64,000 nt of DNA from Acidithiobacillus sp. (GTDB lineage Bacteria > Pseudomonadota > Gammaproteobacteria > Acidithiobacillales > Acidithiobacillaceae), in assembly GCA_028697715.1 (NCBI GenBank), contig JAQVDS010000005.1, positions 1-64,000 on the forward strand. Direction: 5' to 3'. Numbering within the stretch: the stretch's first letter is position 1; each line of letters begins with the position of its first letter. Both the position numbers and the translations under genes were made by a program. Of this stretch, positions 1 to 64,000 are shown one piece after another. The notes beneath the pieces were generated by a model, which ran no database searches, was not told where the DNA came from, and saw only the letters and a list, made by a program, of their open reading frames with translations.

Positions 1-75
1 GGCCTGCTGCCGACCATCCTTGGCGTCGTTACCCCACCGTAGATCGTCCTGGAAAGTAATCCATACCCAGGAGAA

Positions 76-113
76 CCGGACATCTCTATCTTGCCCAACA
101 CCGGACATTTCTA
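76..113. repeat. Two short direct repeats, possible IS end remnant
   Basis: The 13-base words CCGGACATCTCTA (76-88) and CCGGACATTTCTA (101-113) differ at one base and lie 25 bases apart, followed by TGTGCTTTGACACC. Spaced repeats of this kind resemble the ends of some bacterial insertion sequences, but that resemblance is from memory and no transposase is visible here; the element would lie to the left of the window. The rest of 1-247 holds no gene I can support. Confidence 0.35.
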
Positions 114-247
114 ATGTGCTTTGACACCGCCGGTAATCGCAGGGCATTGGGCACGGTCTTGATGTAACCAAGCCCCCTCGCCCTTGCGGCAGCCAGCCAG
201 GAAGGGCTATCGTGCGTCCATTGCGCAGTTTTGCTCAGGAGCTTTGG

Positions 248-838
248 ATGCCAACAAATGTTCTCCCTCTTCCCGAGTGGCAGGATCCAGAAGCAGACGT
301 GCCAGCCAGAATCGTTCTGGCTGGCGGCTGTTTTTGGTGCGTGGAGGGGGTCTATCGCGAACTGGCTGGAGTACAGTCTGTGCTTTCTGGCTACGCTGGT
401 GGGCAGGAGAAGGACGCCAATTACCGTGCGGTCTGCAGTGGCGCCACGGATCACGCGGAAGCGGTAGAGCTGCGCTATGACCCACAACAGCTGCGATTCG
501 GGCAAATACTGCAGGTGTTTTTCGGGGTGGCCCACGACCCCACCCAGCGCGATCGCCAGGGCAACGACATCGGCCGCCAGTATCGCTCCGCCATATTTTT
601 TCTGAACGATGCCCAGGCCGACATGGTTCGCGCCTATATCGCCCAGCTGGAAAAGGAAGGATTTTTTCGACAGCCGATCGTTACCGAGCTGCAGGCCCTC
701 GACTCATTTTATCCGGCCGAGGAGTACCACCAGGACTATGCGCGCCGCAACCCCGATCAACCCTATATCTGCGCCGTTGCGCAGCCCAAAATCCAGGCCT
801 TGGCAAGCTTGTTTCCGCAATATCGGAGGAAGGCATGA
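248..838 (+). CDS. msrA: Peptide methionine sulfoxide reductase MsrA
   Basis: Reduces the S epimer of methionine sulfoxide in proteins, using thioredoxin. The 196-residue protein carries the MsrA active-site motif GCFWC at residues 27-31 (catalytic Cys28) and the usual GYAGG stretch shortly after. I chose ATG 248 because an AGGAG sits six to seven bases upstream; an in-frame ATG at 212 would add a basic stretch with no homology and no ribosome site. The stop overlaps the start of msrB (ATGA, 835-838), so the two reductases are translationally coupled and together cover both epimers. Confidence 0.96.
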
Positions 839-1284
839 GGAGTTCGTCGGCAGGTTATGATCTCACCCCAATCAGCGCCGAAGAGCGTGCGCTGCGTGCC
901 CGACACCTTTCGGCCGAAGTGCGCCACGTCCTCTTTGAGCACGGTACTGAACCACCATTTTGCGGTGGATTGTTGGACGAGAAACGTCCGGGTGTCTTTG
1001 TCTGCGCGTTGTGCCATCTGCCACTCTTTCGTTCCCGGGAAAAATTTGATTCAGGAACCGGCTGGCCGAGCTTCTTTGCTCCGTTCGCTGGCGACCATAT
1101 CCGTGAGCGGCGCGACACGAGTCATGGCATGATCCGCACCGAAATTCGCTGCGCCCGTTGTGACAGTCACTTGGGACACGTCTTTACCGACGGGCCAGCA
1201 CCTACCGGGCTGCGCTATTGCTTGAACTCTGCGGCACTGGAATTCCGCGATGAGGCGCCAGCAGCCGACGGCTTGTCAGACTGA
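835..1284 (+). CDS. msrB: Peptide methionine sulfoxide reductase MsrB
   Basis: Reduces the R epimer of methionine sulfoxide, complementing MsrA encoded just upstream. The 149-residue protein shows the two zinc-binding CxxC pairs (Cys57/Cys60 and Cys106/Cys109), the SGTGWPSF segment and the catalytic Cys129 in the RYCLNS motif. An AGGAAGG ribosome site lies inside the msrA end. The last 70 bases are read in antisense by the 3' end of the diguanylate cyclase gene, whose final codons lie across the codon for Cys129. No terminator is visible between the convergent genes. Confidence 0.96.
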
Positions 1285-3335
1285 TCGGCATTCCTCAGGG
1301 CAACAGTGGATGGCTCCGAGAGAAGTACTGTATCGGCGATAGCATCATAGAGATAGAAAGTTTTCGCGCGCTGGCCTTTCGTACTTTTCGCCGCATAAAG
1401 GGCCTGGTCGGCATGTCGTAGCAGAATCTCCTCAGGCGCATCGTCGAGAGGATAGAGGGTAACGCCCAAACTACTGTCTATCTGCACTTCGCTACCGTCG
1501 GCAAGGACAATTTTTTCCCGGATTGCACACTGGACCCGGTCCAGGACGCGCTCCAGCACGTCCATGGAAGTCAGCTTTCCCAATAATAATGCAAATTCAT
1601 CGCCGCCAAAGCGTGCCACCAGATCGCCCTCGCGGACGGCGGCACGCAGGCGCCGGGCCACTACCTGCAAGACCAGATCTCCCGCCGCATGCCCGTGCTG
1701 GTCATTCACTGGCTTGAAATCATCGAGATCCATCATACACACTGCCAATAGAAATTCCTCTGTGCGCGCCAAGGCCTTCGGCAGCTCCGCCAGATATGCA
1801 GCACGATTTGGGAGTTCCGTCAGTGCATCGTGCTTGGCGCGCCAGCTCTGCTCCTCTCGCTCCGCTTCAATCTGATTCTTCAACGCCAATTCGTCCAGGC
1901 CAAAACCCAGGATCTTGGCCGTACGTGCCAGGGCCGACAAAAGCGTACGGTCAAAATACTCTTGCTGGGGACTGGCTACACATAGCAGCGCCCAGAGATC
2001 ATCCTGATGCTGGATGGGAATGATCGCCAGGCTATTCCAGCCAAATTCGGCGATCAGGCCGGCAAGGCTTTGATATTTCGGATCCTCACGATAGTGATTG
2101 TGGTATTGCAATCTTCTCTCTCGCCAGGCCGTCGCGATGAGGGACGCGGGCTCACGCTGATCGACATGCACCCGCGCCCGAGTCAGCTTGTCGCTGTTTC
2201 TGCCCGCGGCACTGATCGGCACGAAATAGCCATGGCTGTCCGGTTGCGCGACAAAAGCAGTGCTGAACAGGCCATTTTCCACCAGATGACGACAGGTCTG
2301 ACGCAAAATCGTGGCGGCGGAGCGGGAACGCATGAAGATGTCTCCCTGACTCAGAAAGGTCTGGTACAGTCGATTGCTGCGTTCCAGACGTTCACGTTGG
2401 TCCTGTTTTTCAAGGGCAATTCCCAGCATGCGGGCGAGACGCATCAGGGTGCGTCGGCGGGAGGGTGCGGAAAAATACCTTGGCGTGCGGCTGTATACAC
2501 CAAATAACGCCTCAAGATTGCCCGCGACCTGCACCGGACACGCAATGGCGCTGCGCCAGGCACCCGTGCTGTGCAAGGTCTCCCGCCATGGCAAAAACAG
2601 AGGATCTGTCTCCAGATCGGAGACAGCCACCAGCTGCCCGGTGTTCCAGGCCCGCCCCATGGGACCGCGGGCGGTCGGTCCTGCGTCGACACGGATATGC
2701 ACCTGCTCGAGATAGCTTGCCATCTGCGCACCAGCAACGGCGATAGGCTGCAGTTCCCCCGCATGGGGTTTACCGATCCACGCACCATCCACCCCAGGCA
2801 ACAATACGATCTTGTTGATCATGCGTTGCAGCAATTGTTTCCCATCCGCCTCGCTAAGCAAGAGGATGTCGATTCTTTTGATGATCTGCTCTTCGTCCGA
2901 TTCCAACTGTCGCATGCTGCGCAATTGTACGACCAAGTCGCTGGCCAGCCGTTGACTGATGCGCTGATCCAGCTCTGGCAGCGGCCGTACAAAGGCCGCG
3001 AGGGCGCGCCGCAGCTGTGCCGAAAACAGTCCGCTGGCCATCACCAACCAGTCGGCGGGCAGGCCCAAACGATGGTGAACTGCGCCCACTTTCCGACTGA
3101 GCTCCGCACGTGCCACGGGATCATCTTCCAGTAACAAGCACGCGAAGTGACGGTGCTGTGCCGCCTGCATATGCTCCAGCGTGGCACTGTCCAGAGTGGT
3201 AACATACGCCGCAACCTCCGGCTCCCGACAAAGCTCCGCAAATGCCTGGTGCGAAGCTTCTTCGATCGCTGCGAAGAACTCTGCGCGCTGCAGTTCCGAT
3301 TCTACAAAGATTGGGGTGCTGGAACCCTCGGGCAT
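1215..3335 (-). CDS. Globin-coupled diguanylate cyclase with two GAF domains
   Basis: Probable haem-based gas or redox sensor that makes cyclic di-GMP. Residues about 10-130 look like a globin-coupled sensor domain: [11 protein letters not shown] (His87 is the likely proximal haem ligand, by analogy with HemAT). Two GAF-like regions follow (about 145-315 and 345-495), then a GGDEF domain (about 520-680) with an intact GGDEF motif at 577-581 and a complete RxxD inhibitory site (REGD) five residues before it. The start is uncertain: ATG 3335 has no clear ribosome site, and GTG at 3338 or 3344 is possible. It ends the long gltA-to-DGC run and its tail overlaps msrB by 70 bases. Confidence 0.85.
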
Positions 3336-3379
3336 CACTTGGACACGCTCGTTCTGGGAAAGTGAGAGAAGATAGCGGT

Positions 3380-3727
3380 CTATGGCTTTTTTTGACCCTT
3401 GGCACCCCAGTGGCCAACAAAAAACAGCACCACTGCCATGACCAGTTCCTGGATGGCTGGAATCAGCCAGCCTTGTGGCCAGGCGCGAAAGACAATCATC
3501 GCCAGGGTAATGACCCCGAGTACGAAGAGCAGAATGCTGAGTTGGCGGAGAGCCGCGAAGACATTGCGCGCGCTCAGGGCGCCAATCCCCCGGCGCACGC
3601 CAAGCCGCCGCAAAAAAATATCCAGCCCTTGCGGGGCAATCAAATAAAAAAACGTGAGTAGCAAAAACACCAGGATCAGCAGAGCAATCAGCACTTCCAC
3701 ATAGGCAAGGACAGTTACCATCGGCAT
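3380..3727 (-). CDS. Small membrane protein of unknown function
   Basis: A 115-residue protein with three hydrophobic segments (about 8-32, 62-84 and 88-108) and a basic loop after the first, so most likely an inner-membrane protein. I do not recognise the family. ATG 3727 follows AGGAG at eight bases; a second ATG two codons later is less well placed. It lies 23 bases after glrR and 44 bases before the globin-coupled cyclase, so it is probably co-transcribed with both. Its conserved position would decide whether it belongs to the two-component system or to the cyclase. Confidence 0.7.
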   Translation of the reverse strand: MPMVTVLAYVEVLIALLILVFLLLTFFYLIAPQGLDIFLRRLGVRRGIGALSARNVFAALRQLSILLFVLGVITLAMIVFRAWPQGWLIPAIQELVMAVVLFFVGHWGAKGQKKP

Positions 3728-3750
3728 GGACTATTCTCCTGGTTTCCTGT

Positions 3751-5124
3751 TCAAGTTTCCGGATTCTCTTCCTCGCCCTCTTTGAAGGTCGCCGGGTCGA
3801 GATGATAACGGCGCAGCAAGCGATAGAATTCAGTACGATTGCGCTGCGCGAGCTGTGCGGCCTGACTGACGTTACCACGGGTCATGCGCATGAGCTGAAT
3901 CAGATAGTTCATCTCGAAACGGCCCTTGGCGTCGGCCAGGGGGACGACTTCGCCGTCACGATCGCGCAGGGCATGGCGGATCAGGGGGGCACCGATGCGC
4001 GGTGTGGTCGAGAGCACTACCGCTTGTTCGATGACATTGGCCAGCTGGCGAACGTTTCCGGGCCAGGGGGCGGTAACCAACAACTCCATAGCCTCGGGCG
4101 CGATACCCCGCACGTCTTTGCGGTTGCGCGTGGCCGCCTCGCGCAGGAAATGCTCTGCCAGCAGCGGGATATCCTCGGCGCGCTCGGCCAGCGCCGGCAG
4201 CTCCAGGGTCACCACGCAGAGCCGATAATACAGATCGTCGCGGAAACGTCGCTCGGCCATTTCCCGCTCCAGGTCGCGGTGGCTGGCGGAAATCACCCGG
4301 ACGTCCACCGGAATGGTCTCCGTGGCGCCAACCGGACGGATTTGCCGCTCCTGCAAGGCGCGCAGGAGCTTGACCTGCAAGGCAAGAGGCATGTCGCCGA
4401 TTTCATCGAGAAAGAGGGTGCCGCCATCCGCCGCCTGAAACAGGCCCACATGATTGCTGGCAGCCCCGGTAAATGCGCCTTTTTTGTGGCCAAAGAGTTC
4501 GGATTCCAGGAGCTGCTCGGGAAATGCCCCGCAATTGACGGCCACAAACGGGCGATCATGACGCGGACTCGCCTGATGAATGGCTTGCGCCAGAAGCTCT
4601 TTACCGGTACCGCTGGCACCGTGAATGAAAACGCTGGCATCCGCAGCCGCCACCAGGCGCGCCTGATCGAGCAACGCCTGCATCTTGGCGCTGCGGGTCA
4701 GGATACGCTCCCAGCCTGCGGCTTCCTTGCCGTGCTTTCCCTGAGGGGCGGCAGCGGTCAACTGAAAAGCGCGTTCGACCTCGGCCATGAGCTCTTTGCC
4801 ATCAAACGGTTTGGTCAAGAAAGCAAAAACGCCCTGATTGGCGGCCAGCAAGGCATCGGGGATGGAGCCGTGGGCCGTTAGAATGATGACCGGCAGAGTG
4901 GGATAGTCGCGGCGGATCGCATCGAGCAACGCCATGCCATCCATTTCATCCATTTTCAGATCGGTGACGACCAGGGCCGGATGTTCGACGGCCAGCTGCG
5001 AAAGGGCCTCCCGCCCATTGGCCGCGGTACTGATCTGGTAACCCGCGCTTTTCATCCGCAACGACAAAAGGCGCAACAAATCGGCGTCGTCATCTACAAG
5101 TAAGATTTTCGCTTGCTTGGCCAA
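3751..5124 (-). CDS. glrR: Sigma-54-dependent response regulator, GlrR/QseF type
   Basis: DNA-binding partner of the neighbouring kinase. The 457-residue protein has a receiver domain (phospho-acceptor Asp55, Lys105), an AAA+ ATPase with Walker A GASGTGKE at 169-176 and the sigma-54 contact loop GAFTGA at 216-221, and a C-terminal Fis-type helix-turn-helix. The start is TTG 5124, not ATG: GGAGGG lies seven bases upstream, and the preceding lipoprotein gene stops one base before it. In enterobacteria GlrR controls envelope-stress small RNA genes; which sigma-54 promoters it controls here cannot be read from this window. Confidence 0.93.
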   Translation of the reverse strand: MAKQAKILLVDDDADLLRLLSLRMKSAGYQISTAANGREALSQLAVEHPALVVTDLKMDEMDGMALLDAIRRDYPTLPVIILTAHGSIPDALLAANQGVFAFLTKPFDGKELMAEVERAFQLTAAAPQGKHGKEAAGWERILTRSAKMQALLDQARLVAAADASVFIHGASGTGKELLAQAIHQASPRHDRPFVAVNCGAFPEQLLESELFGHKKGAFTGAASNHVGLFQAADGGTLFLDEIGDMPLALQVKLLRALQERQIRPVGATETIPVDVRVISASHRDLEREMAERRFRDDLYYRLCVVTLELPALAERAEDIPLLAEHFLREAATRNRKDVRGIAPEAMELLVTAPWPGNVRQLANVIEQAVVLSTTPRIGAPLIRHALRDRDGEVVPLADAKGRFEMNYLIQLMRMTRGNVSQAAQLAQRNRTEFYRLLRRYHLDPATFKEGEEENPET

Positions 5125-5125
5125 T

Positions 5126-5581
5126 TTATCGCCCTCCCACCATGCGGGAATTTTTTTCGATTTGTATCAATTCGCTAAGCTTTTTTCGCAACTCCCCTTC
5201 CCGTTGTTGGGATTGGTTGAGGCGGCTCTGCAACTCGTTGATCTTGTCTTGTAGATTTTGGTAACTTGGATCTCCGGCGCGTAAGTCTGCGAGTTCTTTT
5301 TGCAGACCGGCGATCCGGCTTTGCGCGGAAACACAGGCAGCCGTGGCTGCCGCCTGACTCTGCGCCTGTGCAGCCCTTTCCTGCAGCTGCTGGTAGGCGG
5401 CGCGCGAGACGATGATCTGGTCCGCTTGGAGAACGACGCTATGGGGCTCAGGTTTGCTCACCGGCATCTCGGCGCAACCGCTCAGACTCAGGGCTAAAAG
5501 AGTCATGCTGAATACTGGGGAGACGAACTTGAAAATGTGCCCCTTGCCCCTCACTGTCGAGAATTTCAAGACTTCCCCCAT
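5126..5581 (-). CDS. QseG-like outer-membrane lipoprotein
   Basis: Small lipoprotein encoded between the kinase and the regulator, the position that qseG holds in the glrK-qseG-glrR operon of enterobacteria, where it binds and controls the kinase. The sequence shows a lipobox LSGC (Cys36 when counted from ATG 5581) followed by a Gln/Ala-rich coiled coil of about 80 residues and no enzyme motif. The start is uncertain: GTG 5554 would give a more typical signal peptide beginning with basic residues. Either start overlaps the end of glrK by over 100 bases. The link to QseG rests on context and architecture rather than clear sequence identity. Confidence 0.75.
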   Translation of the reverse strand: MGEVLKFSTVRGKGHIFKFVSPVFSMTLLALSLSGCAEMPVSKPEPHSVVLQADQIIVSRAAYQQLQERAAQAQSQAAATAACVSAQSRIAGLQKELADLRAGDPSYQNLQDKINELQSRLNQSQQREGELRKKLSELIQIEKNSRMVGGR

Positions 5582-6929
5582 AACTCAAAACATATTCCCT
5601 GGTAATGGCCAAACCCAGTCCGCTGCCCTCGATCTTTCCCGATTCGCTGGCGCTACCCCGATACAGAATATCAAAAATTTTGTCGCGCTCTTTGGGCGCC
5701 ACTCCAGGGCCCGAATCGATGACATCGAGAACCGCCTCTTCGCCATCCTGCCACAGGCGCACCCGTATGGTAGACCCTTGCGGTGAGAACTTCACGGCAT
5801 TAGACAAAAGATTATCGCAGATAGTGCGGATCCGGTCGCGGTGTGCCGCCGTCCAGAGTTCGGCAATCTGCTGGTCTATGCGCATACCCTTGCTGCGGAG
5901 CAACGGCTTATAGCTTTGCAACAGCTCTTCGATGACGTCGTGCAGCGGGATCGGATGGCGCATGCCGGCGCTCACCGCTGGCCCCTCGGCAACACTGAAA
6001 CGCAGGAGATCTTCGATGAGACGCTGGAGACGCAGGCTGTTGTCGCGGACGATATCGACGATTTCGCGTTGCTCGGCGGCCAGGCCTTGACCAAGATCCT
6101 CCTGCAGCAGTTCCGAACCCTCACGGATCGCGGTGAGTGGCGTTTTCAGCTCATGCGAAAGCTGCCGCAGGAAGTGAATTTTTGTCACCTCCAGCTCCTG
6201 CAGGTGTTGTCGCAGCCACTCCAGTCGATCGCCGAGCGCAGCAATGTCCTTGGGACCGTTCACTTGGATAGGACTGGCGAGGTCGCCATCTCCGAGACTG
6301 GAAATCGCGCGATCGAGCCGCTTGATGGGGCGGGTAATGAGGATGATGAAGAAGATAGCCACGACGATGGTCAACGGTAGCGCCAGCAACACTTCGTAGA
6401 GAGTCAGACGCTTGATCTTCAGGGCACGGTCGCCAAGGTGCTTGACCTGCGCACTGATGCCATCATTGACATCTTCCTGGAGCTGCTGCATTTCGCGGCT
6501 GGCCGTGCTGAAATTCTGATCCAGGCTGCCCCGCCCCCCCTCGAGGGCGGCGAGAGGCAAGGCGCGGCGGGCCTTGGCCAGGTTCTCATCTAGACGATGC
6601 AAACGCTTTTGATCGACCACATTTGGACCCGCGGCGGCAAAACGCTTGCTGACCTGTTGATATTCTTCAAAACTTTGCTGAAAGAGCACGAGCAGCGCAG
6701 AGTCCTGTAGCACCGTATATTGCAGGCCATAACGCTCCATGGAGCGGACCGCATTAGCCATACGGTTGGCGCTATCACTCAGGGCTACGGCGCGCAGGAT
6801 GCTGCTCTGACCCTCCTCGGCAAAACGGGAGATGGTCAGGGTGATGCTCACGATCACCAGGACCAACGGCACAATGGCCAGACCGAAGCCAAAAACCGTC
6901 AGCCAGGAAAGGGAATTAGGTCGCTTCAT
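5448..6929 (-). CDS. glrK: Sensor histidine kinase, GlrK/QseE type
   Basis: Inner-membrane kinase that should phosphorylate the sigma-54 regulator encoded two genes downstream. The 493-residue protein has a first membrane segment (about 11-33), a periplasmic helical sensor of some 140 residues, a second membrane segment (about 176-199), a HAMP linker, a dimerisation domain with His259 in LSHELKTPLTAIREGS, and an ATP-binding domain with N box DNLLSNAVKFS, DSGPG and GSGLGLAI. Its ATG overlaps the stop of the dihydroorotase-like gene (ATGA), tying it to the pyrimidine genes. The signal it senses is unknown. Confidence 0.93.
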   Translation of the reverse strand: MKRPNSLSWLTVFGFGLAIVPLVLVIVSITLTISRFAEEGQSSILRAVALSDSANRMANAVRSMERYGLQYTVLQDSALLVLFQQSFEEYQQVSKRFAAAGPNVVDQKRLHRLDENLAKARRALPLAALEGGRGSLDQNFSTASREMQQLQEDVNDGISAQVKHLGDRALKIKRLTLYEVLLALPLTIVVAIFFIILITRPIKRLDRAISSLGDGDLASPIQVNGPKDIAALGDRLEWLRQHLQELEVTKIHFLRQLSHELKTPLTAIREGSELLQEDLGQGLAAEQREIVDIVRDNSLRLQRLIEDLLRFSVAEGPAVSAGMRHPIPLHDVIEELLQSYKPLLRSKGMRIDQQIAELWTAAHRDRIRTICDNLLSNAVKFSPQGSTIRVRLWQDGEEAVLDVIDSGPGVAPKERDKIFDILYRGSASESGKIEGSGLGLAITREYVLSYGGSLEILDSEGQGAHFQVRLPSIQHDSFSPESERLRRDAGEQT

Positions 6930-8212
6930 CCGGCGGCACTGCAGTAACGAAGCCGTCCGTCGACAAAGAGGTAGCGTACCTGCCCGCGCAGTGGCCAGCC
7001 CGCGTAGGGATGATTGCGGGCACGACTGAAGCCCGTCGCGCTTGGCTGCAGCTCGGCGTCAGGGTCAAAGACACAAAGATCAGCGTTTGCCCCCGGCGCC
7101 AGGGACGGTGGCGGCAGGCCAAGAACAGCTGCGGGGCCGGTAGTAAACAGACGAATCATTTGCAGCAGGTCCAAGCTGCCTTCTTCGACCAGGCGCAGGG
7201 CAAGAGGCAGGGTCCACTGCACTGCAGCGATGCCAAAGGGCGCTTGCGCGAAGGTCTGCCCTTCCGTTTCGCGGCCCCACGGCACATGCTGGCTAGTAAG
7301 ACACTGAATGGCCCCATCCGCCAACGCGCGCAGCAGATCGTCACGATTTTTCTGATTGCGTAATGGCGGCAGGATCTTGCTGTGGGTGTTGAAATAACCG
7401 ATATCTTCGGCACTCAGCAGCAGGTGGTGCAGGCTGACCCCGCAGCTTACCACCTGCCCCCCGCGCCGTGCCTCGGCAACCCGGGCAATGGCCGCCGCCG
7501 AGCTGAGACTGGGGAAATGCACCGCCGCACCCGCCAGGCGCGCAACGCGCAGATCGCGTTCCACGCCAATCTCCTCGGCTGCCTGCGGACGCGCAGCGAG
7601 CCCCAGGCGCAGGCTCAACGGACCTTCATCCATGACGCCGTTACCGGCAAGGCAACGATCCTCCGGCCAGAGAAAGACCGTGCGTCCAAGATCCGCGGCA
7701 TAGCTCAGGGCCAGGCGCAGACGTTGGCTATCGGCTACGGATTGTCGTCCTTGGCTGAAGATTTGCGCCCCGGCCTCGGCGAGGGCCGCCATCTCGCTGA
7801 GGCTCTCTCCCTGCAGCTCCCTTGTCAAGGCGCCGCTCAGGTACACGCGCAGATAATCAACGGCCTCCGCTGCCGCTCGTTGTTGGTAGAGGACGCCAGG
7901 CGTATCGGCAACCGGAGCGGTATCCGGATCTAATACGACGCTGCCAAAACCGCCGGCCGCCGCCGCGTGTAGTTCACTGCGCAGGTCACCATGCAGCCCC
8001 GACCCCGGGGTATGCGCCTGGAACTGCGTTTCGAGGAAGGCCGGACAGGCGATGAGGCCACTGCCATCGATCTCTTCGTTCGCCTGGAAGTCGTCGGGGA
8101 TCTCGCCCAGCGCAAGGATTTTTCCTGCCGCCAGGGCGAGATCTCCGCGGTAATCCTTGCCGCTGACCGGATCGATCAAGCGCAGGTTACGAATCCGTCG
8201 ACGCAGGCTCAT
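6926..8212 (-). CDS. pyrC': Dihydroorotase-like protein without metal ligands (PyrC'/PyrX)
   Basis: Member of the amidohydrolase family next to pyrB. Active dihydroorotases have a HxH zinc pair near the N terminus; the matching place here reads AFLETQFQAHTPGSG and lacks it, and the usual SDHAPH stretch is LTSQHVPWG. The 428-residue protein is therefore probably not an enzyme. In Pseudomonas and relatives such an inactive dihydroorotase is needed to assemble aspartate transcarbamoylase as a dodecamer with PyrB, and that role fits its 4-base overlap with pyrB. A functional pyrC should exist elsewhere in the genome. Confidence 0.88.
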   Translation of the reverse strand: MSLRRRIRNLRLIDPVSGKDYRGDLALAAGKILALGEIPDDFQANEEIDGSGLIACPAFLETQFQAHTPGSGLHGDLRSELHAAAAGGFGSVVLDPDTAPVADTPGVLYQQRAAAEAVDYLRVYLSGALTRELQGESLSEMAALAEAGAQIFSQGRQSVADSQRLRLALSYAADLGRTVFLWPEDRCLAGNGVMDEGPLSLRLGLAARPQAAEEIGVERDLRVARLAGAAVHFPSLSSAAAIARVAEARRGGQVVSCGVSLHHLLLSAEDIGYFNTHSKILPPLRNQKNRDDLLRALADGAIQCLTSQHVPWGRETEGQTFAQAPFGIAAVQWTLPLALRLVEEGSLDLLQMIRLFTTGPAAVLGLPPPSLAPGANADLCVFDPDAELQPSATGFSRARNHPYAGWPLRGQVRYLFVDGRLRYCSAAG

Positions 8213-9183
8213 GGATTGCCTCCAGCTAGGCGGGCAAGGACGGCCATGCGCAGGGCCAGGCCGTGGGTCACCTGCTCCAGGATAATGGCCTGCGGACCGT
8301 CGGCCACCTCGGCACTGAGCTCGACGCCGCGATTCATGGGACCCGGATGCAACACCACGGCATTGTCCGCCGCTAGACGCAGGCGCGCTGCGCTGAGGCC
8401 GAAGCGGCGGTGATATTCCTCCAGGCTGGGCAGACGCTGACTGTCCATGCGCTCGCGCTGCATGCGCAGGGCATATACGACATTGGCACCGGTAAGGGCT
8501 GGCTCCAGCTCATGAAAGACATGGACGCCCAGGTCCTGGAGTTCGGGCGGGACGAGGGTACGTGGACCGACCACGCGAATCTGCGGGCAACCGAGAATGG
8601 AGAGGGCGTGGATCAGGGCGCGGGCCACCCGGGAATGCAGAATATCTCCCAAGATGACCACCACTCGCTCCGAAATGGGTCCCAGCAGATGGCGAATGGT
8701 GAAGACATCGAGCAGGGCCTGGGTAGGATGGGCATGTTGTCCGTCGCCGGCATTCACTACCCAGGCGCGCTCGCCGAGATGACGAGCCAGGAGGTGCGCG
8801 GCCCCGGCTTCCGGATGGCGCAGGATGAAACCATCCACCTGCATGGCGAGCAGATTATCGACGGTGTCGAGCAAGGATTCGCCCTTGCTGGCACTGCTAC
8901 TCGCCACGGCAATATTCAGCACGTCCGCCGACAGGCGCTTGGCGGCAAGCTCAAAAGTGCTGCGGGTGCGCGTGCTGTTCTCGTAAAACAGATTCACCAG
9001 GGTCCGCCCCCGGAGGATGGGGATTTTCTTGACCATGCGCTCGCCGATCCCCAAAAAAGATTCCGCACTATCGAGAATTTCGAGAATCTCCCCTTCGCGC
9101 AAGCCCTCAATCGCCAGCAAGTTGCGCAGACGTCCCTCGGCATCCCGCTGCGGATCGCCTTCCCCCATGCGCCAAGGCATCAT
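8209..9183 (-). CDS. pyrB: Aspartate carbamoyltransferase catalytic subunit PyrB
   Basis: Joins carbamoyl phosphate and aspartate in the second step of pyrimidine synthesis. The 324-residue protein has the carbamoyl phosphate loop YENSTRTRSTF, the HAHPTQALLD segment and HPGPMNRGVE. The N-terminal extension of about 20 residues before the conserved fold is usual for class A PyrB, which pairs with the inactive dihydroorotase encoded next. Two ATG codons stand in tandem at 9183 and 9180. It overlaps pyrR and pyrC' by four bases each. Confidence 0.96.
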   Translation of the reverse strand: MMPWRMGEGDPQRDAEGRLRNLLAIEGLREGEILEILDSAESFLGIGERMVKKIPILRGRTLVNLFYENSTRTRSTFELAAKRLSADVLNIAVASSSASKGESLLDTVDNLLAMQVDGFILRHPEAGAAHLLARHLGERAWVVNAGDGQHAHPTQALLDVFTIRHLLGPISERVVVILGDILHSRVARALIHALSILGCPQIRVVGPRTLVPPELQDLGVHVFHELEPALTGANVVYALRMQRERMDSQRLPSLEEYHRRFGLSAARLRLAADNAVVLHPGPMNRGVELSAEVADGPQAIILEQVTHGLALRMAVLARLAGGNP

Positions 9184-9692
9184 GCTGGTGCCACCTCCCC
9201 ACCCGGGAGGAACTCCAGGGACAGCGGGTTCGGTCCGCGCAATTTGATGTAATCAGAGGGGTTGCTGCGCAAACGCAGGGCGGCGACATCGGCACAGATA
9301 GGCAACTCCCGCAGACCCCGGTCGACGAGGACTGCCAGGGTGATTCGGTCCGGACGGCCATAATCGAAGATTTCGTTCAGCGCGGCGCGAATCGTACGGC
9401 CGGTGTAGAGAACATCGTCGACCAGGATCAGATGGCTGCCATCAACGGAGAATGGGATACGCGAGGCCTTGACCTCGGGATGCAGCCCGACACGACTGAA
9501 GTCGTCCCGATAAAAGGAAATATCGAGCTCTCCCAGAGGGGCAGAAACCCCCAGGCGCCGGTGCAGCTCCCGCGCAATCCAGACGCCACCGGTGTAGATC
9601 CCCACCATCACGCAGCTCTGCGGATCGATCCGGGCCTGCAGATCGCGCTGCAAGGAGTCGATCAGGGTACTCAGATCCCAGGTCGATGCCAT
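9180..9692 (-). CDS. pyrR: PyrR, pyrimidine regulator / uracil phosphoribosyltransferase
   Basis: Phosphoribosyltransferase-fold protein of 170 residues with the PRPP loop ILVDDVLYTGRTIRAAL. In Gram-positive bacteria PyrR binds mRNA and attenuates pyr genes; in proteobacteria it can act as a uracil phosphoribosyltransferase. I chose ATG 9692 because GAGGAG stands six bases upstream and the longer open frame has no family match. The gene begins inside the end of ruvX (22-base overlap) and runs into pyrB, so any RNA-based attenuator for pyrB would have to lie within coding sequence; I see none. Confidence 0.92.
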   Translation of the reverse strand: MASTWDLSTLIDSLQRDLQARIDPQSCVMVGIYTGGVWIARELHRRLGVSAPLGELDISFYRDDFSRVGLHPEVKASRIPFSVDGSHLILVDDVLYTGRTIRAALNEIFDYGRPDRITLAVLVDRGLRELPICADVAALRLRSNPSDYIKLRGPNPLSLEFLPGGEVAPA

Positions 9693-10111
9693 CGTTGCTC
9701 CTCGTAAAAGCTCTCCAGGATCGCACAGGCAGCAAGCTGGTCGCGCAGACGATCGCGCTCGGCGCGGGAGAGATCGCGCGCGCACATTTGCGCCTCGGCC
9801 GTATGGCTGCTGAGTCGCTCGTCGATCCAGTGCTGCGGCAAGGGATGACGCTGCGCGAACGTCTGCGCAAAACGTCTTGCCGCAGCAGCGGTCTTCCCCT
9901 CGCTGCCATCCGCCTGCAATGGCAGGCCAATGACCACGGCGCGCGGTTGCCAGTCGGCGATCAAGCGCCCCAGCGCACTCCAGTCTGGCCCGCCCGCTCC
10001 GTTGCGAACGGTGGCCAGAGGTTGCGCGCCGAGACCGGCTTCCCCGAGAAAGGCGACACCAATCCGCTTACTGCCGTAGTCGATCCCGAGCCAGGGCCCA
10101 AGCTCAGGCAT
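9671..10111 (-). CDS. ruvX: Holliday junction resolvase-like RuvX (YqgF)
   Basis: RNase H-fold protein of 146 residues, proposed to act as a Holliday junction resolvase and in pre-16S rRNA 5' end maturation. Visible motifs are GIDYGSKRIGVAF near the N terminus, the VVIGLPLQADGSEG loop and DERLSS. ATG 10111 gives the family length; it overlaps the stop of the yqgE gene by eight bases. The yqgE-ruvX pairing is widely conserved in proteobacteria, which supports both calls. Confidence 0.93.
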   Translation of the reverse strand: MPELGPWLGIDYGSKRIGVAFLGEAGLGAQPLATVRNGAGGPDWSALGRLIADWQPRAVVIGLPLQADGSEGKTAAAARRFAQTFAQRHPLPQHWIDERLSSHTAEAQMCARDLSRAERDRLRDQLAACAILESFYEEQRWHRPGI

Positions 10112-10661
10112 GACCCACCGCGCCACTGAGCAGACGCATATCGATACCAAGCACCCGCGCTGCCTCCTGCCAGCGCTCGCCAGCGGGGAGCTGGAATAGC
10201 ACGCGAGGATCGACCGGGCCATGCAGCCAGGAATTTTCGCTGATTTCTTTCTCCAGCTGCCCTTCGCCCCAACCGGCATAGCCCAGGGTCAGCAGGTACT
10301 GCTCCGGCCCGCGGTGCTCGGCGATCGCCGCGAGAATATCTGGCGAACTAGTCAGGGCCAGGGTATCGCTTACCAGCAAAGAGGACTCCCAGTCACCCGG
10401 GGGCTGATGGAGAATGAAGCCGTGCTGCGGGCTGACCGGTCCACCCCAGTAGACTGGAAGGTGAATCATCTCTTCCGATGGCCTAATGTCTATGGCCTTG
10501 AGGGCGTCGGCCATATTGATGTCGAGGATACGATTGATGACCACCCCCATCGCTCCTTCGGCATTGTGCTCGCAGACGACGATGACGCTACGGTCGAAGA
10601 GGCCATCATGCAGGCTGGGCATGGCAATCAAGAGGTGATTTTTGAGCGACGAGAATTCCAT
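10104..10661 (-). CDS. yqgE: YqgE/AlgH family protein
   Basis: A 185-residue member of the YqgE/AlgH (UPF0301) family, of unclear biochemical function, linked to alginate control in Pseudomonas. The sequence shows the family signatures HLLIAMPSL near the start, EGAMGVVINR and a conserved WGGPV. ATG 10661 gives the usual N terminus; an in-frame start nine codons earlier has no better ribosome site. It sits 39 bases after gshB, just before ruvX, its usual partner. Confidence 0.93.
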   Translation of the reverse strand: MEFSSLKNHLLIAMPSLHDGLFDRSVIVVCEHNAEGAMGVVINRILDINMADALKAIDIRPSEEMIHLPVYWGGPVSPQHGFILHQPPGDWESSLLVSDTLALTSSPDILAAIAEHRGPEQYLLTLGYAGWGEGQLEKEISENSWLHGPVDPRVLFQLPAGERWQEAARVLGIDMRLLSGAVGHA

Positions 10662-10700
10662 GCCGCTATGATACCGCGCTTTGCCCATCGAAGGGCAGTC

Positions 10701-11636
10701 TCAGCGACCTTGTTCGATCCGTGCCCATAGCAAATCCGTCGCGTCGATATCGAAAAAGCGGCGAATTTCACGGGCGCCGGTCGGGCTCGTCACGTTGATT
10801 TCGGTGAGACGCTCGCCGATCACGTCGATGCCGACAAAGAGCAGACCCCGCTCGCGCAGGACGGGTCCAATCTCGGCGCAAAGCTCCTGCTCGGCGGGAC
10901 TGAGCTCCGCAGCTACGGCCTGCGCGCCCGCCACGAGATTGCCACGGAAATCATCCGCCGCGGGGACCCGCAACATGGCACCGGGTACTGCCACTCCATC
11001 CACCAGCAGGATACGCTTGTCGCCCTGACGGATCGCCGGCAGATACCGCTGGGCCATGACGAAATGCGTGCCGCGCACCGTGATCGTTTCGAGGATAGAA
11101 CCCAGGTTGCGGTCCTCAGTGTGCAGGTAAAAGATTCCTTCGCCACCCCGCGCGGCCAGCGGTTTGACGACGATTTCCCCGTGCTGCAGCAGAAAACCCC
11201 GCAATTCCGCCATATCGCGGCTGACCAGGTAGGGGGGCAGCCAACGGGAAAACTGTAACGGGAAAAGCTTTTCGTTGGCCAGCCGGATCGAGGCCGGATC
11301 GTTGACCACCCAGGTGCCGGCATGTTCAAGAATCTGGCAGGCATGCAGGAAGTCCATGTCCACCGGCGGATCCTTGCGCATCAGCACGCAATCAAAATCC
11401 CGCAAGGGTCGCGCAACCGCTTCACCCAATGCAAAAAAACGTTCACTATCGTCCCAGACCTGCACCGGCTGGAGCCGGCCCCAAGCCTGCCCATCTCGCA
11501 AAGACAATCCATCCAGAGTACAGAGCCAGCATTCATGACCGCGCGCCTGGGCGGAAAGCAACATGGCAAAGGTGCTGTCTTTGGCGGGTTTGATCCCGGC
11601 GATGGGATCCATGACTATGACAACGCGCATTGTCAT
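10701..11636 (-). CDS. gshB: Glutathione synthetase GshB
   Basis: ATP-grasp ligase that adds glycine to gamma-glutamylcysteine, the second step of glutathione synthesis. The 311-residue protein has the family start RVVIVMDPI, the KDPPVD segment, the ATP-binding stretch VVKPLAARGGEGIF and the C-terminal INVTSPTG. Its start overlaps the gshA stop by four bases, so both steps of the pathway are coupled. Protection of a sulfur- or iron-oxidising cell against reactive oxygen and metals is a reasonable role, but that is inference. Confidence 0.96.
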   Translation of the reverse strand: MTMRVVIVMDPIAGIKPAKDSTFAMLLSAQARGHECWLCTLDGLSLRDGQAWGRLQPVQVWDDSERFFALGEAVARPLRDFDCVLMRKDPPVDMDFLHACQILEHAGTWVVNDPASIRLANEKLFPLQFSRWLPPYLVSRDMAELRGFLLQHGEIVVKPLAARGGEGIFYLHTEDRNLGSILETITVRGTHFVMAQRYLPAIRQGDKRILLVDGVAVPGAMLRVPAADDFRGNLVAGAQAVAAELSPAEQELCAEIGPVLRERGLLFVGIDVIGERLTEINVTSPTGAREIRRFFDIDATDLLWARIEQGR

Positions 11637-12928
11637 CGCCTCGCCTTGGCCCAGTCTTCGGCCTCGCGTGCCGCCGCCAGCAACGCCAGTCGGGCTATGA
11701 CGCCATAGGCGTAATGACGGTTGATGGGGGCGTCAGGCGCGGATTTATGACAGGGGTTGATCCCAGGCTCGGCAAAGGCCATCGGCTCGAAATGGGCACC
11801 CGGGGCGTTGAGGCTCTCATCCTCACCCTTCTCCCGATGTACGCGATAGAACCCCCCGAGGACCTGTTGTCCGAGCAGGTAGACAACAGGCTCGGCAACG
11901 AAGTCTTCCGGCGTCCGCTCGAAGGTATACACGCCCTCCTGGATGAAAACATCGCTCACTGGCAGTCCTTCCTTGCTCTTGGCCATGCGCGTGCGCGCCT
12001 TGCGGTTAAGCTCGCGCAGCTCAGCACCCGAGTAGGCGGTCATCACTCCCATGCCATAGGTCCCGGCATCGGCTTTGACGATGACGAAGGGGCGCGCGTC
12101 GATGCCATAGTGGCGGTAGCGCTCGGCGATTTCGGCGATGACCGCGTCGACATTGGTGACCAGGCAATCCAGTCCCTCGGCCTGCAGAAAGTTGATTTCC
12201 GTGCAGCGGCGAAAGAAAGGATCGATCAGCCAGGGATCGATATCGACGACCTCGGCAAAATCCACAGCCAAGCGCCGGTAGTGGGCAAAATGCTGGCTCT
12301 TGCGCCGCGTCTGCCAACCGGCGGCCAGCGGCGGCAACAGGGTTTGCTCCAGCCCCTGCAAGATCTCGGGGACGCCACCCGAGAGATCATTGTTGAGCAG
12401 GATCATCTGCGGATCGAAATCATCGAGCTGCAGGCGGGCTCCCACGCGGCGTAGTGGCTCGATCAGCAGGCGCTCGCCCGAGGGCAGCTCATGGGCCTGT
12501 GCCTCTTCCAGCATCCAGGACGCAATGCGCAACTCGAGTCCCGCCTCCCGCAGCAACTCCGCGAGCCGCGCCACATTTTCCAGATAGTACAAGTTACGCG
12601 TGTGGTTTTCGGGAATGAGCAGCAGACGCTGCAGGCTCGGGTGATACTGATCCAGGTAATGCTGGATCGCGGTGATGTGCAGCGCTTCATGCTCGGGGTT
12701 GAGATTGTTGAAGCCCGCGGGGAACAGGTTGGTATCGATTGGCGCCAGCTTGAAACCGGCGTTGCGTAGATCCACCGAGCCATAAAAAGGCGGCGGGGTG
12801 CTTTGCCACTGACAGCGGAACCAGCGCTCGATGGCACACTGGTTACGAACCAGGTGCTCTTCCAGTTCGTGCAGCGGATCGACCTGGTTGGTCACCAGGC
12901 GCGTTGGGGTAGAAAGAACGGAAATCAA
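11633..12928 (-). CDS. gshA: Glutamate-cysteine ligase GshA, Acidithiobacillus-type family
   Basis: Makes gamma-glutamylcysteine, the committed step in glutathione synthesis. The 431-residue protein belongs to the family first defined from Thiobacillus ferrooxidans, distinct in sequence from E. coli GshA; visible stretches include APIDTNLFPAGFNNL, ILLNNDLSGGVP and VIVKADAGTYGMGVM. The start is TTG 12928, with GGAG eight bases upstream inside the end of gltA; the TTGA junction shares bases with the gltA stop. Position before gshB confirms the pathway. This family is the best lineage marker in the window. Confidence 0.93.
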   Translation of the reverse strand: MISVLSTPTRLVTNQVDPLHELEEHLVRNQCAIERWFRCQWQSTPPPFYGSVDLRNAGFKLAPIDTNLFPAGFNNLNPEHEALHITAIQHYLDQYHPSLQRLLLIPENHTRNLYYLENVARLAELLREAGLELRIASWMLEEAQAHELPSGERLLIEPLRRVGARLQLDDFDPQMILLNNDLSGGVPEILQGLEQTLLPPLAAGWQTRRKSQHFAHYRRLAVDFAEVVDIDPWLIDPFFRRCTEINFLQAEGLDCLVTNVDAVIAEIAERYRHYGIDARPFVIVKADAGTYGMGVMTAYSGAELRELNRKARTRMAKSKEGLPVSDVFIQEGVYTFERTPEDFVAEPVVYLLGQQVLGGFYRVHREKGEDESLNAPGAHFEPMAFAEPGINPCHKSAPDAPINRHYAYGVIARLALLAAAREAEDWAKARR

Positions 12929-14088
12929 GCGTGACGCTCCGACAGAGGTTGATAGGCGCGGGTGGAGGCCCCCGTATAATTTTGTGTGGGGCGGAAGATA
13001 CGGTTATTGCTGAGCTGCTCGCGCCAGTGCGCCAGCCAGCCGACGCTACGCGCCATGGCAAAGATGGGGGTAAAGAGATCGCTGCGAATCCCCATCTCGT
13101 GGTACAGCACACCCGAGTAGAAGTCGACATTGGCATGGATCCCTTTCGGCCCCAGGCGTTCTGCAGCGGCCTCCTCCAGGGCGCGGGCGATGGCGAACTG
13201 CTTGCTTTGCCGCAGATGTCCCGCCTGCGCCAAGTCCGCCATCATCTCCTTGAGGATGGCCGCACGCGGGTCGGTGGTTTTGTAGACCCGATGGCCGAAG
13301 CCCCAGATCTTTTCCTTGGCCGCGAGGCGCGCCTCCAGAAAAGGCACGACATTATCCACGCTGCCAATCTCCTCGAGCATCTCCACCACGCGCTGATTGG
13401 CACCGCCATGCAAAGGGCCCGCGAGGGTGCCCACTGCCCCGGCAATCACATGATAGGGATTGGTGAGGGTGGAGGTGCTGACCAGGACCGAGAAGGTACT
13501 GGCGTTGATGGTGTGCTCCGCATGCAGGATGAAGCAGGCATCGAGAATCCGCGCGTGCAGCGGATCCGGCTCACGCCCGTGCAGCATGTAGAGAAAGTTG
13601 GCGGCATGCGACAGGTCGCTGCGCGGCGGGATGGGATCATTGCCAAAGCGCATCTGATCCCACATGGCGACAATGGTGGGTATCCGCGCAATGATGCGCA
13701 TCGCCATGGCATCGAGATGCGAGGCATTGTCCCGTTCGGCATCGGATAGCTCCTGCTGCGGATAGAACATCCCCAGGCTGGCAATGGCGCAATGCAGCAT
13801 GTCCATGGGATGCCCGGTCACCGGCAGAAACTTCATGATTTCCCGCACGTTGTACTTGATCTGGCGATGCGCCCGCAGTCCCGCATCAAAACGTTCGAGA
13901 TCTTTGGCCTGGGGCAGCTCCCCGTCGAGGAGCAGCAAAGCGACCTCCTCATAGTTACTCTGCGCAACCAGCTCGGCGATGGGATAGCCGCGATACGAGA
14001 GCAAGCCCGCCGTCCCATCGATATGAGAGATAGCGGAATGGGTGGCGGGCACCCCTTCCAGTCCGGGGACGACAGTGGCATCAGTCAT
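12925..14088 (-). CDS. gltA: Citrate synthase GltA
   Basis: Condenses acetyl-CoA with oxaloacetate. The 387-residue protein is of the short (non-allosteric, Gram-positive/archaeal-like) type and shows HAEHTINAST, GPLHGGANQ and GFGHRVYK, which hold the catalytic His residues, and RPTQNYTG at the C terminus. ATG 14088 follows AAAGGAG. A TATGAT that may serve as a -10 box lies at 14126-14131, so transcription of the long downstream run probably begins here. The pyruvate dehydrogenase genes lie just upstream on the same strand. Confidence 0.96.
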   Translation of the reverse strand: MTDATVVPGLEGVPATHSAISHIDGTAGLLSYRGYPIAELVAQSNYEEVALLLLDGELPQAKDLERFDAGLRAHRQIKYNVREIMKFLPVTGHPMDMLHCAIASLGMFYPQQELSDAERDNASHLDAMAMRIIARIPTIVAMWDQMRFGNDPIPPRSDLSHAANFLYMLHGREPDPLHARILDACFILHAEHTINASTFSVLVSTSTLTNPYHVIAGAVGTLAGPLHGGANQRVVEMLEEIGSVDNVVPFLEARLAAKEKIWGFGHRVYKTTDPRAAILKEMMADLAQAGHLRQSKQFAIARALEEAAAERLGPKGIHANVDFYSGVLYHEMGIRSDLFTPIFAMARSVGWLAHWREQLSNNRIFRPTQNYTGASTRAYQPLSERHA

Positions 14089-14139
14089 GGCGTTTCTCCT
14101 TTGGACAGGGGCAGGGAACTACTGCATCATACCCCGCGC

Positions 14140-14172
14140 AAAAAAAGAAAGGGAGACGGATGCCTCCCTTTC
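14140..14172 (-). terminator. Intrinsic terminator after erpA
   Basis: A perfect 9-base-pair stem (GAAAGGGAG at 14147-14155 with CTCCCTTTC at 14164-14172) and an 8-base loop, followed on the minus strand by seven T residues. It lies just after the erpA stop and separates the pyruvate dehydrogenase-erpA unit from gltA. Confidence 0.85.
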
Positions 14173-14194
14173 GGCCTTGCTCTGCCGGGGCCTT

Positions 14195-14566
14195 TCAGGC
14201 GGAGAAGGACGACCCGCAACCGCAGGTGGTCGTAGCGTTGGGGTTCTTGATAACGAACTGCGCGCCTTCCAGACCCTCACTATAGTCGATTTCCGCACCG
14301 ACCAGATACTGATAGCTCATCGGATCGATCAAGAGGCGGACGCCAAACTGCTCCACCTCGGTGTCGCCATCATTGACGTTTTCGTCAAAGGTGAAGCCGT
14401 ACTGAAAGCCCGAACAGCCCCCCCCGGTCACGAAGACCCGCAGCTTGAGATCCGGGCTGCCCTCCTCTTCGATCAGGGATTTGATCTTGTCCGCAGCGCT
14501 GTCGGTCAGGGTCATCACCGGCGGCAGGGTATCCAGATCCGTCATGGTTTCCGTAGCTGTGCTCAT
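14195..14566 (-). CDS. erpA: Iron-sulfur cluster insertion protein ErpA
   Basis: A-type carrier that delivers Fe-S clusters to apo-enzymes. The 123-residue protein has the three cluster-binding cysteines: Cys51 in [11 protein letters not shown] and Cys115/Cys117 in [11 protein letters not shown] 14566 has GAGGAGA upstream at a suitable distance; an in-frame ATG seven codons earlier would shift the start before that site. It closes the pdhA-to-erpA unit and is followed by a strong terminator. Confidence 0.95.
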
Positions 14567-14641
14567 TCCCACATTCTCCTCACGCACGTGCGCGTAGCAT
14601 CAGAAATATCCGACAATTTTGCTCGTCTTTACCTGCGGACG

Positions 14642-15118
14642 TCAAGAACCGTCCTGACCGCGCTTGGGCACGAACTGAATGGCGGCAACGCGGGCTGCCA
14701 CCAGCACTGCCAGGAGCGCCGCCGTGGCCAGCAGATCCAAAGGGCCCAGCCGATGGGCATAGAGGCCAATGAAGACCTCGCGCAGGATGAAGACAATGGC
14801 GACTTCTGCCAGGACCCGCAGGCGAATGCGGTGAAACTCGAGGTAATCGGTAAAGGTGCGGAAAAGCTCGATGAGCACGAAAACCGAGAGCACATCCGAG
14901 ACCAGATTGGAGATGACCTCTTCCTGGTGCAGACTGAAAAATGCCGCGTAGACATCGCCGATCAGGCTCCAGACCGCATAGAGCAAAGTGATCAGCATGA
15001 GGAAGATGAGGACTGTGATGACAAAATCCAGCATCCTTCCATAAAAACGGATCACGGAACCGCGCAGGCCGGCGATCTCGCTGTAGCTGGCGGCGGATTT
15101 TTGCGCGCGCTCGCTCAA
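14642..15118 (-). CDS. PsiE-like membrane protein
   Basis: A 158-residue inner-membrane protein with about four hydrophobic segments and the FRTFTDYLEFHRIRLR stretch typical of the phosphate-starvation-inducible PsiE family, whose function is unknown. ATG 15118 starts five bases after the stop of the E2-E3 fusion gene, so it is almost certainly on the same transcript as the pyruvate dehydrogenase genes; erpA follows after 75 bases. Nothing in the sequence ties it to phosphate here. Confidence 0.8.
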   Translation of the reverse strand: MSERAQKSAASYSEIAGLRGSVIRFYGRMLDFVITVLIFLMLITLLYAVWSLIGDVYAAFFSLHQEEVISNLVSDVLSVFVLIELFRTFTDYLEFHRIRLRVLAEVAIVFILREVFIGLYAHRLGPLDLLATAALLAVLVAARVAAIQFVPKRGQDGS

Positions 15119-15123
15119 GGGAT

Positions 15124-18078
15124 TTACTGCTTATTGCGTGCCGAGCGCCGCAACCGAGATTGCAGACGCCGCGCCATTTCGCCAAAGAGCTCCGTCTGCG
15201 TCGGGTGCGGATGAATGGCGCTGCCCACCTGTTCCAGCGTCAGTTCGCCATGGACCATCAAGACGGCCTCGCCGACCAGGGTATCGGCGTGATCCGCCAG
15301 GAAGTGTACCCCGACGATGCGCTGACTCTGCTTGTCCGCGACCAACTTGATCAAGCCCTCGGTCTCGCCGGTCATCATCGCCTTGGCGTCGATGGACAAG
15401 GGCACCTTGACCTCTGCCACATCTATCCCGACGGCCTTGGCCTGCTCACCGGAAAGGCCGACGAAGGCCACCTGCGGGCGGGTAAAGGTCACGCCACTGT
15501 CCTTGCGCTGATCGTAGCGCGCCGATTCGCCCAGCAGATTGGCCGCCGCTACCCGCCCCTGTTGGCCGGCCGTATGGGCAAGCATGTAGCCGCCGATGAC
15601 GTCACCGACGGCAAAGATATGCGGGACATTGGTCTGACAGCGATCATTGGTGGCAATGGCGCCGCGCTCGCCCAGCTGTACGCCGGCCTTGTCCAGTTGC
15701 AGGGCTTCGGTATGCGGACGCTTACCGGTAGCGATCAGCAGCAGCTCGGCGACATAGTCGTGCTCCTGAGCTTCGGCGTCACGATAGCATACCGTCACAT
15801 CTCCCTTGCCACCGCTGATCTTCTGCACCGCCACACTGGTGCGCACCGTAAGACGCGGGCTGTTCTTGGCCAGCACCGCCATCAGTTGCTCGGCAACCTC
15901 TTTCTCCATTTCGGCGACCGGACGTGGCAGGGCCTCCAGCACCAGCACCTCGGCACCGAAATCGTGGAACATCTGCGCCATTTCCATGCCGATCGCACCG
16001 GCGCCGATGACACAGAGTTTCTTCGGGGGCGCAGCAAGGTCCCAGACCGTATCCGAGGTCACCGCAGCACCCGCGGCCAGCGCTTCCCGCGCGCCGGGAA
16101 TGGGCGGCACGAAGGCCGGCGCACCAGTGGCAATGACGCAGGCGCCGAAGCTCAGGCTGCGGGCGTCCTTGCCCGCGATTTCGACGCTATGCGGCCCGGT
16201 GAATCGAGCGAAGCCTTCCAGTACCTGAATCTTCATGCCTTGGTCAGTCTTCAGCGCCATCTCACCGCGCGTCTGCAGGATACCACGGCGATGTTTTTCC
16301 AGTTGCGCCCAATCCAGCTTGGCTTCGCCCAGGGCGATACCCATGGCGGCGTCGTGGGCGCGATCGCGAATGCGGTCGGCCGCCGCGCGCCACGCCTTGG
16401 AGGGAATACAACCGCGCCAGAGACACTCGCCTCCGGGATAGGGGGCATTGTTCACCAGGGTAACCCGAATGCCATGCTCAGCCAGCTCCCGTGCACAATC
16501 CTCACCACCAGGACCACCGCCAATGACCAGCACCTGGGTATCGTAGTCGCCCTCGGGGATGACGGGACCGCTGCTTCCGGCCCAAGCCTCGGGCTGCTCG
16601 ATGGCCATTTTCAGATCCTTGAGAAATGCCGCCGCCTCCGCCCCATTGACCACCCGGTGGTCGGCGGTGATGGTGATTGGCATGCCCTGCGGACCCGTCG
16701 CCGCCACCGCGAGGATCGCGGCCGTACCCGGAGTAACGATGGCATCGAACTGACTGATGCCGTACATGCCCATGTTGGAAATGGTGAAGGTTGGGTTCTG
16801 ATACTCCGGCGGACTCATGCGCCGCTTGCGCGCCTTCTCCAGCAAAGGCTTCCACGCCGCCTGCAATTCACTCAGGGAATGGCTGGCCACGTCGCGCAAG
16901 ACGGGTACCACCAGACCGCCGTCTTCCGTGGTGGCGGCAATACCAATGTCGTGCGACCGATTGTCGACGATGCGATCCCCCGGCTGATAGGCGGCGTTGA
17001 TCAGGGGATGCTTTTCGAGGGCCGCGGAGGCAGCCTTGGCCAAGGCCACGGTGACCGAGACCCCGCTGGCCTTGGCCACCCGCAGCAAAGCATCCGGCTG
17101 CACGTGGATGGTCACATGAAATACCGGGATGCTGAGGGAAGCCGTCATGGCCTGACTGATGGCCTTTTCGATGGCAGTCATCGCACGGCCATTGCCAGGC
17201 ACCGGCGCTGCCACCGGGACGGCAACGGCGGCCGGCGCGGAACTCCGGGCGAGGACATCGGCAGCCACGATGACGCCCGCTGGACCCGACCCACGAAGCT
17301 CTTCCAGAGACACGCCGCGCTCCCCGGCCAGCAGGCGGGCATAAGGGCTGGCCGTAGCGCTCGTCGGCCGGGGGGCCGGCTGGACGACGCCACTTGTCCG
17401 CAGTGGAGCTTGCGCGCTGGCAGCGGGAGCAGAGGGCATGGGCGCAGGCGCTGCCGCAGCCGTTTCTGCATTGGACTTGGCGGGCGTCGCAGCCACTGAG
17501 GCGGTATCGCGCCGGACCTGCGTAGGCTCATCCACCAGATAGGCAACGGGTTCGCCCACCGGAACCACGGCATCTGCCGCCACCAAGGGGCCGGACAGGA
17601 AACCAGAGCGGAAGACTTCGACATCCATGATGGCCTTGTCGGTTTCCACTGTCGCAACCACGCCCCCGCGTTCGACACGCTCGCCGGGCTGTTTTTCCCA
17701 GGAGACCAGCACGCCTTCCGTCATGGTGTCCGACAGTTGCGGCATCTTGATGGCATACCCCAGGTCGGCGTTCGACGCGGCTGGCGGCGGGCTGCTCGAT
17801 GTCGCTGCCGGACTGGCCTCCACGCTCGCGTCAGGACTATCGACCAGATAGGCGATGGCTTCACCCACCGGCACTACGGCGTCGACAGCTGCCAGCGGAC
17901 CAGCCAGGTAGCCGGAGCGAAAGACCTCGACGTCCATGATGGCCTTGTCGGTTTCCACTGTCGCAACCACGTCCCCGCGTTCGACGCGCTCGCCGGCTTG
18001 CTTTTCCCAGGAGACCAGCACGCCCTCGGTCATGGTATCCGACAATTGGGGCATTTTGATGACGTATGCTTCAGCCAT
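15124..18078 (-). CDS. Fused pyruvate dehydrogenase E2-E3 (lipoyl acetyltransferase and dihydrolipoamide dehydrogenase)
   Basis: One 984-residue protein joins two subunits that are usually separate. Domains in order: lipoyl domain 1 (Lys45 in ETDKAIMDVE), lipoyl domain 2 (Lys148, almost the same sequence), an Ala/Pro linker, a peripheral subunit-binding domain (about 243-278), an E2 acyltransferase domain to about 500 with DHRVVNGA (His474), then a FAD-dependent E3 from about 513 with GGGPGG, the redox pair Cys552/Cys557 in GGECLWRGCIPSK, and the C-terminal HPHPT. The E2 motif has Asn478 where most E2 proteins have Asp. It follows pdhB by 48 bases. The frame is unbroken, so this is a true fusion. 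Confidence 0.93.
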   Translation of the reverse strand: MAEAYVIKMPQLSDTMTEGVLVSWEKQAGERVERGDVVATVETDKAIMDVEVFRSGYLAGPLAAVDAVVPVGEAIAYLVDSPDASVEASPAATSSSPPPAASNADLGYAIKMPQLSDTMTEGVLVSWEKQPGERVERGGVVATVETDKAIMDVEVFRSGFLSGPLVAADAVVPVGEPVAYLVDEPTQVRRDTASVAATPAKSNAETAAAAPAPMPSAPAASAQAPLRTSGVVQPAPRPTSATASPYARLLAGERGVSLEELRGSGPAGVIVAADVLARSSAPAAVAVPVAAPVPGNGRAMTAIEKAISQAMTASLSIPVFHVTIHVQPDALLRVAKASGVSVTVALAKAASAALEKHPLINAAYQPGDRIVDNRSHDIGIAATTEDGGLVVPVLRDVASHSLSELQAAWKPLLEKARKRRMSPPEYQNPTFTISNMGMYGISQFDAIVTPGTAAILAVAATGPQGMPITITADHRVVNGAEAAAFLKDLKMAIEQPEAWAGSSGPVIPEGDYDTQVLVIGGGPGGEDCARELAEHGIRVTLVNNAPYPGGECLWRGCIPSKAWRAAADRIRDRAHDAAMGIALGEAKLDWAQLEKHRRGILQTRGEMALKTDQGMKIQVLEGFARFTGPHSVEIAGKDARSLSFGACVIATGAPAFVPPIPGAREALAAGAAVTSDTVWDLAAPPKKLCVIGAGAIGMEMAQMFHDFGAEVLVLEALPRPVAEMEKEVAEQLMAVLAKNSPRLTVRTSVAVQKISGGKGDVTVCYRDAEAQEHDYVAELLLIATGKRPHTEALQLDKAGVQLGERGAIATNDRCQTNVPHIFAVGDVIGGYMLAHTAGQQGRVAAANLLGESARYDQRKDSGVTFTRPQVAFVGLSGEQAKAVGIDVAEVKVPLSIDAKAMMTGETEGLIKLVADKQSQRIVGVHFLADHADTLVGEAVLMVHGELTLEQVGSAIHPHPTQTELFGEMARRLQSRLRRSARNKQ
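17624..18064. repeat. Direct repeat of the lipoyl-domain coding segment
   Basis: The stretches 17624-17755 and 17933-18064 are near-identical, 309 bases (103 codons) apart, and encode the two lipoyl domains of the E2-E3 fusion. They include a shared run around the lipoyl-lysine codon. The similarity at DNA level, including silent positions, points to a recent duplication or to gene conversion between the two copies. Confidence 0.9.
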
Positions 18079-18126
18079 ATCTCACCATTTCAAAAAGGTG
18101 GGCGCGCCCTCGCGGAGCGCCGGAAA

Positions 18127-19104
18127 TTACTTGCCCAGCAGTTTTTTGGCTGCTGCGACTACGTCGTCGGCATTGGGAATGGCCGCCTTTTCCAGGCGGC
18201 GATTGTAGGGGATGGGCACGTCCTTCGCGTGTACGCGCACGGGTGCGGCGTCGAGCTCGAAGAAGGCATCTTCGTTGATCAAGGCCATCACCTCGGCACC
18301 CACTCCCACCGGGGCCTCATCTTCCTCGACGATAAGGGCACGGTGCGTCTTGCGCACACTGGCAGCAATGCCTGCACGATCCAGAGGTTTCAGGGCACGC
18401 AGGTCGATGACCTCGGCCTCGACCCCCTCCTTGGCCAGACGCTCCGCTGCCTGCAAGGCCCAGTGGACACTGATGTTATAGGCAAAGATGCTCAGATCCC
18501 GCCCCGGACGCATTACTTTCACGCCTTCCAGCGGAGTGAAAAACTCCTCGTCCGGCACCTCGCCTTTCAGGTTATACATGCTTTCATGTTCGATAAGCAC
18601 AACCGGATCATCGGAGCGCACGGCACTCTTGAGCAAGCCATAGGCGTCGCGGGGGGTAGCGGGGGTCACAACGCGCAGGCCAGAAATTCCCATGAACACC
18701 TTTTCCATGCGTGCCGAGTGCTGTGCCCCCAACTGATGCGCGGTGCCGCCGGGCACCCGCATGACGAAGGGGCAGCGGATCTTGCCGCCAGACATATAGT
18801 GGATCTTGGCAGCGTTGTTCATGAGCTGATCCATCGCCAGCCAGGCGAAGTTGACACTCATGATTTCGACGATGGGGCGGCAACCAAGCATGGCTGCACC
18901 GATCCCGATACCGGTATAGCTATTCTCCGAAATGGGGGTGTCGATTACCCGCTCCGGACCATATTTCGCATAGAGACCCGATGTCGCCTTATAGGTCCCC
19001 CCGGCCACACCAATATCCTCGCCCATTGCAAACACCAGCGGATCCCGTGCCAGCTCCTCGTCGTGGGCACGCAAAATGGCCTGCCAATACATCATCTCTG
19101 CCAT
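18127..19104 (-). CDS. pdhB: Pyruvate dehydrogenase E1 beta subunit
   Basis: Beta half of the thiamine-diphosphate enzyme that decarboxylates pyruvate and acetylates the lipoyl arm of the E2-E3 fusion. The 325-residue protein shows family stretches such as GEDIGVAGGTYKAT, DTPISENSYTGIGIGAA and LIEHESMYNLKG. ATG 19104 lies two bases after the pdhA stop, and the E2-E3 gene follows. A branched-chain or acetoin dehydrogenase is possible by family alone, but linkage to gltA favours pyruvate. Confidence 0.93.
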   Translation of the reverse strand: MAEMMYWQAILRAHDEELARDPLVFAMGEDIGVAGGTYKATSGLYAKYGPERVIDTPISENSYTGIGIGAAMLGCRPIVEIMSVNFAWLAMDQLMNNAAKIHYMSGGKIRCPFVMRVPGGTAHQLGAQHSARMEKVFMGISGLRVVTPATPRDAYGLLKSAVRSDDPVVLIEHESMYNLKGEVPDEEFFTPLEGVKVMRPGRDLSIFAYNISVHWALQAAERLAKEGVEAEVIDLRALKPLDRAGIAASVRKTHRALIVEEDEAPVGVGAEVMALINEDAFFELDAAPVRVHAKDVPIPYNRRLEKAAIPNADDVVAAAKKLLGK

Positions 19105-19106
19105 GC

Positions 19107-20078
19107 TTACGCCCCCTCTGCCACGTACACATACCGCTCCAGATCCTCGACCCGGGGCTCCGGACTTTCGAGAGCAAAGCGGACGATCTCGTTTTCAATC
19201 TGCTCCAGGATTTCCTCGTCCATCGCCTGGAAAGCGGCGGCATCGATGATGCCCGCTGCTTCCAGCCGTTTCTTGTAGATGCCGATGGGATCACGCTGCG
19301 CCCATTGCTCCACTTCTTCCTTGCTACGATAGGCGCCGGAGTCGGACATGGAGTGCCCACGCAGACGGTAGGTCATCAACTCGAGAAAATAAGGCTCTCT
19401 CTTCTCGCGGACATGGGTGATGGCCTTCTCGGCCTCTGCCATGACCACATCGATATCCTGACCATCCACCTGGGAAGCCGCGATCTTATAGGGGGCGACA
19501 CGCAGGTACTGATTGATCTCGGAGGAGGCGCGTTCGATTGCCGTACCGATGCCGTAGAGATTGTTTTCGCAGACGAAGAGCACCGGCAGCTTCCATAGGC
19601 TGGCCATATTCATGGTTTCATGAAAAGTACCCTGATTGTTGGCGCCATCGCCGAGAAAACAGATGGCGATTTCGTCCCCGCCGCGCAGCTTGATGGCCTT
19701 GGCAAAGCCGGCGGCAAGAGGGAAAGGGCCACCGACCAGGGCATAGCCACCCATGAAATGGTGATCGACGTCATAGATGTGCATGGAACCACCGCGACCA
19801 CGGGAAGACCCGGTTTCCTTACCGTAGAGCTCGGCCATGACCTCCTTGGGATCGGCGCCACACTGAATCGCGTGAATGTGGTCACGATACCCGGTAACCA
19901 CATAGTCCTGACCCTTGCGTGCCTTTTCCAGCACCCCAATGGCACAGGCCTCCTGACCGGGATAGAGGTGGAGAAAGCCACCGATCTCCCGTTCCTGGTA
20001 AGCCTGGGCGCATCGCTCTTCAAAACGACGCGCAAAAAGCATTTCACGCAGCAGGCGCTTTCGGTCGCTGGCTTCCAT
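19107..20078 (-). CDS. pdhA: Pyruvate dehydrogenase E1 alpha subunit
   Basis: Alpha half of the heterotetrameric E1. The 323-residue protein carries the thiamine-diphosphate motif GDGANNQGTFHETMN (from Gly143), GGSMHIYD, and the conserved loop YRLRGHSMSDSGAYRS, which in homologues lies at the active site. It is the first gene of the pdhA-pdhB-E2E3-psiE-erpA unit. A 5-base inverted repeat (GATCA, 20104-20108; TGATC, 20114-20118) lies in the short upstream region and may be an operator. Confidence 0.94.
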   Translation of the reverse strand: MEASDRKRLLREMLFARRFEERCAQAYQEREIGGFLHLYPGQEACAIGVLEKARKGQDYVVTGYRDHIHAIQCGADPKEVMAELYGKETGSSRGRGGSMHIYDVDHHFMGGYALVGGPFPLAAGFAKAIKLRGGDEIAICFLGDGANNQGTFHETMNMASLWKLPVLFVCENNLYGIGTAIERASSEINQYLRVAPYKIAASQVDGQDIDVVMAEAEKAITHVREKREPYFLELMTYRLRGHSMSDSGAYRSKEEVEQWAQRDPIGIYKKRLEAAGIIDAAAFQAMDEEILEQIENEIVRFALESPEPRVEDLERYVYVAEGA

Positions 20079-20090
20079 ATTCCCCCAAAG

Positions 20091-20118
20091 ATCATAACCG
20101 ATAGATCACGTCATGATC
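20091..20118 (-). promoter_or_regulatory. Possible control region of the pdhA operon
   Basis: On the minus strand a TATGAT (20091-20096) could be a -10 box, and the inverted repeat GATCA-n5-TGATC (20104-20118) sits where a -35 box would be expected, with no good -35 hexamer there. That layout would suit an activator- or repressor-controlled promoter. It does not match the PdhR operator. Low confidence. Confidence 0.25.
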
Positions 20119-20169
20119 GCAAAGGGGTTGGACAAGCGTCAAGCGGAGCGCTGCCGCCCCGCAACCACT

Positions 20170-20424
20170 TCAATTCCCGTTTAGGGAACGCTCGATATTC
20201 GGCAGGGCCGCCCCAACACCGGCGCCGACCGCGCCCCCGACGGCCGCCCCCACCGCAGGATTACCAGCGACGACAGTACCCAGAACGGCGCCTCCGGCGG
20301 CGCCGATAGCGCCACCACTCAGGGCACGCTGGCCGGTGGGGCTCATATTGGCGCAGCCCGCCAAGCCAGCGACCAGTAGCAGCAGAACCGCAGATTTTAC
20401 AATACGGCCTGTCATGTTGTTCAT
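20170..20424 (-). CDS. Glycine-zipper lipoprotein
   Basis: An 84-residue exported protein: signal peptide with lipobox LAGC (Cys24), then a Gly/Ala-rich stretch (GGAIGAAGGAVLG and AVGAAVGGAVGAGVGAA) typical of glycine-zipper domains that insert in or pack against the outer membrane. ATG 20424 follows GAGGAG; the longer frame upstream lacks a ribosome site. The mature protein has almost nothing besides the zipper. Its function is unknown; the same small family is often called osmotically induced lipoprotein-like. Confidence 0.8.
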   Translation of the reverse strand: MNNMTGRIVKSAVLLLLVAGLAGCANMSPTGQRALSGGAIGAAGGAVLGTVVAGNPAVGAAVGGAVGAGVGAALPNIERSLNGN

Positions 20425-20446
20425 ACGATCTCCTCTTCTCTGGTTC

Positions 20447-20785
20447 TTAGTGATGCCAATCACGATGCCAGCCATCATCCCAGTCGCGATCGCGCTGCCA
20501 ACGACCGGCCCATGGCGGTGGGCCCGGACGCCAGCGCGGTGCTGGCTGGTATACCACTACCCGGGGTGGCGGGGGCGCGTAATAGACCCGACGGGGTGGC
20601 GGCGCATAGATCACCGGTGGAGCGACATAGTAACCGGGCGCATTCCCCAGATACAGACTCAGGCCCGGGACCGCGACCCCAAGATTCAAATCGTCGGCAC
20701 TTGCGGCCACGCTGTAGCCCAGGGAGGCAAGGCCCAACACCGCTCCCACCATCGCAGCAACGACTTTTTTGTCAAAGAATTTCAT
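20447..20785 (-). CDS. Secreted Pro/Tyr-rich protein with basic, His/Trp-rich tail
   Basis: A 112-residue protein with a clear signal peptide ending ASA around residue 29. The mature part has the conserved-looking stretch LGVAVPGLSLYLGNAPGYY, a proline/tyrosine-rich middle (APPPRRVYYAPPPPRV), and a tail rich in Trp, Asp, Arg and His ending WHRDWHH. Such low-complexity exported proteins are common in proteobacteria and have no known job. GGAGG precedes ATG 20785. It lies 22 bases before the glycine-zipper gene, so the two are probably co-transcribed and may both serve the outer envelope. Confidence 0.75.
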   Translation of the reverse strand: MKFFDKKVVAAMVGAVLGLASLGYSVAASADDLNLGVAVPGLSLYLGNAPGYYVAPPVIYAPPPRRVYYAPPPPRVVVYQPAPRWRPGPPPWAGRWQRDRDWDDGWHRDWHH

Positions 20786-20919
20786 GGCTACACCTCCGTG
20801 TTTTGATCCTTCGGAGAGAAAGCCAAGCAAAGTACATGCCGGAAATGAAGATGCTGGAATATCAAGGTTCTACCATCGCTTTGGTTTCGGCAACTGTCGC
20901 CGAATGTCGACAGTTTCGC

Positions 20920-23900
20920 CTAGGGCTCGTCTCCATTGCCGGGAATCTCTCGCTGACGCTCGGCAAGGATTTGGCTCTGAAGATTGCGCAGCGCCTCCTC
21001 CACATCCTGCCAGTAATGGTTGCGCGGAGAATCGGCTCCGCCCGCCAAAGCGCGAGAGAGCATCGATTGATACTGGCGATAGGCGATGTACAGGGGGTCT
21101 CCTGCGCTGTAGCCCAGACGAGACAAGGCGGCATCATAGGGACCATCGCGACGCAAGGCACTCTCCAAGATAAACAACTGCCGCCCTGCGGGTTGCAAGG
21201 TTTTCTTGATGACCGCGTGAATGCTCAAAATCCCCGCAAACAATCCGAACAATGTTGCCGGTCTTGCGCCATCCAAGCGCAGAGGGACTTCCAGAAAGCG
21301 GCGCAGATCCTTGAAGGGAAGGGGCCGACTGATGCCATAGCCCTGCAACTTAGCGACCCCGAGCGTCAGAAGCACGTCGAGGATTTCGGCAGTTTCGACA
21401 CCTTCCACCACCAGCTCCACGCCGAGTTCCTCGGCGAGATCCTGCAGGACCCGGATGAAGTGCAGATCCTCTGGATGCTCCGGCAACGCGCGCACAAAAT
21501 GTTGATCCACCTTAATTTTGTCAATCGGTAGATCGCGCAGGCGCTCCAAGGAGGCATAAGCGGTACCCACATCATCGAGAGCCAGATGGATGCCCATGGC
21601 ACGAATCTCAGCCATCACCTCTGCCGCCACGGGCTGATCGAGGAAATCTCCACTTTCCAGGATCTCCATGGTGATGCGGTCCGGCGACACAGGGCTTGCC
21701 GCCAGGATACCGCGCAGGCAAGGCAGGCAGTAACGCGTGAACGATTGTGCCGGGACATTGAAGGACAGCCCAAGGAGCCAGCCCTCCGTCTCCAGTGCGC
21801 CGATGTCCTGCAGAGCGGCTGTGAGCAGTTGCCAGCTCAGGTTCTGGAGCTCCCCCAATTTGAGATGGGGAAGAAATTCTGCCGGGGTCAGGACACGGCC
21901 ATCCACATCCCGCAGACGGGCAAGCGCCTCCACTCCGCGGACACCACCATCAAAACCGTCGATGATCGGTTGATACCAGACCTCAAGGCCATTTTCCGCC
22001 AGGAGGCGTTGTGCGAGAGTGCGAGCCTTGGTTTCCAACTCCTGCCCGGCAATCGCCCAACTGTGCAAACGGTCGGCCTTGTGCGCCTTGGCCAAGCTCA
22101 ATGCCTGCCGTGCCTGGCGCAGGAGACTATCGAGGTAATGTTCCTCATCACCGGCGAGCATTGCCACACCCATGCTGGCTGTCAACTGCAGCTTGCCGTC
22201 AGGCAGCGCAAAATCGATGCCGAGCGCAGCTTCCACATCGTCGAGCTTCTGCCGCAGACCCGGCACGCCACCCACGACAAAAAACAGCAGGATGAATTCA
22301 TCTCCACCAAGACGTGCCACCAGATCGTCCGGTCCCAAAACACTCTCCAAACGCTCCCGTACAAGCGACAGGATCTGGTCTCCGATCTGGCGTTGGAAAC
22401 GTTCGTTGATCTGATGGAAATCATCAATGTCTAGCACCGCCAGGGCCGCCCCCTCACCACTCTCTACGACCTGAAAGTGAAACCTGGTGTAGGCTTGTTC
22501 CAGCCGCGAGCGATTCGCGGCACCGGTAAGGGGATCGAAGTCCGCCAGAAGATCCAGCATTCCCTGGGCTTGTTCCAGCGCATTCCGGCGCTGCCAAAGG
22601 CTCAAAATCAGGCCGAAGCTTTCCGCAACCTGCTGCAGGAATGGTTCGACAGCATTCGTCGTCTGGCTTTGCTCTCGCAGTAAACAGAGCAACACGCCCC
22701 AGGCTTGGGAGCGCCCCTCCAGGAATAGGGGCTGGGCGATTGCGCAACACAGATCTTCCCTCGCCAGCGACTCCTTCAGCGAGGCCAGCAGTACACAGTC
22801 CTGTATACGGTCGATGCGCTGTACACTACCACGATGCAGCGCCCGGCCCACCAAGGTCTGAGGTACTTCTCCAGCCGTCCCCACCGGCAGGGAGAGATCC
22901 TTCAAGTCGACAAACTGGCGATCGGTACTCGCCATGGCCAACAAGTTTGCGGTGGATTCATTGATATCGGCCTGCAGGAGAAAACAACTGTGAATGCCAC
23001 TTTCCTGGACTACCGCATCGCAGATCGCAGGGTACAGATCGAACAGATTCTTCACCCGCAACAAACGATGATGAATGGCAAGCGCTGCCGACTGGAATTG
23101 CCGCAAGCCAAGCAAGGAATCCGCATTTTTGATTGCTATTCGATAAAAAACCCAAAGGAGGATCATCAGCGCAACAAACGGCAGACTGAGCTGCAACCAT
23201 TGAGCAAAAGAAAGGGTATCCAGCCAACCACTACGGCGCCAGCGCATCTCCAGGACCCAGGGTAGGCCCGGTATGGGAGCCCGTACCCGCTGCAGATCTG
23301 AGACATTCTGCGGGTCCGGCGGCCCCCAATGCCCACCGGCATCGAGTTCCGCGATGGGTTGACCAAGGCGCTCTACCCAGACCAGCACTCCCGGTTGAGG
23401 TACCTGACTTAGCAAATCCCGCATGGCAACCGGTTGGCCCAGAAACCCTACTGGTTTTCCCCGTGCATCGTAGAGAGGGATACGTGTGGGAAGGATCCAC
23501 AACCCATATCTCGCGGCATAGAGGGGTTCGGCAACGAGCCAGTCGCGTTCGCCACTGGCAGTAAAAAACGCGCTCCCCGGGACCATCGCATGCGGACTTT
23601 GTGCGCGATTGGTCGACCAGACAATGATATTCCCACTGGCATCCTGGATATTGGTCGCCAAAGAATTCCGGTGGTTCTTCTGATAACTCTTCAGAGTCTT
23701 ACGGCTCTCGAGATCCGGATAGGGCGATTGCCCCGCATCAAAACGCAGGGTTTCCCGCAAAAACAGGAGATCATGAAAATGGCCATCCAGACGTCGCCGT
23801 ATCTGCTGTGCCATGGTATTGAGCTGATGCGTTTTGAGATGGAAGAAGTTTTCCTGCTGACGCTCTATTTCTGTGCGGACCAGCCAACCGTACAGCAGGA

Positions 23901-24018
23901 AAAATATGATGGCAATACCCCAAAAAAACGCGCGGATACTGCGCCGTAGTCGCCGGCGTCGTCGATCAAAGTCGTGCTGACCCTGCGCGGCGAGCATGGC
24001 GAAGTCAGAATTGAACAT
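20920..24018 (-). CDS. Membrane GGDEF-EAL protein (cyclic di-GMP turnover)
   Basis: A 1032-residue protein: membrane segment at about 28-46, a periplasmic sensor region of about 200 residues, a second membrane segment near 268-290, a GAF-like region, a GGDEF domain with intact RLGGDEF, an EAL domain with GVEALARLR, DDVGTAYASL, VVEGVETAE and QGYGISRP, then a C-terminal helical region of about 110 residues. The GGDEF domain lacks the RxxD feedback site (GPDD instead). Both enzyme domains keep their catalytic residues as far as I can read, so it may make or degrade cyclic di-GMP. The ATG at 24018 has a weak ribosome site, and ATG seven codons later is possible. Confidence 0.88.
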   Translation of the reverse strand: MFNSDFAMLAAQGQHDFDRRRRRLRRSIRAFFWGIAIIFFLLYGWLVRTEIERQQENFFHLKTHQLNTMAQQIRRRLDGHFHDLLFLRETLRFDAGQSPYPDLESRKTLKSYQKNHRNSLATNIQDASGNIIVWSTNRAQSPHAMVPGSAFFTASGERDWLVAEPLYAARYGLWILPTRIPLYDARGKPVGFLGQPVAMRDLLSQVPQPGVLVWVERLGQPIAELDAGGHWGPPDPQNVSDLQRVRAPIPGLPWVLEMRWRRSGWLDTLSFAQWLQLSLPFVALMILLWVFYRIAIKNADSLLGLRQFQSAALAIHHRLLRVKNLFDLYPAICDAVVQESGIHSCFLLQADINESTANLLAMASTDRQFVDLKDLSLPVGTAGEVPQTLVGRALHRGSVQRIDRIQDCVLLASLKESLAREDLCCAIAQPLFLEGRSQAWGVLLCLLREQSQTTNAVEPFLQQVAESFGLILSLWQRRNALEQAQGMLDLLADFDPLTGAANRSRLEQAYTRFHFQVVESGEGAALAVLDIDDFHQINERFQRQIGDQILSLVRERLESVLGPDDLVARLGGDEFILLFFVVGGVPGLRQKLDDVEAALGIDFALPDGKLQLTASMGVAMLAGDEEHYLDSLLRQARQALSLAKAHKADRLHSWAIAGQELETKARTLAQRLLAENGLEVWYQPIIDGFDGGVRGVEALARLRDVDGRVLTPAEFLPHLKLGELQNLSWQLLTAALQDIGALETEGWLLGLSFNVPAQSFTRYCLPCLRGILAASPVSPDRITMEILESGDFLDQPVAAEVMAEIRAMGIHLALDDVGTAYASLERLRDLPIDKIKVDQHFVRALPEHPEDLHFIRVLQDLAEELGVELVVEGVETAEILDVLLTLGVAKLQGYGISRPLPFKDLRRFLEVPLRLDGARPATLFGLFAGILSIHAVIKKTLQPAGRQLFILESALRRDGPYDAALSRLGYSAGDPLYIAYRQYQSMLSRALAGGADSPRNHYWQDVEEALRNLQSQILAERQREIPGNGDEP

Positions 24019-24255
24019 AGCGATTGCGTTGCGGCAAACGCAGGCAATGGATGATTCGTTCTACGCTATACAACACTGGATCCCCGGTACTCTGGGAAGC
24101 GCCACTCTTCCCAAGATGATATCAGTCACCAGACTCTAGTACGCAGAGCCAGCGCCCCCATACCAGTTACTATAGTCGAAAAACGTGATTCGGCAAGTTT
24201 ACATCGCGCTTTTAAAATAGATGGTATATGGCGCAACTTTTTTGATAAGTTACGG

Positions 24256-25290
24256 CTACGGTAAGAGCGGGATTTGCGCCAATCCCAGATTTTCCGGCCA
24301 GGCAAAGAGTACATTCAGGTTTTGCACCGCTTGCCCGGCGGCACCCTTCACCAAATTATCGATGGCCGAGAGGACCACTACTTGCCCCGGTCGTGGCTGG
24401 TGCAGGGCAATGCGGCAGACATTGGCGCCGCGCACCGTACGGGTACTGGGATGCTCGCCGAAGGGCAGCACGTCGACAAAGGGTTCTTGCGCATAACGCT
24501 GCGCAAAGAGGTTCTGCAGTGCTTCGTTGCTCATCGGCTTGCGCAATCGGCCATAGAGGGTCGCGTGAATACCGCGGATCATCGGCATCAGGTGCGGCGA
24601 AAACTGGACTTGGATGTCTGCGCCCGCGATCCGGCTCAGAGTCTCCTCGATTTCGGGACGGTGGCGGTGCCCACTCACGCCATAAGCAGTCACGCTATCG
24701 GCGCTTTCCGGCAAGATCAGGCCCAGACGGGCCGTGCGACCAGCGCCACTCACACCGGACTTGCAATCGGCAATCAGGCAGTCTGGATCAAGCAGGTCCG
24801 CCTCCAGCAGAGGAGCAAAGCCCAAGGTAACCGCCGTCGGGTAGCAGCCGGGATTGGCCACCAGGCGACTGCCGCGGATTTCGTCGCGAAAGAGCTCTGG
24901 TAAGCCGTAACTGGCCTGCGGCAGAAGCGCGGGACTGGAGTGCTCCTGGTGGTACCACTCCGCAAAAAGTGCAGCATCGGCAAGACGGAAATCGGCGCTA
25001 AGGTCGATCAGTCTGACCCCCGCCGCCAGAAGCTCAGGCGCCATTTCCATGGCCACACCATGGGGAGTGGCAAAGAATATTACATCCAGACCCTGGAGAT
25101 CCTTGCTGGAAACCGCCGAAAATTTTAGATCGGTATGCCCACGCAAACTAGGGAATAGACCATCGACCCGCTGCCCTGCTTCGCCTCGGGAGGTAATAAC
25201 AGCGACTTCGACTTCCGGATGCGGCAACAGCAAACGCAACAGCTCGACGCCTGTGTACCCGGTACCGCCAACTATACCGACGCGAATCAT
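24256..25290 (-). CDS. argC: N-acetyl-gamma-glutamyl-phosphate reductase ArgC
   Basis: Third step of arginine synthesis, NADPH-dependent reduction of N-acetylglutamyl phosphate. The 344-residue protein starts with the Rossmann motif [17 protein letters not shown] and has the catalytic-cysteine segment [23 protein letters not shown] and the C-terminal [13 protein letters not shown]. It lies downstream of rpsI beyond a hairpin terminator, on the same strand, an arrangement seen in several beta- and gammaproteobacteria. Confidence 0.96.
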
Positions 25291-25311
25291 GATGTCGTCC
25301 CCCGAACAAAT

Positions 25312-25334
25312 AGAAAAGCCGCCCGGAGGCGGCT
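25312..25334 (-). terminator. Intrinsic terminator after rplM-rpsI
   Basis: Perfect 7-base-pair stem (AGCCGCC at 25317-25323, GGCGGCT at 25328-25334), 4-base loop, then TTTTCTA on the minus strand. It lies 20 bases after the rpsI stop and would stop or weaken read-through to argC. Confidence 0.75.
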
Positions 25335-25353
25335 GGACCGAGCGCGATATCTC

Positions 25354-25740
25354 TCAGCGCTTGGAGAACTGGTGGCTGCGCCGCGCCTTGTGCTTGCCGA
25401 CCTTCTTGCGCTCTACCTCGCGTGCGTCACGGGTCACGAAACCCGCGCTACGCAGAGGACGCCGCAGGGTCTCATCGTAAGCCATCAGGGCACGGGTGAT
25501 ACCATGACGAATCGCACCCGCCTGACCACTGGCGCCACCGCCACTGACGTTGACAAGGATATCGAACTGGCTGCCGTTACCGGTCAACTCCAGGGGCTGC
25601 AACACGATCATGCGCGAGGTTTCGCGGCCAAAATACTCTTCCAGACTGCGCTTGTTGATGCTGATCTTGCCGCTGCCGCGCCGCAGGTAGACACGCGCGG
25701 TAGCACTCTTGCGACGACCGGTACCGTAATACTGTTCCAT
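25354..25740 (-). CDS. rpsI: Ribosomal protein S9
   Basis: Component of the 30S subunit whose C-terminal tail reaches the P-site tRNA. The 128-residue protein shows [16 protein letters not shown] near the start and ends in the conserved SKR-type tail (HQFSKR). It follows rplM by 12 bases in the standard L13-S9 operon. Confidence 0.98.
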
Positions 25741-25752
25741 ACGAAATCCGCC

Positions 25753-26181
25753 TTAGAATTGCAGGGGTTGGGGCTGCTGCGCCGCGTGCGGGTGCTGCGC
25801 GCCGGTGTAGACCTTGAGCTTACGATACATGGCTCGACCCAAGGGATTCTTCGGCAGCATGCCCTTGACAGCGAGCTCGATGACTCGCTCTGGATGCGTC
25901 TCCATCATTTTCTCAAAAGACGCGCTCTTCAGGTTGCCGACGTAACCGGTATGCCGATAATACATCTTATCCTTGGCCTTGTTGCCAGTCACCGCGATTT
26001 TGTCGGCATTGATGACGACGATGTAGTCGCCGATGTCGGCATGCGGAGTGTACTCCGGCTTGTGCTTGCCGCGCAGGCGCTTGGCAATTTCCGCGGAAAG
26101 ACGGCCAAGGACCTTGTCCGTGGCATCGACAACAAACCAATCCCCTTGTACTTCATGGGATTTGGCAGAATAGGTTTTCAT
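25753..26181 (-). CDS. rplM: Ribosomal protein L13
   Basis: Early-assembly protein of the 50S subunit. The 142-residue sequence begins [20 protein letters not shown] and has [24 protein letters not shown] split across the usual positions, [12 protein letters not shown] and the [19 protein letters not shown]-terminal stretch. A near-consensus promoter stands 37 bases upstream. It forms the classic rplM-rpsI pair. Confidence 0.98.
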
Positions 26182-26217
26182 GCAGCACTCCGCTCTACCT
26201 GTACGTCAAGGCGCGAG

Positions 26218-26246
26218 AGGATAAAGTGAAGTGCCGCCCCTGTCAA
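26218..26246 (-). promoter_or_regulatory. Sigma-70 promoter of rplM-rpsI
   Basis: On the minus strand, a perfect -35 box TTGACA (26241-26246) is separated by 17 bases from a -10 box TATCCT (26218-26223). Transcription would start near 26211, about 30 bases before the rplM ATG. This is one of the best promoter matches in the window. Confidence 0.75.
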
Positions 26247-26276
26247 TAAAAATCTGCCCACAGCGAGGAAGCGCCC

Positions 26277-26624
26277 TCAACGCATAGCGGCTTCGACTTC
26301 CTTGGCAAAGGCAGGATTTTTCTGCGTCTCCTGCAGCATGCTGGAATATTGCTCCGCCGTCAGGTGATGACTCGCCAAAATGGCATTCACCTTGTCCATG
26401 TAAGATTTCTTCATTGCCTGCTTCTGCGCGTCTGTAACCCCAGGCTTGTTGATCGCGGCATGGACCTGCTCGTTCAATGGCTTGATCTGCTCTACGGCCC
26501 GGGCGAAGTCCTGAACCTGCCCGGCTGTAGCCGCTAACGCGGAAACACTGACAAGGCCAGCAAGGCCCAGGAATACGACGCCAATGATGCCCGCGCGTAG
26601 CGGCGAAATGGATACATTCTGCAT
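26277..26624 (-). CDS. Exported DUF4168-like helical protein
   Basis: A 115-residue protein with a signal peptide (hydrophobic core about 12-28, ending ALAA around residue 32) and a short, all-helical, charged mature part ending KNPAFAKEVEAAMR. The spacing of helices and the closing pattern resemble DUF4168, a periplasmic family of unknown function; I am only moderately sure. GGGAGGAG precedes ATG 26624. It stands alone between rplM and folB. Confidence 0.7.
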   Translation of the reverse strand: MQNVSISPLRAGIIGVVFLGLAGLVSVSALAATAGQVQDFARAVEQIKPLNEQVHAAINKPGVTDAQKQAMKKSYMDKVNAILASHHLTAEQYSSMLQETQKNPAFAKEVEAAMR

Positions 26625-26763
26625 CTGCTTTCTCCTCCCACAGTAACGATAATAAACCAGTATATCAGCAAGTTACGTCAGGTTTTCCGATATTCTTGAC
26701 AACACCCTAGCGCCTCGGCAGGGGGATTGCAAGCTAGAGAGAGATCGCTTGACCCCAGTTCCG

Positions 26764-26781
26764 CTGGCAGTCAACTGCCAG
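26764..26781. other. Perfect inverted repeat across the folB stop
   Basis: CTGGCAG (26764-26770) and CTGCCAG (26775-26781) form a 7-base-pair hairpin with a 4-base loop that contains the folB stop codon. No T tract follows on either strand, so it may be a weak terminator or mRNA 3' end protector, or chance. Confidence 0.35.
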
Positions 26782-27136
26782 TCTGTAGCGTTCCCCGCTC
26801 GATGCGTACGCCCACGTCGCGGGTACCGCGCACCGCCGCCGGTTTGTGCACACCTACCCGCACCCAGGGCGCGCCGAAGTCCTCGCGCACCATACGCGCA
26901 AGGGTTTCCGCCACGGTCTCGACCAGCTGTGTTTCCGTTGCTTCCAGATATTCGACAATACGGTCACACACAGTTTGGTAGTTGATGGTGGCGTTTACCC
27001 TGTCACTCGCGGCAGCCCGCGCTGCGTCTGCGGCAATTTCCAGGTCGATCAGGACCGTCTGCGGCACCTCACGCTCCCAGTCGTAGATACCAATTCGGGT
27101 CTGGACCTTGAGTTCGCGCACGAAAAGGATATCCAT
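26771..27136 (-). CDS. folB: Dihydroneopterin aldolase FolB
   Basis: Folate pathway enzyme that cleaves 7,8-dihydroneopterin and may epimerise it. The 121-residue protein has the family start DILFVRELKVQTRIGIYDWER (start ATG 27136 with GGAGAG upstream), INYQTVCDRIVE and the C-terminal VGVHKPAAV. It is divergent from plsY, its common neighbour in proteobacteria. Confidence 0.95.
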   Translation of the reverse strand: MDILFVRELKVQTRIGIYDWEREVPQTVLIDLEIAADAARAAASDRVNATINYQTVCDRIVEYLEATETQLVETVAETLARMVREDFGAPWVRVGVHKPAAVRGTRDVGVRIERGTLQTGS

Positions 27137-27236
27137 GGGCTCTCCATTCTGTTGCCTGGCAAAGCCTGTTCTTCGCCAGGGAATGCTTTATGATACCGCT
27201 TTCTCCGGCAGCTGCCATGCACTGAGAGACCCGGTT

Positions 27237-27845
27237 TTGCTATTTTCCTCTTCCTGGCTAGTCCTGTTGTGGTGTCTGGCCGCGTATCTTGTCGGTTCCC
27301 TCGCCACAGCCATCTTTGTCAGCCGTGCCTTGGGACTGCCTGATCCGCGACAGGCAGGTTCGTACAATCCTGGGGCGACCAATGTACTGCGCCTGGGCGG
27401 GAAGAAGGCGGCGGCATTGACCTTGCTCGGGGATCTGTTCAAGGGCTTGCTGCCGGTCCTGGCGGCTCGCCTGGCAGGATTACCGGCCTGGGTCGTGGCC
27501 CTGGTGGCCTTGGCGACCTTCCTCGGTCATCTCTACCCCCTCTATTTCGGCTTTCGCGGCGGCAAAGGCGTGGCCACGACCTTGGGCATCCTGCTGGCCA
27601 TCGCTCCGCTGCTGGGTCTCGCCACCCTCGCTACCTGGCTACTGGTATTTGCCGTCAGCCGGGTGTCCTCGCTTGCCGCACTCAGCGCCACAGTTGCGGC
27701 ACCGGTCTATGCCTGGTTCCTGTTGCCACAGCCCAGTCTACGCGGGCTCGTTCTGGTGCTGGCACTTTGGGTACTCTGGCGTCATCGCAGCAATATTCAG
27801 CGTCTGCGCAGTGGCGAGGAACGAGCGTTCCGACGGCGCCAATAA
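27237..27845 (+). CDS. plsY: Acyl-phosphate glycerol-3-phosphate acyltransferase PlsY
   Basis: Inner-membrane enzyme that makes lysophosphatidic acid from acyl phosphate, the first acylation in phospholipid synthesis. Motifs GSYNPGATNVLR and FRGGKGVATTLG match the conserved active-site loops; about five membrane segments are visible. I place the start at TTG 27237, with GAGAG nine bases upstream, because it gives the usual short hydrophobic N terminus of the family; an in-frame ATG at 27183 would add 18 non-conserved residues and has a badly spaced ribosome site. Length then is 202 residues. Confidence 0.88.
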   Translation: MLFSSSWLVLLWCLAAYLVGSLATAIFVSRALGLPDPRQAGSYNPGATNVLRLGGKKAAALTLLGDLFKGLLPVLAARLAGLPAWVVALVALATFLGHLYPLYFGFRGGKGVATTLGILLAIAPLLGLATLATWLLVFAVSRVSSLAALSATVAAPVYAWFLLPQPSLRGLVLVLALWVLWRHRSNIQRLRSGEERAFRRRQ

Positions 27846-27869
27846 AAAAAGGCACCTCGTCGAGGTGCC
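27844..27869 (-). terminator. Intrinsic terminator between speD and plsY
   Basis: Stem GGCACCT/AGGTGCC (27851-27857, 27863-27869) with a 5-base loop, followed on the minus strand by seven T residues. It terminates speD; on the plus strand it could also weakly end plsY, whose stop codon it adjoins. Confidence 0.8.
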
Positions 27870-27889
27870 TGCGTTTGCGTTACGAATCC

Positions 27890-28291
27890 CTAGGCGCAGA
27901 GTGCGGGCTTGACGCGCAGCTCATGGCTAGGCACGCCCATCATTTCTACCTGCCCGCGCTTCATCTCCATGGTGGAGACCTGCGCCGCGCCAAAGGCCTC
28001 CCGCAGGAAACTTAGGGCATCTTCCGGCTGGATGACGTCGCCGCAAGTGAAGACATCCACCGCAGCGTAGCCATATTCCGGCCAGGTGTGGATGGCCAGA
28101 TGGGATTCAGCGACGATGACCGCCCCACTGACTCCATACGGAGAAAAGTGATGGAAGGTCTGGGTGACGATGGTGCAGTTGGCACGACGAGCGGCCTCGA
28201 GCATGGCATCGGTAACAAAATCTACATCCGACAAGGTACTGCTGTCGCATCCGTAAAAGTCCGCGACGATTTGATGTCCCAATGAGCGCAT
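27890..28291 (-). CDS. speD: S-adenosylmethionine decarboxylase proenzyme SpeD
   Basis: Makes decarboxylated SAM for spermidine synthesis. The 133-residue protein is of the short bacterial class (Thermotoga/Bacillus type) that self-cleaves to form a pyruvoyl cofactor: Ser63 in AESHLAIHTWPE is the cleavage site, with His68 and Cys83 (VFTCGD) as the other active-site residues. No speE lies next to it. A G-rich stretch (seven G) just before the ATG is an odd ribosome site, and a leader of about 160 bases is predicted upstream. Confidence 0.95.
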   Translation of the reverse strand: MRSLGHQIVADFYGCDSSTLSDVDFVTDAMLEAARRANCTIVTQTFHHFSPYGVSGAVIVAESHLAIHTWPEYGYAAVDVFTCGDVIQPEDALSFLREAFGAAQVSTMEMKRGQVEMMGVPSHELRVKPALCA

Positions 28292-28458
28292 AGGTGCCCC
28301 CCCTAACTAGCAAAAAGGTTAAGAAGTAGCTCCCGTGCACCCCCAGACAGTACTTGGTTTTATGCCCTACCTTGCTGGAACCGGCAGTGCCGCGCTCCGA
28401 GTCTCTTAAGGACTGACCCCTCCGTAACTGCTTTCGGTGCCGTGGAAACAGGCCCGCA

Positions 28459-28486
28459 ACTATACAGGTTTTGCGCGGTGATGCAA
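28459..28486 (-). promoter_or_regulatory. Candidate promoter of speD
   Basis: Minus-strand -35 box TTGCAT (28481-28486), 16-base spacer, -10 box TATAGT (28459-28464). Start of transcription would be near 28452, leaving a leader of about 160 bases before the speD ATG. Confidence 0.5.
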
Positions 28487-28581
28487 GGTCTCCCAAAAAC
28501 ATCGCAACCCCCTCAAGAGAAAGAAGGTTTATCAGCAACTGTTACGAATTTCCATGACGAAAAACTCTGTAACATCCACGA

Positions 28582-28612
28582 TTGGCCTAGAAGTGCCTCG
28601 ACCCCGTATAAT
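28582..28612 (+). promoter_or_regulatory. Candidate promoter of the mla operon
   Basis: A perfect -10 box TATAAT (28607-28612) stands just before the first possible start codons of mlaF; the best -35 candidate TTGGCC (28582-28587) is 19 bases away, which is long. If this -10 is used, transcription starts near 28619 and the mlaF start must be downstream, supporting TTG 28645. Confidence 0.45.
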
Positions 28613-28644
28613 TGATGGGTGAACGGCGGAGTGGAAGAGGAATT

Positions 28645-29457
28645 TTGGCAGAGGAAAACTTGGTAGAGATACGCGGCCTGCACTTTGCGCGCGGAGAGCA
28701 CGTCGTCCTCGACGGGATCGACCTGCATGTTCCGCGCGGGGCGGTTATTGCCGTCATGGGTGCCAGCGGGGGGGGCAAGACCACGCTGCTCAACCTCGTC
28801 GCTGGCAGCCTGCAGGGTCAACGCGGCCAGGTACTCGTCGCCGGCAAGGACACCACCAGCCTTTCCCGCGCCGAACTATATCGCCTGCGGCAACAGATGG
28901 GGATGCTGTTTCAGCACAGTGCCCTGTTTACCGATCTCAGCGCCTTCGAGAACGTCGCCTTCCCCCTGCGTCGTCATTTTCGCCTGCCCGAGTCCCTACT
29001 GCAAAAGCTGGTGCTGATGAAACTCGAGGCGGTGGGCCTGCGTGGCGCCGCGCAACTGATGCCAGCGGAGCTCTCCGGCGGCATGGCGCGCCGCGTTGCC
29101 CTCGCTCGCGCGGTGATCATGGATCCTCTGCTCATCCTTTATGATGAGCCCTTCACCGGTCTCGATCCGATTAGCGTCGGGATCATCGCGAGTCTGATTC
29201 GCCGACTCAATGACGCCCTCGGGGCCAGCAGCATCGTGGTCAGTCACGATGTCAAGGAGACTTTCGCAATTGCCGATTATGGCTACATCCTGGGGGGCGG
29301 CAAGGTGATTGCCGAAGGCAGCCCCGATGCCTTGCGCAGCAGCGAATCCCCCCTGGCACAGCAGTTTCTGCGGGGTAGTCCGGAAGGACCGGTGCCCTTT
29401 CATTATCCAGCGGCGACGACCTTTGCCCAGGATCTGGGATTGCAGGTGAACAAATGA
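28645..29457 (+). CDS. mlaF: Phospholipid transport ATPase MlaF
   Basis: ATPase of the Mla system, which moves phospholipids between outer and inner membrane and keeps the outer leaflet asymmetric. Walker A GASGGGKTT, signature LSGGMARRVALARA and Walker B LLILYDEPF are all intact. I place the start at TTG 28645 (GAAGAGG upstream): in-frame TTG 28612 and ATG 28615 lie on or right after a consensus -10 box and could not be on a transcript from it. Length is then 270 residues. First gene of mlaFEDCB. Confidence 0.93.
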   Translation: MAEENLVEIRGLHFARGEHVVLDGIDLHVPRGAVIAVMGASGGGKTTLLNLVAGSLQGQRGQVLVAGKDTTSLSRAELYRLRQQMGMLFQHSALFTDLSAFENVAFPLRRHFRLPESLLQKLVLMKLEAVGLRGAAQLMPAELSGGMARRVALARAVIMDPLLILYDEPFTGLDPISVGIIASLIRRLNDALGASSIVVSHDVKETFAIADYGYILGGGKVIAEGSPDALRSSESPLAQQFLRGSPEGPVPFHYPAATTFAQDLGLQVNK

Positions 29458-30230
29458 ACGAGTTTTTCATCCCTCGTCTCGGCCATACGGTCTGGGAGAG
29501 CGTACCGCGTCTTGGTGCCGCCACCCGTCTCTTACTGGGGGGCCTGGGCGCAGTCGGCAACCGTCATTTCAGCTTCCGCCAATGGCTCCGGGAAGTGTAC
29601 GGGCTTGGTGTCCTGTCCTTGGCGCTGATGATCGTCGCGGCATTTTTCACTGGAATGGTGCTGGGCTTTCAGGGCTATTACGCCTTGGTCCGCTTTGGTG
29701 CCACCTCGGCCTTGGGAACCTTGATCGCTCTTTCCCTGCTGCGCGAGTTGGGGCCGGTACTCACTGCCCTGCTCTTTGCCGGCCGCGCGGGCTCGGCCCT
29801 GACCGCCGAGATCGGCTCGATGAAGGCGACCGAGCAGCTCGCAGCAATGGAGATGATGGCGGTGAATCCGCTCGCCTGGGTGGTTGCCCCGCGGCTTTGG
29901 GGTGGGATTTTCGCCGTACCGATTTTGTGTGTCATTTTCGATCTGGTGGGAATATTCGGCGGCTATCTGGTTTCGGTGCCAGTGCTGGGTGTCGACGGGG
30001 GCACCTTTTGGGGCCAGATGCAGTCCAATGTGACACTTAGCGGGGATATCCTCAACGGCTTGCTCAAGGCCCTCTGTTTTGGTCTGATCGTGACCTGGAT
30101 CGCGGTCTGGCAGGGCTTTTCCGCCAAGCCTACGGCGGAGGGGGTCGGTGCCGCTACCACGCGCAGCGTGGTCATGGCATCACTGGCCGTTCTGGGCCTG
30201 GATTTCATTTTGACCGCGCTACTTTTTTGA
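29454..30230 (+). CDS. mlaE: Phospholipid transport permease MlaE
   Basis: Membrane subunit of the Mla transporter. The 258-residue protein has about five membrane segments and the family stretches LRELGPVLTALLFAGRAGSA and EQLAAMEMMAVNPLAW. It overlaps mlaF by four bases (ATGA). Next to it come mlaD, mlaC and mlaB, the standard order. Confidence 0.95.
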   Translation: MNEFFIPRLGHTVWESVPRLGAATRLLLGGLGAVGNRHFSFRQWLREVYGLGVLSLALMIVAAFFTGMVLGFQGYYALVRFGATSALGTLIALSLLRELGPVLTALLFAGRAGSALTAEIGSMKATEQLAAMEMMAVNPLAWVVAPRLWGGIFAVPILCVIFDLVGIFGGYLVSVPVLGVDGGTFWGQMQSNVTLSGDILNGLLKALCFGLIVTWIAVWQGFSAKPTAEGVGAATTRSVVMASLAVLGLDFILTALLF

Positions 30231-30240
30231 GGAAGAGATT

Positions 30241-30720
30241 ATGAGTCAACGGGCAATCGACTGGTGGGTGGGCATCTTCGTTCTTTTGGGGATCGCGGCC
30301 CTGGCAGTACTGGCCCTGCGCGTCGGCAATCTCTCGGGTTTTGCCTACGGTAACGGCTATGTCTTGCACGCCGATTTCAACAATGTTGGCAGCCTCAAGG
30401 ATCGTAGCCCGGTCAAGCTGGGGGGCGTGACCATTGGCGAGGTCACCCATATCGGCATGAATCCGCAGACCTTTCGCGCCGAGGTAACGATGCGCATCGA
30501 GCCCAGCATCAAGCTCCCCATCGATACCGGCGCATCGATCTACACGCAGGGATTGCTCGGCGAGCAGTACGTCGCCATTCAGCCTGGCGGCATGCCGCAG
30601 AACCTCAAGCCGGGCGCCACCATCACCTTGACCCAGGGAGCCGTCAATATCGATCAGCTCATTGGACAGATGGTCTTTGACAAGGCTAGTGGCAGTTCCT
30701 CTGGCACCAGCACACATTGA
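30241..30720 (+). CDS. mlaD: Phospholipid-binding MCE protein MlaD
   Basis: Periplasmic ring protein anchored by one N-terminal membrane helix (about 9-28), with a single MCE domain: GNGYVLHADFNNVGSL, SPVKLGGVTIGEV and the TQGLLGEQYVAIQPGG stretch. At 159 residues it is slightly shorter than E. coli MlaD. GAGGAAGAG precedes the ATG ten bases after mlaE. Confidence 0.95.
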   Translation: MSQRAIDWWVGIFVLLGIAALAVLALRVGNLSGFAYGNGYVLHADFNNVGSLKDRSPVKLGGVTIGEVTHIGMNPQTFRAEVTMRIEPSIKLPIDTGASIYTQGLLGEQYVAIQPGGMPQNLKPGATITLTQGAVNIDQLIGQMVFDKASGSSSGTSTH

Positions 30721-30734
30721 TTCGGGAGACTACC

Positions 30735-31388
30735 ATGCACAAGATTCAGCGGGCGCAATCATTCTGGTTTCTGGCGGTGTTTCTGTTCTCGTTCCTGCTG
30801 GGACAGACCTCCTTTGCCGCGACAAGCGATGCAGAGGCTGCTGCAGGCGTCGTCCAGAACATGACCCATACCGTTTTGCAGATTCTGCAGAAGAATGAAG
30901 GAAAACCCGTCACTCCCGCACTCAAGAAAGAGGTAGCCGCGGCGATCATTCCGCATATCGATTTCAACACCATGTCGGCCTATGTGATGGCGAGCTACTG
31001 GCGCCAGATGGACGCTGCCCAGAAAAAGGAATTTACTGAGCTCTTCCAGGAATTGCTGGTCAAGACCTACAGCAATGCGCTGAACCAGTACCACGGGCAG
31101 GAGGTCCGGGTGGAGGGCAGCCAGCAAATTTCGCAGAATCCTCCGGTCGCGCAGGTCAACATGGACATCGACCAGAGCCAGGGCAAAACCATCCCGGTCA
31201 TCTACGCCCTGATCGAGAACCAGAACCAATGGAAGATCTACAATATTTACGTGGATGGGGTGAGCCTAGTCCTCAACTATCGTCAGGTCTTCGGCAATAT
31301 CGCCGGACAACGGGGCATTCCCGCCCTCCTGCAGGACCTGAAACACAAGGTAGCGGATGCGGGAAGCAGCAACGCCCATGCCAGCTGA
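30735..31388 (+). CDS. mlaC: Periplasmic phospholipid shuttle MlaC
   Basis: Soluble carrier that ferries phospholipid between the outer-membrane lipoprotein MlaA and the MlaFEDB complex. The 217-residue protein has a signal peptide (cleavage near the FAA at residues 27-29) and family stretches IPHIDFNTMSAYVMASYWRQ and YNIYVDGVSLVLNYR. ATG 30735 follows GGGAG; an earlier in-frame start has no ribosome site. No mlaA is in the window. Confidence 0.94.
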   Translation: MHKIQRAQSFWFLAVFLFSFLLGQTSFAATSDAEAAAGVVQNMTHTVLQILQKNEGKPVTPALKKEVAAAIIPHIDFNTMSAYVMASYWRQMDAAQKKEFTELFQELLVKTYSNALNQYHGQEVRVEGSQQISQNPPVAQVNMDIDQSQGKTIPVIYALIENQNQWKIYNIYVDGVSLVLNYRQVFGNIAGQRGIPALLQDLKHKVADAGSSNAHAS

Positions 31389-31689
31389 GGCAGCCTGGGA
31401 GCGGGACAGTGGCGGCGGGTTGCTGTTATGCGGAGACTGGCGCCTGCGCCCCCTCGATCAGCTGCTGCGACGCGATGCCGCGAGCCTTCTTCGGCAACGC
31501 TGGGAGTATCTGTCCTTCGCCAAGGTCACGGCGCTGGATAGTGCCACGCTGGCCTTTGTTCTGGACTGGCAAAGTGCCCAGCGCGCCCTGGGCAGCCAGG
31601 CGGAACTCCGCGCCCCGCCGCAGACGCTTCTCGATCTGGCAAAGTTGTATGGCCTGACGCAACTCTGGCAGGAAAATATCCATGCCTGA
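31378..31689 (+). CDS. mlaB: STAS-domain protein MlaB
   Basis: Small cytoplasmic STAS protein that binds MlaF and controls its ATPase. The 103-residue sequence has the domain pattern LLLCGDWRLRPLDQLL, then FAKVTALDSATLAFVLDW and a closing helix. Two starts compete: ATG 31378 (GGGAAG upstream) and ATG 31357 (AAGG upstream), both within the end of mlaC. It overlaps the next gene by eight bases. Confidence 0.88.
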   Translation: MPAEAAWERDSGGGLLLCGDWRLRPLDQLLRRDAASLLRQRWEYLSFAKVTALDSATLAFVLDWQSAQRALGSQAELRAPPQTLLDLAKLYGLTQLWQENIHA

Positions 31690-32614
31690 GGCGACGGCCG
31701 TCCACATTCGTAGTCTACGCAAGACCTATGGCACTGGTTTCCTTGCCCTTGCCGGCATCGACCTGGACGTCGCGCCAGGAGAATTTTTTGGCCTTCTCGG
31801 ACCCAACGGAGCGGGCAAGTCCACCCTCATCAATATCCTCTCCGGGGTCGTGCACCGTTCCAGCGGCGTCGCGGAAGTGTTCGGCTATGATGTCGAACGC
31901 CAGTATCGCCAGAGTCGGCAACTGCTAGGAGTGGTACCCCAGGAGCTGGCCTACGATCCCTTCTTCACCGTTCGCGAGTTTTTGCGCTGGCAATCGGGAT
32001 ACTTTGGCCTGCGCCGCAATGACGACTGGATCGATGAACTGATGGCCGAACTGGACCTGACGGACAAGGCCGATACCAACCTTCGCGCACTCTCCGGCGG
32101 TATGAAACGCCGCGTGCTCATCGCCCAGGCGCTGGTACATCAGCCGCCGGTCGTGGTTCTCGATGAGCCGACGGCAGGGGTCGACGTGGAGCTGCGCCAA
32201 AGTCTTTGGCGTTTCGTGCGACGATACAACAGCCTTGGCCATACCGTCATCCTGACGACCCATTATCTGGAGGAGGCGGAAGAGCTCTGTGAACGTATCG
32301 CCATCCTGCAACATGGGCAGATCATTGCCCTCGACCGAAAGGAGCGTCTGCTCGCCAAAAATCGACGCAAACGCACGCTGACCCTCGAATTTGATCGCGA
32401 CCCAGGGGAGTTGCCTAGTGGCCTCGATGAGGTGCTGTTGGGAGCCAATGGCAATACTCGGGTCCTGCAGGTCGATGAGGTATTGCACCCGATGAGCGAA
32501 GTGCTGCACATCCTGCAGGGACTGCCCGCCCAGATCATCGATCTGCATCTGCAGGAGCCCCGTCTGGAGGAGGTCTTTACCGACCTCTTGCAGGAGGCCC
32601 GTAGCAATGGCTGA
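31682..32614 (+). CDS. ABC transporter ATPase, YadG type, without its permease
   Basis: ATPase of an ABC-2 type exporter: Walker A GPNGAGKST, signature LSGGMKRRVLIAQAL, Walker B VVVLDEP, then a C-terminal extension of about 90 residues (total 310). In many beta- and gammaproteobacteria this gene (yadG) follows the mla genes and is itself followed by its permease yadH. Here the next gene is an RqcP-like S4 protein, and no ABC-2 permease is nearby, so the ATPase either uses a distant permease or has another job. It overlaps both neighbours. Confidence 0.9.
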   Translation: MPEATAVHIRSLRKTYGTGFLALAGIDLDVAPGEFFGLLGPNGAGKSTLINILSGVVHRSSGVAEVFGYDVERQYRQSRQLLGVVPQELAYDPFFTVREFLRWQSGYFGLRRNDDWIDELMAELDLTDKADTNLRALSGGMKRRVLIAQALVHQPPVVVLDEPTAGVDVELRQSLWRFVRRYNSLGHTVILTTHYLEEAEELCERIAILQHGQIIALDRKERLLAKNRRKRTLTLEFDRDPGELPSGLDEVLLGANGNTRVLQVDEVLHPMSEVLHILQGLPAQIIDLHLQEPRLEEVFTDLLQEARSNG

Positions 32615-32870
32615 GGGCCAGCGCCTCGACCTGTTTTTGAAGATGTCGCGTCTGATCAAACGGCGCAGCGTCGCCAAAGCCCTCTGCGATGCCGGACGGG
32701 TGCAAATCAACGGGCGCACTGCCAAGGCGGGGACACCGGTACAAGCTGGCGATCTTCTGCACCTAGACCTGCCGCAAGGCCTGGTCGAGGTGGAGGTACT
32801 GCGCCTGCCCACGCGGGTGGAAGGGCCGGATGGCGTGGTCAGCATCCTGAGCACAGCGGAATCCACATGA
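32607..32870 (+). CDS. RqcP-like S4 RNA-binding protein
   Basis: An 87-residue S4-domain protein: QRLDLFLKMSRLIKRRSVAK followed by RVQINGRTAKAGTPVQAGD. In Bacillus RqcP (YabO) works with RqcH on split 50S subunits to add alanine tails to stalled peptides; the sequence pattern RLDxFLKxSRLIKRR is close to that family. HslR/Hsp15, also S4, is longer and has a basic tail that is absent here. It overlaps the ATPase gene by eight bases and pdxA by four. No rqcH is seen in the window. Confidence 0.8.
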   Translation: MAEGQRLDLFLKMSRLIKRRSVAKALCDAGRVQINGRTAKAGTPVQAGDLLHLDLPQGLVEVEVLRLPTRVEGPDGVVSILSTAEST

Positions 32871-33868
32871 GTCACCCGCGACTCCTGCTGAACGTCGGCG
32901 AACCCGCCGGTATCGGACCGGATCTTTGCGTTGCCCTCGCGCAGCATGCGTTGCCGCCTCTGGTGTTGATTGGCGACATCGATTGTCTGCGCCACCGCGC
33001 CCTGCAACTCGGGATTCCGGTGGCACTGGAGCCCTGGGATCCCGGCATGCCCTGGCCCGAGGGCCGGCATGTACTGGCCGTTTGGCCTGTCCCACTCGCA
33101 CACCCCTGTCGCGCCGGACAGCTCGATCCGGCCAATGCGCCTGCCGTTCTGGAGGGACTGGACCGCGCCGTATCCCTGCTGCAAGCCGGGCTGGCCGACG
33201 CGCTGGTTACTGGCCCGGTGCACAAGGGCGTGATCAATGACGCGGGCATCCCCTTCAGTGGCCACACCGAGTATCTGGCCGCCCGCTGTGGGCAAAGCGA
33301 GGTATTGATGCTGTTGGCGGGGCGCGGACTGCGCGTAGCCCTGGCGACCACACACCTCCCTTTGCGGGACGTTGCCGCCGCCATCAATGCCCACGATCTG
33401 GAACGCAGTCTGCGCCTTTTGCAGCAGGGTTTGCAGCAGGATTTTGGCCTGGCAGAGCCACGCATCCGCGTTACGGGACTCAACCCCCATGCGGGCGAGA
33501 GTGGTCACCTGGGACGGGAGGAGATCGAGGTCATCGCACCGGTGATCGACAAACTGCAGGGCGAAGGTTGGGCCATCACTGGACCCTGGCCCGCCGATAC
33601 GCTTTTCACACCGCGCTTTCTGGAGGACACCGACGCCGTACTGGCGATGTACCATGACCAGGGCCTGCCAGTGCTGAAATATCATGCCTTCGGCGAGGCC
33701 GTAAACATCACCCTTGGCTTGCCAATCGTGCGTACCAGCGTCGACCATGGTACTGCCTTGGAACTGGCGGGCACGGGCCGGGCCGAGATCCACAGCCTGC
33801 TGCACGCCATTCAAGCAGCCGCGGAAATCGTGCGCCAGCGCCGCCTGAACAGGACGCCGGAGGCCTAG
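32867..33868 (+). CDS. pdxA: 4-hydroxythreonine-4-phosphate dehydrogenase PdxA
   Basis: NAD-dependent enzyme of pyridoxal phosphate synthesis. The 333-residue protein has the GEPAGIGPDL start, TGPVHKGVIND, the metal-binding His in HLPLRDVAAAI, GLNPHAGE and YHDQGLPVLKYHAFG. It is the last gene of the mla operon. Its TAG stop shares the palindrome CTAG (33865-33868) with the stop of the HNH gene on the other strand. rsmA, its common partner, follows beyond that gene. Confidence 0.95.
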   Translation: MSHPRLLLNVGEPAGIGPDLCVALAQHALPPLVLIGDIDCLRHRALQLGIPVALEPWDPGMPWPEGRHVLAVWPVPLAHPCRAGQLDPANAPAVLEGLDRAVSLLQAGLADALVTGPVHKGVINDAGIPFSGHTEYLAARCGQSEVLMLLAGRGLRVALATTHLPLRDVAAAINAHDLERSLRLLQQGLQQDFGLAEPRIRVTGLNPHAGESGHLGREEIEVIAPVIDKLQGEGWAITGPWPADTLFTPRFLEDTDAVLAMYHDQGLPVLKYHAFGEAVNITLGLPIVRTSVDHGTALELAGTGRAEIHSLLHAIQAAAEIVRQRRLNRTPEA

Positions 33869-34419
33869 AAGATGTGCTGCCGCGAGACCGGTACCTGCGC
33901 CAGCAGGAATTCCATCTGGTCGGCGAGAATCCGGCGATTACTGAGCAGCAGGTACTCCGCCCAGGTAGGAGTGAACGGCACGGCCAGCAGGGGCATATTG
34001 GCCTCCTCCGGCGTGCGGTTGTCCTTGCGACTGTTGCACCAGCGACAGGCGGTAACGACGTTGGTCCAGACATCCCGCCCCTTGCGCGACAGAGGTACGA
34101 CGTGATCACGGGTGAGATCTCGTTGCGGAAAGCTGCCACCACAGTAGAGGCAAAGATGGCGGTCGCGATGAAACAGGGTAGGGTTGTTCAGGGCCGGGGG
34201 ACGAATCTTACCCTGATGCCGTCCGCGCACTGCGATCAGCGGGTGGATATCGAGCAGGGAGGTTTCCCCGCTGTGCCGCGACATGCCACCATGTGCGGTG
34301 AAAAAAGGATCTCCCAATGTCCAGGCGACATTGCCGCGGGCATAATGGGCAGCAGCTTCTTCCCAGGTTTCCCAAGCCATGGGGCGGCCGCTGACGTCGA
34401 GACGAAGCACGAGATGCAT
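33865..34419 (-). CDS. HNH endonuclease family protein
   Basis: A 184-residue protein with a C-terminal HNH nuclease fold: CLYCGG and CRWCNSRK form the zinc knuckles around TRDHVVPLSRKG, with the catalytic-type His in DHVVP and Asn in WTNVV. The N-terminal 90 residues are not recognised. This type is widespread on chromosomes and is not by itself a sign of a phage or restriction system; its target is unknown. ATG 34419 gives the family start. It interrupts, in the opposite direction, the common pdxA-rsmA pair. Confidence 0.85.
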   Translation of the reverse strand: MHLVLRLDVSGRPMAWETWEEAAAHYARGNVAWTLGDPFFTAHGGMSRHSGETSLLDIHPLIAVRGRHQGKIRPPALNNPTLFHRDRHLCLYCGGSFPQRDLTRDHVVPLSRKGRDVWTNVVTACRWCNSRKDNRTPEEANMPLLAVPFTPTWAEYLLLSNRRILADQMEFLLAQVPVSRQHIF

Positions 34420-34484
34420 TGGCTTTCCGTTGCTTAGCGCCCGCTGGGGGCGTCGAGCCAATATACCATGAAGGACGGCAAGAA

Positions 34485-35303
34485 TTGCAAGTAGCAAAAC
34501 TGCCCCAGGCAAAAAAGCGTTTTGGTCAGAATTTTCTGGTGCAGCCGGCGATCATCACTCGCATCGTGGCGGTTATCGCGCCGCGCCCAGGCGATGCTCT
34601 CGTCGAGATCGGACCCGGACCGGGCGCCCTGACCCAAGCACTGCTAGCAGCACAAGCGGCTGGTATGGGCCCTTTGCGGGTCATCGAGCTCGACCGCGAT
34701 CTTCTGCCCAATCTGCACGCCTTAGCCTCTGCCGAGCGACTGCAGGTGATTGCCGGTGATGCCCTGCAGGTCGATTTTGCCCATCTTGCCGCAGAGGCAG
34801 GCGGGCCCCTGCGGGTGGTCGGCAATCTGCCCTATAATGTCTCCACACCTCTGCTGTTTCACCTGCTGGCGCAGAAGGATGCGATTGTCGACATGCATTT
34901 CATGCTGCAAAAAGAGGTGGCCGATCGTCTGGCCGCCGGCCCCGGCAGTTCCGCCTATGGCCGCCTGTCGCTGATGGTCCAGGCGCAAGCCCGAGTCGAG
35001 CTACTGTTTCCCGTAGCCCCCGGCAATTTCCATCCGGTGCCGAAGGTGGATTCCGCCTTTGTCCGCCTCAGCCCCTACCGCCCCTCTCGGTTGCCGCCAG
35101 AGCTCTTGCCGCATTTCAGCCGGGCCGTCAGCCTTGCCTTTGCGCAAAGACGCAAGACGCTAGCCAACAACTTCAAGGGCGTTCTCGATGGCGCTATGCT
35201 GGAAGCCTTGGCCATTACCCCCTCGGCCCGCGCCGAGACCCTGGATTTTGCAACTTTTGTTCGCCTCGCCGAGGCACTCGCGCAGAAAGGAGTGACATCG
35301 TGA
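34485..35303 (+). CDS. rsmA: 16S rRNA dimethyladenosine transferase RsmA (KsgA)
   Basis: Dimethylates A1518 and A1519 of 16S rRNA late in 30S assembly. Motifs KKRFGQNFL, VEIGPGPGALT and VVGNLPYNVSTPLL (the NLPY catalytic motif) are intact. I chose TTG 34485, with AAGGACGG upstream, because it gives the usual short lead before KKRFGQNFL; no in-frame ATG is well placed. Length is 272 residues. The stop overlaps the GTG start of the next gene. Confidence 0.93.
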   Translation: MQVAKLPQAKKRFGQNFLVQPAIITRIVAVIAPRPGDALVEIGPGPGALTQALLAAQAAGMGPLRVIELDRDLLPNLHALASAERLQVIAGDALQVDFAHLAAEAGGPLRVVGNLPYNVSTPLLFHLLAQKDAIVDMHFMLQKEVADRLAAGPGSSAYGRLSLMVQAQARVELLFPVAPGNFHPVPKVDSAFVRLSPYRPSRLPPELLPHFSRAVSLAFAQRRKTLANNFKGVLDGAMLEALAITPSARAETLDFATFVRLAEALAQKGVTS

Positions 35304-35764
35304 AGCATCTGGAGGCCGCTGAGGCCTTGTTTCGTCATCTTGGCTGGAACGCCAAGACCCTGCAGGACTATCCGGTCATCACCTGCGCCGTGGCGGTACC
35401 CAACGGTACCCTGGACATATTCTGTCATGTCCATGCCGAGCTGGAGCGGATCCTGTTCTATGTGCGTCCGCAGGGTCTGGAGCTTCCCGCGGCACGCCTA
35501 CCGGCAGTGGCCGAATTTTTGACCCGGGCCAACTATGGACTCCCGCTGGGGAATTTCGAGCTCGACTGGGAAGATCTGGAACTGAACTGCAAGAGCAGCG
35601 TGCAGGTCCCGGAGTCCTGCGTCAACGCCGGACTACTGCAGGGGTATCTTCTGTCGGCAGTGGAAACCTGCAATCACTACCTTCCCGGCCTGCGGGCAGT
35701 AGCCGAAGGCAAGCAGAGCGCCGCGGCGGCGATCAAGGCGCTGGAGGTGCCGACGGCACACTGA
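35300..35764 (+). CDS. YbjN-domain protein
   Basis: A 154-residue protein of the YbjN fold, related to type III secretion chaperones; such proteins affect motility and stress responses by unknown means. The pattern AARLPAVAEFLTRANYGLPLGNFELD is typical. The start is GTG 35300, overlapping the rsmA stop (GTGA). Its last 32 bases overlap the 3' end of the SPOR gene on the other strand. Confidence 0.8.
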   Translation: MKHLEAAEALFRHLGWNAKTLQDYPVITCAVAVPNGTLDIFCHVHAELERILFYVRPQGLELPAARLPAVAEFLTRANYGLPLGNFELDWEDLELNCKSSVQVPESCVNAGLLQGYLLSAVETCNHYLPGLRAVAEGKQSAAAAIKALEVPTAH

Positions 35765-36533
35765 GGGCAGGGCTGACGGGCTGCAACAGGGGGGTTATCC
35801 CCATGCCGCGAATCTTTGTCAGAGCCGCCTGTGCATCGGCGGGAGAGGCGTAGCGGCGGGTGAATACCAGGTAGTAGCTGGCACCGTCATTGCCGCGCAG
35901 CTTTTCCAGATGACTGGGGATGCCGAGCAGTTCCAGACGTTCCCGGATCACTTGTGCTCCAGCCAGATTATTCAGCGCCCCCACCTGTATGCGCACTGGC
36001 ACTCCGGCAGCTGCGCTGCTGGTCGGGGCGCTGGGGATGCCCGGCCCGCTGCCGAGAATATCACCGGGAATATCCACCTTCATTTGTGGCAGTATGCGGT
36101 AAAAGTTGAAGTGCACGGTACTCTGCGTGGAAGCGGTCGCACTGCTGACGGGGGCGGCGACTGCGTTGTTCTGCGCAGCCACTGCGTTGTTCGAAGATTT
36201 CGCTGCCGCAATGGTGCTACTCACGGGGAATGCCGGCCGTACGGCAGAAGAGTTGGCAGAGCTCGTCGGGCGCTTGGCAACGCTGGGGAGCAGGCCCAGT
36301 TGGCCACGGGCCATAGGCAGGCTGGCCACCCACCACCAGACCGCACCACTAAGCAGCAAGAAAGCGATCAGCAGCAACCAGATCCAGCCATGGCCAGATC
36401 GGCGCGGGGCGGGGGCGATGTCCACATCGTCATCCGTTTCTGCCGCTAGCGGAGCGGGCTGCGCGCGCGGAATGGGAGGGCGATGCTCTTCTGCTGGCGG
36501 CTGGCGACTGCTATGGCCCTTGTAGTCACGCAT
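35733..36533 (-). CDS. SPOR-domain inner-membrane protein
   Basis: A 266-residue bitopic membrane protein: basic, Pro-rich cytoplasmic start, one membrane helix (about 49-71), a long Ser/Ala/Asn-rich periplasmic linker with a small internal repeat (NNAVAAQNNAVAA), and a C-terminal SPOR domain (about 178-255) that binds denuded septal peptidoglycan. This is the layout of FtsN, and location after argS matches many proteobacteria, so it may be the divisome activator FtsN. It lies six bases after argS. Confidence 0.85.
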   Translation of the reverse strand: MRDYKGHSSRQPPAEEHRPPIPRAQPAPLAAETDDDVDIAPAPRRSGHGWIWLLLIAFLLLSGAVWWWVASLPMARGQLGLLPSVAKRPTSSANSSAVRPAFPVSSTIAAAKSSNNAVAAQNNAVAAPVSSATASTQSTVHFNFYRILPQMKVDIPGDILGSGPGIPSAPTSSAAAGVPVRIQVGALNNLAGAQVIRERLELLGIPSHLEKLRGNDGASYYLVFTRRYASPADAQAALTKIRGMGITPLLQPVSPALSVPSAPPAP

Positions 36534-36539
36534 TGCCGA

Positions 36540-38282
36540 TCACATCGTCTCCGGCGCCGACACCCCCAAGAGGGCCAAGCCATTTGCGAGGGTCTGCGCA
36601 ATTGCGTCGGCAAGACTCAGGCGCGCAAGGCGCAGCGCATCCTCTTCCACCAGGATGCGGGTAGCGTTGTAGTAGGTATGAAAACCTGCTGCCAAGTCTT
36701 TGAGGTAGAAAGCAATCTGATGCGGCTCGCGATCCCGGGCCGCACTGGCCACCTGTTCCGGAAAACGCCAGAGCCGATCCGCAAGCTCCAGTTCGCGTGG
36801 GTCCGTAAGACAGGCCAGATCCGGAGGTTGGGTGGGGAGCGACAGTCCCCGCTCTAGCGCCTGTCGGCGCAAAGAGTGTACCCGCGCATGGGCATACTGA
36901 ATGTAAAAAACCGGGTTTTCCTCGGAGTGCTTGGTTGCCAGTTCCAGATCGAAATCCAGGTGCTGATCGGCGCGCCGCAGGACGTAGAAAAACCGTGCCG
37001 CATCATTTCCCACTTCTTCGCGCAACTGACGCAGGGTGACGAACTCGCCAGCGCGGGTGGACATCGATACCTTTTCCGTACCGCGATAGAGAATGGCGAA
37101 TTGCACCAACAATACTTCGAGGGCGTTCGCATCCGCGCCGAGGGCCTGCAAACTCGCACGCACGCGCGGGATATAGCCGTGGTGGTCGGCGCCCCACATA
37201 TCGATGAGCTGGGAGAAACCGCGCGTACCCTTTTCGAAGTGATAGGCAACATCGGAGGCAAAATAGGTATAAGCGCCATTTTCCCGTTGCAGTACCCGGT
37301 CCTTGTCATCACCGAAGTCAGTAGAACGAAACCACAGGGCGCCCTCGGCACGATAGCAGTGTCCGCCCTCTTCCAGCCGCGCAATCGCGCGCTCCACCGC
37401 GCCCTGCTCCATGAGGGAACGCTCGGAATACCAATTTTGGTAGACGACACCGAACTCGGCGAGATCGTCGCGGATGTCCGCAAGGATTTCCTGCAGGCCT
37501 GCGGCATGCAATCTTCCATAGGCTGCAGCCCCCAGAGCGTCCTTCAAATGGGCAATCAGCTGGTCGATAGCTGCGTCGCCATCGGCAATGGCGGCCAAAT
37601 CGGGCATGTTCTTGGACGCAAATACCAAGGCATCGCCCTCCCTCGCCAAAAGATGTGCGGCGATCTCGCGGACATATTCGCCCCGATAGGCACTCTGCGG
37701 GAAATCCCAGGGCAGGCCATGACCTGCAGCCTCGAGGTAACGCAGATAGACACTGGCGGCGAGGATATCCATCTGCCGTCCGGCGTCGTTAACGTAGTAC
37801 TCGCAAAAGACGTCATAACCGCAAAAGCGCAGTATCTCGGCCAGACTCGCGCCATAGGCGGCGCCCCGACCGTGCCCGACGTGCAAAGGGCCGGTAGGAT
37901 TGGCGGAGACGAACTCCAGATGCAAGCGCAGGCCGCCACCCAGATTCTGCCGCCCGAAATCCCGCCCCTGCCCCAGAACCTGGGCAATTACCGCGTGAAA
38001 AGCGGCCGGCCGCAGAAAAAAATTGAGAAAGCCCGGGCCGGCAATCTCCACCCGCTCGATCCAGGGCGACTCGGGTAGGGCGCCGAGAATACTGGTGGCG
38101 AGATCGCGGGGCTTTTTGCCCGCGCCCTTGGCAAGGAGCAGAGCGACATTGCTGGCCAGGTGACCATGCTCCGGCTGGCGCGGACGGTCGAAGTCCAATT
38201 GGATGGGGACACCCTGTAGCAAGCCTTGCTGCTGCAGGGCCTGCAAGGCCAGCAAAAGGGGTTCGGCAACGAAGTTTTTCAC
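36540..38282 (-). CDS. argS: Arginyl-tRNA synthetase
   Basis: Charges tRNA-Arg. The 580-residue class I synthetase has the HIGH-type motif HVGH in [17 protein letters not shown], the KMSKS-like [10 protein letters not shown] and the C-terminal tRNA-binding domain. I chose GTG 38282, with AAGG eight bases upstream; an in-frame TTG six codons earlier would lie on that site. Upstream is a divergent MscS channel gene. Confidence 0.96.
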
Positions 38283-38389
38283 AAAACAAACCTTGAGCAA
38301 AAGGAATTTTTGCTGCAGTGTACTCCAAGCTGCCCCTTCCGTCAGGGGCTATGGGCTATTCGGGGAATGAATGCTGTGAGAACATACCT

Positions 38390-39295
38390 GTGAAACAACT
38401 GGAAGGCATCTGGACCTGGTTCCTCTCGCCAATCCATTTCCCGGGCGGCATTGCCATCGAACCGGTGCGGATTGTTGCGCTCATCATCGTTCTGATCTTC
38501 CTGTGGTGGGGTGCGCGTTGGTTGCGCAAAGCGACCCGCGTTCTGCTCAGTCGGCGTCTCGATCCCTCTTTGGCCTATGCCATCTCCCGCATCGGCTACT
38601 ACTTCGTTCTCGCCTTCGGCGCCCTGATTGCCCTGCAGAGCATGGGCGTCAACCTGAGCAGCCTGTCGATCCTAGGCGGCGTGGTCGGCGTCGGGCTGGG
38701 TTTCGGTCTGCAAAATATCTTCAGCAATTTCGCCTCCGGCCTCATCATCCTCATCGAGCAAAGCATCAAGGTCGGCGATTACATCCAGCTCAAGGAAAAT
38801 GGCCTGCACGGCGCGGTAGTCCATCTGGGGGTGCGCTACACCCAGGTGCGTACCAATGACAACGTCGATATCCTGGTGCCCAATTCCCAGTTCATCAACG
38901 GCGAGGTCATCAACTGGAGCCTCAGCGACAATACCATGCGCCTGCATATCCCCTTCCGCGTACCCTACGGCACCAATCGCGAGACGCTGCGCGAACTGGT
39001 CATTGCTACCGCGTACCAGTCGGAGCATACCCTGGATGTAGACGGCAAAAGGCCGAATCTATGGATCAGCGCCTTTGGCGAGGCCGGCTATGATTGCGAG
39101 ATGATCGTCTGGGTCGCGCGCGATGCCCTGATGCGCCCCGGCGGCACCCGCGCCGAATACCATTGGTTACTGGCCGAGGCACTAGAGAAGGCAGGCATCG
39201 AGATCCCGCGTCCGCGTCAGGAGATCAGCTTTGCCCGATCTGATGATGCCAAGGTCTACGCCGAAGAGCTTTCCCGCTCTATTTCTTCGACATAG
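38390..39295 (+). CDS. MscS-family mechanosensitive channel
   Basis: Small-conductance tension-gated channel that releases solutes under osmotic downshock. The protein has three membrane segments and the Gly/Ala-rich pore helix GVVGVGLGFGLQNIFSNFASG, then the conserved SIKVGDYI and PNSQFINGEVINW of the beta domain. The start is uncertain: GTG 38390 gives 301 residues; ATG 38351 would add a Cys-rich lead with no family support. Its last 40 bases overlap the end of the exporter gene on the other strand. Confidence 0.9.
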   Translation: MKQLEGIWTWFLSPIHFPGGIAIEPVRIVALIIVLIFLWWGARWLRKATRVLLSRRLDPSLAYAISRIGYYFVLAFGALIALQSMGVNLSSLSILGGVVGVGLGFGLQNIFSNFASGLIILIEQSIKVGDYIQLKENGLHGAVVHLGVRYTQVRTNDNVDILVPNSQFINGEVINWSLSDNTMRLHIPFRVPYGTNRETLRELVIATAYQSEHTLDVDGKRPNLWISAFGEAGYDCEMIVWVARDALMRPGGTRAEYHWLLAEALEKAGIEIPRPRQEISFARSDDAKVYAEELSRSISST

Positions 39296-40761
39296 CTGCT
39301 TGCGGCGGTAGCTGCCAGCCGCCGTGGAGAGATTAGGAAGAGGTAGGCCACTGCCGCAGCGGCCAGGGCAACCCACATCGACAGGCGCAGTAGATTGTCG
39401 AGACTCAAGGTGGCAGCTAGGCTCTGTAAATGCTGAACGAGCAGCGGCAAGGGCAGGCCCGGTAAGGGCTGCACGTCGGCGCGCATGTTGGACTCTGCTA
39501 GGGCCGAGCCACGGGTCCAAAAGACCTCCAGCAGGGTCACGCCGATATTGGCACTGAAGACGCGAATGAAGTTGCTGGTGGTGCTGGCGGCAGGGATTTC
39601 TTCTTTGTCGACGCCCGAGAGAATGATGAGAGTGAGGGGCACGAAAAGCGCTCCAACGCCCAGGCCAAGCAGAAAAACGGGCCAGAAGAGATCACCCAGA
39701 CTCATCATCGGACTGAGATAGGCGGTGCCGTAGGCAAGGGCAAAGAGCAGAAAACAGGCGCTGGCCAGGCGCCGCAGCCCCACCAGCCCATGCAAGCGAT
39801 CCATCAGGATAGAGAGGGGTACCGCGGCGAGACCGATGGGAATGAGGATACTGCTGCCCCACCAGCCATTGAAGCCGAGGTTTTCCTCCGCCCAGAGCGG
39901 CAGCAAGGATGCCCAGCCCATGAACAGTGCCCAACCCAAGCAGAGCAAGAGCAGCCCAAGCCAATAATTACGCTGGCGCAGATAGTGAAAACGCAGGAGG
40001 GGATGGCGAGCAGTCGCTTCGCGCCAAGCGAAGAGAGCAAGGAAGACAATAGCCACTAGACTGGTGCGCAAGATGAAACGCGAATGCCACCAGCCGTATT
40101 GCTCGCCATTGTCGAGAACGATCTGCAGGGCCATCAGACCTGCGTAGAGAAGGAGAAAGCCGAGAAGATCGAAGCCTGGCGGTCGTGGCCCGCGCTCTTC
40201 GCGAATCTGTCCACTGCCGATCCAGGCGGCGAGGAGCCAAACGGGGACCGACAGAGCAAAGATCCAACGATAACCCAAGGTGACCGCGAGATAACCGCCA
40301 AGGGCCGGCCCAATAAAAAAGGGCACCAGCATGGCGTTACTCCACAATACCATAACCGGCCCGTGCTGTGATGCCGGGCTGGCCCGCAGAAACAGGCTTT
40401 GGCTGAGGGGCACCAGCAAACCCGCCGCCATCCCTTCCATCGCGCGGCTGAGGAGCAAAATCCAGAGGTTGCCGGTACTAGCGCTGATCAGACTGCCCAG
40501 GGTAGCCAGAGAACAGGCGCCCAGAAATACCTGCCGCGCGCCAAAACGGGCATGGGTCCACGGCATCAGGGTAATGCCCACCGACCAGTTGACAATGAAA
40601 TACGTCAGCGCCCATAGCGCGTGGTCGCTACTGGTAGCAACGCCGCCGGCAATATAGGGAAAGATGCCTTGCACCGCAGCGCCGTCGAAAGACCCCATTG
40701 CAAGCCCCAGGCCCACACCGAGAAACAACATCCACGGCATTGTCTCGCTGCGCTGTGTCAT
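39256..40761 (-). CDS. DHA2-type drug/proton antiporter (EmrB-like)
   Basis: A 501-residue major facilitator with about 14 membrane segments, the size and layout of DHA2 multidrug exporters. Visible family stretches are SRAMEGMAAGLLVPLSQSL and the first-loop WALTYFIVNWSVG. No EmrA-type adaptor or outer-membrane channel is adjacent. ATG 40761 follows GGGGAG. It is divergent from a LysR regulator 90 bases away, which probably controls it. The substrate is unknown. Confidence 0.88.
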   Translation of the reverse strand: MTQRSETMPWMLFLGVGLGLAMGSFDGAAVQGIFPYIAGGVATSSDHALWALTYFIVNWSVGITLMPWTHARFGARQVFLGACSLATLGSLISASTGNLWILLLSRAMEGMAAGLLVPLSQSLFLRASPASQHGPVMVLWSNAMLVPFFIGPALGGYLAVTLGYRWIFALSVPVWLLAAWIGSGQIREERGPRPPGFDLLGFLLLYAGLMALQIVLDNGEQYGWWHSRFILRTSLVAIVFLALFAWREATARHPLLRFHYLRQRNYWLGLLLLCLGWALFMGWASLLPLWAEENLGFNGWWGSSILIPIGLAAVPLSILMDRLHGLVGLRRLASACFLLFALAYGTAYLSPMMSLGDLFWPVFLLGLGVGALFVPLTLIILSGVDKEEIPAASTTSNFIRVFSANIGVTLLEVFWTRGSALAESNMRADVQPLPGLPLPLLVQHLQSLAATLSLDNLLRLSMWVALAAAAVAYLFLISPRRLAATAASSYVEEIERESSSA

Positions 40762-40807
40762 CGCTCTCCCCAAAACTGGACTAGGCAACGGTAGCGCTGC
40801 GTCTTAT

Positions 40808-40818
40808 ATTGGTCCAAT
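40808..40818. promoter_or_regulatory. Candidate LysR operator between exporter and regulator
   Basis: A perfect interrupted palindrome ATTGG-T-CCAAT stands in the 90-base gap between the divergent exporter and lysR-type genes. LysR proteins usually bind T-n11-A palindromes in such gaps, so this is a plausible recognition site. Confidence 0.45.
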
Positions 40819-40851
40819 GGAATTGTTTTGCGTTATTGATCGGGATTTTCA

Positions 40852-41793
40852 ATGAAAATATCCCCAGAAGATCTGCTGAGTTTTCTTGAGGTAGCAGAAC
40901 AAGGCGGTGTTGCGCACGCCAGCGAACGACTACATCGCAGTCAACCGACCATCTCCGGCCGCCTGCAACGGCTCCAGCGCATTGTCGGTGAGCCCTTATA
41001 TCTGCGCGAGGGGCGGGGCATTCGCCTCAGCCCCGCTGGTGAGGCACTTGTACCCCTCCTGCGCAGCCTGCGTAGCGATCTGCAGCGTATCGAGGACTGG
41101 GTCAGCCGCCGGCAACAGCAACAGGAAGGCCAGCTCCGCATTGCCGCCAGCAGTACCGTCGCCAACTATTTTTTGATGGAACACCTGGCGCGCTTTCGCA
41201 GTCTCTACCCCGGTGTCGAGCTCCGTCTGCAGACCGGGGCCCTGGCCTGGGAAGACTGGAACTGGAAGGATTGGGATCTGCTCTTTACCGAAGAGGCCAT
41301 AGCACCAGAGCTGCTACCCGAAGACTTCTGCCAGAGTCCCTGGCGCGAGGACGAACTGGTGGCGATCCTACCCTTGCAACACCCTTGGGTGCTAGCGGGA
41401 AAACAAAGTGTCACCTGGACGGAGATCTTGCAGGAACCCATTGTCTGGCGCGAGCCACATTCCGGCATTCGCCGGCGCGTTGCCGCAGCGTTGCGCGCTG
41501 CGGGGCTCAAACCCACTTACACGGTCGAGGTCACGGGGGTGGAGGCGCTGCGCGAGGCCGTGGCCGCCGGTCTCGGCATTGGTTTTGCTTCGGTCGAGGC
41601 CTTGGATAAGATACGTTGGCCCTTGGCCTCCATGCGTCTGGAACCTCCGCGCGGGCTATTCTGGACCTTGTATCTGGTGCATCCGCGGCTTGCCGTCGCC
41701 TCGCACGCCCTGCGCGCCTTTCTCCAGCTGCTTGCGCCGGCGGGCGTCGCTCACTGCGACGCTTCGTCGACGAGGAACAGGCAGGCGCCGTAG
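40852..41793 (+). CDS. LysR-family transcription regulator
   Basis: A 313-residue regulator with an N-terminal winged helix (LLSFLEVAEQGGVAHASERL, then SQPTISGRLQRLQ) and a C-terminal co-inducer domain. Such proteins often control the gene they are divergent from, here the DHA2 exporter, and themselves. The ligand is unknown. The last 43 bases overlap the end of prmB on the other strand. Confidence 0.92.
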   Translation: MKISPEDLLSFLEVAEQGGVAHASERLHRSQPTISGRLQRLQRIVGEPLYLREGRGIRLSPAGEALVPLLRSLRSDLQRIEDWVSRRQQQQEGQLRIAASSTVANYFLMEHLARFRSLYPGVELRLQTGALAWEDWNWKDWDLLFTEEAIAPELLPEDFCQSPWREDELVAILPLQHPWVLAGKQSVTWTEILQEPIVWREPHSGIRRRVAAALRAAGLKPTYTVEVTGVEALREAVAAGLGIGFASVEALDKIRWPLASMRLEPPRGLFWTLYLVHPRLAVASHALRAFLQLLAPAGVAHCDASSTRNRQAP

Positions 41794-42656
41794 CCGCCTG
41801 CGGGATGTTCCAGCCAAATCAGGGGAAGATCCGGATATTGGCTCAGCAAGGCCGCCTCTGCATCGCCGGTCTCCAGGGCCAGAATCCCGCCGGGGCGTAG
41901 ATGGGCTGGCGCTTCTCGCAGTATGGGCAATAGGCAATCCAGACCGTCGTCGCCAGCGGCCAGGGCCAACCGGGGCTCATGGCGATATTCCGGCGGCAGT
42001 TCTGCCATGGCAGCGGCATCGACATAGGGGGGATTACTGACAATCAGGTCGTAGCACTGCCCCGCAAGAGCGGCAAAAAGGTCGGACTGCTGCAGCTGTA
42101 CCCGCGCGGACAGACCATGCAACGCGACATTGTACCTGGCCACCTCTAGGGCAGCGGGGGAAATATCGACGGCATCGACTTGTGCCTCGGGAAAGCGCTG
42201 CGCCAGGGCAACGGCCATGCAGCCGGAGCCGGTGCCGATCTCCAGAATCCGCCCTACCCGCTCCGCCTGCAGCCAGGGAGCAAAGCCTTCCTCGATGAAT
42301 GGCTCGAGCAGGCTGCGCGGGATCAGGACCCGTTCATCGACAAAAAAGCGCAGGCCGGCAAACCAGGCCTCCTGCAGGATGTACGCCGTGGGCCGGCGCA
42401 GGATCTCCCGCTGATAGAAGGCATCGAGCACAGCATCGCGCTCGCTGGCGGTGAGCCTTGCTGCCCGTAGCTCCGGGAGCTCCTCCGGCTCCAGGGCCAG
42501 GCGACGGGCGACTAGGGCAGCGGCCTCGGCCTGCGGGGTCTGGTACCCCTGACTGCAATCGATGCCCGCCCGAGAGAAGCGGCTCTGCCCATAGCGCCAG
42601 AAATCCTCGACACTCTCCAACCCTATTGCGAGTTCCCGATATTGCTGCCAACGCAT
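41751..42656 (-). CDS. prmB: Ribosomal protein L3 glutamine methyltransferase PrmB
   Basis: N5-glutamine methyltransferase. The 301-residue protein has the SAM-binding LEIGTGSGCMAVAL and the catalytic NPPY motif in DLIVSNPPYVD. The stretch FAGLRFFVDERVLIPRS matches the PrmB rather than PrmC branch, although the usual SPIAELI after it reads SLLEPFIEE. It follows xthA by nine bases in the rlmJ-xthA-prmB unit. Confidence 0.88.
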   Translation of the reverse strand: MRWQQYRELAIGLESVEDFWRYGQSRFSRAGIDCSQGYQTPQAEAAALVARRLALEPEELPELRAARLTASERDAVLDAFYQREILRRPTAYILQEAWFAGLRFFVDERVLIPRSLLEPFIEEGFAPWLQAERVGRILEIGTGSGCMAVALAQRFPEAQVDAVDISPAALEVARYNVALHGLSARVQLQQSDLFAALAGQCYDLIVSNPPYVDAAAMAELPPEYRHEPRLALAAGDDGLDCLLPILREAPAHLRPGGILALETGDAEAALLSQYPDLPLIWLEHPAGGYGACLFLVDEASQ

Positions 42657-42665
42657 GGGGTCCTC

Positions 42666-43427
42666 CTAGTCGATTTCCAGCCAGACCGGGCAGTGGTCCG
42701 AACCCAGGACCTCCGTAGCGATTCCGGCGCCGCGTACGCGCGGCAACAGGCTGCGATGTACCCAAAAATAGTCCAGACGCCAGCCGACATTCCGCTCCCG
42801 CGCCGCGGTGCGCTGACTCCACCAGGAGTAGCACTGCGTTTCCGGATGCAGGTGGCGAAAACTGTCCACCCACCCGGCGGCCTCCCAGCGATCGAGCCAG
42901 GCCCGCTCCTGCGGCAAGAAACCGGAAATTTTAGCATTCTCGGCGGGCCGGGCGAGATCGATGGGGTTATGGGCAGTGTTCACATCACCGCAAAATACCA
43001 CCGGACGCCCAGCCGCCACCCGTGCCTCGATCTGGGCGAGGAAGTCGGCGTAAAAATCGAGCTTGTAGGCCAGCCGGTCGGCGTCTTTTTTGCCATTGGG
43101 GAAATATACGTTGTAGAGATCGAAGTCGCCGCAGTCATGGGCCAAAACACGCCCTTCCCGGTCATAGCGGGGATTCCCCAAGCCCCGCTGCAGCAAGGGG
43201 AAGTCGGCGCGGGCGAAGGTGGCAACACCGCTGTATCCGGGGCGCTCGGCGACAGCCCAGTCACCCCGATACCCCGGCAACTCGCGCTCGTTTTCCGTGA
43301 GTCGTTCTGGGTCCGCCTTGGTCTCCTGCACACAGAGAACATCGGGTTGGCTGTCCGCGACCCAGTCCCGCAAGCCTTTACGCAAGGCCGCCCGCCAGCC
43401 GTTGACGTTCCAGCTGTACAGGCGCAT
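42666..43427 (-). CDS. xthA: Exodeoxyribonuclease III / AP endonuclease, copy 1
   Basis: Repairs abasic sites in DNA. The 253-residue protein has all the family motifs: LYSWNVNGWRAALRKG, VQETKAD, GVATFAR, CGDVNTAHNPIDL and the catalytic SDHCPV. It resembles the ExoA (Gram-positive-like) branch more than the copy at 45281-46054. Its ATG directly abuts the stop of the small gene upstream. Confidence 0.94.
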   Translation of the reverse strand: MRLYSWNVNGWRAALRKGLRDWVADSQPDVLCVQETKADPERLTENERELPGYRGDWAVAERPGYSGVATFARADFPLLQRGLGNPRYDREGRVLAHDCGDFDLYNVYFPNGKKDADRLAYKLDFYADFLAQIEARVAAGRPVVFCGDVNTAHNPIDLARPAENAKISGFLPQERAWLDRWEAAGWVDSFRHLHPETQCYSWWSQRTAARERNVGWRLDYFWVHRSLLPRVRGAGIATEVLGSDHCPVWLEID

Positions 43428-43703
43428 TCAGCGCTGTACCCGCACGGCGAGAAATTCTCCGCGCTCCAGCACGCCCTGTAGCAACACCCGGGCGTCTGTG
43501 GCCTCTGCTACCGCCGGCAACTCTGCCAGAGTTTCGCGTGCGCCGCTGGGGCTGATGACACCATGACGGAGGGCGAGCTGATAGAGCACCTGGATGGACA
43601 AGCGGTTGTCGGGCCGCTGCGGCAGAGACAATTGTAACTCTGCCTTGGGTCCGCCATAAAAATGCAGGGTGCGGATCTGATCGACTGGGGGCAACGGATT
43701 CAT
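43428..43703 (-). CDS. Small conserved protein, DUF2322-like
   Basis: A 91-residue cytoplasmic protein. The pattern of a short beta-rich start (TLHFYGGPKAELQLSL), a helix VLYQLALRHGVISPSGARE and a closing strand recalls DUF2322, a family of unknown function found in beta- and gammaproteobacteria; I hold this loosely. It overlaps the rlmJ stop (ATGA) and abuts the xthA start, so the three are translated from one message. Confidence 0.7.
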   Translation of the reverse strand: MNPLPPVDQIRTLHFYGGPKAELQLSLPQRPDNRLSIQVLYQLALRHGVISPSGARETLAELPAVAEATDARVLLQGVLERGEFLAVRVQR

Positions 43704-44566
43704 GTCCTTTTCTTTCCTATGCTTTCACTTGGGGCGTGCACGCGACGGGCGACCTGCGGCAAGCCACGCAGCTGTACCGACCACTCCCCCTGCATGGCAA
43801 GCAAGGGCCCCATACGACTCAAGGCCGCAGCCAAGGGCTCGACGAAACCCCACACCGGCCGCAGGATCAGGAGCCCGGAACCGCGCAGGCGCTCTTGCCC
43901 GGCGTCCGCTTCCCAGAGCAACTCTATACTCTGTAGTGCCGTCTGTGCCTGCAACTGCAACAGCAAACGCGAAATCTTACCGCGGATCTTGATGGGGTAC
44001 CACACCAGGAAACTCGCCAGAGGCCAGTGCTGCAGCGCCGCAATCAAGGCTTCCGCCAACAACTCCCATTCCTTTGCCACCTCGAAGGCGGGATCGACCA
44101 AGACCAGACCCCGCCCCGCCGCCGGCGGCGCAGGCCGACGTAGGAACTGATAGGCGTCCTCCTGGAGAATGCTCGTCTGCCCCCGGCCGGCCAGTGCCTG
44201 GCGCAGCTCCTGCGCGATTCCCGGCACTTTTTCGAGTAGGAAGAGAGGATCCTGGGGACGCAGCAGGCGGGCGGCGAGGAGCGGCGAGCCGAGATAGTGC
44301 TGCAACTCCTTGCCGGGATTGTCTGGCAGCAGGAGATCGAGCCAGGGACGCAACTCCGCCAGCTCCCGCCGCTGCGGCCAAAGCCGGTGGATGCCGTCCT
44401 TCGCTTCGCCCTCCGCAGACACGGCATAGCGACCAGCACCAGCATGGGTATCGACAAAATACAGGGGCCGATCTTTCCGCAGCAGCTGCGTCAAGGCCAG
44501 CACCAGGGCCAGATGCTTCATGCAATCGGCAGCATTGCCCGCATGAAATTGATGTCGGTAGTTCAT
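43700..44566 (-). CDS. rlmJ: 23S rRNA adenine-N6 methyltransferase RlmJ
   Basis: Methylates A2030 of 23S rRNA. The 288-residue protein begins with the family signature MNYRHQFHAGNAADCMKH and has VDTHAGAGRY (SAM site). The catalytic motif, usually DPPY or DPPF, reads DPAFE here. ATG 44566 has no obvious ribosome site but gives the exact family start. It heads the rlmJ-DUF-xthA-prmB unit and is divergent from a GST gene. Confidence 0.93.
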   Translation of the reverse strand: MNYRHQFHAGNAADCMKHLALVLALTQLLRKDRPLYFVDTHAGAGRYAVSAEGEAKDGIHRLWPQRRELAELRPWLDLLLPDNPGKELQHYLGSPLLAARLLRPQDPLFLLEKVPGIAQELRQALAGRGQTSILQEDAYQFLRRPAPPAAGRGLVLVDPAFEVAKEWELLAEALIAALQHWPLASFLVWYPIKIRGKISRLLLQLQAQTALQSIELLWEADAGQERLRGSGLLILRPVWGFVEPLAAALSRMGPLLAMQGEWSVQLRGLPQVARRVHAPSESIGKKRT

Positions 44567-44676
44567 ACTGACGGATGGTGCGACATTCCCGTGCGCGTGG
44601 GAAGGGCCACGCACTTGGCTTGCTGGCGGGCATTGGTCATCATAGGGTCAAGCCCATTGCGCACAGGAACCCTGCC

Positions 44677-45270
44677 ATGCGACTCCTCAGCACGCCCACC
44701 AGCCCCTACGCCCGCAAGGTCCACATCGCCCTGCGGGAAAAGAATCTCCCCTGCGAGATCGAAATTGTCGATCTGCGCGATCCGGAACATGCCGGCAAGG
44801 AACAAAACCCGCTAGGCAAGATCCCCATCCTGTTGCGCAACGATGGCGAGGCGATCTATGATTCCGCGGTCATTCTGCAGTATCTGGAGCTGTTGCATCC
44901 GCAGCCGCCCTTGCTCCCCAGCGATTCCATGGATAAGGTCCGCTGCCTGCGCCTGGAGGCCCTGGCCGACGGCATCATGGACGCGACCATTGCCTGGGTA
45001 CAGGAGCATCGTCGCAGGAAGGATTGTCAAGATCCGAGCCTGCTGAAGAAGCAGCGCAGCAAGGTACAGGATGGTCTCGCCTTTCTGCAGACGCAAAGCC
45101 GGGATTGGAGCCCGGACAGCCCTCTCGATCTGGGCCGGATCGGGGCGATTGCCGCCATTGGCTACGTCGATCTGCGCGCCCCCGAGCTGCTCGTCCCCTA
45201 CGCCGACCTGCATCGCTGGTATCAATCCCTGCGCGACCGGCCCAGTGTCGCCGAAACTGCCCCGCAATGA
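44677..45270 (+). CDS. Glutathione S-transferase family protein
   Basis: A 197-residue protein with an N-terminal thioredoxin-like domain (LLSTPTSPYARKVHIALREK, then NPLGKIPILLRNDGEAIYDS) and an all-helical C-terminal domain. The SxYxxK start and GKIPIL-DS pattern are those of GST. It may use the glutathione made by gshA/gshB to detoxify electrophiles, but the substrate is unknown. AGGAA precedes ATG 44677. It opens the long plus-strand run to fbp. Confidence 0.9.
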   Translation: MRLLSTPTSPYARKVHIALREKNLPCEIEIVDLRDPEHAGKEQNPLGKIPILLRNDGEAIYDSAVILQYLELLHPQPPLLPSDSMDKVRCLRLEALADGIMDATIAWVQEHRRRKDCQDPSLLKKQRSKVQDGLAFLQTQSRDWSPDSPLDLGRIGAIAAIGYVDLRAPELLVPYADLHRWYQSLRDRPSVAETAPQ

Positions 45271-45280
45271 GCATGTCCGC

Positions 45281-46054
45281 GTGAAAATTGCCAGCTGGAA
45301 CGTCAACTCCCTGAAGGTGCGCCTGCCGCAGGTGCTCGACTGGCTACAGGCGGAAGAAGCAGACGTACTCTGCCTGCAGGAAACCAAACTCACCGATGAA
45401 CGTTTTCCCGTGCTAGCGCTGCAGGAGATCGGCTATCAAAGCCTGTACCACGGACAAAGCACCTACAATGGCGTTGCCATCCTCAGTCGTTTGCCTCTGC
45501 AGGATCCGCGTTGCGATTGGCCGGATAGCAGTGACGGCCAGGCACGCATCTGTGCCGCCAGCATCGGCAATTTGCGCATCATCGATGTCTACGTGCCCAA
45601 TGGCCAGGCCGTCGACAGTGACAAATATCACTACAAACTCGCCTGGCTCGCGCGCCTGGAAGGGCTGCTGCGTGAGGAGTTGCAGCAATCGCCCAATCTA
45701 CTGCTGCTCGGTGACTTCAACATCGCCCCCACTGACCTTGACGTCCACGATCCCGCTGCCTGGGGCGAGGACATCCTCTGCTCGCCGGCCGAACGCGCCG
45801 CCCTACAGCGACTTTTCGATCTGGGACTCATCGATCTCTTTCGCCACCAGCATCCAAAAACGCGCGCCTGGAGCTGGTGGGACTATCGCGCTGCCGGCTT
45901 TCGCCGCGACATTGGTCTGCGCATTGATCTGCTCCTGGGCAGCAAAACCCTCTTACCCCGCCTGCAGGAAGTGCACATCGACCGCGCCGCGCGGGCGGCA
46001 GAACGCCCCTCGGACCACGCCCCGGTCTGCCTCACCCTGAAGGAATCCGCATGA
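45281..46054 (+). CDS. xthA: Exodeoxyribonuclease III / AP endonuclease, copy 2
   Basis: A second member of the family within 2 kb of the first, and only distantly similar to it. The 257-residue protein has KIASWNVNSLKVRLPQ, LQETKLTDERFP, YNGVAILSR, GDFNIAPTDLDV and SDHAPV, closer to the E. coli XthA branch. The start is GTG 45281; no in-frame ATG is near. It ends in a four-base overlap with hemH. Confidence 0.93.
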   Translation: MKIASWNVNSLKVRLPQVLDWLQAEEADVLCLQETKLTDERFPVLALQEIGYQSLYHGQSTYNGVAILSRLPLQDPRCDWPDSSDGQARICAASIGNLRIIDVYVPNGQAVDSDKYHYKLAWLARLEGLLREELQQSPNLLLLGDFNIAPTDLDVHDPAAWGEDILCSPAERAALQRLFDLGLIDLFRHQHPKTRAWSWWDYRAAGFRRDIGLRIDLLLGSKTLLPRLQEVHIDRAARAAERPSDHAPVCLTLKESA

Positions 46055-47100
46055 TTGGTATTCTCTTGGTCAATCTAGGTACCCCTGAGGCCCCCACTAC
46101 CCCGGCGGTACGACGCTACCTACGCGAGTTTCTCAGCGACCCCCGGGTGGTGGAGATCCCGCGCGTCCTCTGGTGGCCCATCCTCAACGGCCCCATCCTG
46201 TTGACGCGACCAGCCCGCTCGGCGCGCGCCTACCGCAGTATCTGGCTGGATGAAGGTTCGCCACTGCTCGTGCATAGCCAGAATCTGGCCGCGGGCTTGC
46301 AGCAACAATATGATTCCCGCCAGCCGGGCACTGTCCTGGTGCGTCTGGCCATGCGCTATGGGCAACCTTCCGTGGCCACGGGACTGCGTGCCCTGCGCGA
46401 TGCCGGCTGCGAAAAGATCGTCGTGGTGCCGCTGTACCCACAGTATTCCGCCACCACCACGGCAGCGATCTTCGATGCCGTAAGCGCTGAACTGCGCAGC
46501 TGGCGCAATCTTCCCGAACTGGTCTTTCTGCGCGACTGGCACCAGCATCCCCGCTACATCGATGCCCTTGCCCGCTCGGTGCGCGCTCACTGGGAACAGA
46601 CCGGCCGCCCAGATCGTCTGCTGCTGTCCTTCCATGGCCTGCCGGCGCGTAATGTCGCCCTCGGCGATCCCTATCGCGCGGAATGCGAAAAGACCACGGA
46701 ACTGCTGATTAGCGCATTGGGACTGCAACCAGAGCAATGGATACAGACCTTTCAGAGCCGTTTTGGTCCAGCGCGCTGGCTCGAACCCTACACCTCGGTC
46801 ACGTTGCAGGAACTGGGCAAGGCCGGCGTCGGCCGAGTAGACTGCCTCTGCCCAGGATTTGTGACCGACTGCTTGGAAACGCTAGAAGAGATCGCCATCG
46901 GCGGCAAGGAGATCTTTCTCCATGCGGGGGGCAAACAGATGCATTATATCCCCTGTCTCAATGCCGATGCTGCGTGGATCGCGGATTTTCGCGGCATCCT
47001 CGATGAACATATTCCCCACGACGACGAGCTTTTGCGCAGCCCAGCGGCAACGGCTACACTGCCCCTGGAAAACCCACCCACGAAGGAAGCTGCGCCATGA
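46051..47100 (+). CDS. hemH: Ferrochelatase HemH
   Basis: Inserts iron into protoporphyrin IX, the last step of haem synthesis. The 349-residue protein shows LLVNLGTPEAPT, the active-site LSFHGLPARN, GFVTDCLETLEEI and HYIPCLN. No membrane helix is visible at the C terminus. It overlaps xthA upstream and slyD downstream. Haem demand is high in respiratory chemolithotrophs, but no regulatory site is visible here. Confidence 0.96.
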   Translation: MIGILLVNLGTPEAPTTPAVRRYLREFLSDPRVVEIPRVLWWPILNGPILLTRPARSARAYRSIWLDEGSPLLVHSQNLAAGLQQQYDSRQPGTVLVRLAMRYGQPSVATGLRALRDAGCEKIVVVPLYPQYSATTTAAIFDAVSAELRSWRNLPELVFLRDWHQHPRYIDALARSVRAHWEQTGRPDRLLLSFHGLPARNVALGDPYRAECEKTTELLISALGLQPEQWIQTFQSRFGPARWLEPYTSVTLQELGKAGVGRVDCLCPGFVTDCLETLEEIAIGGKEIFLHAGGKQMHYIPCLNADAAWIADFRGILDEHIPHDDELLRSPAATATLPLENPPTKEAAP

Positions 47101-47582
47101 AGATCGCCAAGGACTGCGTTGTCACCCTGGACTACACCCTGACCGACGAGGACGGTGAAATTCTCGATAGCTCCGAAGGCGACGAGCCTTTGGTCTACCT
47201 GCATGGCCATGGCGACATCGTGCCAGGGCTGGAACGCGCCCTCAATGGTCATCAGGTTGGCGATCAGGTCGAGGCGGACGTGAGCCCGGAAGATGGCTAT
47301 GGCGATTGGGACGAAGACCTGGTCGACGTCGTAGGCAAGGAAGATTTTGACGACCCCGAGGAACTCGAGGTCGGCGCGCAGTTCGAGGTCGACACCGACG
47401 AGGGCGTACGGATCGCCACGGTGATCGAGATGGAGGGGGAAGACATCACCGTGGACCTCAATCATCCCCTGTCCGGCATGAACCTGCATTTTGCCGTCAA
47501 GGTGCTCGACGTGCGCGCCGCCAGCGCCGAGGAGCTCGCGCACGGCCACGTGCATGGTCCGCACGGACACGAGCACGACTGA
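47097..47582 (+). CDS. slyD: SlyD-type FKBP peptidyl-prolyl isomerase
   Basis: Cytoplasmic prolyl isomerase and chaperone; SlyD also binds nickel. The 161-residue acidic protein has an FKBP core split by the insert-in-flap domain (LVYLHGHGDIVPGLERAL and HPLSGMNLHFAVKV) and a His-rich tail (HGHVHGPHGHEHD, 149-161), the metal-binding feature of SlyD. It overlaps hemH by four bases. Confidence 0.93.
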   Translation: MKIAKDCVVTLDYTLTDEDGEILDSSEGDEPLVYLHGHGDIVPGLERALNGHQVGDQVEADVSPEDGYGDWDEDLVDVVGKEDFDDPEELEVGAQFEVDTDEGVRIATVIEMEGEDITVDLNHPLSGMNLHFAVKVLDVRAASAEELAHGHVHGPHGHEHD

Positions 47583-47595
47583 TCGGGGAGCGCTC

Positions 47596-48732
47596 TTGCT
47601 GATCCTGGGGATGATGTCCGGCACCAGTGCCGATGGCATCGACGCCGCTCTCCTGGAATTTTCGGCCCTGAGCGCGGGGGAGCTCCGCGCTCATTGGCAC
47701 TCTCCCTATCCGCCAGCATTGCAGGAGCGGCTGTTTCGCCTACAGGAAGGTGACGCCGCTCGTCCACTCCTCGCCATCGATCGGGAGATCGGGCGATTGC
47801 ATGGCGAATTTGCTCAGCAAATTCTTGCTTCCGGAGTGCAGTTCGATCTGCTTGCCCTGCATGGGCAAACCGTCGCCCACCAGCCCGATGGACCCGACGG
47901 CTACACCTGGCAAATCGGCTCTGCCTACGAGCTCGCACAGGCAACCGGCTGCACCGTAGCTCATGACTTTCGCCGCGCCGATCTCGCAGCCGGTGGACAG
48001 GGTGCACCCCTCGTACCCCCCTTTCATAGCGCGCTGCTCGCCACGGAGCGGCCCCTGCTGGTCCTGAATCTTGGGGGCATGGCCAACCTGACCTGGGTTC
48101 CCGCGCGCGGCAGTGAAGGGAGGATCCGCGCCTTCGATACTGGTCCCGGCAATGTCCTGATCGATGCCGCAGTGCAACTCCTGAGCGACGGAGAACTGCG
48201 CTATGACGCCGACGGCGCCTGGGCGGCACAGGGTCGAGTGCAGGAAACCATGCTGCGGGAGTGGCTTGCTCTCGACTACTTTCAACGGCCACCACCCAAG
48301 AGCACCGGACGGGAGCTATTCAATGCCCGCTGGGTAGAGGCGCAATGGTCGGCTTGGCAAGACGGGAAAGCGGATTTTCTCGCGAGCCTCTGCGCCTTGA
48401 CCGCCAGCAGCATCGCCCAGGCGGCGCAGCGCTGGCTGCCGCCGGCGGCACGGATGCTGGTTTTTGGCGGTGGCGCCTGCAACCGTACCCTGCTTGCCAA
48501 CTTGCAAACCGCGCTGCCGGATGTGGCTGTGGAAATGGGTGAACAGGTGAGTGGAATCCCCAGTGCTGCCATGGAAGCCCTGGCCTTCGCCTGGCTGGGC
48601 GGACAGTGTCTGCTCGGCCGCCCGATCGATCTGCACGGGGTTACCGGGCAACGGGAGGCGGTCGTCCTCGGTAGCCTGTATCCAGGGAGAAACTGGTCCC
48701 AAGTTCTGCGCTTGCGGGAGCAGCTATGCTGA
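47596..48732 (+). CDS. anmK: Anhydro-N-acetylmuramic acid kinase AnmK
   Basis: Recycles cell-wall anhydromuramic acid by hydrolysing and phosphorylating it. The 378-residue ATPase has GMMSGTSADGIDAALLEF, HGQTVAH, DTGPGNVLID and VFGGGACN. I chose TTG 47596, with GGGGAG five bases upstream and 13 bases after slyD; the open frame before it runs through slyD and is not conserved. It overlaps aroE by seven bases. Confidence 0.93.
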   Translation: MLILGMMSGTSADGIDAALLEFSALSAGELRAHWHSPYPPALQERLFRLQEGDAARPLLAIDREIGRLHGEFAQQILASGVQFDLLALHGQTVAHQPDGPDGYTWQIGSAYELAQATGCTVAHDFRRADLAAGGQGAPLVPPFHSALLATERPLLVLNLGGMANLTWVPARGSEGRIRAFDTGPGNVLIDAAVQLLSDGELRYDADGAWAAQGRVQETMLREWLALDYFQRPPPKSTGRELFNARWVEAQWSAWQDGKADFLASLCALTASSIAQAAQRWLPPAARMLVFGGGACNRTLLANLQTALPDVAVEMGEQVSGIPSAAMEALAFAWLGGQCLLGRPIDLHGVTGQREAVVLGSLYPGRNWSQVLRLREQLC

Positions 48733-49580
48733 AACCCAGTGGTGGGGCAATGGTCTGCGGCATCATCGGCGATCCCTTGCAGCACAGTCTGTCACCCTGG
48801 ATGCAGCGGCAGTTTGCCGAACAACTGGGACTAGATTTTCTTTACGCGCCCTTTCCCGTCGCTACAGAACATCTGCCCAGTGCCCTTCGCGGGCTGCAGG
48901 CCTTGGGAGTGCGCGGCATCAATGTCACCATTCCGCACAAAGAGGCGCTGCTGCCATTCGTCGATGAACTCTCGCCGCGCGCTGCTGCCATCGGTGCCGT
49001 CAACACCTTGCTCTTCGAGCACGGGCGCATTCTGGGCGAAAACACCGATATCACCGGTTTTGCCCGCTCCCTGCGCCGCCATGCCGGCACGATCAGCGGC
49101 CCCAGCCTGGTGATTGGGGCGGGCGGGGCGGCGCGGGCCATACTCCACGCCCTGGCGGGGGAAGGCGCCACGCCCATCTACCTGGCCAACCGCACCCTGG
49201 CCCGCGCCGAGGCCCTGGCAGCCGAGTTTCCGACCCTACCCATCCGTCCGCTGGCTCTTTCCCGCACGGCCATCGAGCCACACTTGCGCTGTATCCAACT
49301 ACTGGTGAATACCAGCAGTCGGGGTCTACGCGGCGAAAATCACCCGGAAATCGATCTGCAGCAGATACCTGAATCCGGCATTGTTTGTGATATCGTCTAT
49401 AAACCCTTGCAAACCCCCTTGCTGGCGGCGGCCAAGGCCCATGGGCTGCGTTGCGTGGACGGCCTGGGCATGCTGGTGGCGCAGGGGGCAGAAAGTTTTC
49501 GTATCTGGACCGGTCAGTTGCCAAACTCCGGAGCTGTGGAGGAAATCCTGCGGACATGGCTGCAAACCCCGAAGCTATAA
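48726..49580 (+). CDS. aroE: Shikimate dehydrogenase AroE
   Basis: NADPH-dependent fourth step of the shikimate pathway. The 284-residue protein has PLQHSLSPWM, NVTIPHKEALLPFVDEL (catalytic Lys), ENTDITGF and the Rossmann motif GAGGAARAIL. A second in-frame ATG eight codons on is possible as the start. The gene overlaps pilB by 25 bases at its 3' end. Confidence 0.95.
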   Translation: MLKPSGGAMVCGIIGDPLQHSLSPWMQRQFAEQLGLDFLYAPFPVATEHLPSALRGLQALGVRGINVTIPHKEALLPFVDELSPRAAAIGAVNTLLFEHGRILGENTDITGFARSLRRHAGTISGPSLVIGAGGAARAILHALAGEGATPIYLANRTLARAEALAAEFPTLPIRPLALSRTAIEPHLRCIQLLVNTSSRGLRGENHPEIDLQQIPESGIVCDIVYKPLQTPLLAAAKAHGLRCVDGLGMLVAQGAESFRIWTGQLPNSGAVEEILRTWLQTPKL

Positions 49581-51256
49581 CCTTGACCCCCCTTTTGCGT
49601 GGACTGGTGGGGGCAGGCCTGACGGATGAGAGCTCTCTCCGCGCCCTGCTGAACGATCCTGCGCGCGGCAAGCAGCCGCTGCTTCCTTTTCTGGTCGAAA
49701 AGAAGGCCATCTCGGCAAGCGCCTTGATGGAATATCTCTCCGAACGCTACAAAATGCCGATGCTCGATCTGGGTGCCGTGCAACTGGACGAAACCGTCAT
49801 TCATCGCATCGACCGCGCGCTTCTGGATCGGTATCAGGTCCTCCCCATTTCGCTGCATCGCGATACGCTCTATCTGGCGATGGCCGACCCCACTGATGTC
49901 AAGGCTACCGAAGACATCCGCTTCAACGCGGGCGGCCTGCAAATCAATCCCATCCTGGTCGAGGCCGACAAGCTGGCCAAGGCGGTTGCGGAATTCTCCG
50001 GAGGATTCAAGAATCAGCTCGAAGAATTCTTCGCCCCTGATGACGCCCAGCAAGAGCAGGATGAATTCGATCTGGCCGGCGATGCCCAAGGGGAAGACGC
50101 CCCCGTCGTGCGCTTCGTCCAGCAGCTCCTCCTCGATGCAATCCAAAAGGGCGTATCGGATATTCATATCGAGCCCTATGAGCGGGACATTCGCGTGCGC
50201 TATCGCCTGGATGGCGTGCTGCAGGACATGCTCCACCCCCCGATCGGCCTGCGCGATGGGATCACCTCTCGTCTGAAGATCCTCTGTCGTCTCGACATTT
50301 CCGAGCGGCGCCTGCCCCAGGACGGCCGCCTACGAGTTCGCGTTCCCCCGGCAAGAATCATCGATTTCCGCGTCTCTTTCCTGCCGACCAATTTCGGCGA
50401 GACCATCGTCCTGCGTCTGCTCGATCCGGCCAGCGCCAAAGTGCCCATCGAAGCGCTGGGTTTTCTGCCGCAACAATTGCGCGCCTTCGACGATGCCATC
50501 CACCGGCCCTACGGGATGATCCTCGTTACCGGCCCGACCGGATCCGGCAAAACTACGACCCTGTACACTGCGCTCAACATCCTCAACACCGGCGATGTCA
50601 ACATCAGCACGGCGGAGGACCCGGTAGAAATCCCCGTCTACGGCATCAACCAGGTGAACATCAACGAACGCATCGGGCTCAACTTTGCCGCGGCGCTGCG
50701 CTCGTTTCTGCGTCAGGACCCCGATGTGATCATGGTGGGTGAGGTCCGCGATCTAGAAACCGCCGAGACCGCGGTAAAGGCGGCCCAGACCGGGCACCTG
50801 GTGCTCGCCACCCTGCACACCAATGACGCGCCGCAAAGCCTCACCCGCCTGGAAAACATGGGGATTCCGACCTACAACATCGCTGGCAGCGTGCATCTGG
50901 TCATGGCGCAGCGCCTGGTGCGGAAGCTTTGTGTCGCCTGTAAAAAGCCCGAAAAAATACCGGAGGCGGCACTCTTGGAAGCAGGCTTCACGCCCGAGGA
51001 TCTTGCAGGTCTGCAGCCCATGGGCCCGGTCGGCTGCGAGCAGTGCAACGGCGGCTATCGCGGCCGTATGGGTCTGTATCAGGTCATGCCCATCAGCGAC
51101 GCCATGCGCGAGATCATTCTGCGAGGGGGATCGGCGATGGACCTGTCCCGCCAGGCCGCGGCGGAAGGCATTCTCAGCATGCGCCAATCCGGACTTTTGC
51201 GGGTCAAAGAAGGCATAACCAGCCTTGAAGAAGTCCTTCGCGTCACCAACCTCTGA
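49556..51256 (+). CDS. pilB: Type IV pilus assembly ATPase PilB
   Basis: Hexameric ATPase that powers pilus extension. The 566-residue protein has an N-terminal regulatory domain (MshEN-like), Walker A GPTGSGKTT at 326-334, the Asp box, Walker B DVIMVGEVRD, the His box HTNDAP, and a zinc site with CVACKKP and CEQCNGG. ATG 49556 lies within the end of aroE; a GGAGG some 13 bases upstream is the only ribosome site. pilC, its usual next gene, is missing here; pilS follows. Confidence 0.94.
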   Translation: MAANPEAITLTPLLRGLVGAGLTDESSLRALLNDPARGKQPLLPFLVEKKAISASALMEYLSERYKMPMLDLGAVQLDETVIHRIDRALLDRYQVLPISLHRDTLYLAMADPTDVKATEDIRFNAGGLQINPILVEADKLAKAVAEFSGGFKNQLEEFFAPDDAQQEQDEFDLAGDAQGEDAPVVRFVQQLLLDAIQKGVSDIHIEPYERDIRVRYRLDGVLQDMLHPPIGLRDGITSRLKILCRLDISERRLPQDGRLRVRVPPARIIDFRVSFLPTNFGETIVLRLLDPASAKVPIEALGFLPQQLRAFDDAIHRPYGMILVTGPTGSGKTTTLYTALNILNTGDVNISTAEDPVEIPVYGINQVNINERIGLNFAAALRSFLRQDPDVIMVGEVRDLETAETAVKAAQTGHLVLATLHTNDAPQSLTRLENMGIPTYNIAGSVHLVMAQRLVRKLCVACKKPEKIPEAALLEAGFTPEDLAGLQPMGPVGCEQCNGGYRGRMGLYQVMPISDAMREIILRGGSAMDLSRQAAAEGILSMRQSGLLRVKEGITSLEEVLRVTNL

Positions 51257-51263
51257 CGGCACT

Positions 51264-52847
51264 ATGCAAGCTGTCAACCAGCATCGCCTCACAATGGGGG
51301 TTTGGAGCCTCGCCCTTTCGCGCCTTCTGGTAAGTACCGCTCTCGTCCTGATCAGTACGTTATCCAGCAAGAGCCTGATCTTCGAGCCGGCCGGGCCAAG
51401 CGCTGCGGTTCGCGATACCAGCGTCATCGCCCTCCTCTGGAGTCTGGGCATTCTCTTTACATTGCAGTTGTGGCCAGGTTTCTGGCAGGAAAGAAATAAG
51501 CTTTTTATCAGTATCATCGATATGGCGTTGGTTCTGACCCTCTTTGCCCTCACTGGCGGGTTATCCGGAACCCTCGTCATACTTCCTCTGCTGCTGCTCA
51601 TTGCCAATGCCTATCAGTTGCGCGGCAAAGCGGCCCTCGCCTTTGTCTGGATCCTGATCCTGCTCATTTTTTTGATCAGCGGCTGGCAGGATATCGAATG
51701 GTTTTCCAGCCGCACGTTGATGTACCTGGTTGCCCTGCTCACCGTTGCCTTTCTTGCCGACAACCTCGTGCGTAACCGCGAGCGCGCGGCTATCTGGAAT
51801 GCCGCCAGAGAACAGGAAATTCTCGATTTAAACGCTCTGAATCAAGAAATCATTCAACAAAGTGATGTCGGGATTCTGGTCCTCGACCGGCAGCATCGCA
51901 CGTTATTCAGCAATCCCATTGCCCGCGCCATGATCAATCTGCCGCAAGATTCTGAATTACCGGAAGCGCTCGATCTGTTGCGCCCGGAGCTCGCAGGCTT
52001 CCTCTACGCCAAAGCGCCGCAGAGCGAGAAGGAACTGGTCCTTTCCGCAGCAGATGGCGGCAAACGGAGTTTTTGGGTGCAGAGTATTCCACTTCCGAAT
52101 ACCCCCTATACAATCCTAACATTACGCGATGCAACGATTCTTTGGGAACGACAACGGGAAATACAGATGGCAGCGTTGGGGCGGCTCGCGGCGAACATTG
52201 CGCATGAGATTCGCAATCCGCTCAGCGCCATTCGCCACGCCGCACAACTGTTAGGGGAACGGGCACTAAAGAAGAGTGAAAGCCGCTTGCTGAGCATCAT
52301 CGACCGTGAGTCGCTGCGTCTGAACCGCATCGTCGACTCCGTGCTGGAAATGGCGCGCCCACGGGCGGCCCACCCGGAACCCATTTCTCTCAGCGCCTGG
52401 TTGCCGGTGGTCCTGAATCAACTACGCGAGGATCCGTTGTTAAAAGATCTCCAGGTGAAACTCGACATCTCCAATAGCCTTCCCCTGGCCAGCTGTGATC
52501 CAGAGCAACTTCAGCAGATTTTCGCCAATTTGCTGGTGAATGCGGCGCGCTACGGGCAAGGCGAAGAGCAAATCCGGCAAGTGGATATCTCGGTTGTGGC
52601 TTTCCGTGACCGGGAAGAACTGGAAATCCGCGTGCGCGATCACGGCCCGGGCATTCCCGAAGAAAACCTGGAACGTATTTTTGAACCCTTTTTCACGACG
52701 GAATCCCAAGGCACAGGACTGGGTCTGCCTTTGGTGCGCGAATTGCTCCGTGCCAACCATGGGGATATTGGCGTCCAGAATCATCGTAATGGTGGTGCGG
52801 AATTCTGGTTCCGGCTGCGGGAGTGGCATCTGGGTACACCGTTATGA
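51264..52847 (+). CDS. pilS: Sensor histidine kinase PilS
   Basis: Membrane kinase that controls pilin expression with PilR. The 527-residue protein has about six membrane segments in the first 180 residues, a PAS-like region, His in ANIAHEIRNPLSAIRHAA, the N box IFANLLVNAARYG, DHGPGIP and GTGLGLPL. In Pseudomonas PilS senses pilin in the membrane. The start is not certain: ATG 51264 and ATG 51294 both lack a strong ribosome site. It overlaps pilR. Confidence 0.91.
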   Translation: MQAVNQHRLTMGVWSLALSRLLVSTALVLISTLSSKSLIFEPAGPSAAVRDTSVIALLWSLGILFTLQLWPGFWQERNKLFISIIDMALVLTLFALTGGLSGTLVILPLLLLIANAYQLRGKAALAFVWILILLIFLISGWQDIEWFSSRTLMYLVALLTVAFLADNLVRNRERAAIWNAAREQEILDLNALNQEIIQQSDVGILVLDRQHRTLFSNPIARAMINLPQDSELPEALDLLRPELAGFLYAKAPQSEKELVLSAADGGKRSFWVQSIPLPNTPYTILTLRDATILWERQREIQMAALGRLAANIAHEIRNPLSAIRHAAQLLGERALKKSESRLLSIIDRESLRLNRIVDSVLEMARPRAAHPEPISLSAWLPVVLNQLREDPLLKDLQVKLDISNSLPLASCDPEQLQQIFANLLVNAARYGQGEEQIRQVDISVVAFRDREELEIRVRDHGPGIPEENLERIFEPFFTTESQGTGLGLPLVRELLRANHGDIGVQNHRNGGAEFWFRLREWHLGTPL

Positions 52848-54208
52848 ATGAGAAGGCCGCTTCCTGGGCGCTGGTTCTGGATGATGAACAGACGATTACG
52901 GAACTGCTCGATATCACCCTCGCGGAGATGGGCTTCTCGGTACAAGTTGCGCACGATCTGCGCGGTGCACGCGAGGCCCTCGAACTGCACAGCTACGCGT
53001 TGTGCCTGACTGACCTGCGCCTGCCGGATGGCAGCGGCCTGGACTTCGTCCGGCATATCCACCGCCATGCACCGCAAGTTCCCGTTGCCGTCATCACCGC
53101 TTATTCCTCAACGGACGGTGCGGTCGAAGCCATGCAGGCCGGTGCCTTCGACTTCATGACCAAGCCTATCGACCTCAAACGTCTGCGGCGCCTGGTCGAA
53201 CAGGCACGGACGCTGGCCGTGCTGACGCCCGACGGAGCCAACAACGGAATCGATCGCCTGGTGGGCGATAGTGAACCGATGCGCGCCTTGCGCCAGCAGA
53301 TCCAACTCCTGGCCCGCAGTAATGCACCGGTCTTCCTCACAGGCGAATCAGGCACTGGCAAAGAGCTCAGTGCCCGCGCCATACACGACGCGGGGCCACG
53401 CCGCGACAAACCCTTTATTGCGGTGAACTGCGCGGCCATTCCAGAAGGACTACTGGAAAGCGAGTTGTTCGGCAGCGAGAGGGGGGCGTTTACCGGCGCC
53501 AACCAGAAGCGTGAAGGCCTCTTTCTTGCCGCCGATGGCGGCACCCTGTTTCTCGACGAAATCGGTGACGTACCTATGGCGATGCAGGTCAAGCTGTTAC
53601 GCGCTCTGCAGGAGCGCAGTATTCGACCGATCGGTGCGAGTAGCGAAGTTCCTGTCGACATCCGCCTGATCACCGCTACCCATCGGAATTTGCAAGAGAT
53701 GGTCCATGCCGGCACCTTCCGGGCGGACCTCTACTACCGCATCCATGTGGTACCCCTGCAGATTCCCCCTTTGCGGCAGCGCCAGGGCGATATTCCTCTG
53801 CTCGTCGCTGCCCTCTTGCGCAAAATCGCCCAACGTCAGGGGAAGACCCCGCCGGGCATGGCAGCGACCGCCATCCAGTGGCTTGCGCAGCAATCCTTTC
53901 CCGGGAACGTTCGGGAGCTGGAAAACCTCCTGGAACGCGCCTTCGCCCTCCACACCGGGCCGGAGATTACGCTGCAGGATCTGAGCGCGGAGGACACGAT
54001 CCGTCCCGCGCAGATACCCAGCATGGCGCGTCTTTCCCCCCTGGCAGAGCGACTGCGGAGCGCCGAGCAGGAATTTCTGCGCATGCAGCTCGCGGCTGTC
54101 CAGAACGATGCCGCAGCCTGCGCACAAAATCTGGGCATCGGCCAACGCTCACTGGCCCTGCGTCTGCAACTCTGCGCAAAGAGAGACCCACATGCCGACA
54201 GCACTTGA
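52844..54208 (+). CDS. pilR: Sigma-54-dependent response regulator PilR
   Basis: Activates sigma-54 promoters of pilin genes when phosphorylated by PilS. The 454-residue protein has a receiver with Asp57, an AAA+ domain with [15 protein letters not shown] and the GAFTGA loop, [15 protein letters not shown], and a C-terminal Fis-type helix-turn-helix. It overlaps the pilS stop (ATGA) and pilD by 17 bases. It is the second sigma-54 activator in the window after GlrR. Confidence 0.92.
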
Positions 54209-54995
54209 GCCCCTGGCCTGGACACTCCTGGTCATCCTTGGTCTTCTGGTCGGCAGCTTTCTGAATGTAGTCATCCATCGCCTGCCGCGGCAGGAGTCGA
54301 TCGCATTCCCCGGCTCGCATTGCCCGAGTTGTGGGCACGCCCTGCGTCCCTGGGACAATATTCCCCTGCTCAGCTGGCTGCTCCTGCGTGGTCATTGTCG
54401 CTATTGTCAGGCCCCCATCTCCTGGCGCTATCCCCTGGTCGAGCTTTCTGCCGCTTTGCTGGCTCTCCTTGCCGCTGCGGTCCTCGGCTGGCGTGGACAA
54501 CTCCTGCCCGCACTGCTTCTGCTCTGGGCCTTGCTCGCCCTGACGCTCATCGACCTCGAGACTTACCTTCTCCCCGATCGCATTACCAAACCCGGCATGC
54601 TCCTCGGCCTGCTCGTCAACGCCACGGCCTTTTTCAGTCCAGATTTTGCCCTAACCCGCCCCCTCGACGCCCTCCTCGGCCTACTGCTCGGCTACGGACT
54701 GCTGCGCGGTCTGGCAGAAATCTACCTGCGTCTGAGCGGACGGGAGGGCATGGGGCATGGCGATTTCAAGCTGCTGGGCATGATTGGTGCGTGGCTGGGC
54801 TGGCAGGATATGTTTCTGGCGCTGTTCATCGCCGCCCTGAGCGGGGGGCTGGTGGCGATCGTCTTCCTTGGCCTCGGCAAGGGCCGCGATTACACCATCC
54901 CCTTTGGTCCCTATCTCGCTCTGGGTGGAGCAATCCTGCTGCTCTGGCCGCAAGCCGTGATCGAGCAATTCCTGCATCTGGCGGCACCGGGATGA
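54192..54995 (+). CDS. pilD: Prepilin peptidase / N-methyltransferase PilD
   Basis: Inner-membrane aspartic protease that cleaves and N-methylates type IV prepilins and type II secretion pseudopilins. The 267-residue protein has the zinc-binding pairs Cys44/Cys47 and Cys69/Cys72, the first catalytic Asp in [12 protein letters not shown] (about 121-129), and the second in GHGDFKLLG. About eight membrane segments are visible. The bifunctional type is confirmed by the cysteines. AAAGAGA precedes the start. Confidence 0.95.
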
Positions 54996-55588
54996 GCCGT
55001 CGTATCGGCGTGACGGGCGGCATTGCCTGCGGCAAGAGCCTCGCTGCGGATTTTCTCGCGTCGCTGGGGGCGAAAATTCTGGACGCCGATTTGTTTGCCC
55101 GCGAGCTGGTGGCACCTGGTCATCCCAATCTCAAACGGATTGCCAAGCGTTTTGGTGCGCGCATCCTGCATGCGGATGGCTGCCTGGATCGCGCGCAGCT
55201 GCGCCAGATCATCTTCGCCGATACCCACGCCAAACAGTGGCTCGAAGAACTATTACACCCGCAAATCCGAGAACGCTTTCTTGCGGAAAGCACCGCGATT
55301 GGCAACCAGGACCCCGCGGCGACCATTCTCTGGGTCGTTCCCCTGCTGGTGGAGAACCGCTACGCAGAGCTTCTGGACGGAGTGTTGCTGATCGATTGCC
55401 CAGCCTCGCTACAGATCGAGCGCTTGGCGGCGCGGGGTTGGGATCCCGAGACGGCGCAGGCGGCGATTGCGCAACAGATCCATCCCGAAGAACGCCGCCG
55501 GGTTGCCACCTGGATTCTTCCCAACCAGAAAACTCCAGCCGATTTACAACTCCATTTGCAACGCTGGTGGCAAGCCCTGCACCCATAA
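54992..55588 (+). CDS. coaE: Dephospho-CoA kinase CoaE
   Basis: Last step of coenzyme A synthesis. The 198-residue protein has the P-loop [22 protein letters not shown] and the [16 protein letters not shown]-terminal stretch. It overlaps the pilD stop by four bases. The pilD-coaE-zapD order is a standard proteobacterial cluster. Confidence 0.95.
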
Positions 55589-55651
55589 GCCTTTTTGCTT
55601 CGGGGCGGGGCTTGTGGCACTCTCAAACCCGAGATTGGAAAGAAAATAGTG

Positions 55652-56401
55652 ATGGCCCGATACGAGACTGCTCTACAAGAGAGGACAAGGTCTTTGCTGC
55701 GCCTGGAAACTCTCTTTCAGTGTCTGGATCAGGATTTTTCTGCGCCAGAGAGCTTGCGCGCCCTGCTACGGACCTTTCTGGAGCTCCTCGATTTTTGCCA
55801 GCGACCCGAATTGCGCGTGGATCTGCTTCTCGAGCTGGACCGCCTGATCCAGGCCTTGCATGTATGGAAGGAGTCGCAACTGGTCGATCAAGGCGCGCTG
55901 CGCGCCTGGGAAGATCGGCTGCACGCGCAGCAGCAGGCCTTGCGCAGTGGCCCGCAAAACTTCGCCGAGAGCTTGCGACGCCAGGAACTGTTGCAACTGG
56001 CGCGGGGACGCCAGGCCGTCGCTGGCGGCCTCAGCGGCGCCGATCTGCCCTTGCTGGCTTTTTGGGAGCAACAGGAGCCGGCCTTCCGCATCGCCCAACT
56101 GCAGCGCTGGCGCGCCCACTTCCACCTTCTCGAAGACAGCGCCGCGCTCATCCTGCTTTTTCTGCGGGAATCCCTCGATTGGAGTTTCCAAAGCGCGGAA
56201 CATGGACGCTTTGGAACGCCACTCAACCCGAGACAACCTGTTTCCCTCCTGCAACTCGAAGTGCAGACACCCGAAATCTATCCCAAAATCAGTGGTGGCA
56301 TGCATCGCTTGCACATTCAGTTTCTCCAATGGATGGACCCCGGACCAAGCCGCGCGCTAGAATCTACCATCCCATTTCGTCTGGCGCTCAGCGCCTGTTG
56401 A
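55652..56401 (+). CDS. zapD: Cell division protein ZapD
   Basis: Cross-links FtsZ filaments at the division site. The 249-residue helical protein matches the ZapD/YacF family in length, position after coaE and stretches such as [13 protein letters not shown] and [14 protein letters not shown] 55652 has GGAAAG upstream; GTG 55649 just before it is an alternative. A 63-base gap separates it from coaE, and fbp follows after 22 bases. Confidence 0.9.
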
Positions 56402-56423
56402 ACCCTGCCAAAGGATCTCCCGC

Positions 56424-57428
56424 ATGCAGATCGGTACCACTCTCAGCCAATTCATCATCGAAGAAACCCGTTTGTATCCGGAGGCCTCCGGAGATTTCGC
56501 GGCATTGCTCAATGACCTGACGGTCGCCTGTAAATTCATCGGCTCCCAGGTCTACCGTGGCGCGCTGGTCGGTGCCCTCGGCAGCGCCGATACCGGTAAT
56601 GTACAGGGCGAAGTGCAAAAGAAGCTGGACATCATTGCCAACAACGCCATTCTCAAGTCCATGGACTGGACCGGGCATCTGGCGGGCATGGTCTCTGAGG
56701 AAGAGGATGGGCCCTACGAGATCCCGGCAGGGATACCACGTGGCAAGTACCTCCTGCTCTTCGATCCCCTCGATGGCTCCAGCAATATCGATGTCGGCAT
56801 CAGCGTTGGCACCATTTTCAGCATTCTCAAGGCCCCGACCGCCGGCAAAGACGCCAAACTGGAGGATTTTCTACAGCCCGGCACGCAGCAGGTCTGTGCC
56901 GGCTATGCCCTTTACGGCTCCAGCAATATGCTGGTGTACAGCACGGGTTTCGGAGTCAATGGCTTCACCCTCTTGCCCGAGGTGGGCGAGTACGTGCTCA
57001 CCCATCCGCAGATGCGGATTCCAGAAGATACCAGCGAATATGCCATCAACATGAGCAACCATCGGCACTGGGAGGCACCCGTCCGGCGCTATATCGATGA
57101 GCTGAATGCTGGCAGGGAAGGTCCCCGCGAACGGGATTTCAATATGCGCTGGGTAGGCTCCATGGTGGCCGACGTACACCGTATCCTCTGCCGCGGTGGC
57201 ATCTTCCTCTACCCCTTTGACACCAAGGATCCCAAAAAACCGGGCAAACTACGCCTGCTCTACGAGGCCAATCCCATGGGCTTTCTGATCGAGCAGGCGG
57301 GCGGCGCGGCAAGTACCGGCAGGGAGCGCATCCTTGACATTCAGCCCGAGGGCCTGCATCAGCGCGTACCAGTAATTCTCGGTGCCAAAAACGAAGTTGA
57401 GCGGGTGACGCAGTATCACCGGTCCTGA
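56424..57428 (+). CDS. fbp: Class I fructose-1,6-bisphosphatase
   Basis: Gluconeogenic and Calvin-cycle enzyme. The 334-residue protein has the metal-binding [13 protein letters not shown], the [11 protein letters not shown] loop, and the C-terminal [15 protein letters not shown]. For an autotroph it would serve carbon fixation, but other cbb genes are not in the window. It is the last gene of the long plus-strand run and is followed by a strong terminator. Confidence 0.96.
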
Positions 57429-57447
57429 AACAATAGATCAGCTGACG

Positions 57448-57478
57448 AAAAAGGCCGCCCCCTCGGGGGGCCTTTTCT
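57448..57478 (+). terminator. Bidirectional intrinsic terminator between fbp and traT-like gene
   Basis: Stem AAAGGCC/GGCCTTT (57450-57456, 57469-57475) extended by four G:C pairs with one bulged G, then TTTTCT on the plus strand; five A residues on the left give a T tract for the minus strand as well. It sits between two convergent genes and can serve both. Confidence 0.85.
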
Positions 57479-57491
57479 GTTGCATCCAGCG

Positions 57492-58238
57492 TTAGACAAT
57501 GCCAGAAAGGCTGTGTACGAGCTGGCCCTGCAATACCGGCAGGGCGTCCTTGAAATCCAGATTGACCCGATTGGCCGTAGAGACGATACGGGTGCGGTAA
57601 TAAATCCAGTGGCCCTCCCCCGAAACCTGCTGGGTAGTGGTAGTGCTGGTTCCCTGTTGCAGGTTGGCATTGGTTTGCTGCTGCACTGCTTCCTTGCTGC
57701 GCTCGGCCACCTGCACGTCGGTGATCATGGCGTAGGTCACATCCTTGACCAAAGAATCAGCAACGAGACTAATGGCACTACCAGCCAAAGCTCCGGCGCC
57801 CGCCCCCGTCCAGCTCTGACCAATCGCTCCACCGGCGATGGCACCGAACGCGGCGCCACCATAGCCTGCTGCCAACGATTTTTGGGCCGCTGCTTCCGAC
57901 ATCTTGCCAACCGACAGCACATTGATCTGCAGCATGTAATGCGCCTGATTGTAGGGCACGATGCGGTAGCCCTGATTGGTCAGGTTAGCGTCGATCTCCT
58001 GCTCCAGGGCTGCCACATTTAGGTTCTTGTCCGAGGTATTCTTGAACTGTACATAGACCGTCTGCTCAGAAGGCGGCACCGGATTCAGGAAGATGGTATT
58101 GGACATCTTGGTCTGCACATCGAGATTCTTGTGCTCCAAGGCTACTTGGGTAGCAGCGCAACCCGAAAGCGCAATGACAGTTCCCGCGAGCAGGCTATAG
58201 CCGAGTATACGGAATGACGACTTCTGCAAAACAGACAT
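57492..58238 (-). CDS. TraT-like outer-membrane lipoprotein
   Basis: A 248-residue lipoprotein (lipobox LSGC, Cys27) of the TraT family. TraT of F-type plasmids blocks mating and protects from complement. Diagnostic stretches are MSNTIFLNP, YVQFKNTSDKNLN, VKDVTYAMITDVQVAERSK and RIVSTANRVNLDFKDA; a glycine-zipper region (GGAAFGAIAGGAIG) lies in the middle. No other transfer gene is in the window, so this is a chromosomal homologue whose role is open. It lies 100 bases after the zinc-ribbon cluster and has its own candidate promoter. Confidence 0.9.
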   Translation of the reverse strand: MSVLQKSSFRILGYSLLAGTVIALSGCAATQVALEHKNLDVQTKMSNTIFLNPVPPSEQTVYVQFKNTSDKNLNVAALEQEIDANLTNQGYRIVPYNQAHYMLQINVLSVGKMSEAAAQKSLAAGYGGAAFGAIAGGAIGQSWTGAGAGALAGSAISLVADSLVKDVTYAMITDVQVAERSKEAVQQQTNANLQQGTSTTTTQQVSGEGHWIYYRTRIVSTANRVNLDFKDALPVLQGQLVHSLSGIV

Positions 58239-58305
58239 GTTTCCTCCAGGTTAAGAGGACCTTACGGTCGATGCGGTGGTATAAATACAACGGTAACATT
58301 AGGGT

Positions 58306-58333
58306 ATTTTAGAAGATAATTGTAAGTGTGCAA
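58306..58333 (-). promoter_or_regulatory. Candidate promoter of the traT-like gene
   Basis: Minus-strand -35 box TTGCAC (58328-58333), 16-base spacer, -10 box TAAAAT (58306-58311), about 68 bases before the ATG. It overlaps the gap after the zinc-ribbon cluster, so the lipoprotein gene may be expressed on its own. Confidence 0.4.
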
Positions 58334-58338
58334 GGCTC

Positions 58339-59526
58339 TCAGGAAACCGGCCTGCCACATTCGCCACAGAATTGATCCCCCTTCTGCAAGCTTGCCCCAC
58401 AGCCCTTGCAGAAAGTGGAGCTGGGGTGTGCGGAACCGGCGTTGTCGACATTGACCGGAGAATCTGCTTCCTCCACAGCTGGTTTGGGCTTGCGTACGCT
58501 CGCCGCCGCCTGCTGCGTTTTTTCGCGCATCTCCGATACCTTGCTCATTACACCGCCGATAATTCTGTCGCCTGCCGAGCGATCTACCTCCTGCACGCTT
58601 CGCTGATACACGTAGGCAAGGCCCAGCATCATCACATTGTTGGGGATCGCAGCTACCAATATTCCAAAGGTGGCAGCCGTTAGCAGGCCACTCAACACAT
58701 AAACATGGTCATTGAAGGACGGCTGCAACCGGAATGCGCCGCTGGCGACAAATCCATTCATTAGCGAACTCCCGGGTAACCAAGGAACCGCGCTCAGGAG
58801 GTCAGACAGCAATACCGAAGCGGTATTCAGGATACCTCCAGCAAAGGTGGCGGTTAGCGACAGCGCGTAGCCGCCGATTGCCAGCAGCAGCACCCCGAGG
58901 AGCACCCCGAGGATCCCCAGCAACAGCAGGAGAAAAAGGGTCGCCCCCGGCCGTCCACGGGCAACCGCCAGGAGATGACTCAGCGCACCAGACACGCTTT
59001 CTCCAAACCATAATGCCGGCCCTGTCAAACCGAACATCACCATGACGCCCACCACTAGCCCCACGTTCACGAGAAAAAGCGCTGGCAAAATACCGAGGGA
59101 AAAGAGTCCACCCAGGACCGGAATCCGGCAGATTTCCAGCAAGATAATTTCGACGATAAACACCACCACAATCAACAGAAATTCGATGATCACCAAACCG
59201 ATAAATCTCGGTAGGGTAAAAATCCCGAAGAGCAGACTCTCCAGGATCGCGGGAGGGGAGCGCTCTTCGACTATGGCAACCATGCTGTGCCCGGCACCGA
59301 GATAACCGGCTCCGCAAAACACCAGCCAGATCAGGCCGCCCAAGAGTGTCAGTGGGGCAGATTTCGTCGCCGATAACAGCACCAGACAGGCGAGACCGAC
59401 GAAATTGGCCAAAGCGAAAATCGCCAGTGGCCGCCAATAGGTCAAGCCAGCTAACGCCTTTGTTAGGATAGTCAGGTCCAGACCGCCAGCAATTTGGTTT
59501 TGTTGCATTTCCTGTGTGTTGGACAT
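58339..59526 (-). CDS. Polytopic membrane protein with C-terminal zinc ribbon
   Basis: A 395-residue protein I do not recognise: about seven or more hydrophobic segments from residue 35 to 330, including very Leu/Val/Gly-rich helices, then a hydrophilic linker and a C-terminal zinc ribbon (Cys373, Cys376, Cys387, Cys390 in CKGCGASLQKGDQFCGEC). The ribbon would lie in the cytoplasm if the helix number is even. ATG 59526 starts four bases after the previous gene. It is the last of four genes that look like one system. Confidence 0.8.
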   Translation of the reverse strand: MSNTQEMQQNQIAGGLDLTILTKALAGLTYWRPLAIFALANFVGLACLVLLSATKSAPLTLLGGLIWLVFCGAGYLGAGHSMVAIVEERSPPAILESLLFGIFTLPRFIGLVIIEFLLIVVVFIVEIILLEICRIPVLGGLFSLGILPALFLVNVGLVVGVMVMFGLTGPALWFGESVSGALSHLLAVARGRPGATLFLLLLLGILGVLLGVLLLAIGGYALSLTATFAGGILNTASVLLSDLLSAVPWLPGSSLMNGFVASGAFRLQPSFNDHVYVLSGLLTAATFGILVAAIPNNVMMLGLAYVYQRSVQEVDRSAGDRIIGGVMSKVSEMREKTQQAAASVRKPKPAVEEADSPVNVDNAGSAHPSSTFCKGCGASLQKGDQFCGECGRPVS

Positions 59527-59530
59527 GGCC

Positions 59531-60373
59531 CTATTTCCCATCTTTCAAGCGATAGCCGCAGACACCACAAAACAAATCGTCAGATGCGATCGGTGCGTGA
59601 CACTGGGGACATTGATCGCGCCTGATGTTTTCACTCATGCTGCCACTGCTCCTCGTGGTGACCGGGATTTCCACGTGGGCCGCGTCGGCCGCTGTCGTAC
59701 GTCCGAGGGCAAGTAGTCGCGTATTTTTCTCTATCTGCACTAGAATCGGAACGATGACTGCCACAATAAAAATCACCAATGCCGAAATCGCCATGCCAAT
59801 TTTCGCAAGATCAGCCACTTTATTTTGGCTTTTCTTCTCTTCAGCTCCCGAAATGGCTCGATCATATTCATGAAAGTAGGATACAGTCAGTTGGTCTGCT
59901 GTCGATAGCTGGGAACTGCCAAACAATCCCTGCGCTGGCGTAGTAGTGGCCCGATATACGCCTTTTTCTTTGGCGTAGGCGATGCCATTTTCCAGATAGG
60001 CCCGCCAACCCGGCACAAAACTGTCACGATATTCTCTCGGCAGTTGGTCGATGGTTGCAATCACCTGCTGATCCTTCACCGCGGTAATGTTGTACTTGCT
60101 GATCAGGGAAATGATAGTTGATCCATACCTACTCATTGTCCGCAGCTCGAGCTTCTGTCGCGCAATGCTTGCCTGCTCACTAGGCAGATTACCGACGAAC
60201 GCAGCCCTGGCAGCCGCGTCAAACCTGGGAACATGAAAGGACGAGGACGGGAGGGCCGAACTCGCCCCGAGGAAAACTGCAAAAGCCAGAGCAATGACTG
60301 CAATAATCATGGACAGCCATTTGGCCAAGCCATAAATCGCGGCAGACACTGAGGTCGGGGCAGCAATATTCAT
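59531..60373 (-). CDS. Two-helix membrane protein with C-terminal zinc ribbon
   Basis: A 280-residue protein: a membrane helix at about 18-38, a mostly helical, charged domain of some 140 residues that would face the periplasm, a second helix at about 192-214, and a C-terminal zinc ribbon (Cys255, Cys258, Cys269, Cys272). GGAGAG precedes ATG 60373. No known family recognised. The layout, a periplasmic domain tied to a cytoplasmic metal knuckle, would suit a sensor or an assembly factor, but that is speculation. Confidence 0.78.
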   Translation of the reverse strand: MNIAAPTSVSAAIYGLAKWLSMIIAVIALAFAVFLGASSALPSSSFHVPRFDAAARAAFVGNLPSEQASIARQKLELRTMSRYGSTIISLISKYNITAVKDQQVIATIDQLPREYRDSFVPGWRAYLENGIAYAKEKGVYRATTTPAQGLFGSSQLSTADQLTVSYFHEYDRAISGAEEKKSQNKVADLAKIGMAISALVIFIVAVIVPILVQIEKNTRLLALGRTTAADAAHVEIPVTTRSSGSMSENIRRDQCPQCHAPIASDDLFCGVCGYRLKDGK

Positions 60374-60421
60374 TTCAGTTACTCTCCAAAGCGAGTGATA
60401 TGGAGCGCTGGCCGCCAATCC

Positions 60422-61072
60422 TCAATTGCCGCTACTGTCAATTTGCGGTTGATTGGCCGCGGGAGGAACCATGTCTGGAGTCCGCAGACTTTCCAGGCTG
60501 CCATCTACGGCCTTGTTCTCATATTGGAGACCACTCTGATTGCCCGTAGTAGCATGCATGAGGTAGTTATCTACCGCCTTTCGCTCGCTATTCATCTGCA
60601 TGCGCAAGTCCTGGTTATGCAAGCACATTTCAGCACTGATACTGCATTCCTGCGCATACTGTCCGCTCAGATGGAAGAAGTTGACCGCTGCCTGCTTGGC
60701 CAGACCAAAACTTTGCATTTGTGCCGCAGTCAGCCCCGAAACCGTCATCCCGGCAAACTCTCCTGCATAATTGGCCGACTGATTTTGCATCTGTTGCCAA
60801 CAATGGCTTTGCGCTCCGTAACCCGATCCAGCGGCCAGAGAACACTGCTCCAAAGAATTTTTCATATCACTTTTGGCAGCTTCCCACTGTGTCACGAACT
60901 GTCGCGACACGTTGATCCCCGCCTGCTTGATATTGGCTTGGGCCTGCGCCTGATTCATCGAGATTGGCATGGCTGGCGCCTGGGTACCGTATTTGGCAGC
61001 ACAGCCAGACAGCAACATCGCACCGAGCGAGAGGGCAAAAGTACCATAGCACGTTTTCTGCAGCAGACTCAT
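60422..61072 (-). CDS. Cysteine-containing lipoprotein of unknown function
   Basis: A 216-residue lipoprotein (lipobox LSGC, Cys24). The mature part is mostly helical, rich in Gln, Ala and Asn, with four cysteines in two close pairs (EQCSLAAGSGYGAQSHC and QECSISAEMC) that could form disulfides in the periplasm. ATG 61072 has GGAGG eight bases upstream. It is the second gene of the zinc-ribbon cluster and the only exported soluble part of it. No family recognised. Confidence 0.78.
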   Translation of the reverse strand: MSLLQKTCYGTFALSLGAMLLSGCAAKYGTQAPAMPISMNQAQAQANIKQAGINVSRQFVTQWEAAKSDMKNSLEQCSLAAGSGYGAQSHCWQQMQNQSANYAGEFAGMTVSGLTAAQMQSFGLAKQAAVNFFHLSGQYAQECSISAEMCLHNQDLRMQMNSERKAVDNYLMHATTGNQSGLQYENKAVDGSLESLRTPDMVPPAANQPQIDSSGN

Positions 61073-61097
61073 TGTCATATCCTCCATAATTCCCACA

Positions 61098-61967
61098 TCA
61101 GTCGTTACCTCCAAACGGGGAGAGCAATTTTTGCATCTGTTCGGGAGACACACCTTGCCGTTTTGGCTCCACCCGAGGCTGCGGAGCATAGCTCGGTGCC
61201 ATCGCGGGGTGATGCTCCGCAGGCCGAATTGGCGTCGTCGGCTGCGGCACGGCCTCCACCGGCACGGGTGGACGCTTCGTCGTCACAACCGAGGCAGCTT
61301 CACGACTGGACTTTGGCGCAGCGACAACCGGGACGGACACCGTTGAAGACGCCCCCCCCGTGGAAATGGAAGGTGATTTCGTCGTAGCCGCTGGAACTTC
61401 AGCGCTTCGCGCACTGGCCGTCGGTGCAACGGACGCCGTGCTGCTGGTCGTCATGCCAGGGAGACTTGTTTTCTGACTGGACTTGCCGGCAAACAGCAAA
61501 AAATACGCACCGGCAGCAATGGCTGCCAGAACGACTAGCGCCAACACAATCCACAGAGACTTTCGAGACTTCTGCTCGCTACCGGTCGCAACTTCTTCTG
61601 GCTCGATCTTTGCCGTCCCGGGAACGATGGATTTACCACAAGACGTGCAAAAAGCGCCGGCACCATAGGTCGCTCCGCAGATTTTGCAAAACTCCGATGG
61701 ATTTTGCGCCACCACCGACAGAGGCATCTCCGATGCCGGCAGAGGTTCGACGGGTTCGACGGGTTCGACGGGTTCGACGGGTTCAGCATCATTACTTTTC
61801 CCGCAACGGGTGCAAAATGCCTTACCCTGTAAATCTGCTCCACAATAGCGACAAAATTTTCGTTTAGGCTTCTCTACTGCCGGCTCAGGAATCGACAACG
61901 GGTGACCACACTGGACACAGAACTTCTTCCCTTCAGCATTTTCCGCACCACATTCGGGGCAGCGCAT
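61098..61967 (-). CDS. Triple zinc-ribbon membrane-anchored protein
   Basis: A 289-residue protein with three zinc ribbons in the N-terminal half: Cys3/6/17/20, Cys39/42/52/55 and Cys94/97/107/110. Between the second and third is an acidic EPV repeat (about 62-75), then a membrane helix (about 135-159) and a Ser/Thr/Pro/Ala-rich region of about 130 residues that should be periplasmic, ending in a short conserved-looking tail. GGGAG precedes ATG 61967. First gene of the four-gene cluster. The architecture resembles that of TcaA-like or YvbJ-like zinc-ribbon membrane proteins, but I see no real homology. Confidence 0.8.
   Translation of the reverse strand: MRCPECGAENAEGKKFCVQCGHPLSIPEPAVEKPKRKFCRYCGADLQGKAFCTRCGKSNDAEPVEPVEPVEPVEPLPASEMPLSVVAQNPSEFCKICGATYGAGAFCTSCGKSIVPGTAKIEPEEVATGSEQKSRKSLWIVLALVVLAAIAAGAYFLLFAGKSSQKTSLPGMTTSSTASVAPTASARSAEVPAATTKSPSISTGGASSTVSVPVVAAPKSSREAASVVTTKRPPVPVEAVPQPTTPIRPAEHHPAMAPSYAPQPRVEPKRQGVSPEQMQKLLSPFGGND
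61744..61785. repeat. 9-base tandem repeat in the triple zinc-ribbon gene
   Basis: Four perfect copies of GGTTCGACG (61744-61779) and a partial fifth. In the gene frame they encode the Glu-Pro-Val repeat. The unit is three codons, so slippage would change protein length without breaking the frame. Confidence 0.9.
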
Positions 61968-62138
61968 GGAATCTCCCAGATCTCGCGGCAATTAAAATTA
62001 TTGATTGGAGTTTATCCTGACTTTGCATTTACTGGCAAGACGCTTGTATACATCCACCGTCATTAGTACTCGAACCATTGCTGAAGTAGATAGACGGTTA
62101 TGCCGTGACCATCAACCGGCTGCAAGTTGGCGGCAAGC

Positions 62139-62166
62139 TTGTCATACTTGGCATCTGTTCTAATTT
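62139..62166 (+). promoter_or_regulatory. Candidate promoter of sspB
   Basis: -35 box TTGTCA (62139-62144), 16-base spacer, -10 box TAATTT (62161-62166). Transcription would start only about ten bases before the GTG start, leaving just the AGGGAG ribosome site as leader. Confidence 0.35.
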
Positions 62167-62182
62167 ATCCAGGGAGCCAATC

Positions 62183-62596
62183 GTGAACCGAGGGATGCAG
62201 TTGCTACCAGAATCCGCCAAGCCCTTTTTACTGGAGGCCATTCATGCCTGGTGTGTGGAACAGGGCTTCTCCCCTTTCATCGTCGTGAAGGTCGATTATC
62301 CAGGCGTCGAGGTGCCCGCGGGTTATGATCGTGACGGCCGCATCGTTCTCGATATCTCCCCTGCGGCGGTGGTGGGCCTGCAGATGGCCGATTCCTGGAT
62401 TCGGTTTCAGGCGCGCTTTGGTGGCGTTGCCCGTCGCATTGCTGTGCCGATGGCCGCAGTGGTGGCCATTTACGCCGCCGAAACCCAAGAAGGGATGGGA
62501 TTTCCCGAGCCAGCCACGCCCCCTTCCGCGCCGGAACCGGCACAGAAAAGCGACAAGCCGGTGGCACAACGACCGGGTTTGCGAGTCATCAAATGA
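62183..62596 (+). CDS. sspB: ClpXP specificity-enhancing factor SspB
   Basis: Adaptor that brings ssrA-tagged peptides to the ClpXP protease. The 137-residue protein has the substrate-binding fold with PFLLEAIHAWCVEQGFSPFIV and ARFGGVARRIAVPMAAVVAIYA, and a flexible tail ending PGLRVIK, the ClpX-docking segment. I chose GTG 62183 for its AGGGAG site; ATG 62195 would lie too close to any site. In most proteobacteria sspB follows sspA; here it does not. Confidence 0.93.
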   Translation: MNRGMQLLPESAKPFLLEAIHAWCVEQGFSPFIVVKVDYPGVEVPAGYDRDGRIVLDISPAAVVGLQMADSWIRFQARFGGVARRIAVPMAAVVAIYAAETQEGMGFPEPATPPSAPEPAQKSDKPVAQRPGLRVIK

Positions 62597-63246
62597 CCCG
62601 ACGGCGGATACTGGCGATCGTCTGGCTTGCGCTGCTGAGTACTTCGGCGCAAGCGGATATTTACGCTTACACGGGAAGCGATGGCGTCGTCCATCTCACC
62701 AATCTGCCCCAACACAAGGAACAATACCGCTTGGTCATGCGCACGCCAAAGATGGCGACGCATATCGCCCGGCAAAACGTCAACCCCATTGCCCGCAGCG
62801 AATTGCAACCCTTCGTCAAGGCGGCAGCGAAACAATACGGACTGAGCGCCGCGCTGCTCAATGCGGTGATTCGCGTCGAGTCCGGATTCAACCCCGGCGC
62901 GGTCTCCAGCAAGGGGGCGATGGGTTTGATGCAATTGATGCCGGCCACGGCGAGTCGTTTTGGGGTGCAAAACCCCTTTGATGCCGCGGAAAATATCCGC
63001 GGCGGCGCCGCCTATCTGGCCGATCTGATGCGCAAATTTGGCGGCGATCTACGGCTGGTTCTGGCAGCGTACAACGCCGGCAGTCAGGCGGTGATCCAGG
63101 CGGGCTACCACATCCCTCCCTTCCAGGAGACGCAAAACTACGTGCCCAAGGTGATGGATTATTACCAAAAGTTTGCCAACGGAACGCCGCCTCAGGAGCC
63201 TGGCACACACTGGATAAAACCGGTGATTCAGATCTCCAGCCCGTAG
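62593..63246 (+). CDS. Lytic transglycosylase (Slt family)
   Basis: Exported peptidoglycan-cleaving enzyme. The 217-residue protein has a signal peptide (to about residue 21), a short DUF4124-like beta segment (IYAYTGSDGVVHLTN), and a C-terminal SLT domain with catalytic Glu96 in AVIRVESGFNPGAVS, GAMGLMQLMP and AYNAGSQAV. It overlaps sspB by four bases. Its last 19 bases overlap the 3' end of fis on the other strand. Confidence 0.92.
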   Translation: MTRRRILAIVWLALLSTSAQADIYAYTGSDGVVHLTNLPQHKEQYRLVMRTPKMATHIARQNVNPIARSELQPFVKAAAKQYGLSAALLNAVIRVESGFNPGAVSSKGAMGLMQLMPATASRFGVQNPFDAAENIRGGAAYLADLMRKFGGDLRLVLAAYNAGSQAVIQAGYHIPPFQETQNYVPKVMDYYQKFANGTPPQEPGTHWIKPVIQISSP

Positions 63247-63491
63247 TACTGAATCTTTTTGCTCAAGGTATTGCGGTTGATTCCCAGACACTGCGCGGCG
63301 ATGCCGCGCTGCCCGGCATGTTGTTGCAACACTTTCTCCAGGAGGGCGCGCTCGACCTCTTCCATGACTTTTTGGTGCAGGTTTTGCGGCGCTTCTGATC
63401 CCAAATCGGCAAAATAGCGCCCCACCTGGTGCAAAACGCAGTCGCGCAGGCTGGGCATCTCCTCCTTGCCGGGGGCTGAAACATCCGTCAC
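63228..63491 (-). CDS. fis: Fis-family DNA-binding protein
   Basis: Nucleoid-associated regulator. The 87-residue protein has the Fis C-terminal helix-turn-helix: EEVERALLEKVLQQ, then IAAQCLGINRNTLSKKIQYY. The start is GTG 63491, coupled to the stop of the gene upstream (GTGA). In many proteobacteria fis follows a zinc-ribbon/DUF3426 or dusB gene and precedes purH; here the following gene is the convergent transglycosylase. Confidence 0.92.
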   Translation of the reverse strand: MTDVSAPGKEEMPSLRDCVLHQVGRYFADLGSEAPQNLHQKVMEEVERALLEKVLQQHAGQRGIAAQCLGINRNTLSKKIQYYGLEI

Positions 63492-64000
63492 GGCAGACTC
63501 AGTATCGTGACCTGATAGCCAGGCGCCGCTTCGAGTTGGGGTCCCTGCAGGGTGAAGGGCACCTTCTGCCCGGGGGAAAATCCATCACGGGGCAGTACAT
63601 CTCCCGGGAGGTACGTGCTGGGGGCGAAGGTCAGGGTACGAATTGTCGAGCCGTAAGCATTGCTGAGCACCACCTGAAGTTGCGGATACGCCTGTACCAT
63701 CCTTGAGGTATTTTCCAGCTGTCCACGAATCAACGCCAGGTGGTTGGGCAAGGGCGTTACTGTGCTCTGGACGATATGGATTTCCCGGTTGGGCCCTGGC
63801 CAGGGGACTCCGACCCCCAGGCCATTTGCCGCCTGCACGATGACGTTGCGGATGGCGGGAGACGCCGCCAGATAGGCATAACTGCGGGTCCACCAGAGAA
63901 TCTGCACGACCAATACCAAAAGCAGAAAGACAATGATCGCCAGCAAAAACCAACTACCGATGCCGCCGCGACGGGCAGATTCGGCTTCCAAAGACTTGGT
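63488..64000 (-). CDS. DUF3426 membrane protein, N terminus outside the window
   Basis: The open frame runs off the right edge, so only the C-terminal part is seen (about 171 residues). A membrane helix (SWFLLAIIVFLLLVLVVQILWW) is followed by a periplasmic DUF3426 domain with the beta-sandwich pattern HLALIRGQLENTS, APSTYLPGD and FSPGQKVPFTL. Proteins of this kind usually begin with a zinc ribbon (MJ0042 type), which would lie beyond 64000. Coupled to fis by GTGA. Confidence 0.85.
   Translation of the reverse strand, partial: TKSLEAESARRGGIGSWFLLAIIVFLLLVLVVQILWWTRSYAYLAASPAIRNVIVQAANGLGVGVPWPGPNREIHIVQSTVTPLPNHLALIRGQLENTSRMVQAYPQLQVVLSNAYGSTIRTLTFAPSTYLPGDVLPRDGFSPGQKVPFTLQGPQLEAAPGYQVTILSLP

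Follow-up and report, generated by a model that had tools for sequence, protein, structure and literature searches.

The window, a 64,000-nucleotide stretch of Acidithiobacillus DNA, carries on its minus strand (15124-18078) a single open frame of 984 codons plus stop, with no internal stop, in which the dihydrolipoyl acetyltransferase (E2) and the dihydrolipoyl dehydrogenase (E3) of pyruvate dehydrogenase (PDH) are joined (Table 1). Genes for a PDH-type E1 lie alongside the fusion, as is characteristic of members of a PDH complex. E1 is encoded by two separate genes, which sets the locus apart from the OdhA type, in which E2 is fused to E1. A genome scan yielded 174 loci, 80 of which were kept as named loci; E1-beta is found directly upstream at 74 of these 80, and the other six (L087, L097, L098, L127, L149, L159) start inside the fusion gene. 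Downstream follow genes for a PsiE-like protein, Fe-S biosynthesis and citrate synthase, in an order common to many Acidithiobacillus loci.

Table 1. Features of the fusion locus, in window coordinates (aa, residues of the fused protein).
Feature	Position	Strand	Basis or remark
pdhA, E1-alpha	19107..20078	-	TIGR03182, 411.6 bits against a cut-off of 393.85 (PDH equivalog); 2-base gap to pdhB
pdhB, E1-beta of alpha2-beta2-type PDH	18127..19104	-	NF006667, above cut-off; 48-base gap to the fusion gene
Fused dihydrolipoyl acetyltransferase (E2) - dihydrolipoyl dehydrogenase (E3), 984 aa	15124..18078	-	ORF and Pfam
Lipoyl domain 1, aa 5-80, lipoylation Lys45	17839..18066	-	PF00364, structure model
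Lipoyl domain 2, aa 108-184, Lys148	17527..17757	-	PF00364; K in 47/47 aligned
Peripheral subunit-binding domain (PSBD), aa 243-276	17251..17352	-	PF02817; PDB PSBD matches
E2 catalytic domain, aa 299-501, CAT-like fold, natural E2 C-terminus at about Trp499	16576..17184	-	PF00198 and own model
E2 active-site motif H474-R-V-V-N478 (Asn at the Asp position of HxxxDG)	16645..16659	-	Alignment
Linker from E2 to E3, aa 502-510	16549..16575	-	Length varies among 47 fused proteins
E3 domain, aa 511-976, FAD-NAD-dimerisation	15151..16548	-	PF07992/PF02852, fold match
E3 redox disulfide C552-LWRG-C557	16408..16425	-	Both Cys in 47/47
E3 His958-Glu963 catalytic dyad	15190..15207	-	47/47
Basic C-terminal helix, aa 969-984, RRLxSRLRR	15127..15174	-	Alignment; model helix 963-983
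PsiE-like gene directly downstream of the fusion	14642-15118		Kept in many Acidithiobacillus loci

Architecture of the fused protein

Five kinds of Pfam domain were assigned to the protein, all above the gathering score: two Biotin_lipoyl domains (PF00364), E3_binding (PF02817, residues 243-276, 41.5 bits against 23.7), 2-oxoacid_dh (PF00198, residues 299-499, E 2.9e-49), Pyr_redox_2 (residues 515-841, E 1.2e-66) and Pyr_redox_dim (residues 862-968). The open frame and these matches confirm a preliminary description of the locus, which had recognised E2 and E3 of PDH with two lipoyl domains in one 984-codon polypeptide and a PSBD kept despite the attached E3. The E2 half comprises two DKA lipoyl domains, a PSBD and a CAT-like catalytic domain with its histidine, and the E3 half consists of FAD, NAD and dimerisation domains with the CxxxxC motif and a His-Glu dyad. 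The catalytic residues are all there, namely the DKA lysines 45 and 148, His474 of E2, and Cys552/Cys557 and His958/Glu963 of E3. For comparison, the window protein was aligned with 46 relatives chosen for diversity and completeness among the fetched loci. Across these 47 fused proteins the Lys45 position holds lysine in 41 and a gap in the remaining six, and the span between the W499 and G520 positions measures 20-47 residues. The arginine-rich helix RRLxSRLRR that ends the fused E3 is conserved. One fused protein (L066:1634-4291, genome G029) has a single lipoyl domain.

AlphaFold2, run on the 47-row alignment, gave a mean pLDDT of 83.2 and a pTM of 0.56. Given this pTM and the low-confidence linkers at residues 87-102, 196-231 and 280-289, we regard the domains as well modelled and their relative placement as unreliable. 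The E3 half resembles solved E3 structures (best Z 42.3, rmsd 1.9, 451 residues aligned), many matches being tied, including mercuric reductase. With 376.3 bits it stays under the TIGR01350 equivalog cut-off of 408.8, as do all fused frames with scores listed. The equivalog name is barred by this score; the fold and the catalytic residues are nevertheless those of E3. As a fold search with the full-length model listed E3 only, E2 was modelled and searched alone. The separately folded E2 domain reached a pLDDT of 87.7 and matched E2 cores with a Z of 26.2 (pig E2p core, rmsd 1.8, 186 residues aligned); the OdhA structure 8p5v is among the matches.

The catalytic histidine of E2 is present in 47 of 47 aligned fused proteins, and the aspartate of HxxxDG is absent, being replaced by asparagine in every one of them (HRVVNG in the window protein). 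We considered that this exchange might leave a dead E2. That idea is weakened by E. coli E2o Asp379Ala, which retains about 9.5% of complex activity (PMC5986005, in part), and by 1dpb, 1dpc and 1dpd, whose PDB titles name His610 and Asn614 of Azotobacter E2p at the same spacing as H474 and N478. By analogy, asparagine at this position need not impair the enzyme and would not disqualify it as an E2. The E2 core (16576-17184) is about 15 residues short before the DHR motif when set beside solved E2p cores, and two unfused E2s of the same genome also look shortened there.

At its C-terminal end, the E2 model aligns through its residue 208, which is protein residue 501, to residues 630, 647 and 637 of the E. 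coli, human and Azotobacter E2s, positions that we take to be their C-termini. Alignment to the ends of solved cores indicates that the fused E2 stops at the usual E2 end, with E3 starting about 10 residues later. A C-terminal helix is predicted at 497-500, and the model reaches the ends of both cubic and 60-mer cores at residue 501, so that the assembly tail looks intact in the model. Trp499, at the position of the inter-trimer knob, is invariant (47/47). Since the two unfused E2s of the genome also finish with Trp-Leu followed by one or two residues, this tryptophan belongs to the natural E2 end.

Distribution and age of the fusion

Within the order, 27 of 31 genomes hold this E2 in a long frame and four gave no match of the fusion type. 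Full-length fused proteins (893-1025 aa) occur in 22 genomes; the five shorter frames consist of four cut by contig ends and one, in a metagenome-assembled genome (MAG; L084), with a frame break inside E3. Both E1 genes lie upstream in 19 of 20 fetched order regions, the twentieth being cut by a contig end. A profile spanning the E2-E3 junction matched 77 of the 369 genomes sampled from the class, a share that is not an abundance, as the draw was spread over families. All the genome sets sample related genomes. The 77 are the genomes with this E2 family, and 76 of them are fused, among them G153, which was matched in part and proved to hold a full fused frame, and G062, with E2 and E3 motifs in one frame and a later break. 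The single unfused member (G237, L168:1587-2900) encodes a 438-aa E2 with the motif DHRVINGVE; this E2 is separated from E1-beta by a GGDEF/EAL-type gene plus a HicAB-like pair (as judged by eye), and the operon looks disturbed. The phylum sample of 299 genomes contained the host genome and one further fused genome, of the same class; in these 299, a pair of neighbouring genes in G541 was not fused.

At 80 of 80 named loci, the E2 motif DHR..NG, with asparagine for aspartate, and the E3 motif GGECLWRGCIPSK stand within one frame. Carriers named there include Acidithiobacillus, Igneacidithiobacillus, Thiobacillus, Sulfuriferula and Thiohalophilus. Three MAG loci labelled Spirochaetia, Rhizobium and Desulfobacteraceae are probably mislabelled, because they sit inside proteobacterial groups of the E2 and E3 trees. 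The fusion is thus conserved in many families of the Gammaproteobacteria as GTDB defines them, and its genes are found in public genomes, where they no doubt already bear some annotation. In this respect the preliminary description, which was right about the fusion and the kept PSBD, was incomplete, the fusion being a conserved protein family and no local oddity.

That description had also named a stop or frameshift between the two halves as what would refute it. An artefact of this kind, whether a missed stop, a frameshift or an assembly join, could be suspected from the frame break in L084 and from the unfused relative in G237, but it carries a negligible probability and is ruled out by many independent assemblies: E2 and E3 share one frame at all named loci and in 76 of 77 genomes, and the relatives include full-length fused frames in 22 of the 31 order genomes. 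Furthermore, trees of the E2 and E3 halves match in their main groups, and the pairwise identities of the two halves correlate with an r of 0.77 over 1081 non-independent pairs. Concordant trees and correlated identities fit one old fusion that was inherited as a unit.

The retained subunit-binding domain

The PSBD has a mean majority identity of 0.69 in the 47-row alignment, compared with 0.39 and 0.40 in its flanking linkers, and by this measure it is under constraint although E3 is tethered. Its retention, which had first appeared as a puzzle, is eased by the upstream genes, because the E1 is of the alpha2-beta2 type that binds the PSBD in Bacillus (PDB 1w85 and 1w88, complexes of the Bacillus PSBD with E1). 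We therefore consider that the domain is probably retained as a dock for E1.

Alternatively, the PSBD might be kept since it still binds E3, its own or that of a neighbour, and cross-links the assembly. We regard this as rather unlikely on the basis of the contact residues, numbered after the B. stearothermophilus (Bst) PSBD and E3 by fitting to the 1ebd chain, which its PDB title gives as the Bst PSBD solved with E3; the roles of the zipper arginines and of Glu431 are those assigned in work on Bacillus PDH. Two features speak for continued E3 binding: the Bst Arg135 position is arginine in 47 of 47 fused proteins, and the E3 position matching Asp344 mostly carries Asp (33 of the 47), with Asn in 7 and Glu in 4. 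Against it, nearly all or all of the proteins lack two zipper arginines out of three, as well as the acidic residue matching Glu431. The Arg139 position is occupied by Gly, Ala or Pro in 47 of 47, the Arg156 position is arginine in 1 of 47, and the Glu431 position is Ser, Ala or His in 47 of 47. With these matches lost, the PSBD-E3 contact looks weakened. The argument is a weak one because the solved PSBD 1w4i has valine at the third arginine and, by eye, the free dihydrolipoyl dehydrogenase (Lpd) of this genome is without the Glu431 match; loss of the third arginine was not accepted as proof of lost E3 binding for the same reason, another solved PSBD being without it. A role of the PSBD as the E1 dock continues to be our preferred reading.

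Role in the cell and proposed assembly

The host genome (G000; 2.46 Mb, 71 contigs, 99.84% complete) contains three PF00198 and seven PF02852 genes. Besides the fused E2 it encodes two short, unfused ones, each next to E1 genes of its own and to acetate kinase-like genes (neighbours named by eye). These two further E1-alpha/E1-beta/E2 sets, each followed by acetate kinase-like genes, are found on contigs C55 (L011:7404-10714) and C25 (L012:5287-9688), near glycolytic genes and without E3, and their E2 motif is HRVIFG, with phenylalanine at the aspartate position. A separate lpd, which the preliminary description had proposed to look for, was located on C55 (NF004943, 624.8 bits against a cut-off of 432), about 16 kb from the E2 of the set on that contig. 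With two extra E1-E2 sets and a free Lpd, the fusion is not the only lipoate-dependent E1-E2 system of the genome. Four GCV_H-family proteins are encoded on C40, C37 (two) and C63 (L164-L167); these may be GcvH together with LbpA-type sulfur-oxidation proteins.

Across the class sample, homodimeric AceE (PF17831, E <= 1e-60) turned up in none of the 77 genomes carrying this E2, compared with 243 of the 292 others; 49 of 369 genomes have neither. A fusion that serves as a replacement PDH would be expected to show such exclusion. RuBisCO-family genes, counted by PF00016, which takes in RuBisCO-like proteins, occur in 71 of 77 carriers as opposed to 116 of 292 others, and the 2-oxoglutarate dehydrogenase (OGDH) E1 in 39 of 77 as opposed to 239 of 292. 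Canonical free Lpd (490 bits or more) was searched in 75 of the 77 genomes, G062 and G237 being left out, and is present in 36 of 37 OGDH-positive carriers and 2 of 38 OGDH-negative ones, the exceptions being G182, G287 and G345; G173, G285 and G380, which weakly reach the cut-off with 714-719-aa frames, were not counted. Among 18 carriers with a listed OGDH position and an Lpd search, 16 have the free Lpd and the OGDH E1 on one contig, no more than 5 kb apart. Fisher p-values for these associations are 4e-46, 4e-18, 9e-8 and 8e-18, calculated on related genomes with shared descent ignored. We initially entertained that the fusion is possible only without OGDH, E3 then having a single client. 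This is too strong with OGDH in 39 of 77 carriers, and we replace it by a division of labour with free Lpd. As the free Lpd tracks OGDH, PDH appears to get by with its tethered E3, and the free Lpd seems to be kept to serve OGDH. The carriers seem to rely on the fusion as their principal pyruvate dehydrogenase.

Judging from gene content and sequence, we propose with a probability of about 0.77 that the fusion is the E2-E3 subunit of a working PDH complex whose E1 is the upstream alpha2-beta2 enzyme. In this complex, E1 would decarboxylate pyruvate and acetylate the lipoyl arms, the E2 domain would hand the acetyl group to CoA, and the covalently tethered E3 would re-oxidise the lipoyl arm, yielding NADH. 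Once tethered, E3 would be spared competition with E1 over the PSBD, and the fusion would take the place of the AceE-AceF-Lpd type in its carriers. A complex acting on another 2-oxoacid, or an E3 mainly serving other lipoyl proteins such as LbpA and GcvH, is quite improbable. Sulfur oxidisers are among the named carriers, the genome holds the four GCV_H-type proteins, and the LbpA paper (PMC6067878, in part) suggests that 2-oxoacid dehydrogenases may share their E3 with LbpA for its re-oxidation; on the other hand, E1-alpha scores above the PDH equivalog cut-off, the fusion and AceE are mutually exclusive, and tethering E3 to E2 would be no help to a free LbpA.

Fusions of 2-oxoacid dehydrogenase components are a known kind, represented by OdhA and further by the lipoyl-E3 proteins. 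The latter (Neisseria P64k; N. gonorrhoeae E3 5u25) likewise have an E3 with extra N-terminal material and are not known to contain an E2 catalytic domain; the 602-residue 5u25 chain matches from residue 123, and we take its N-terminal extra to be a lipoyl domain. The PDH of Bacillus (Geobacillus) stearothermophilus resembles the fusion in its alpha2-beta2 E1 and its lipoyl-PSBD-catalytic E2, with one lipoyl domain and a separate E3 that competes with E1 for the PSBD. In mammalian PDH, E3 is anchored by the E3-binding protein, which leaves the PSBD of E2 for E1; the anchor is thus a second protein there and a covalent fusion here. The AceE-AceF-Lpd PDH of most Gammaproteobacteria catalyses the same overall reaction but has a homodimeric E1 and a separate E3, and excludes the fusion in our sample. 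Thiocapsa has separate aceE, aceF and lpdA (PMC10892978, in part), the E2 core of E. coli PDH is a 24-mer (PMC8421416, in part), and E3 is treated as shared and separate in PMC5178258 (in part). OdhA/KGD, the actinobacterial two-in-one 2-oxoglutarate dehydrogenase, is like the fusion in that a trimer-forming acyltransferase is joined to a dimer-forming enzyme of the same complex, through a short linker of 17 residues in OdhA. There, E2 is fused to E1, lipoyl groups act in trans and the protein is a homohexamer; in actinobacteria an insertion at the C-terminus keeps the trimers from touching one another, and E2 trimers and E1 dimers together make up the closed OdhA hexamer (PMC10415282, in part, for all these points). 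The present fusion differs in joining E2 to E3 and in having its own lipoyl domains and PSBD. Our searches of open PubMed Central papers brought up no description of a natural E2-E3 fusion.

By construction, E2 and E3 stand at 1:1, and the question of stoichiometry that the preliminary description had raised from one E3 per E2 subunit is a real one. That the fused E2 ends flush with cage-forming cores favours a cage with E3 dimers between trimers. More specifically, we tentatively suggest, at somewhat less than an even chance, that each E3 dimer sits on a two-fold axis and links a pair of E2 trimers. This would give either a full E3-loaded cage (24 E2 to 12 E3 dimers, with every PSBD free for E1) or an OdhA-like closed hexamer without a cage, the fusion having arisen once, in an ancestor of autotrophic Gammaproteobacteria, where it replaced the AceE-type PDH. 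Either form, the E3-bridged cage or the hexamer, would if true be without precedent among PDH architectures.

In the textbook view, the enzymes of PDH come together on a docking domain that they share; here, in a large and mostly autotrophic (CO2-fixing) group of bacteria, one partner is covalently fixed, which alters how the complex has to be put together. This natural variant lets the roles of PSBD competition, the E2:E3 ratio and cage symmetry be tested. The free Lpd, in following OGDH and not PDH, suggests a simple account of E3 fusion, in which the client that needs free E3 keeps its own.
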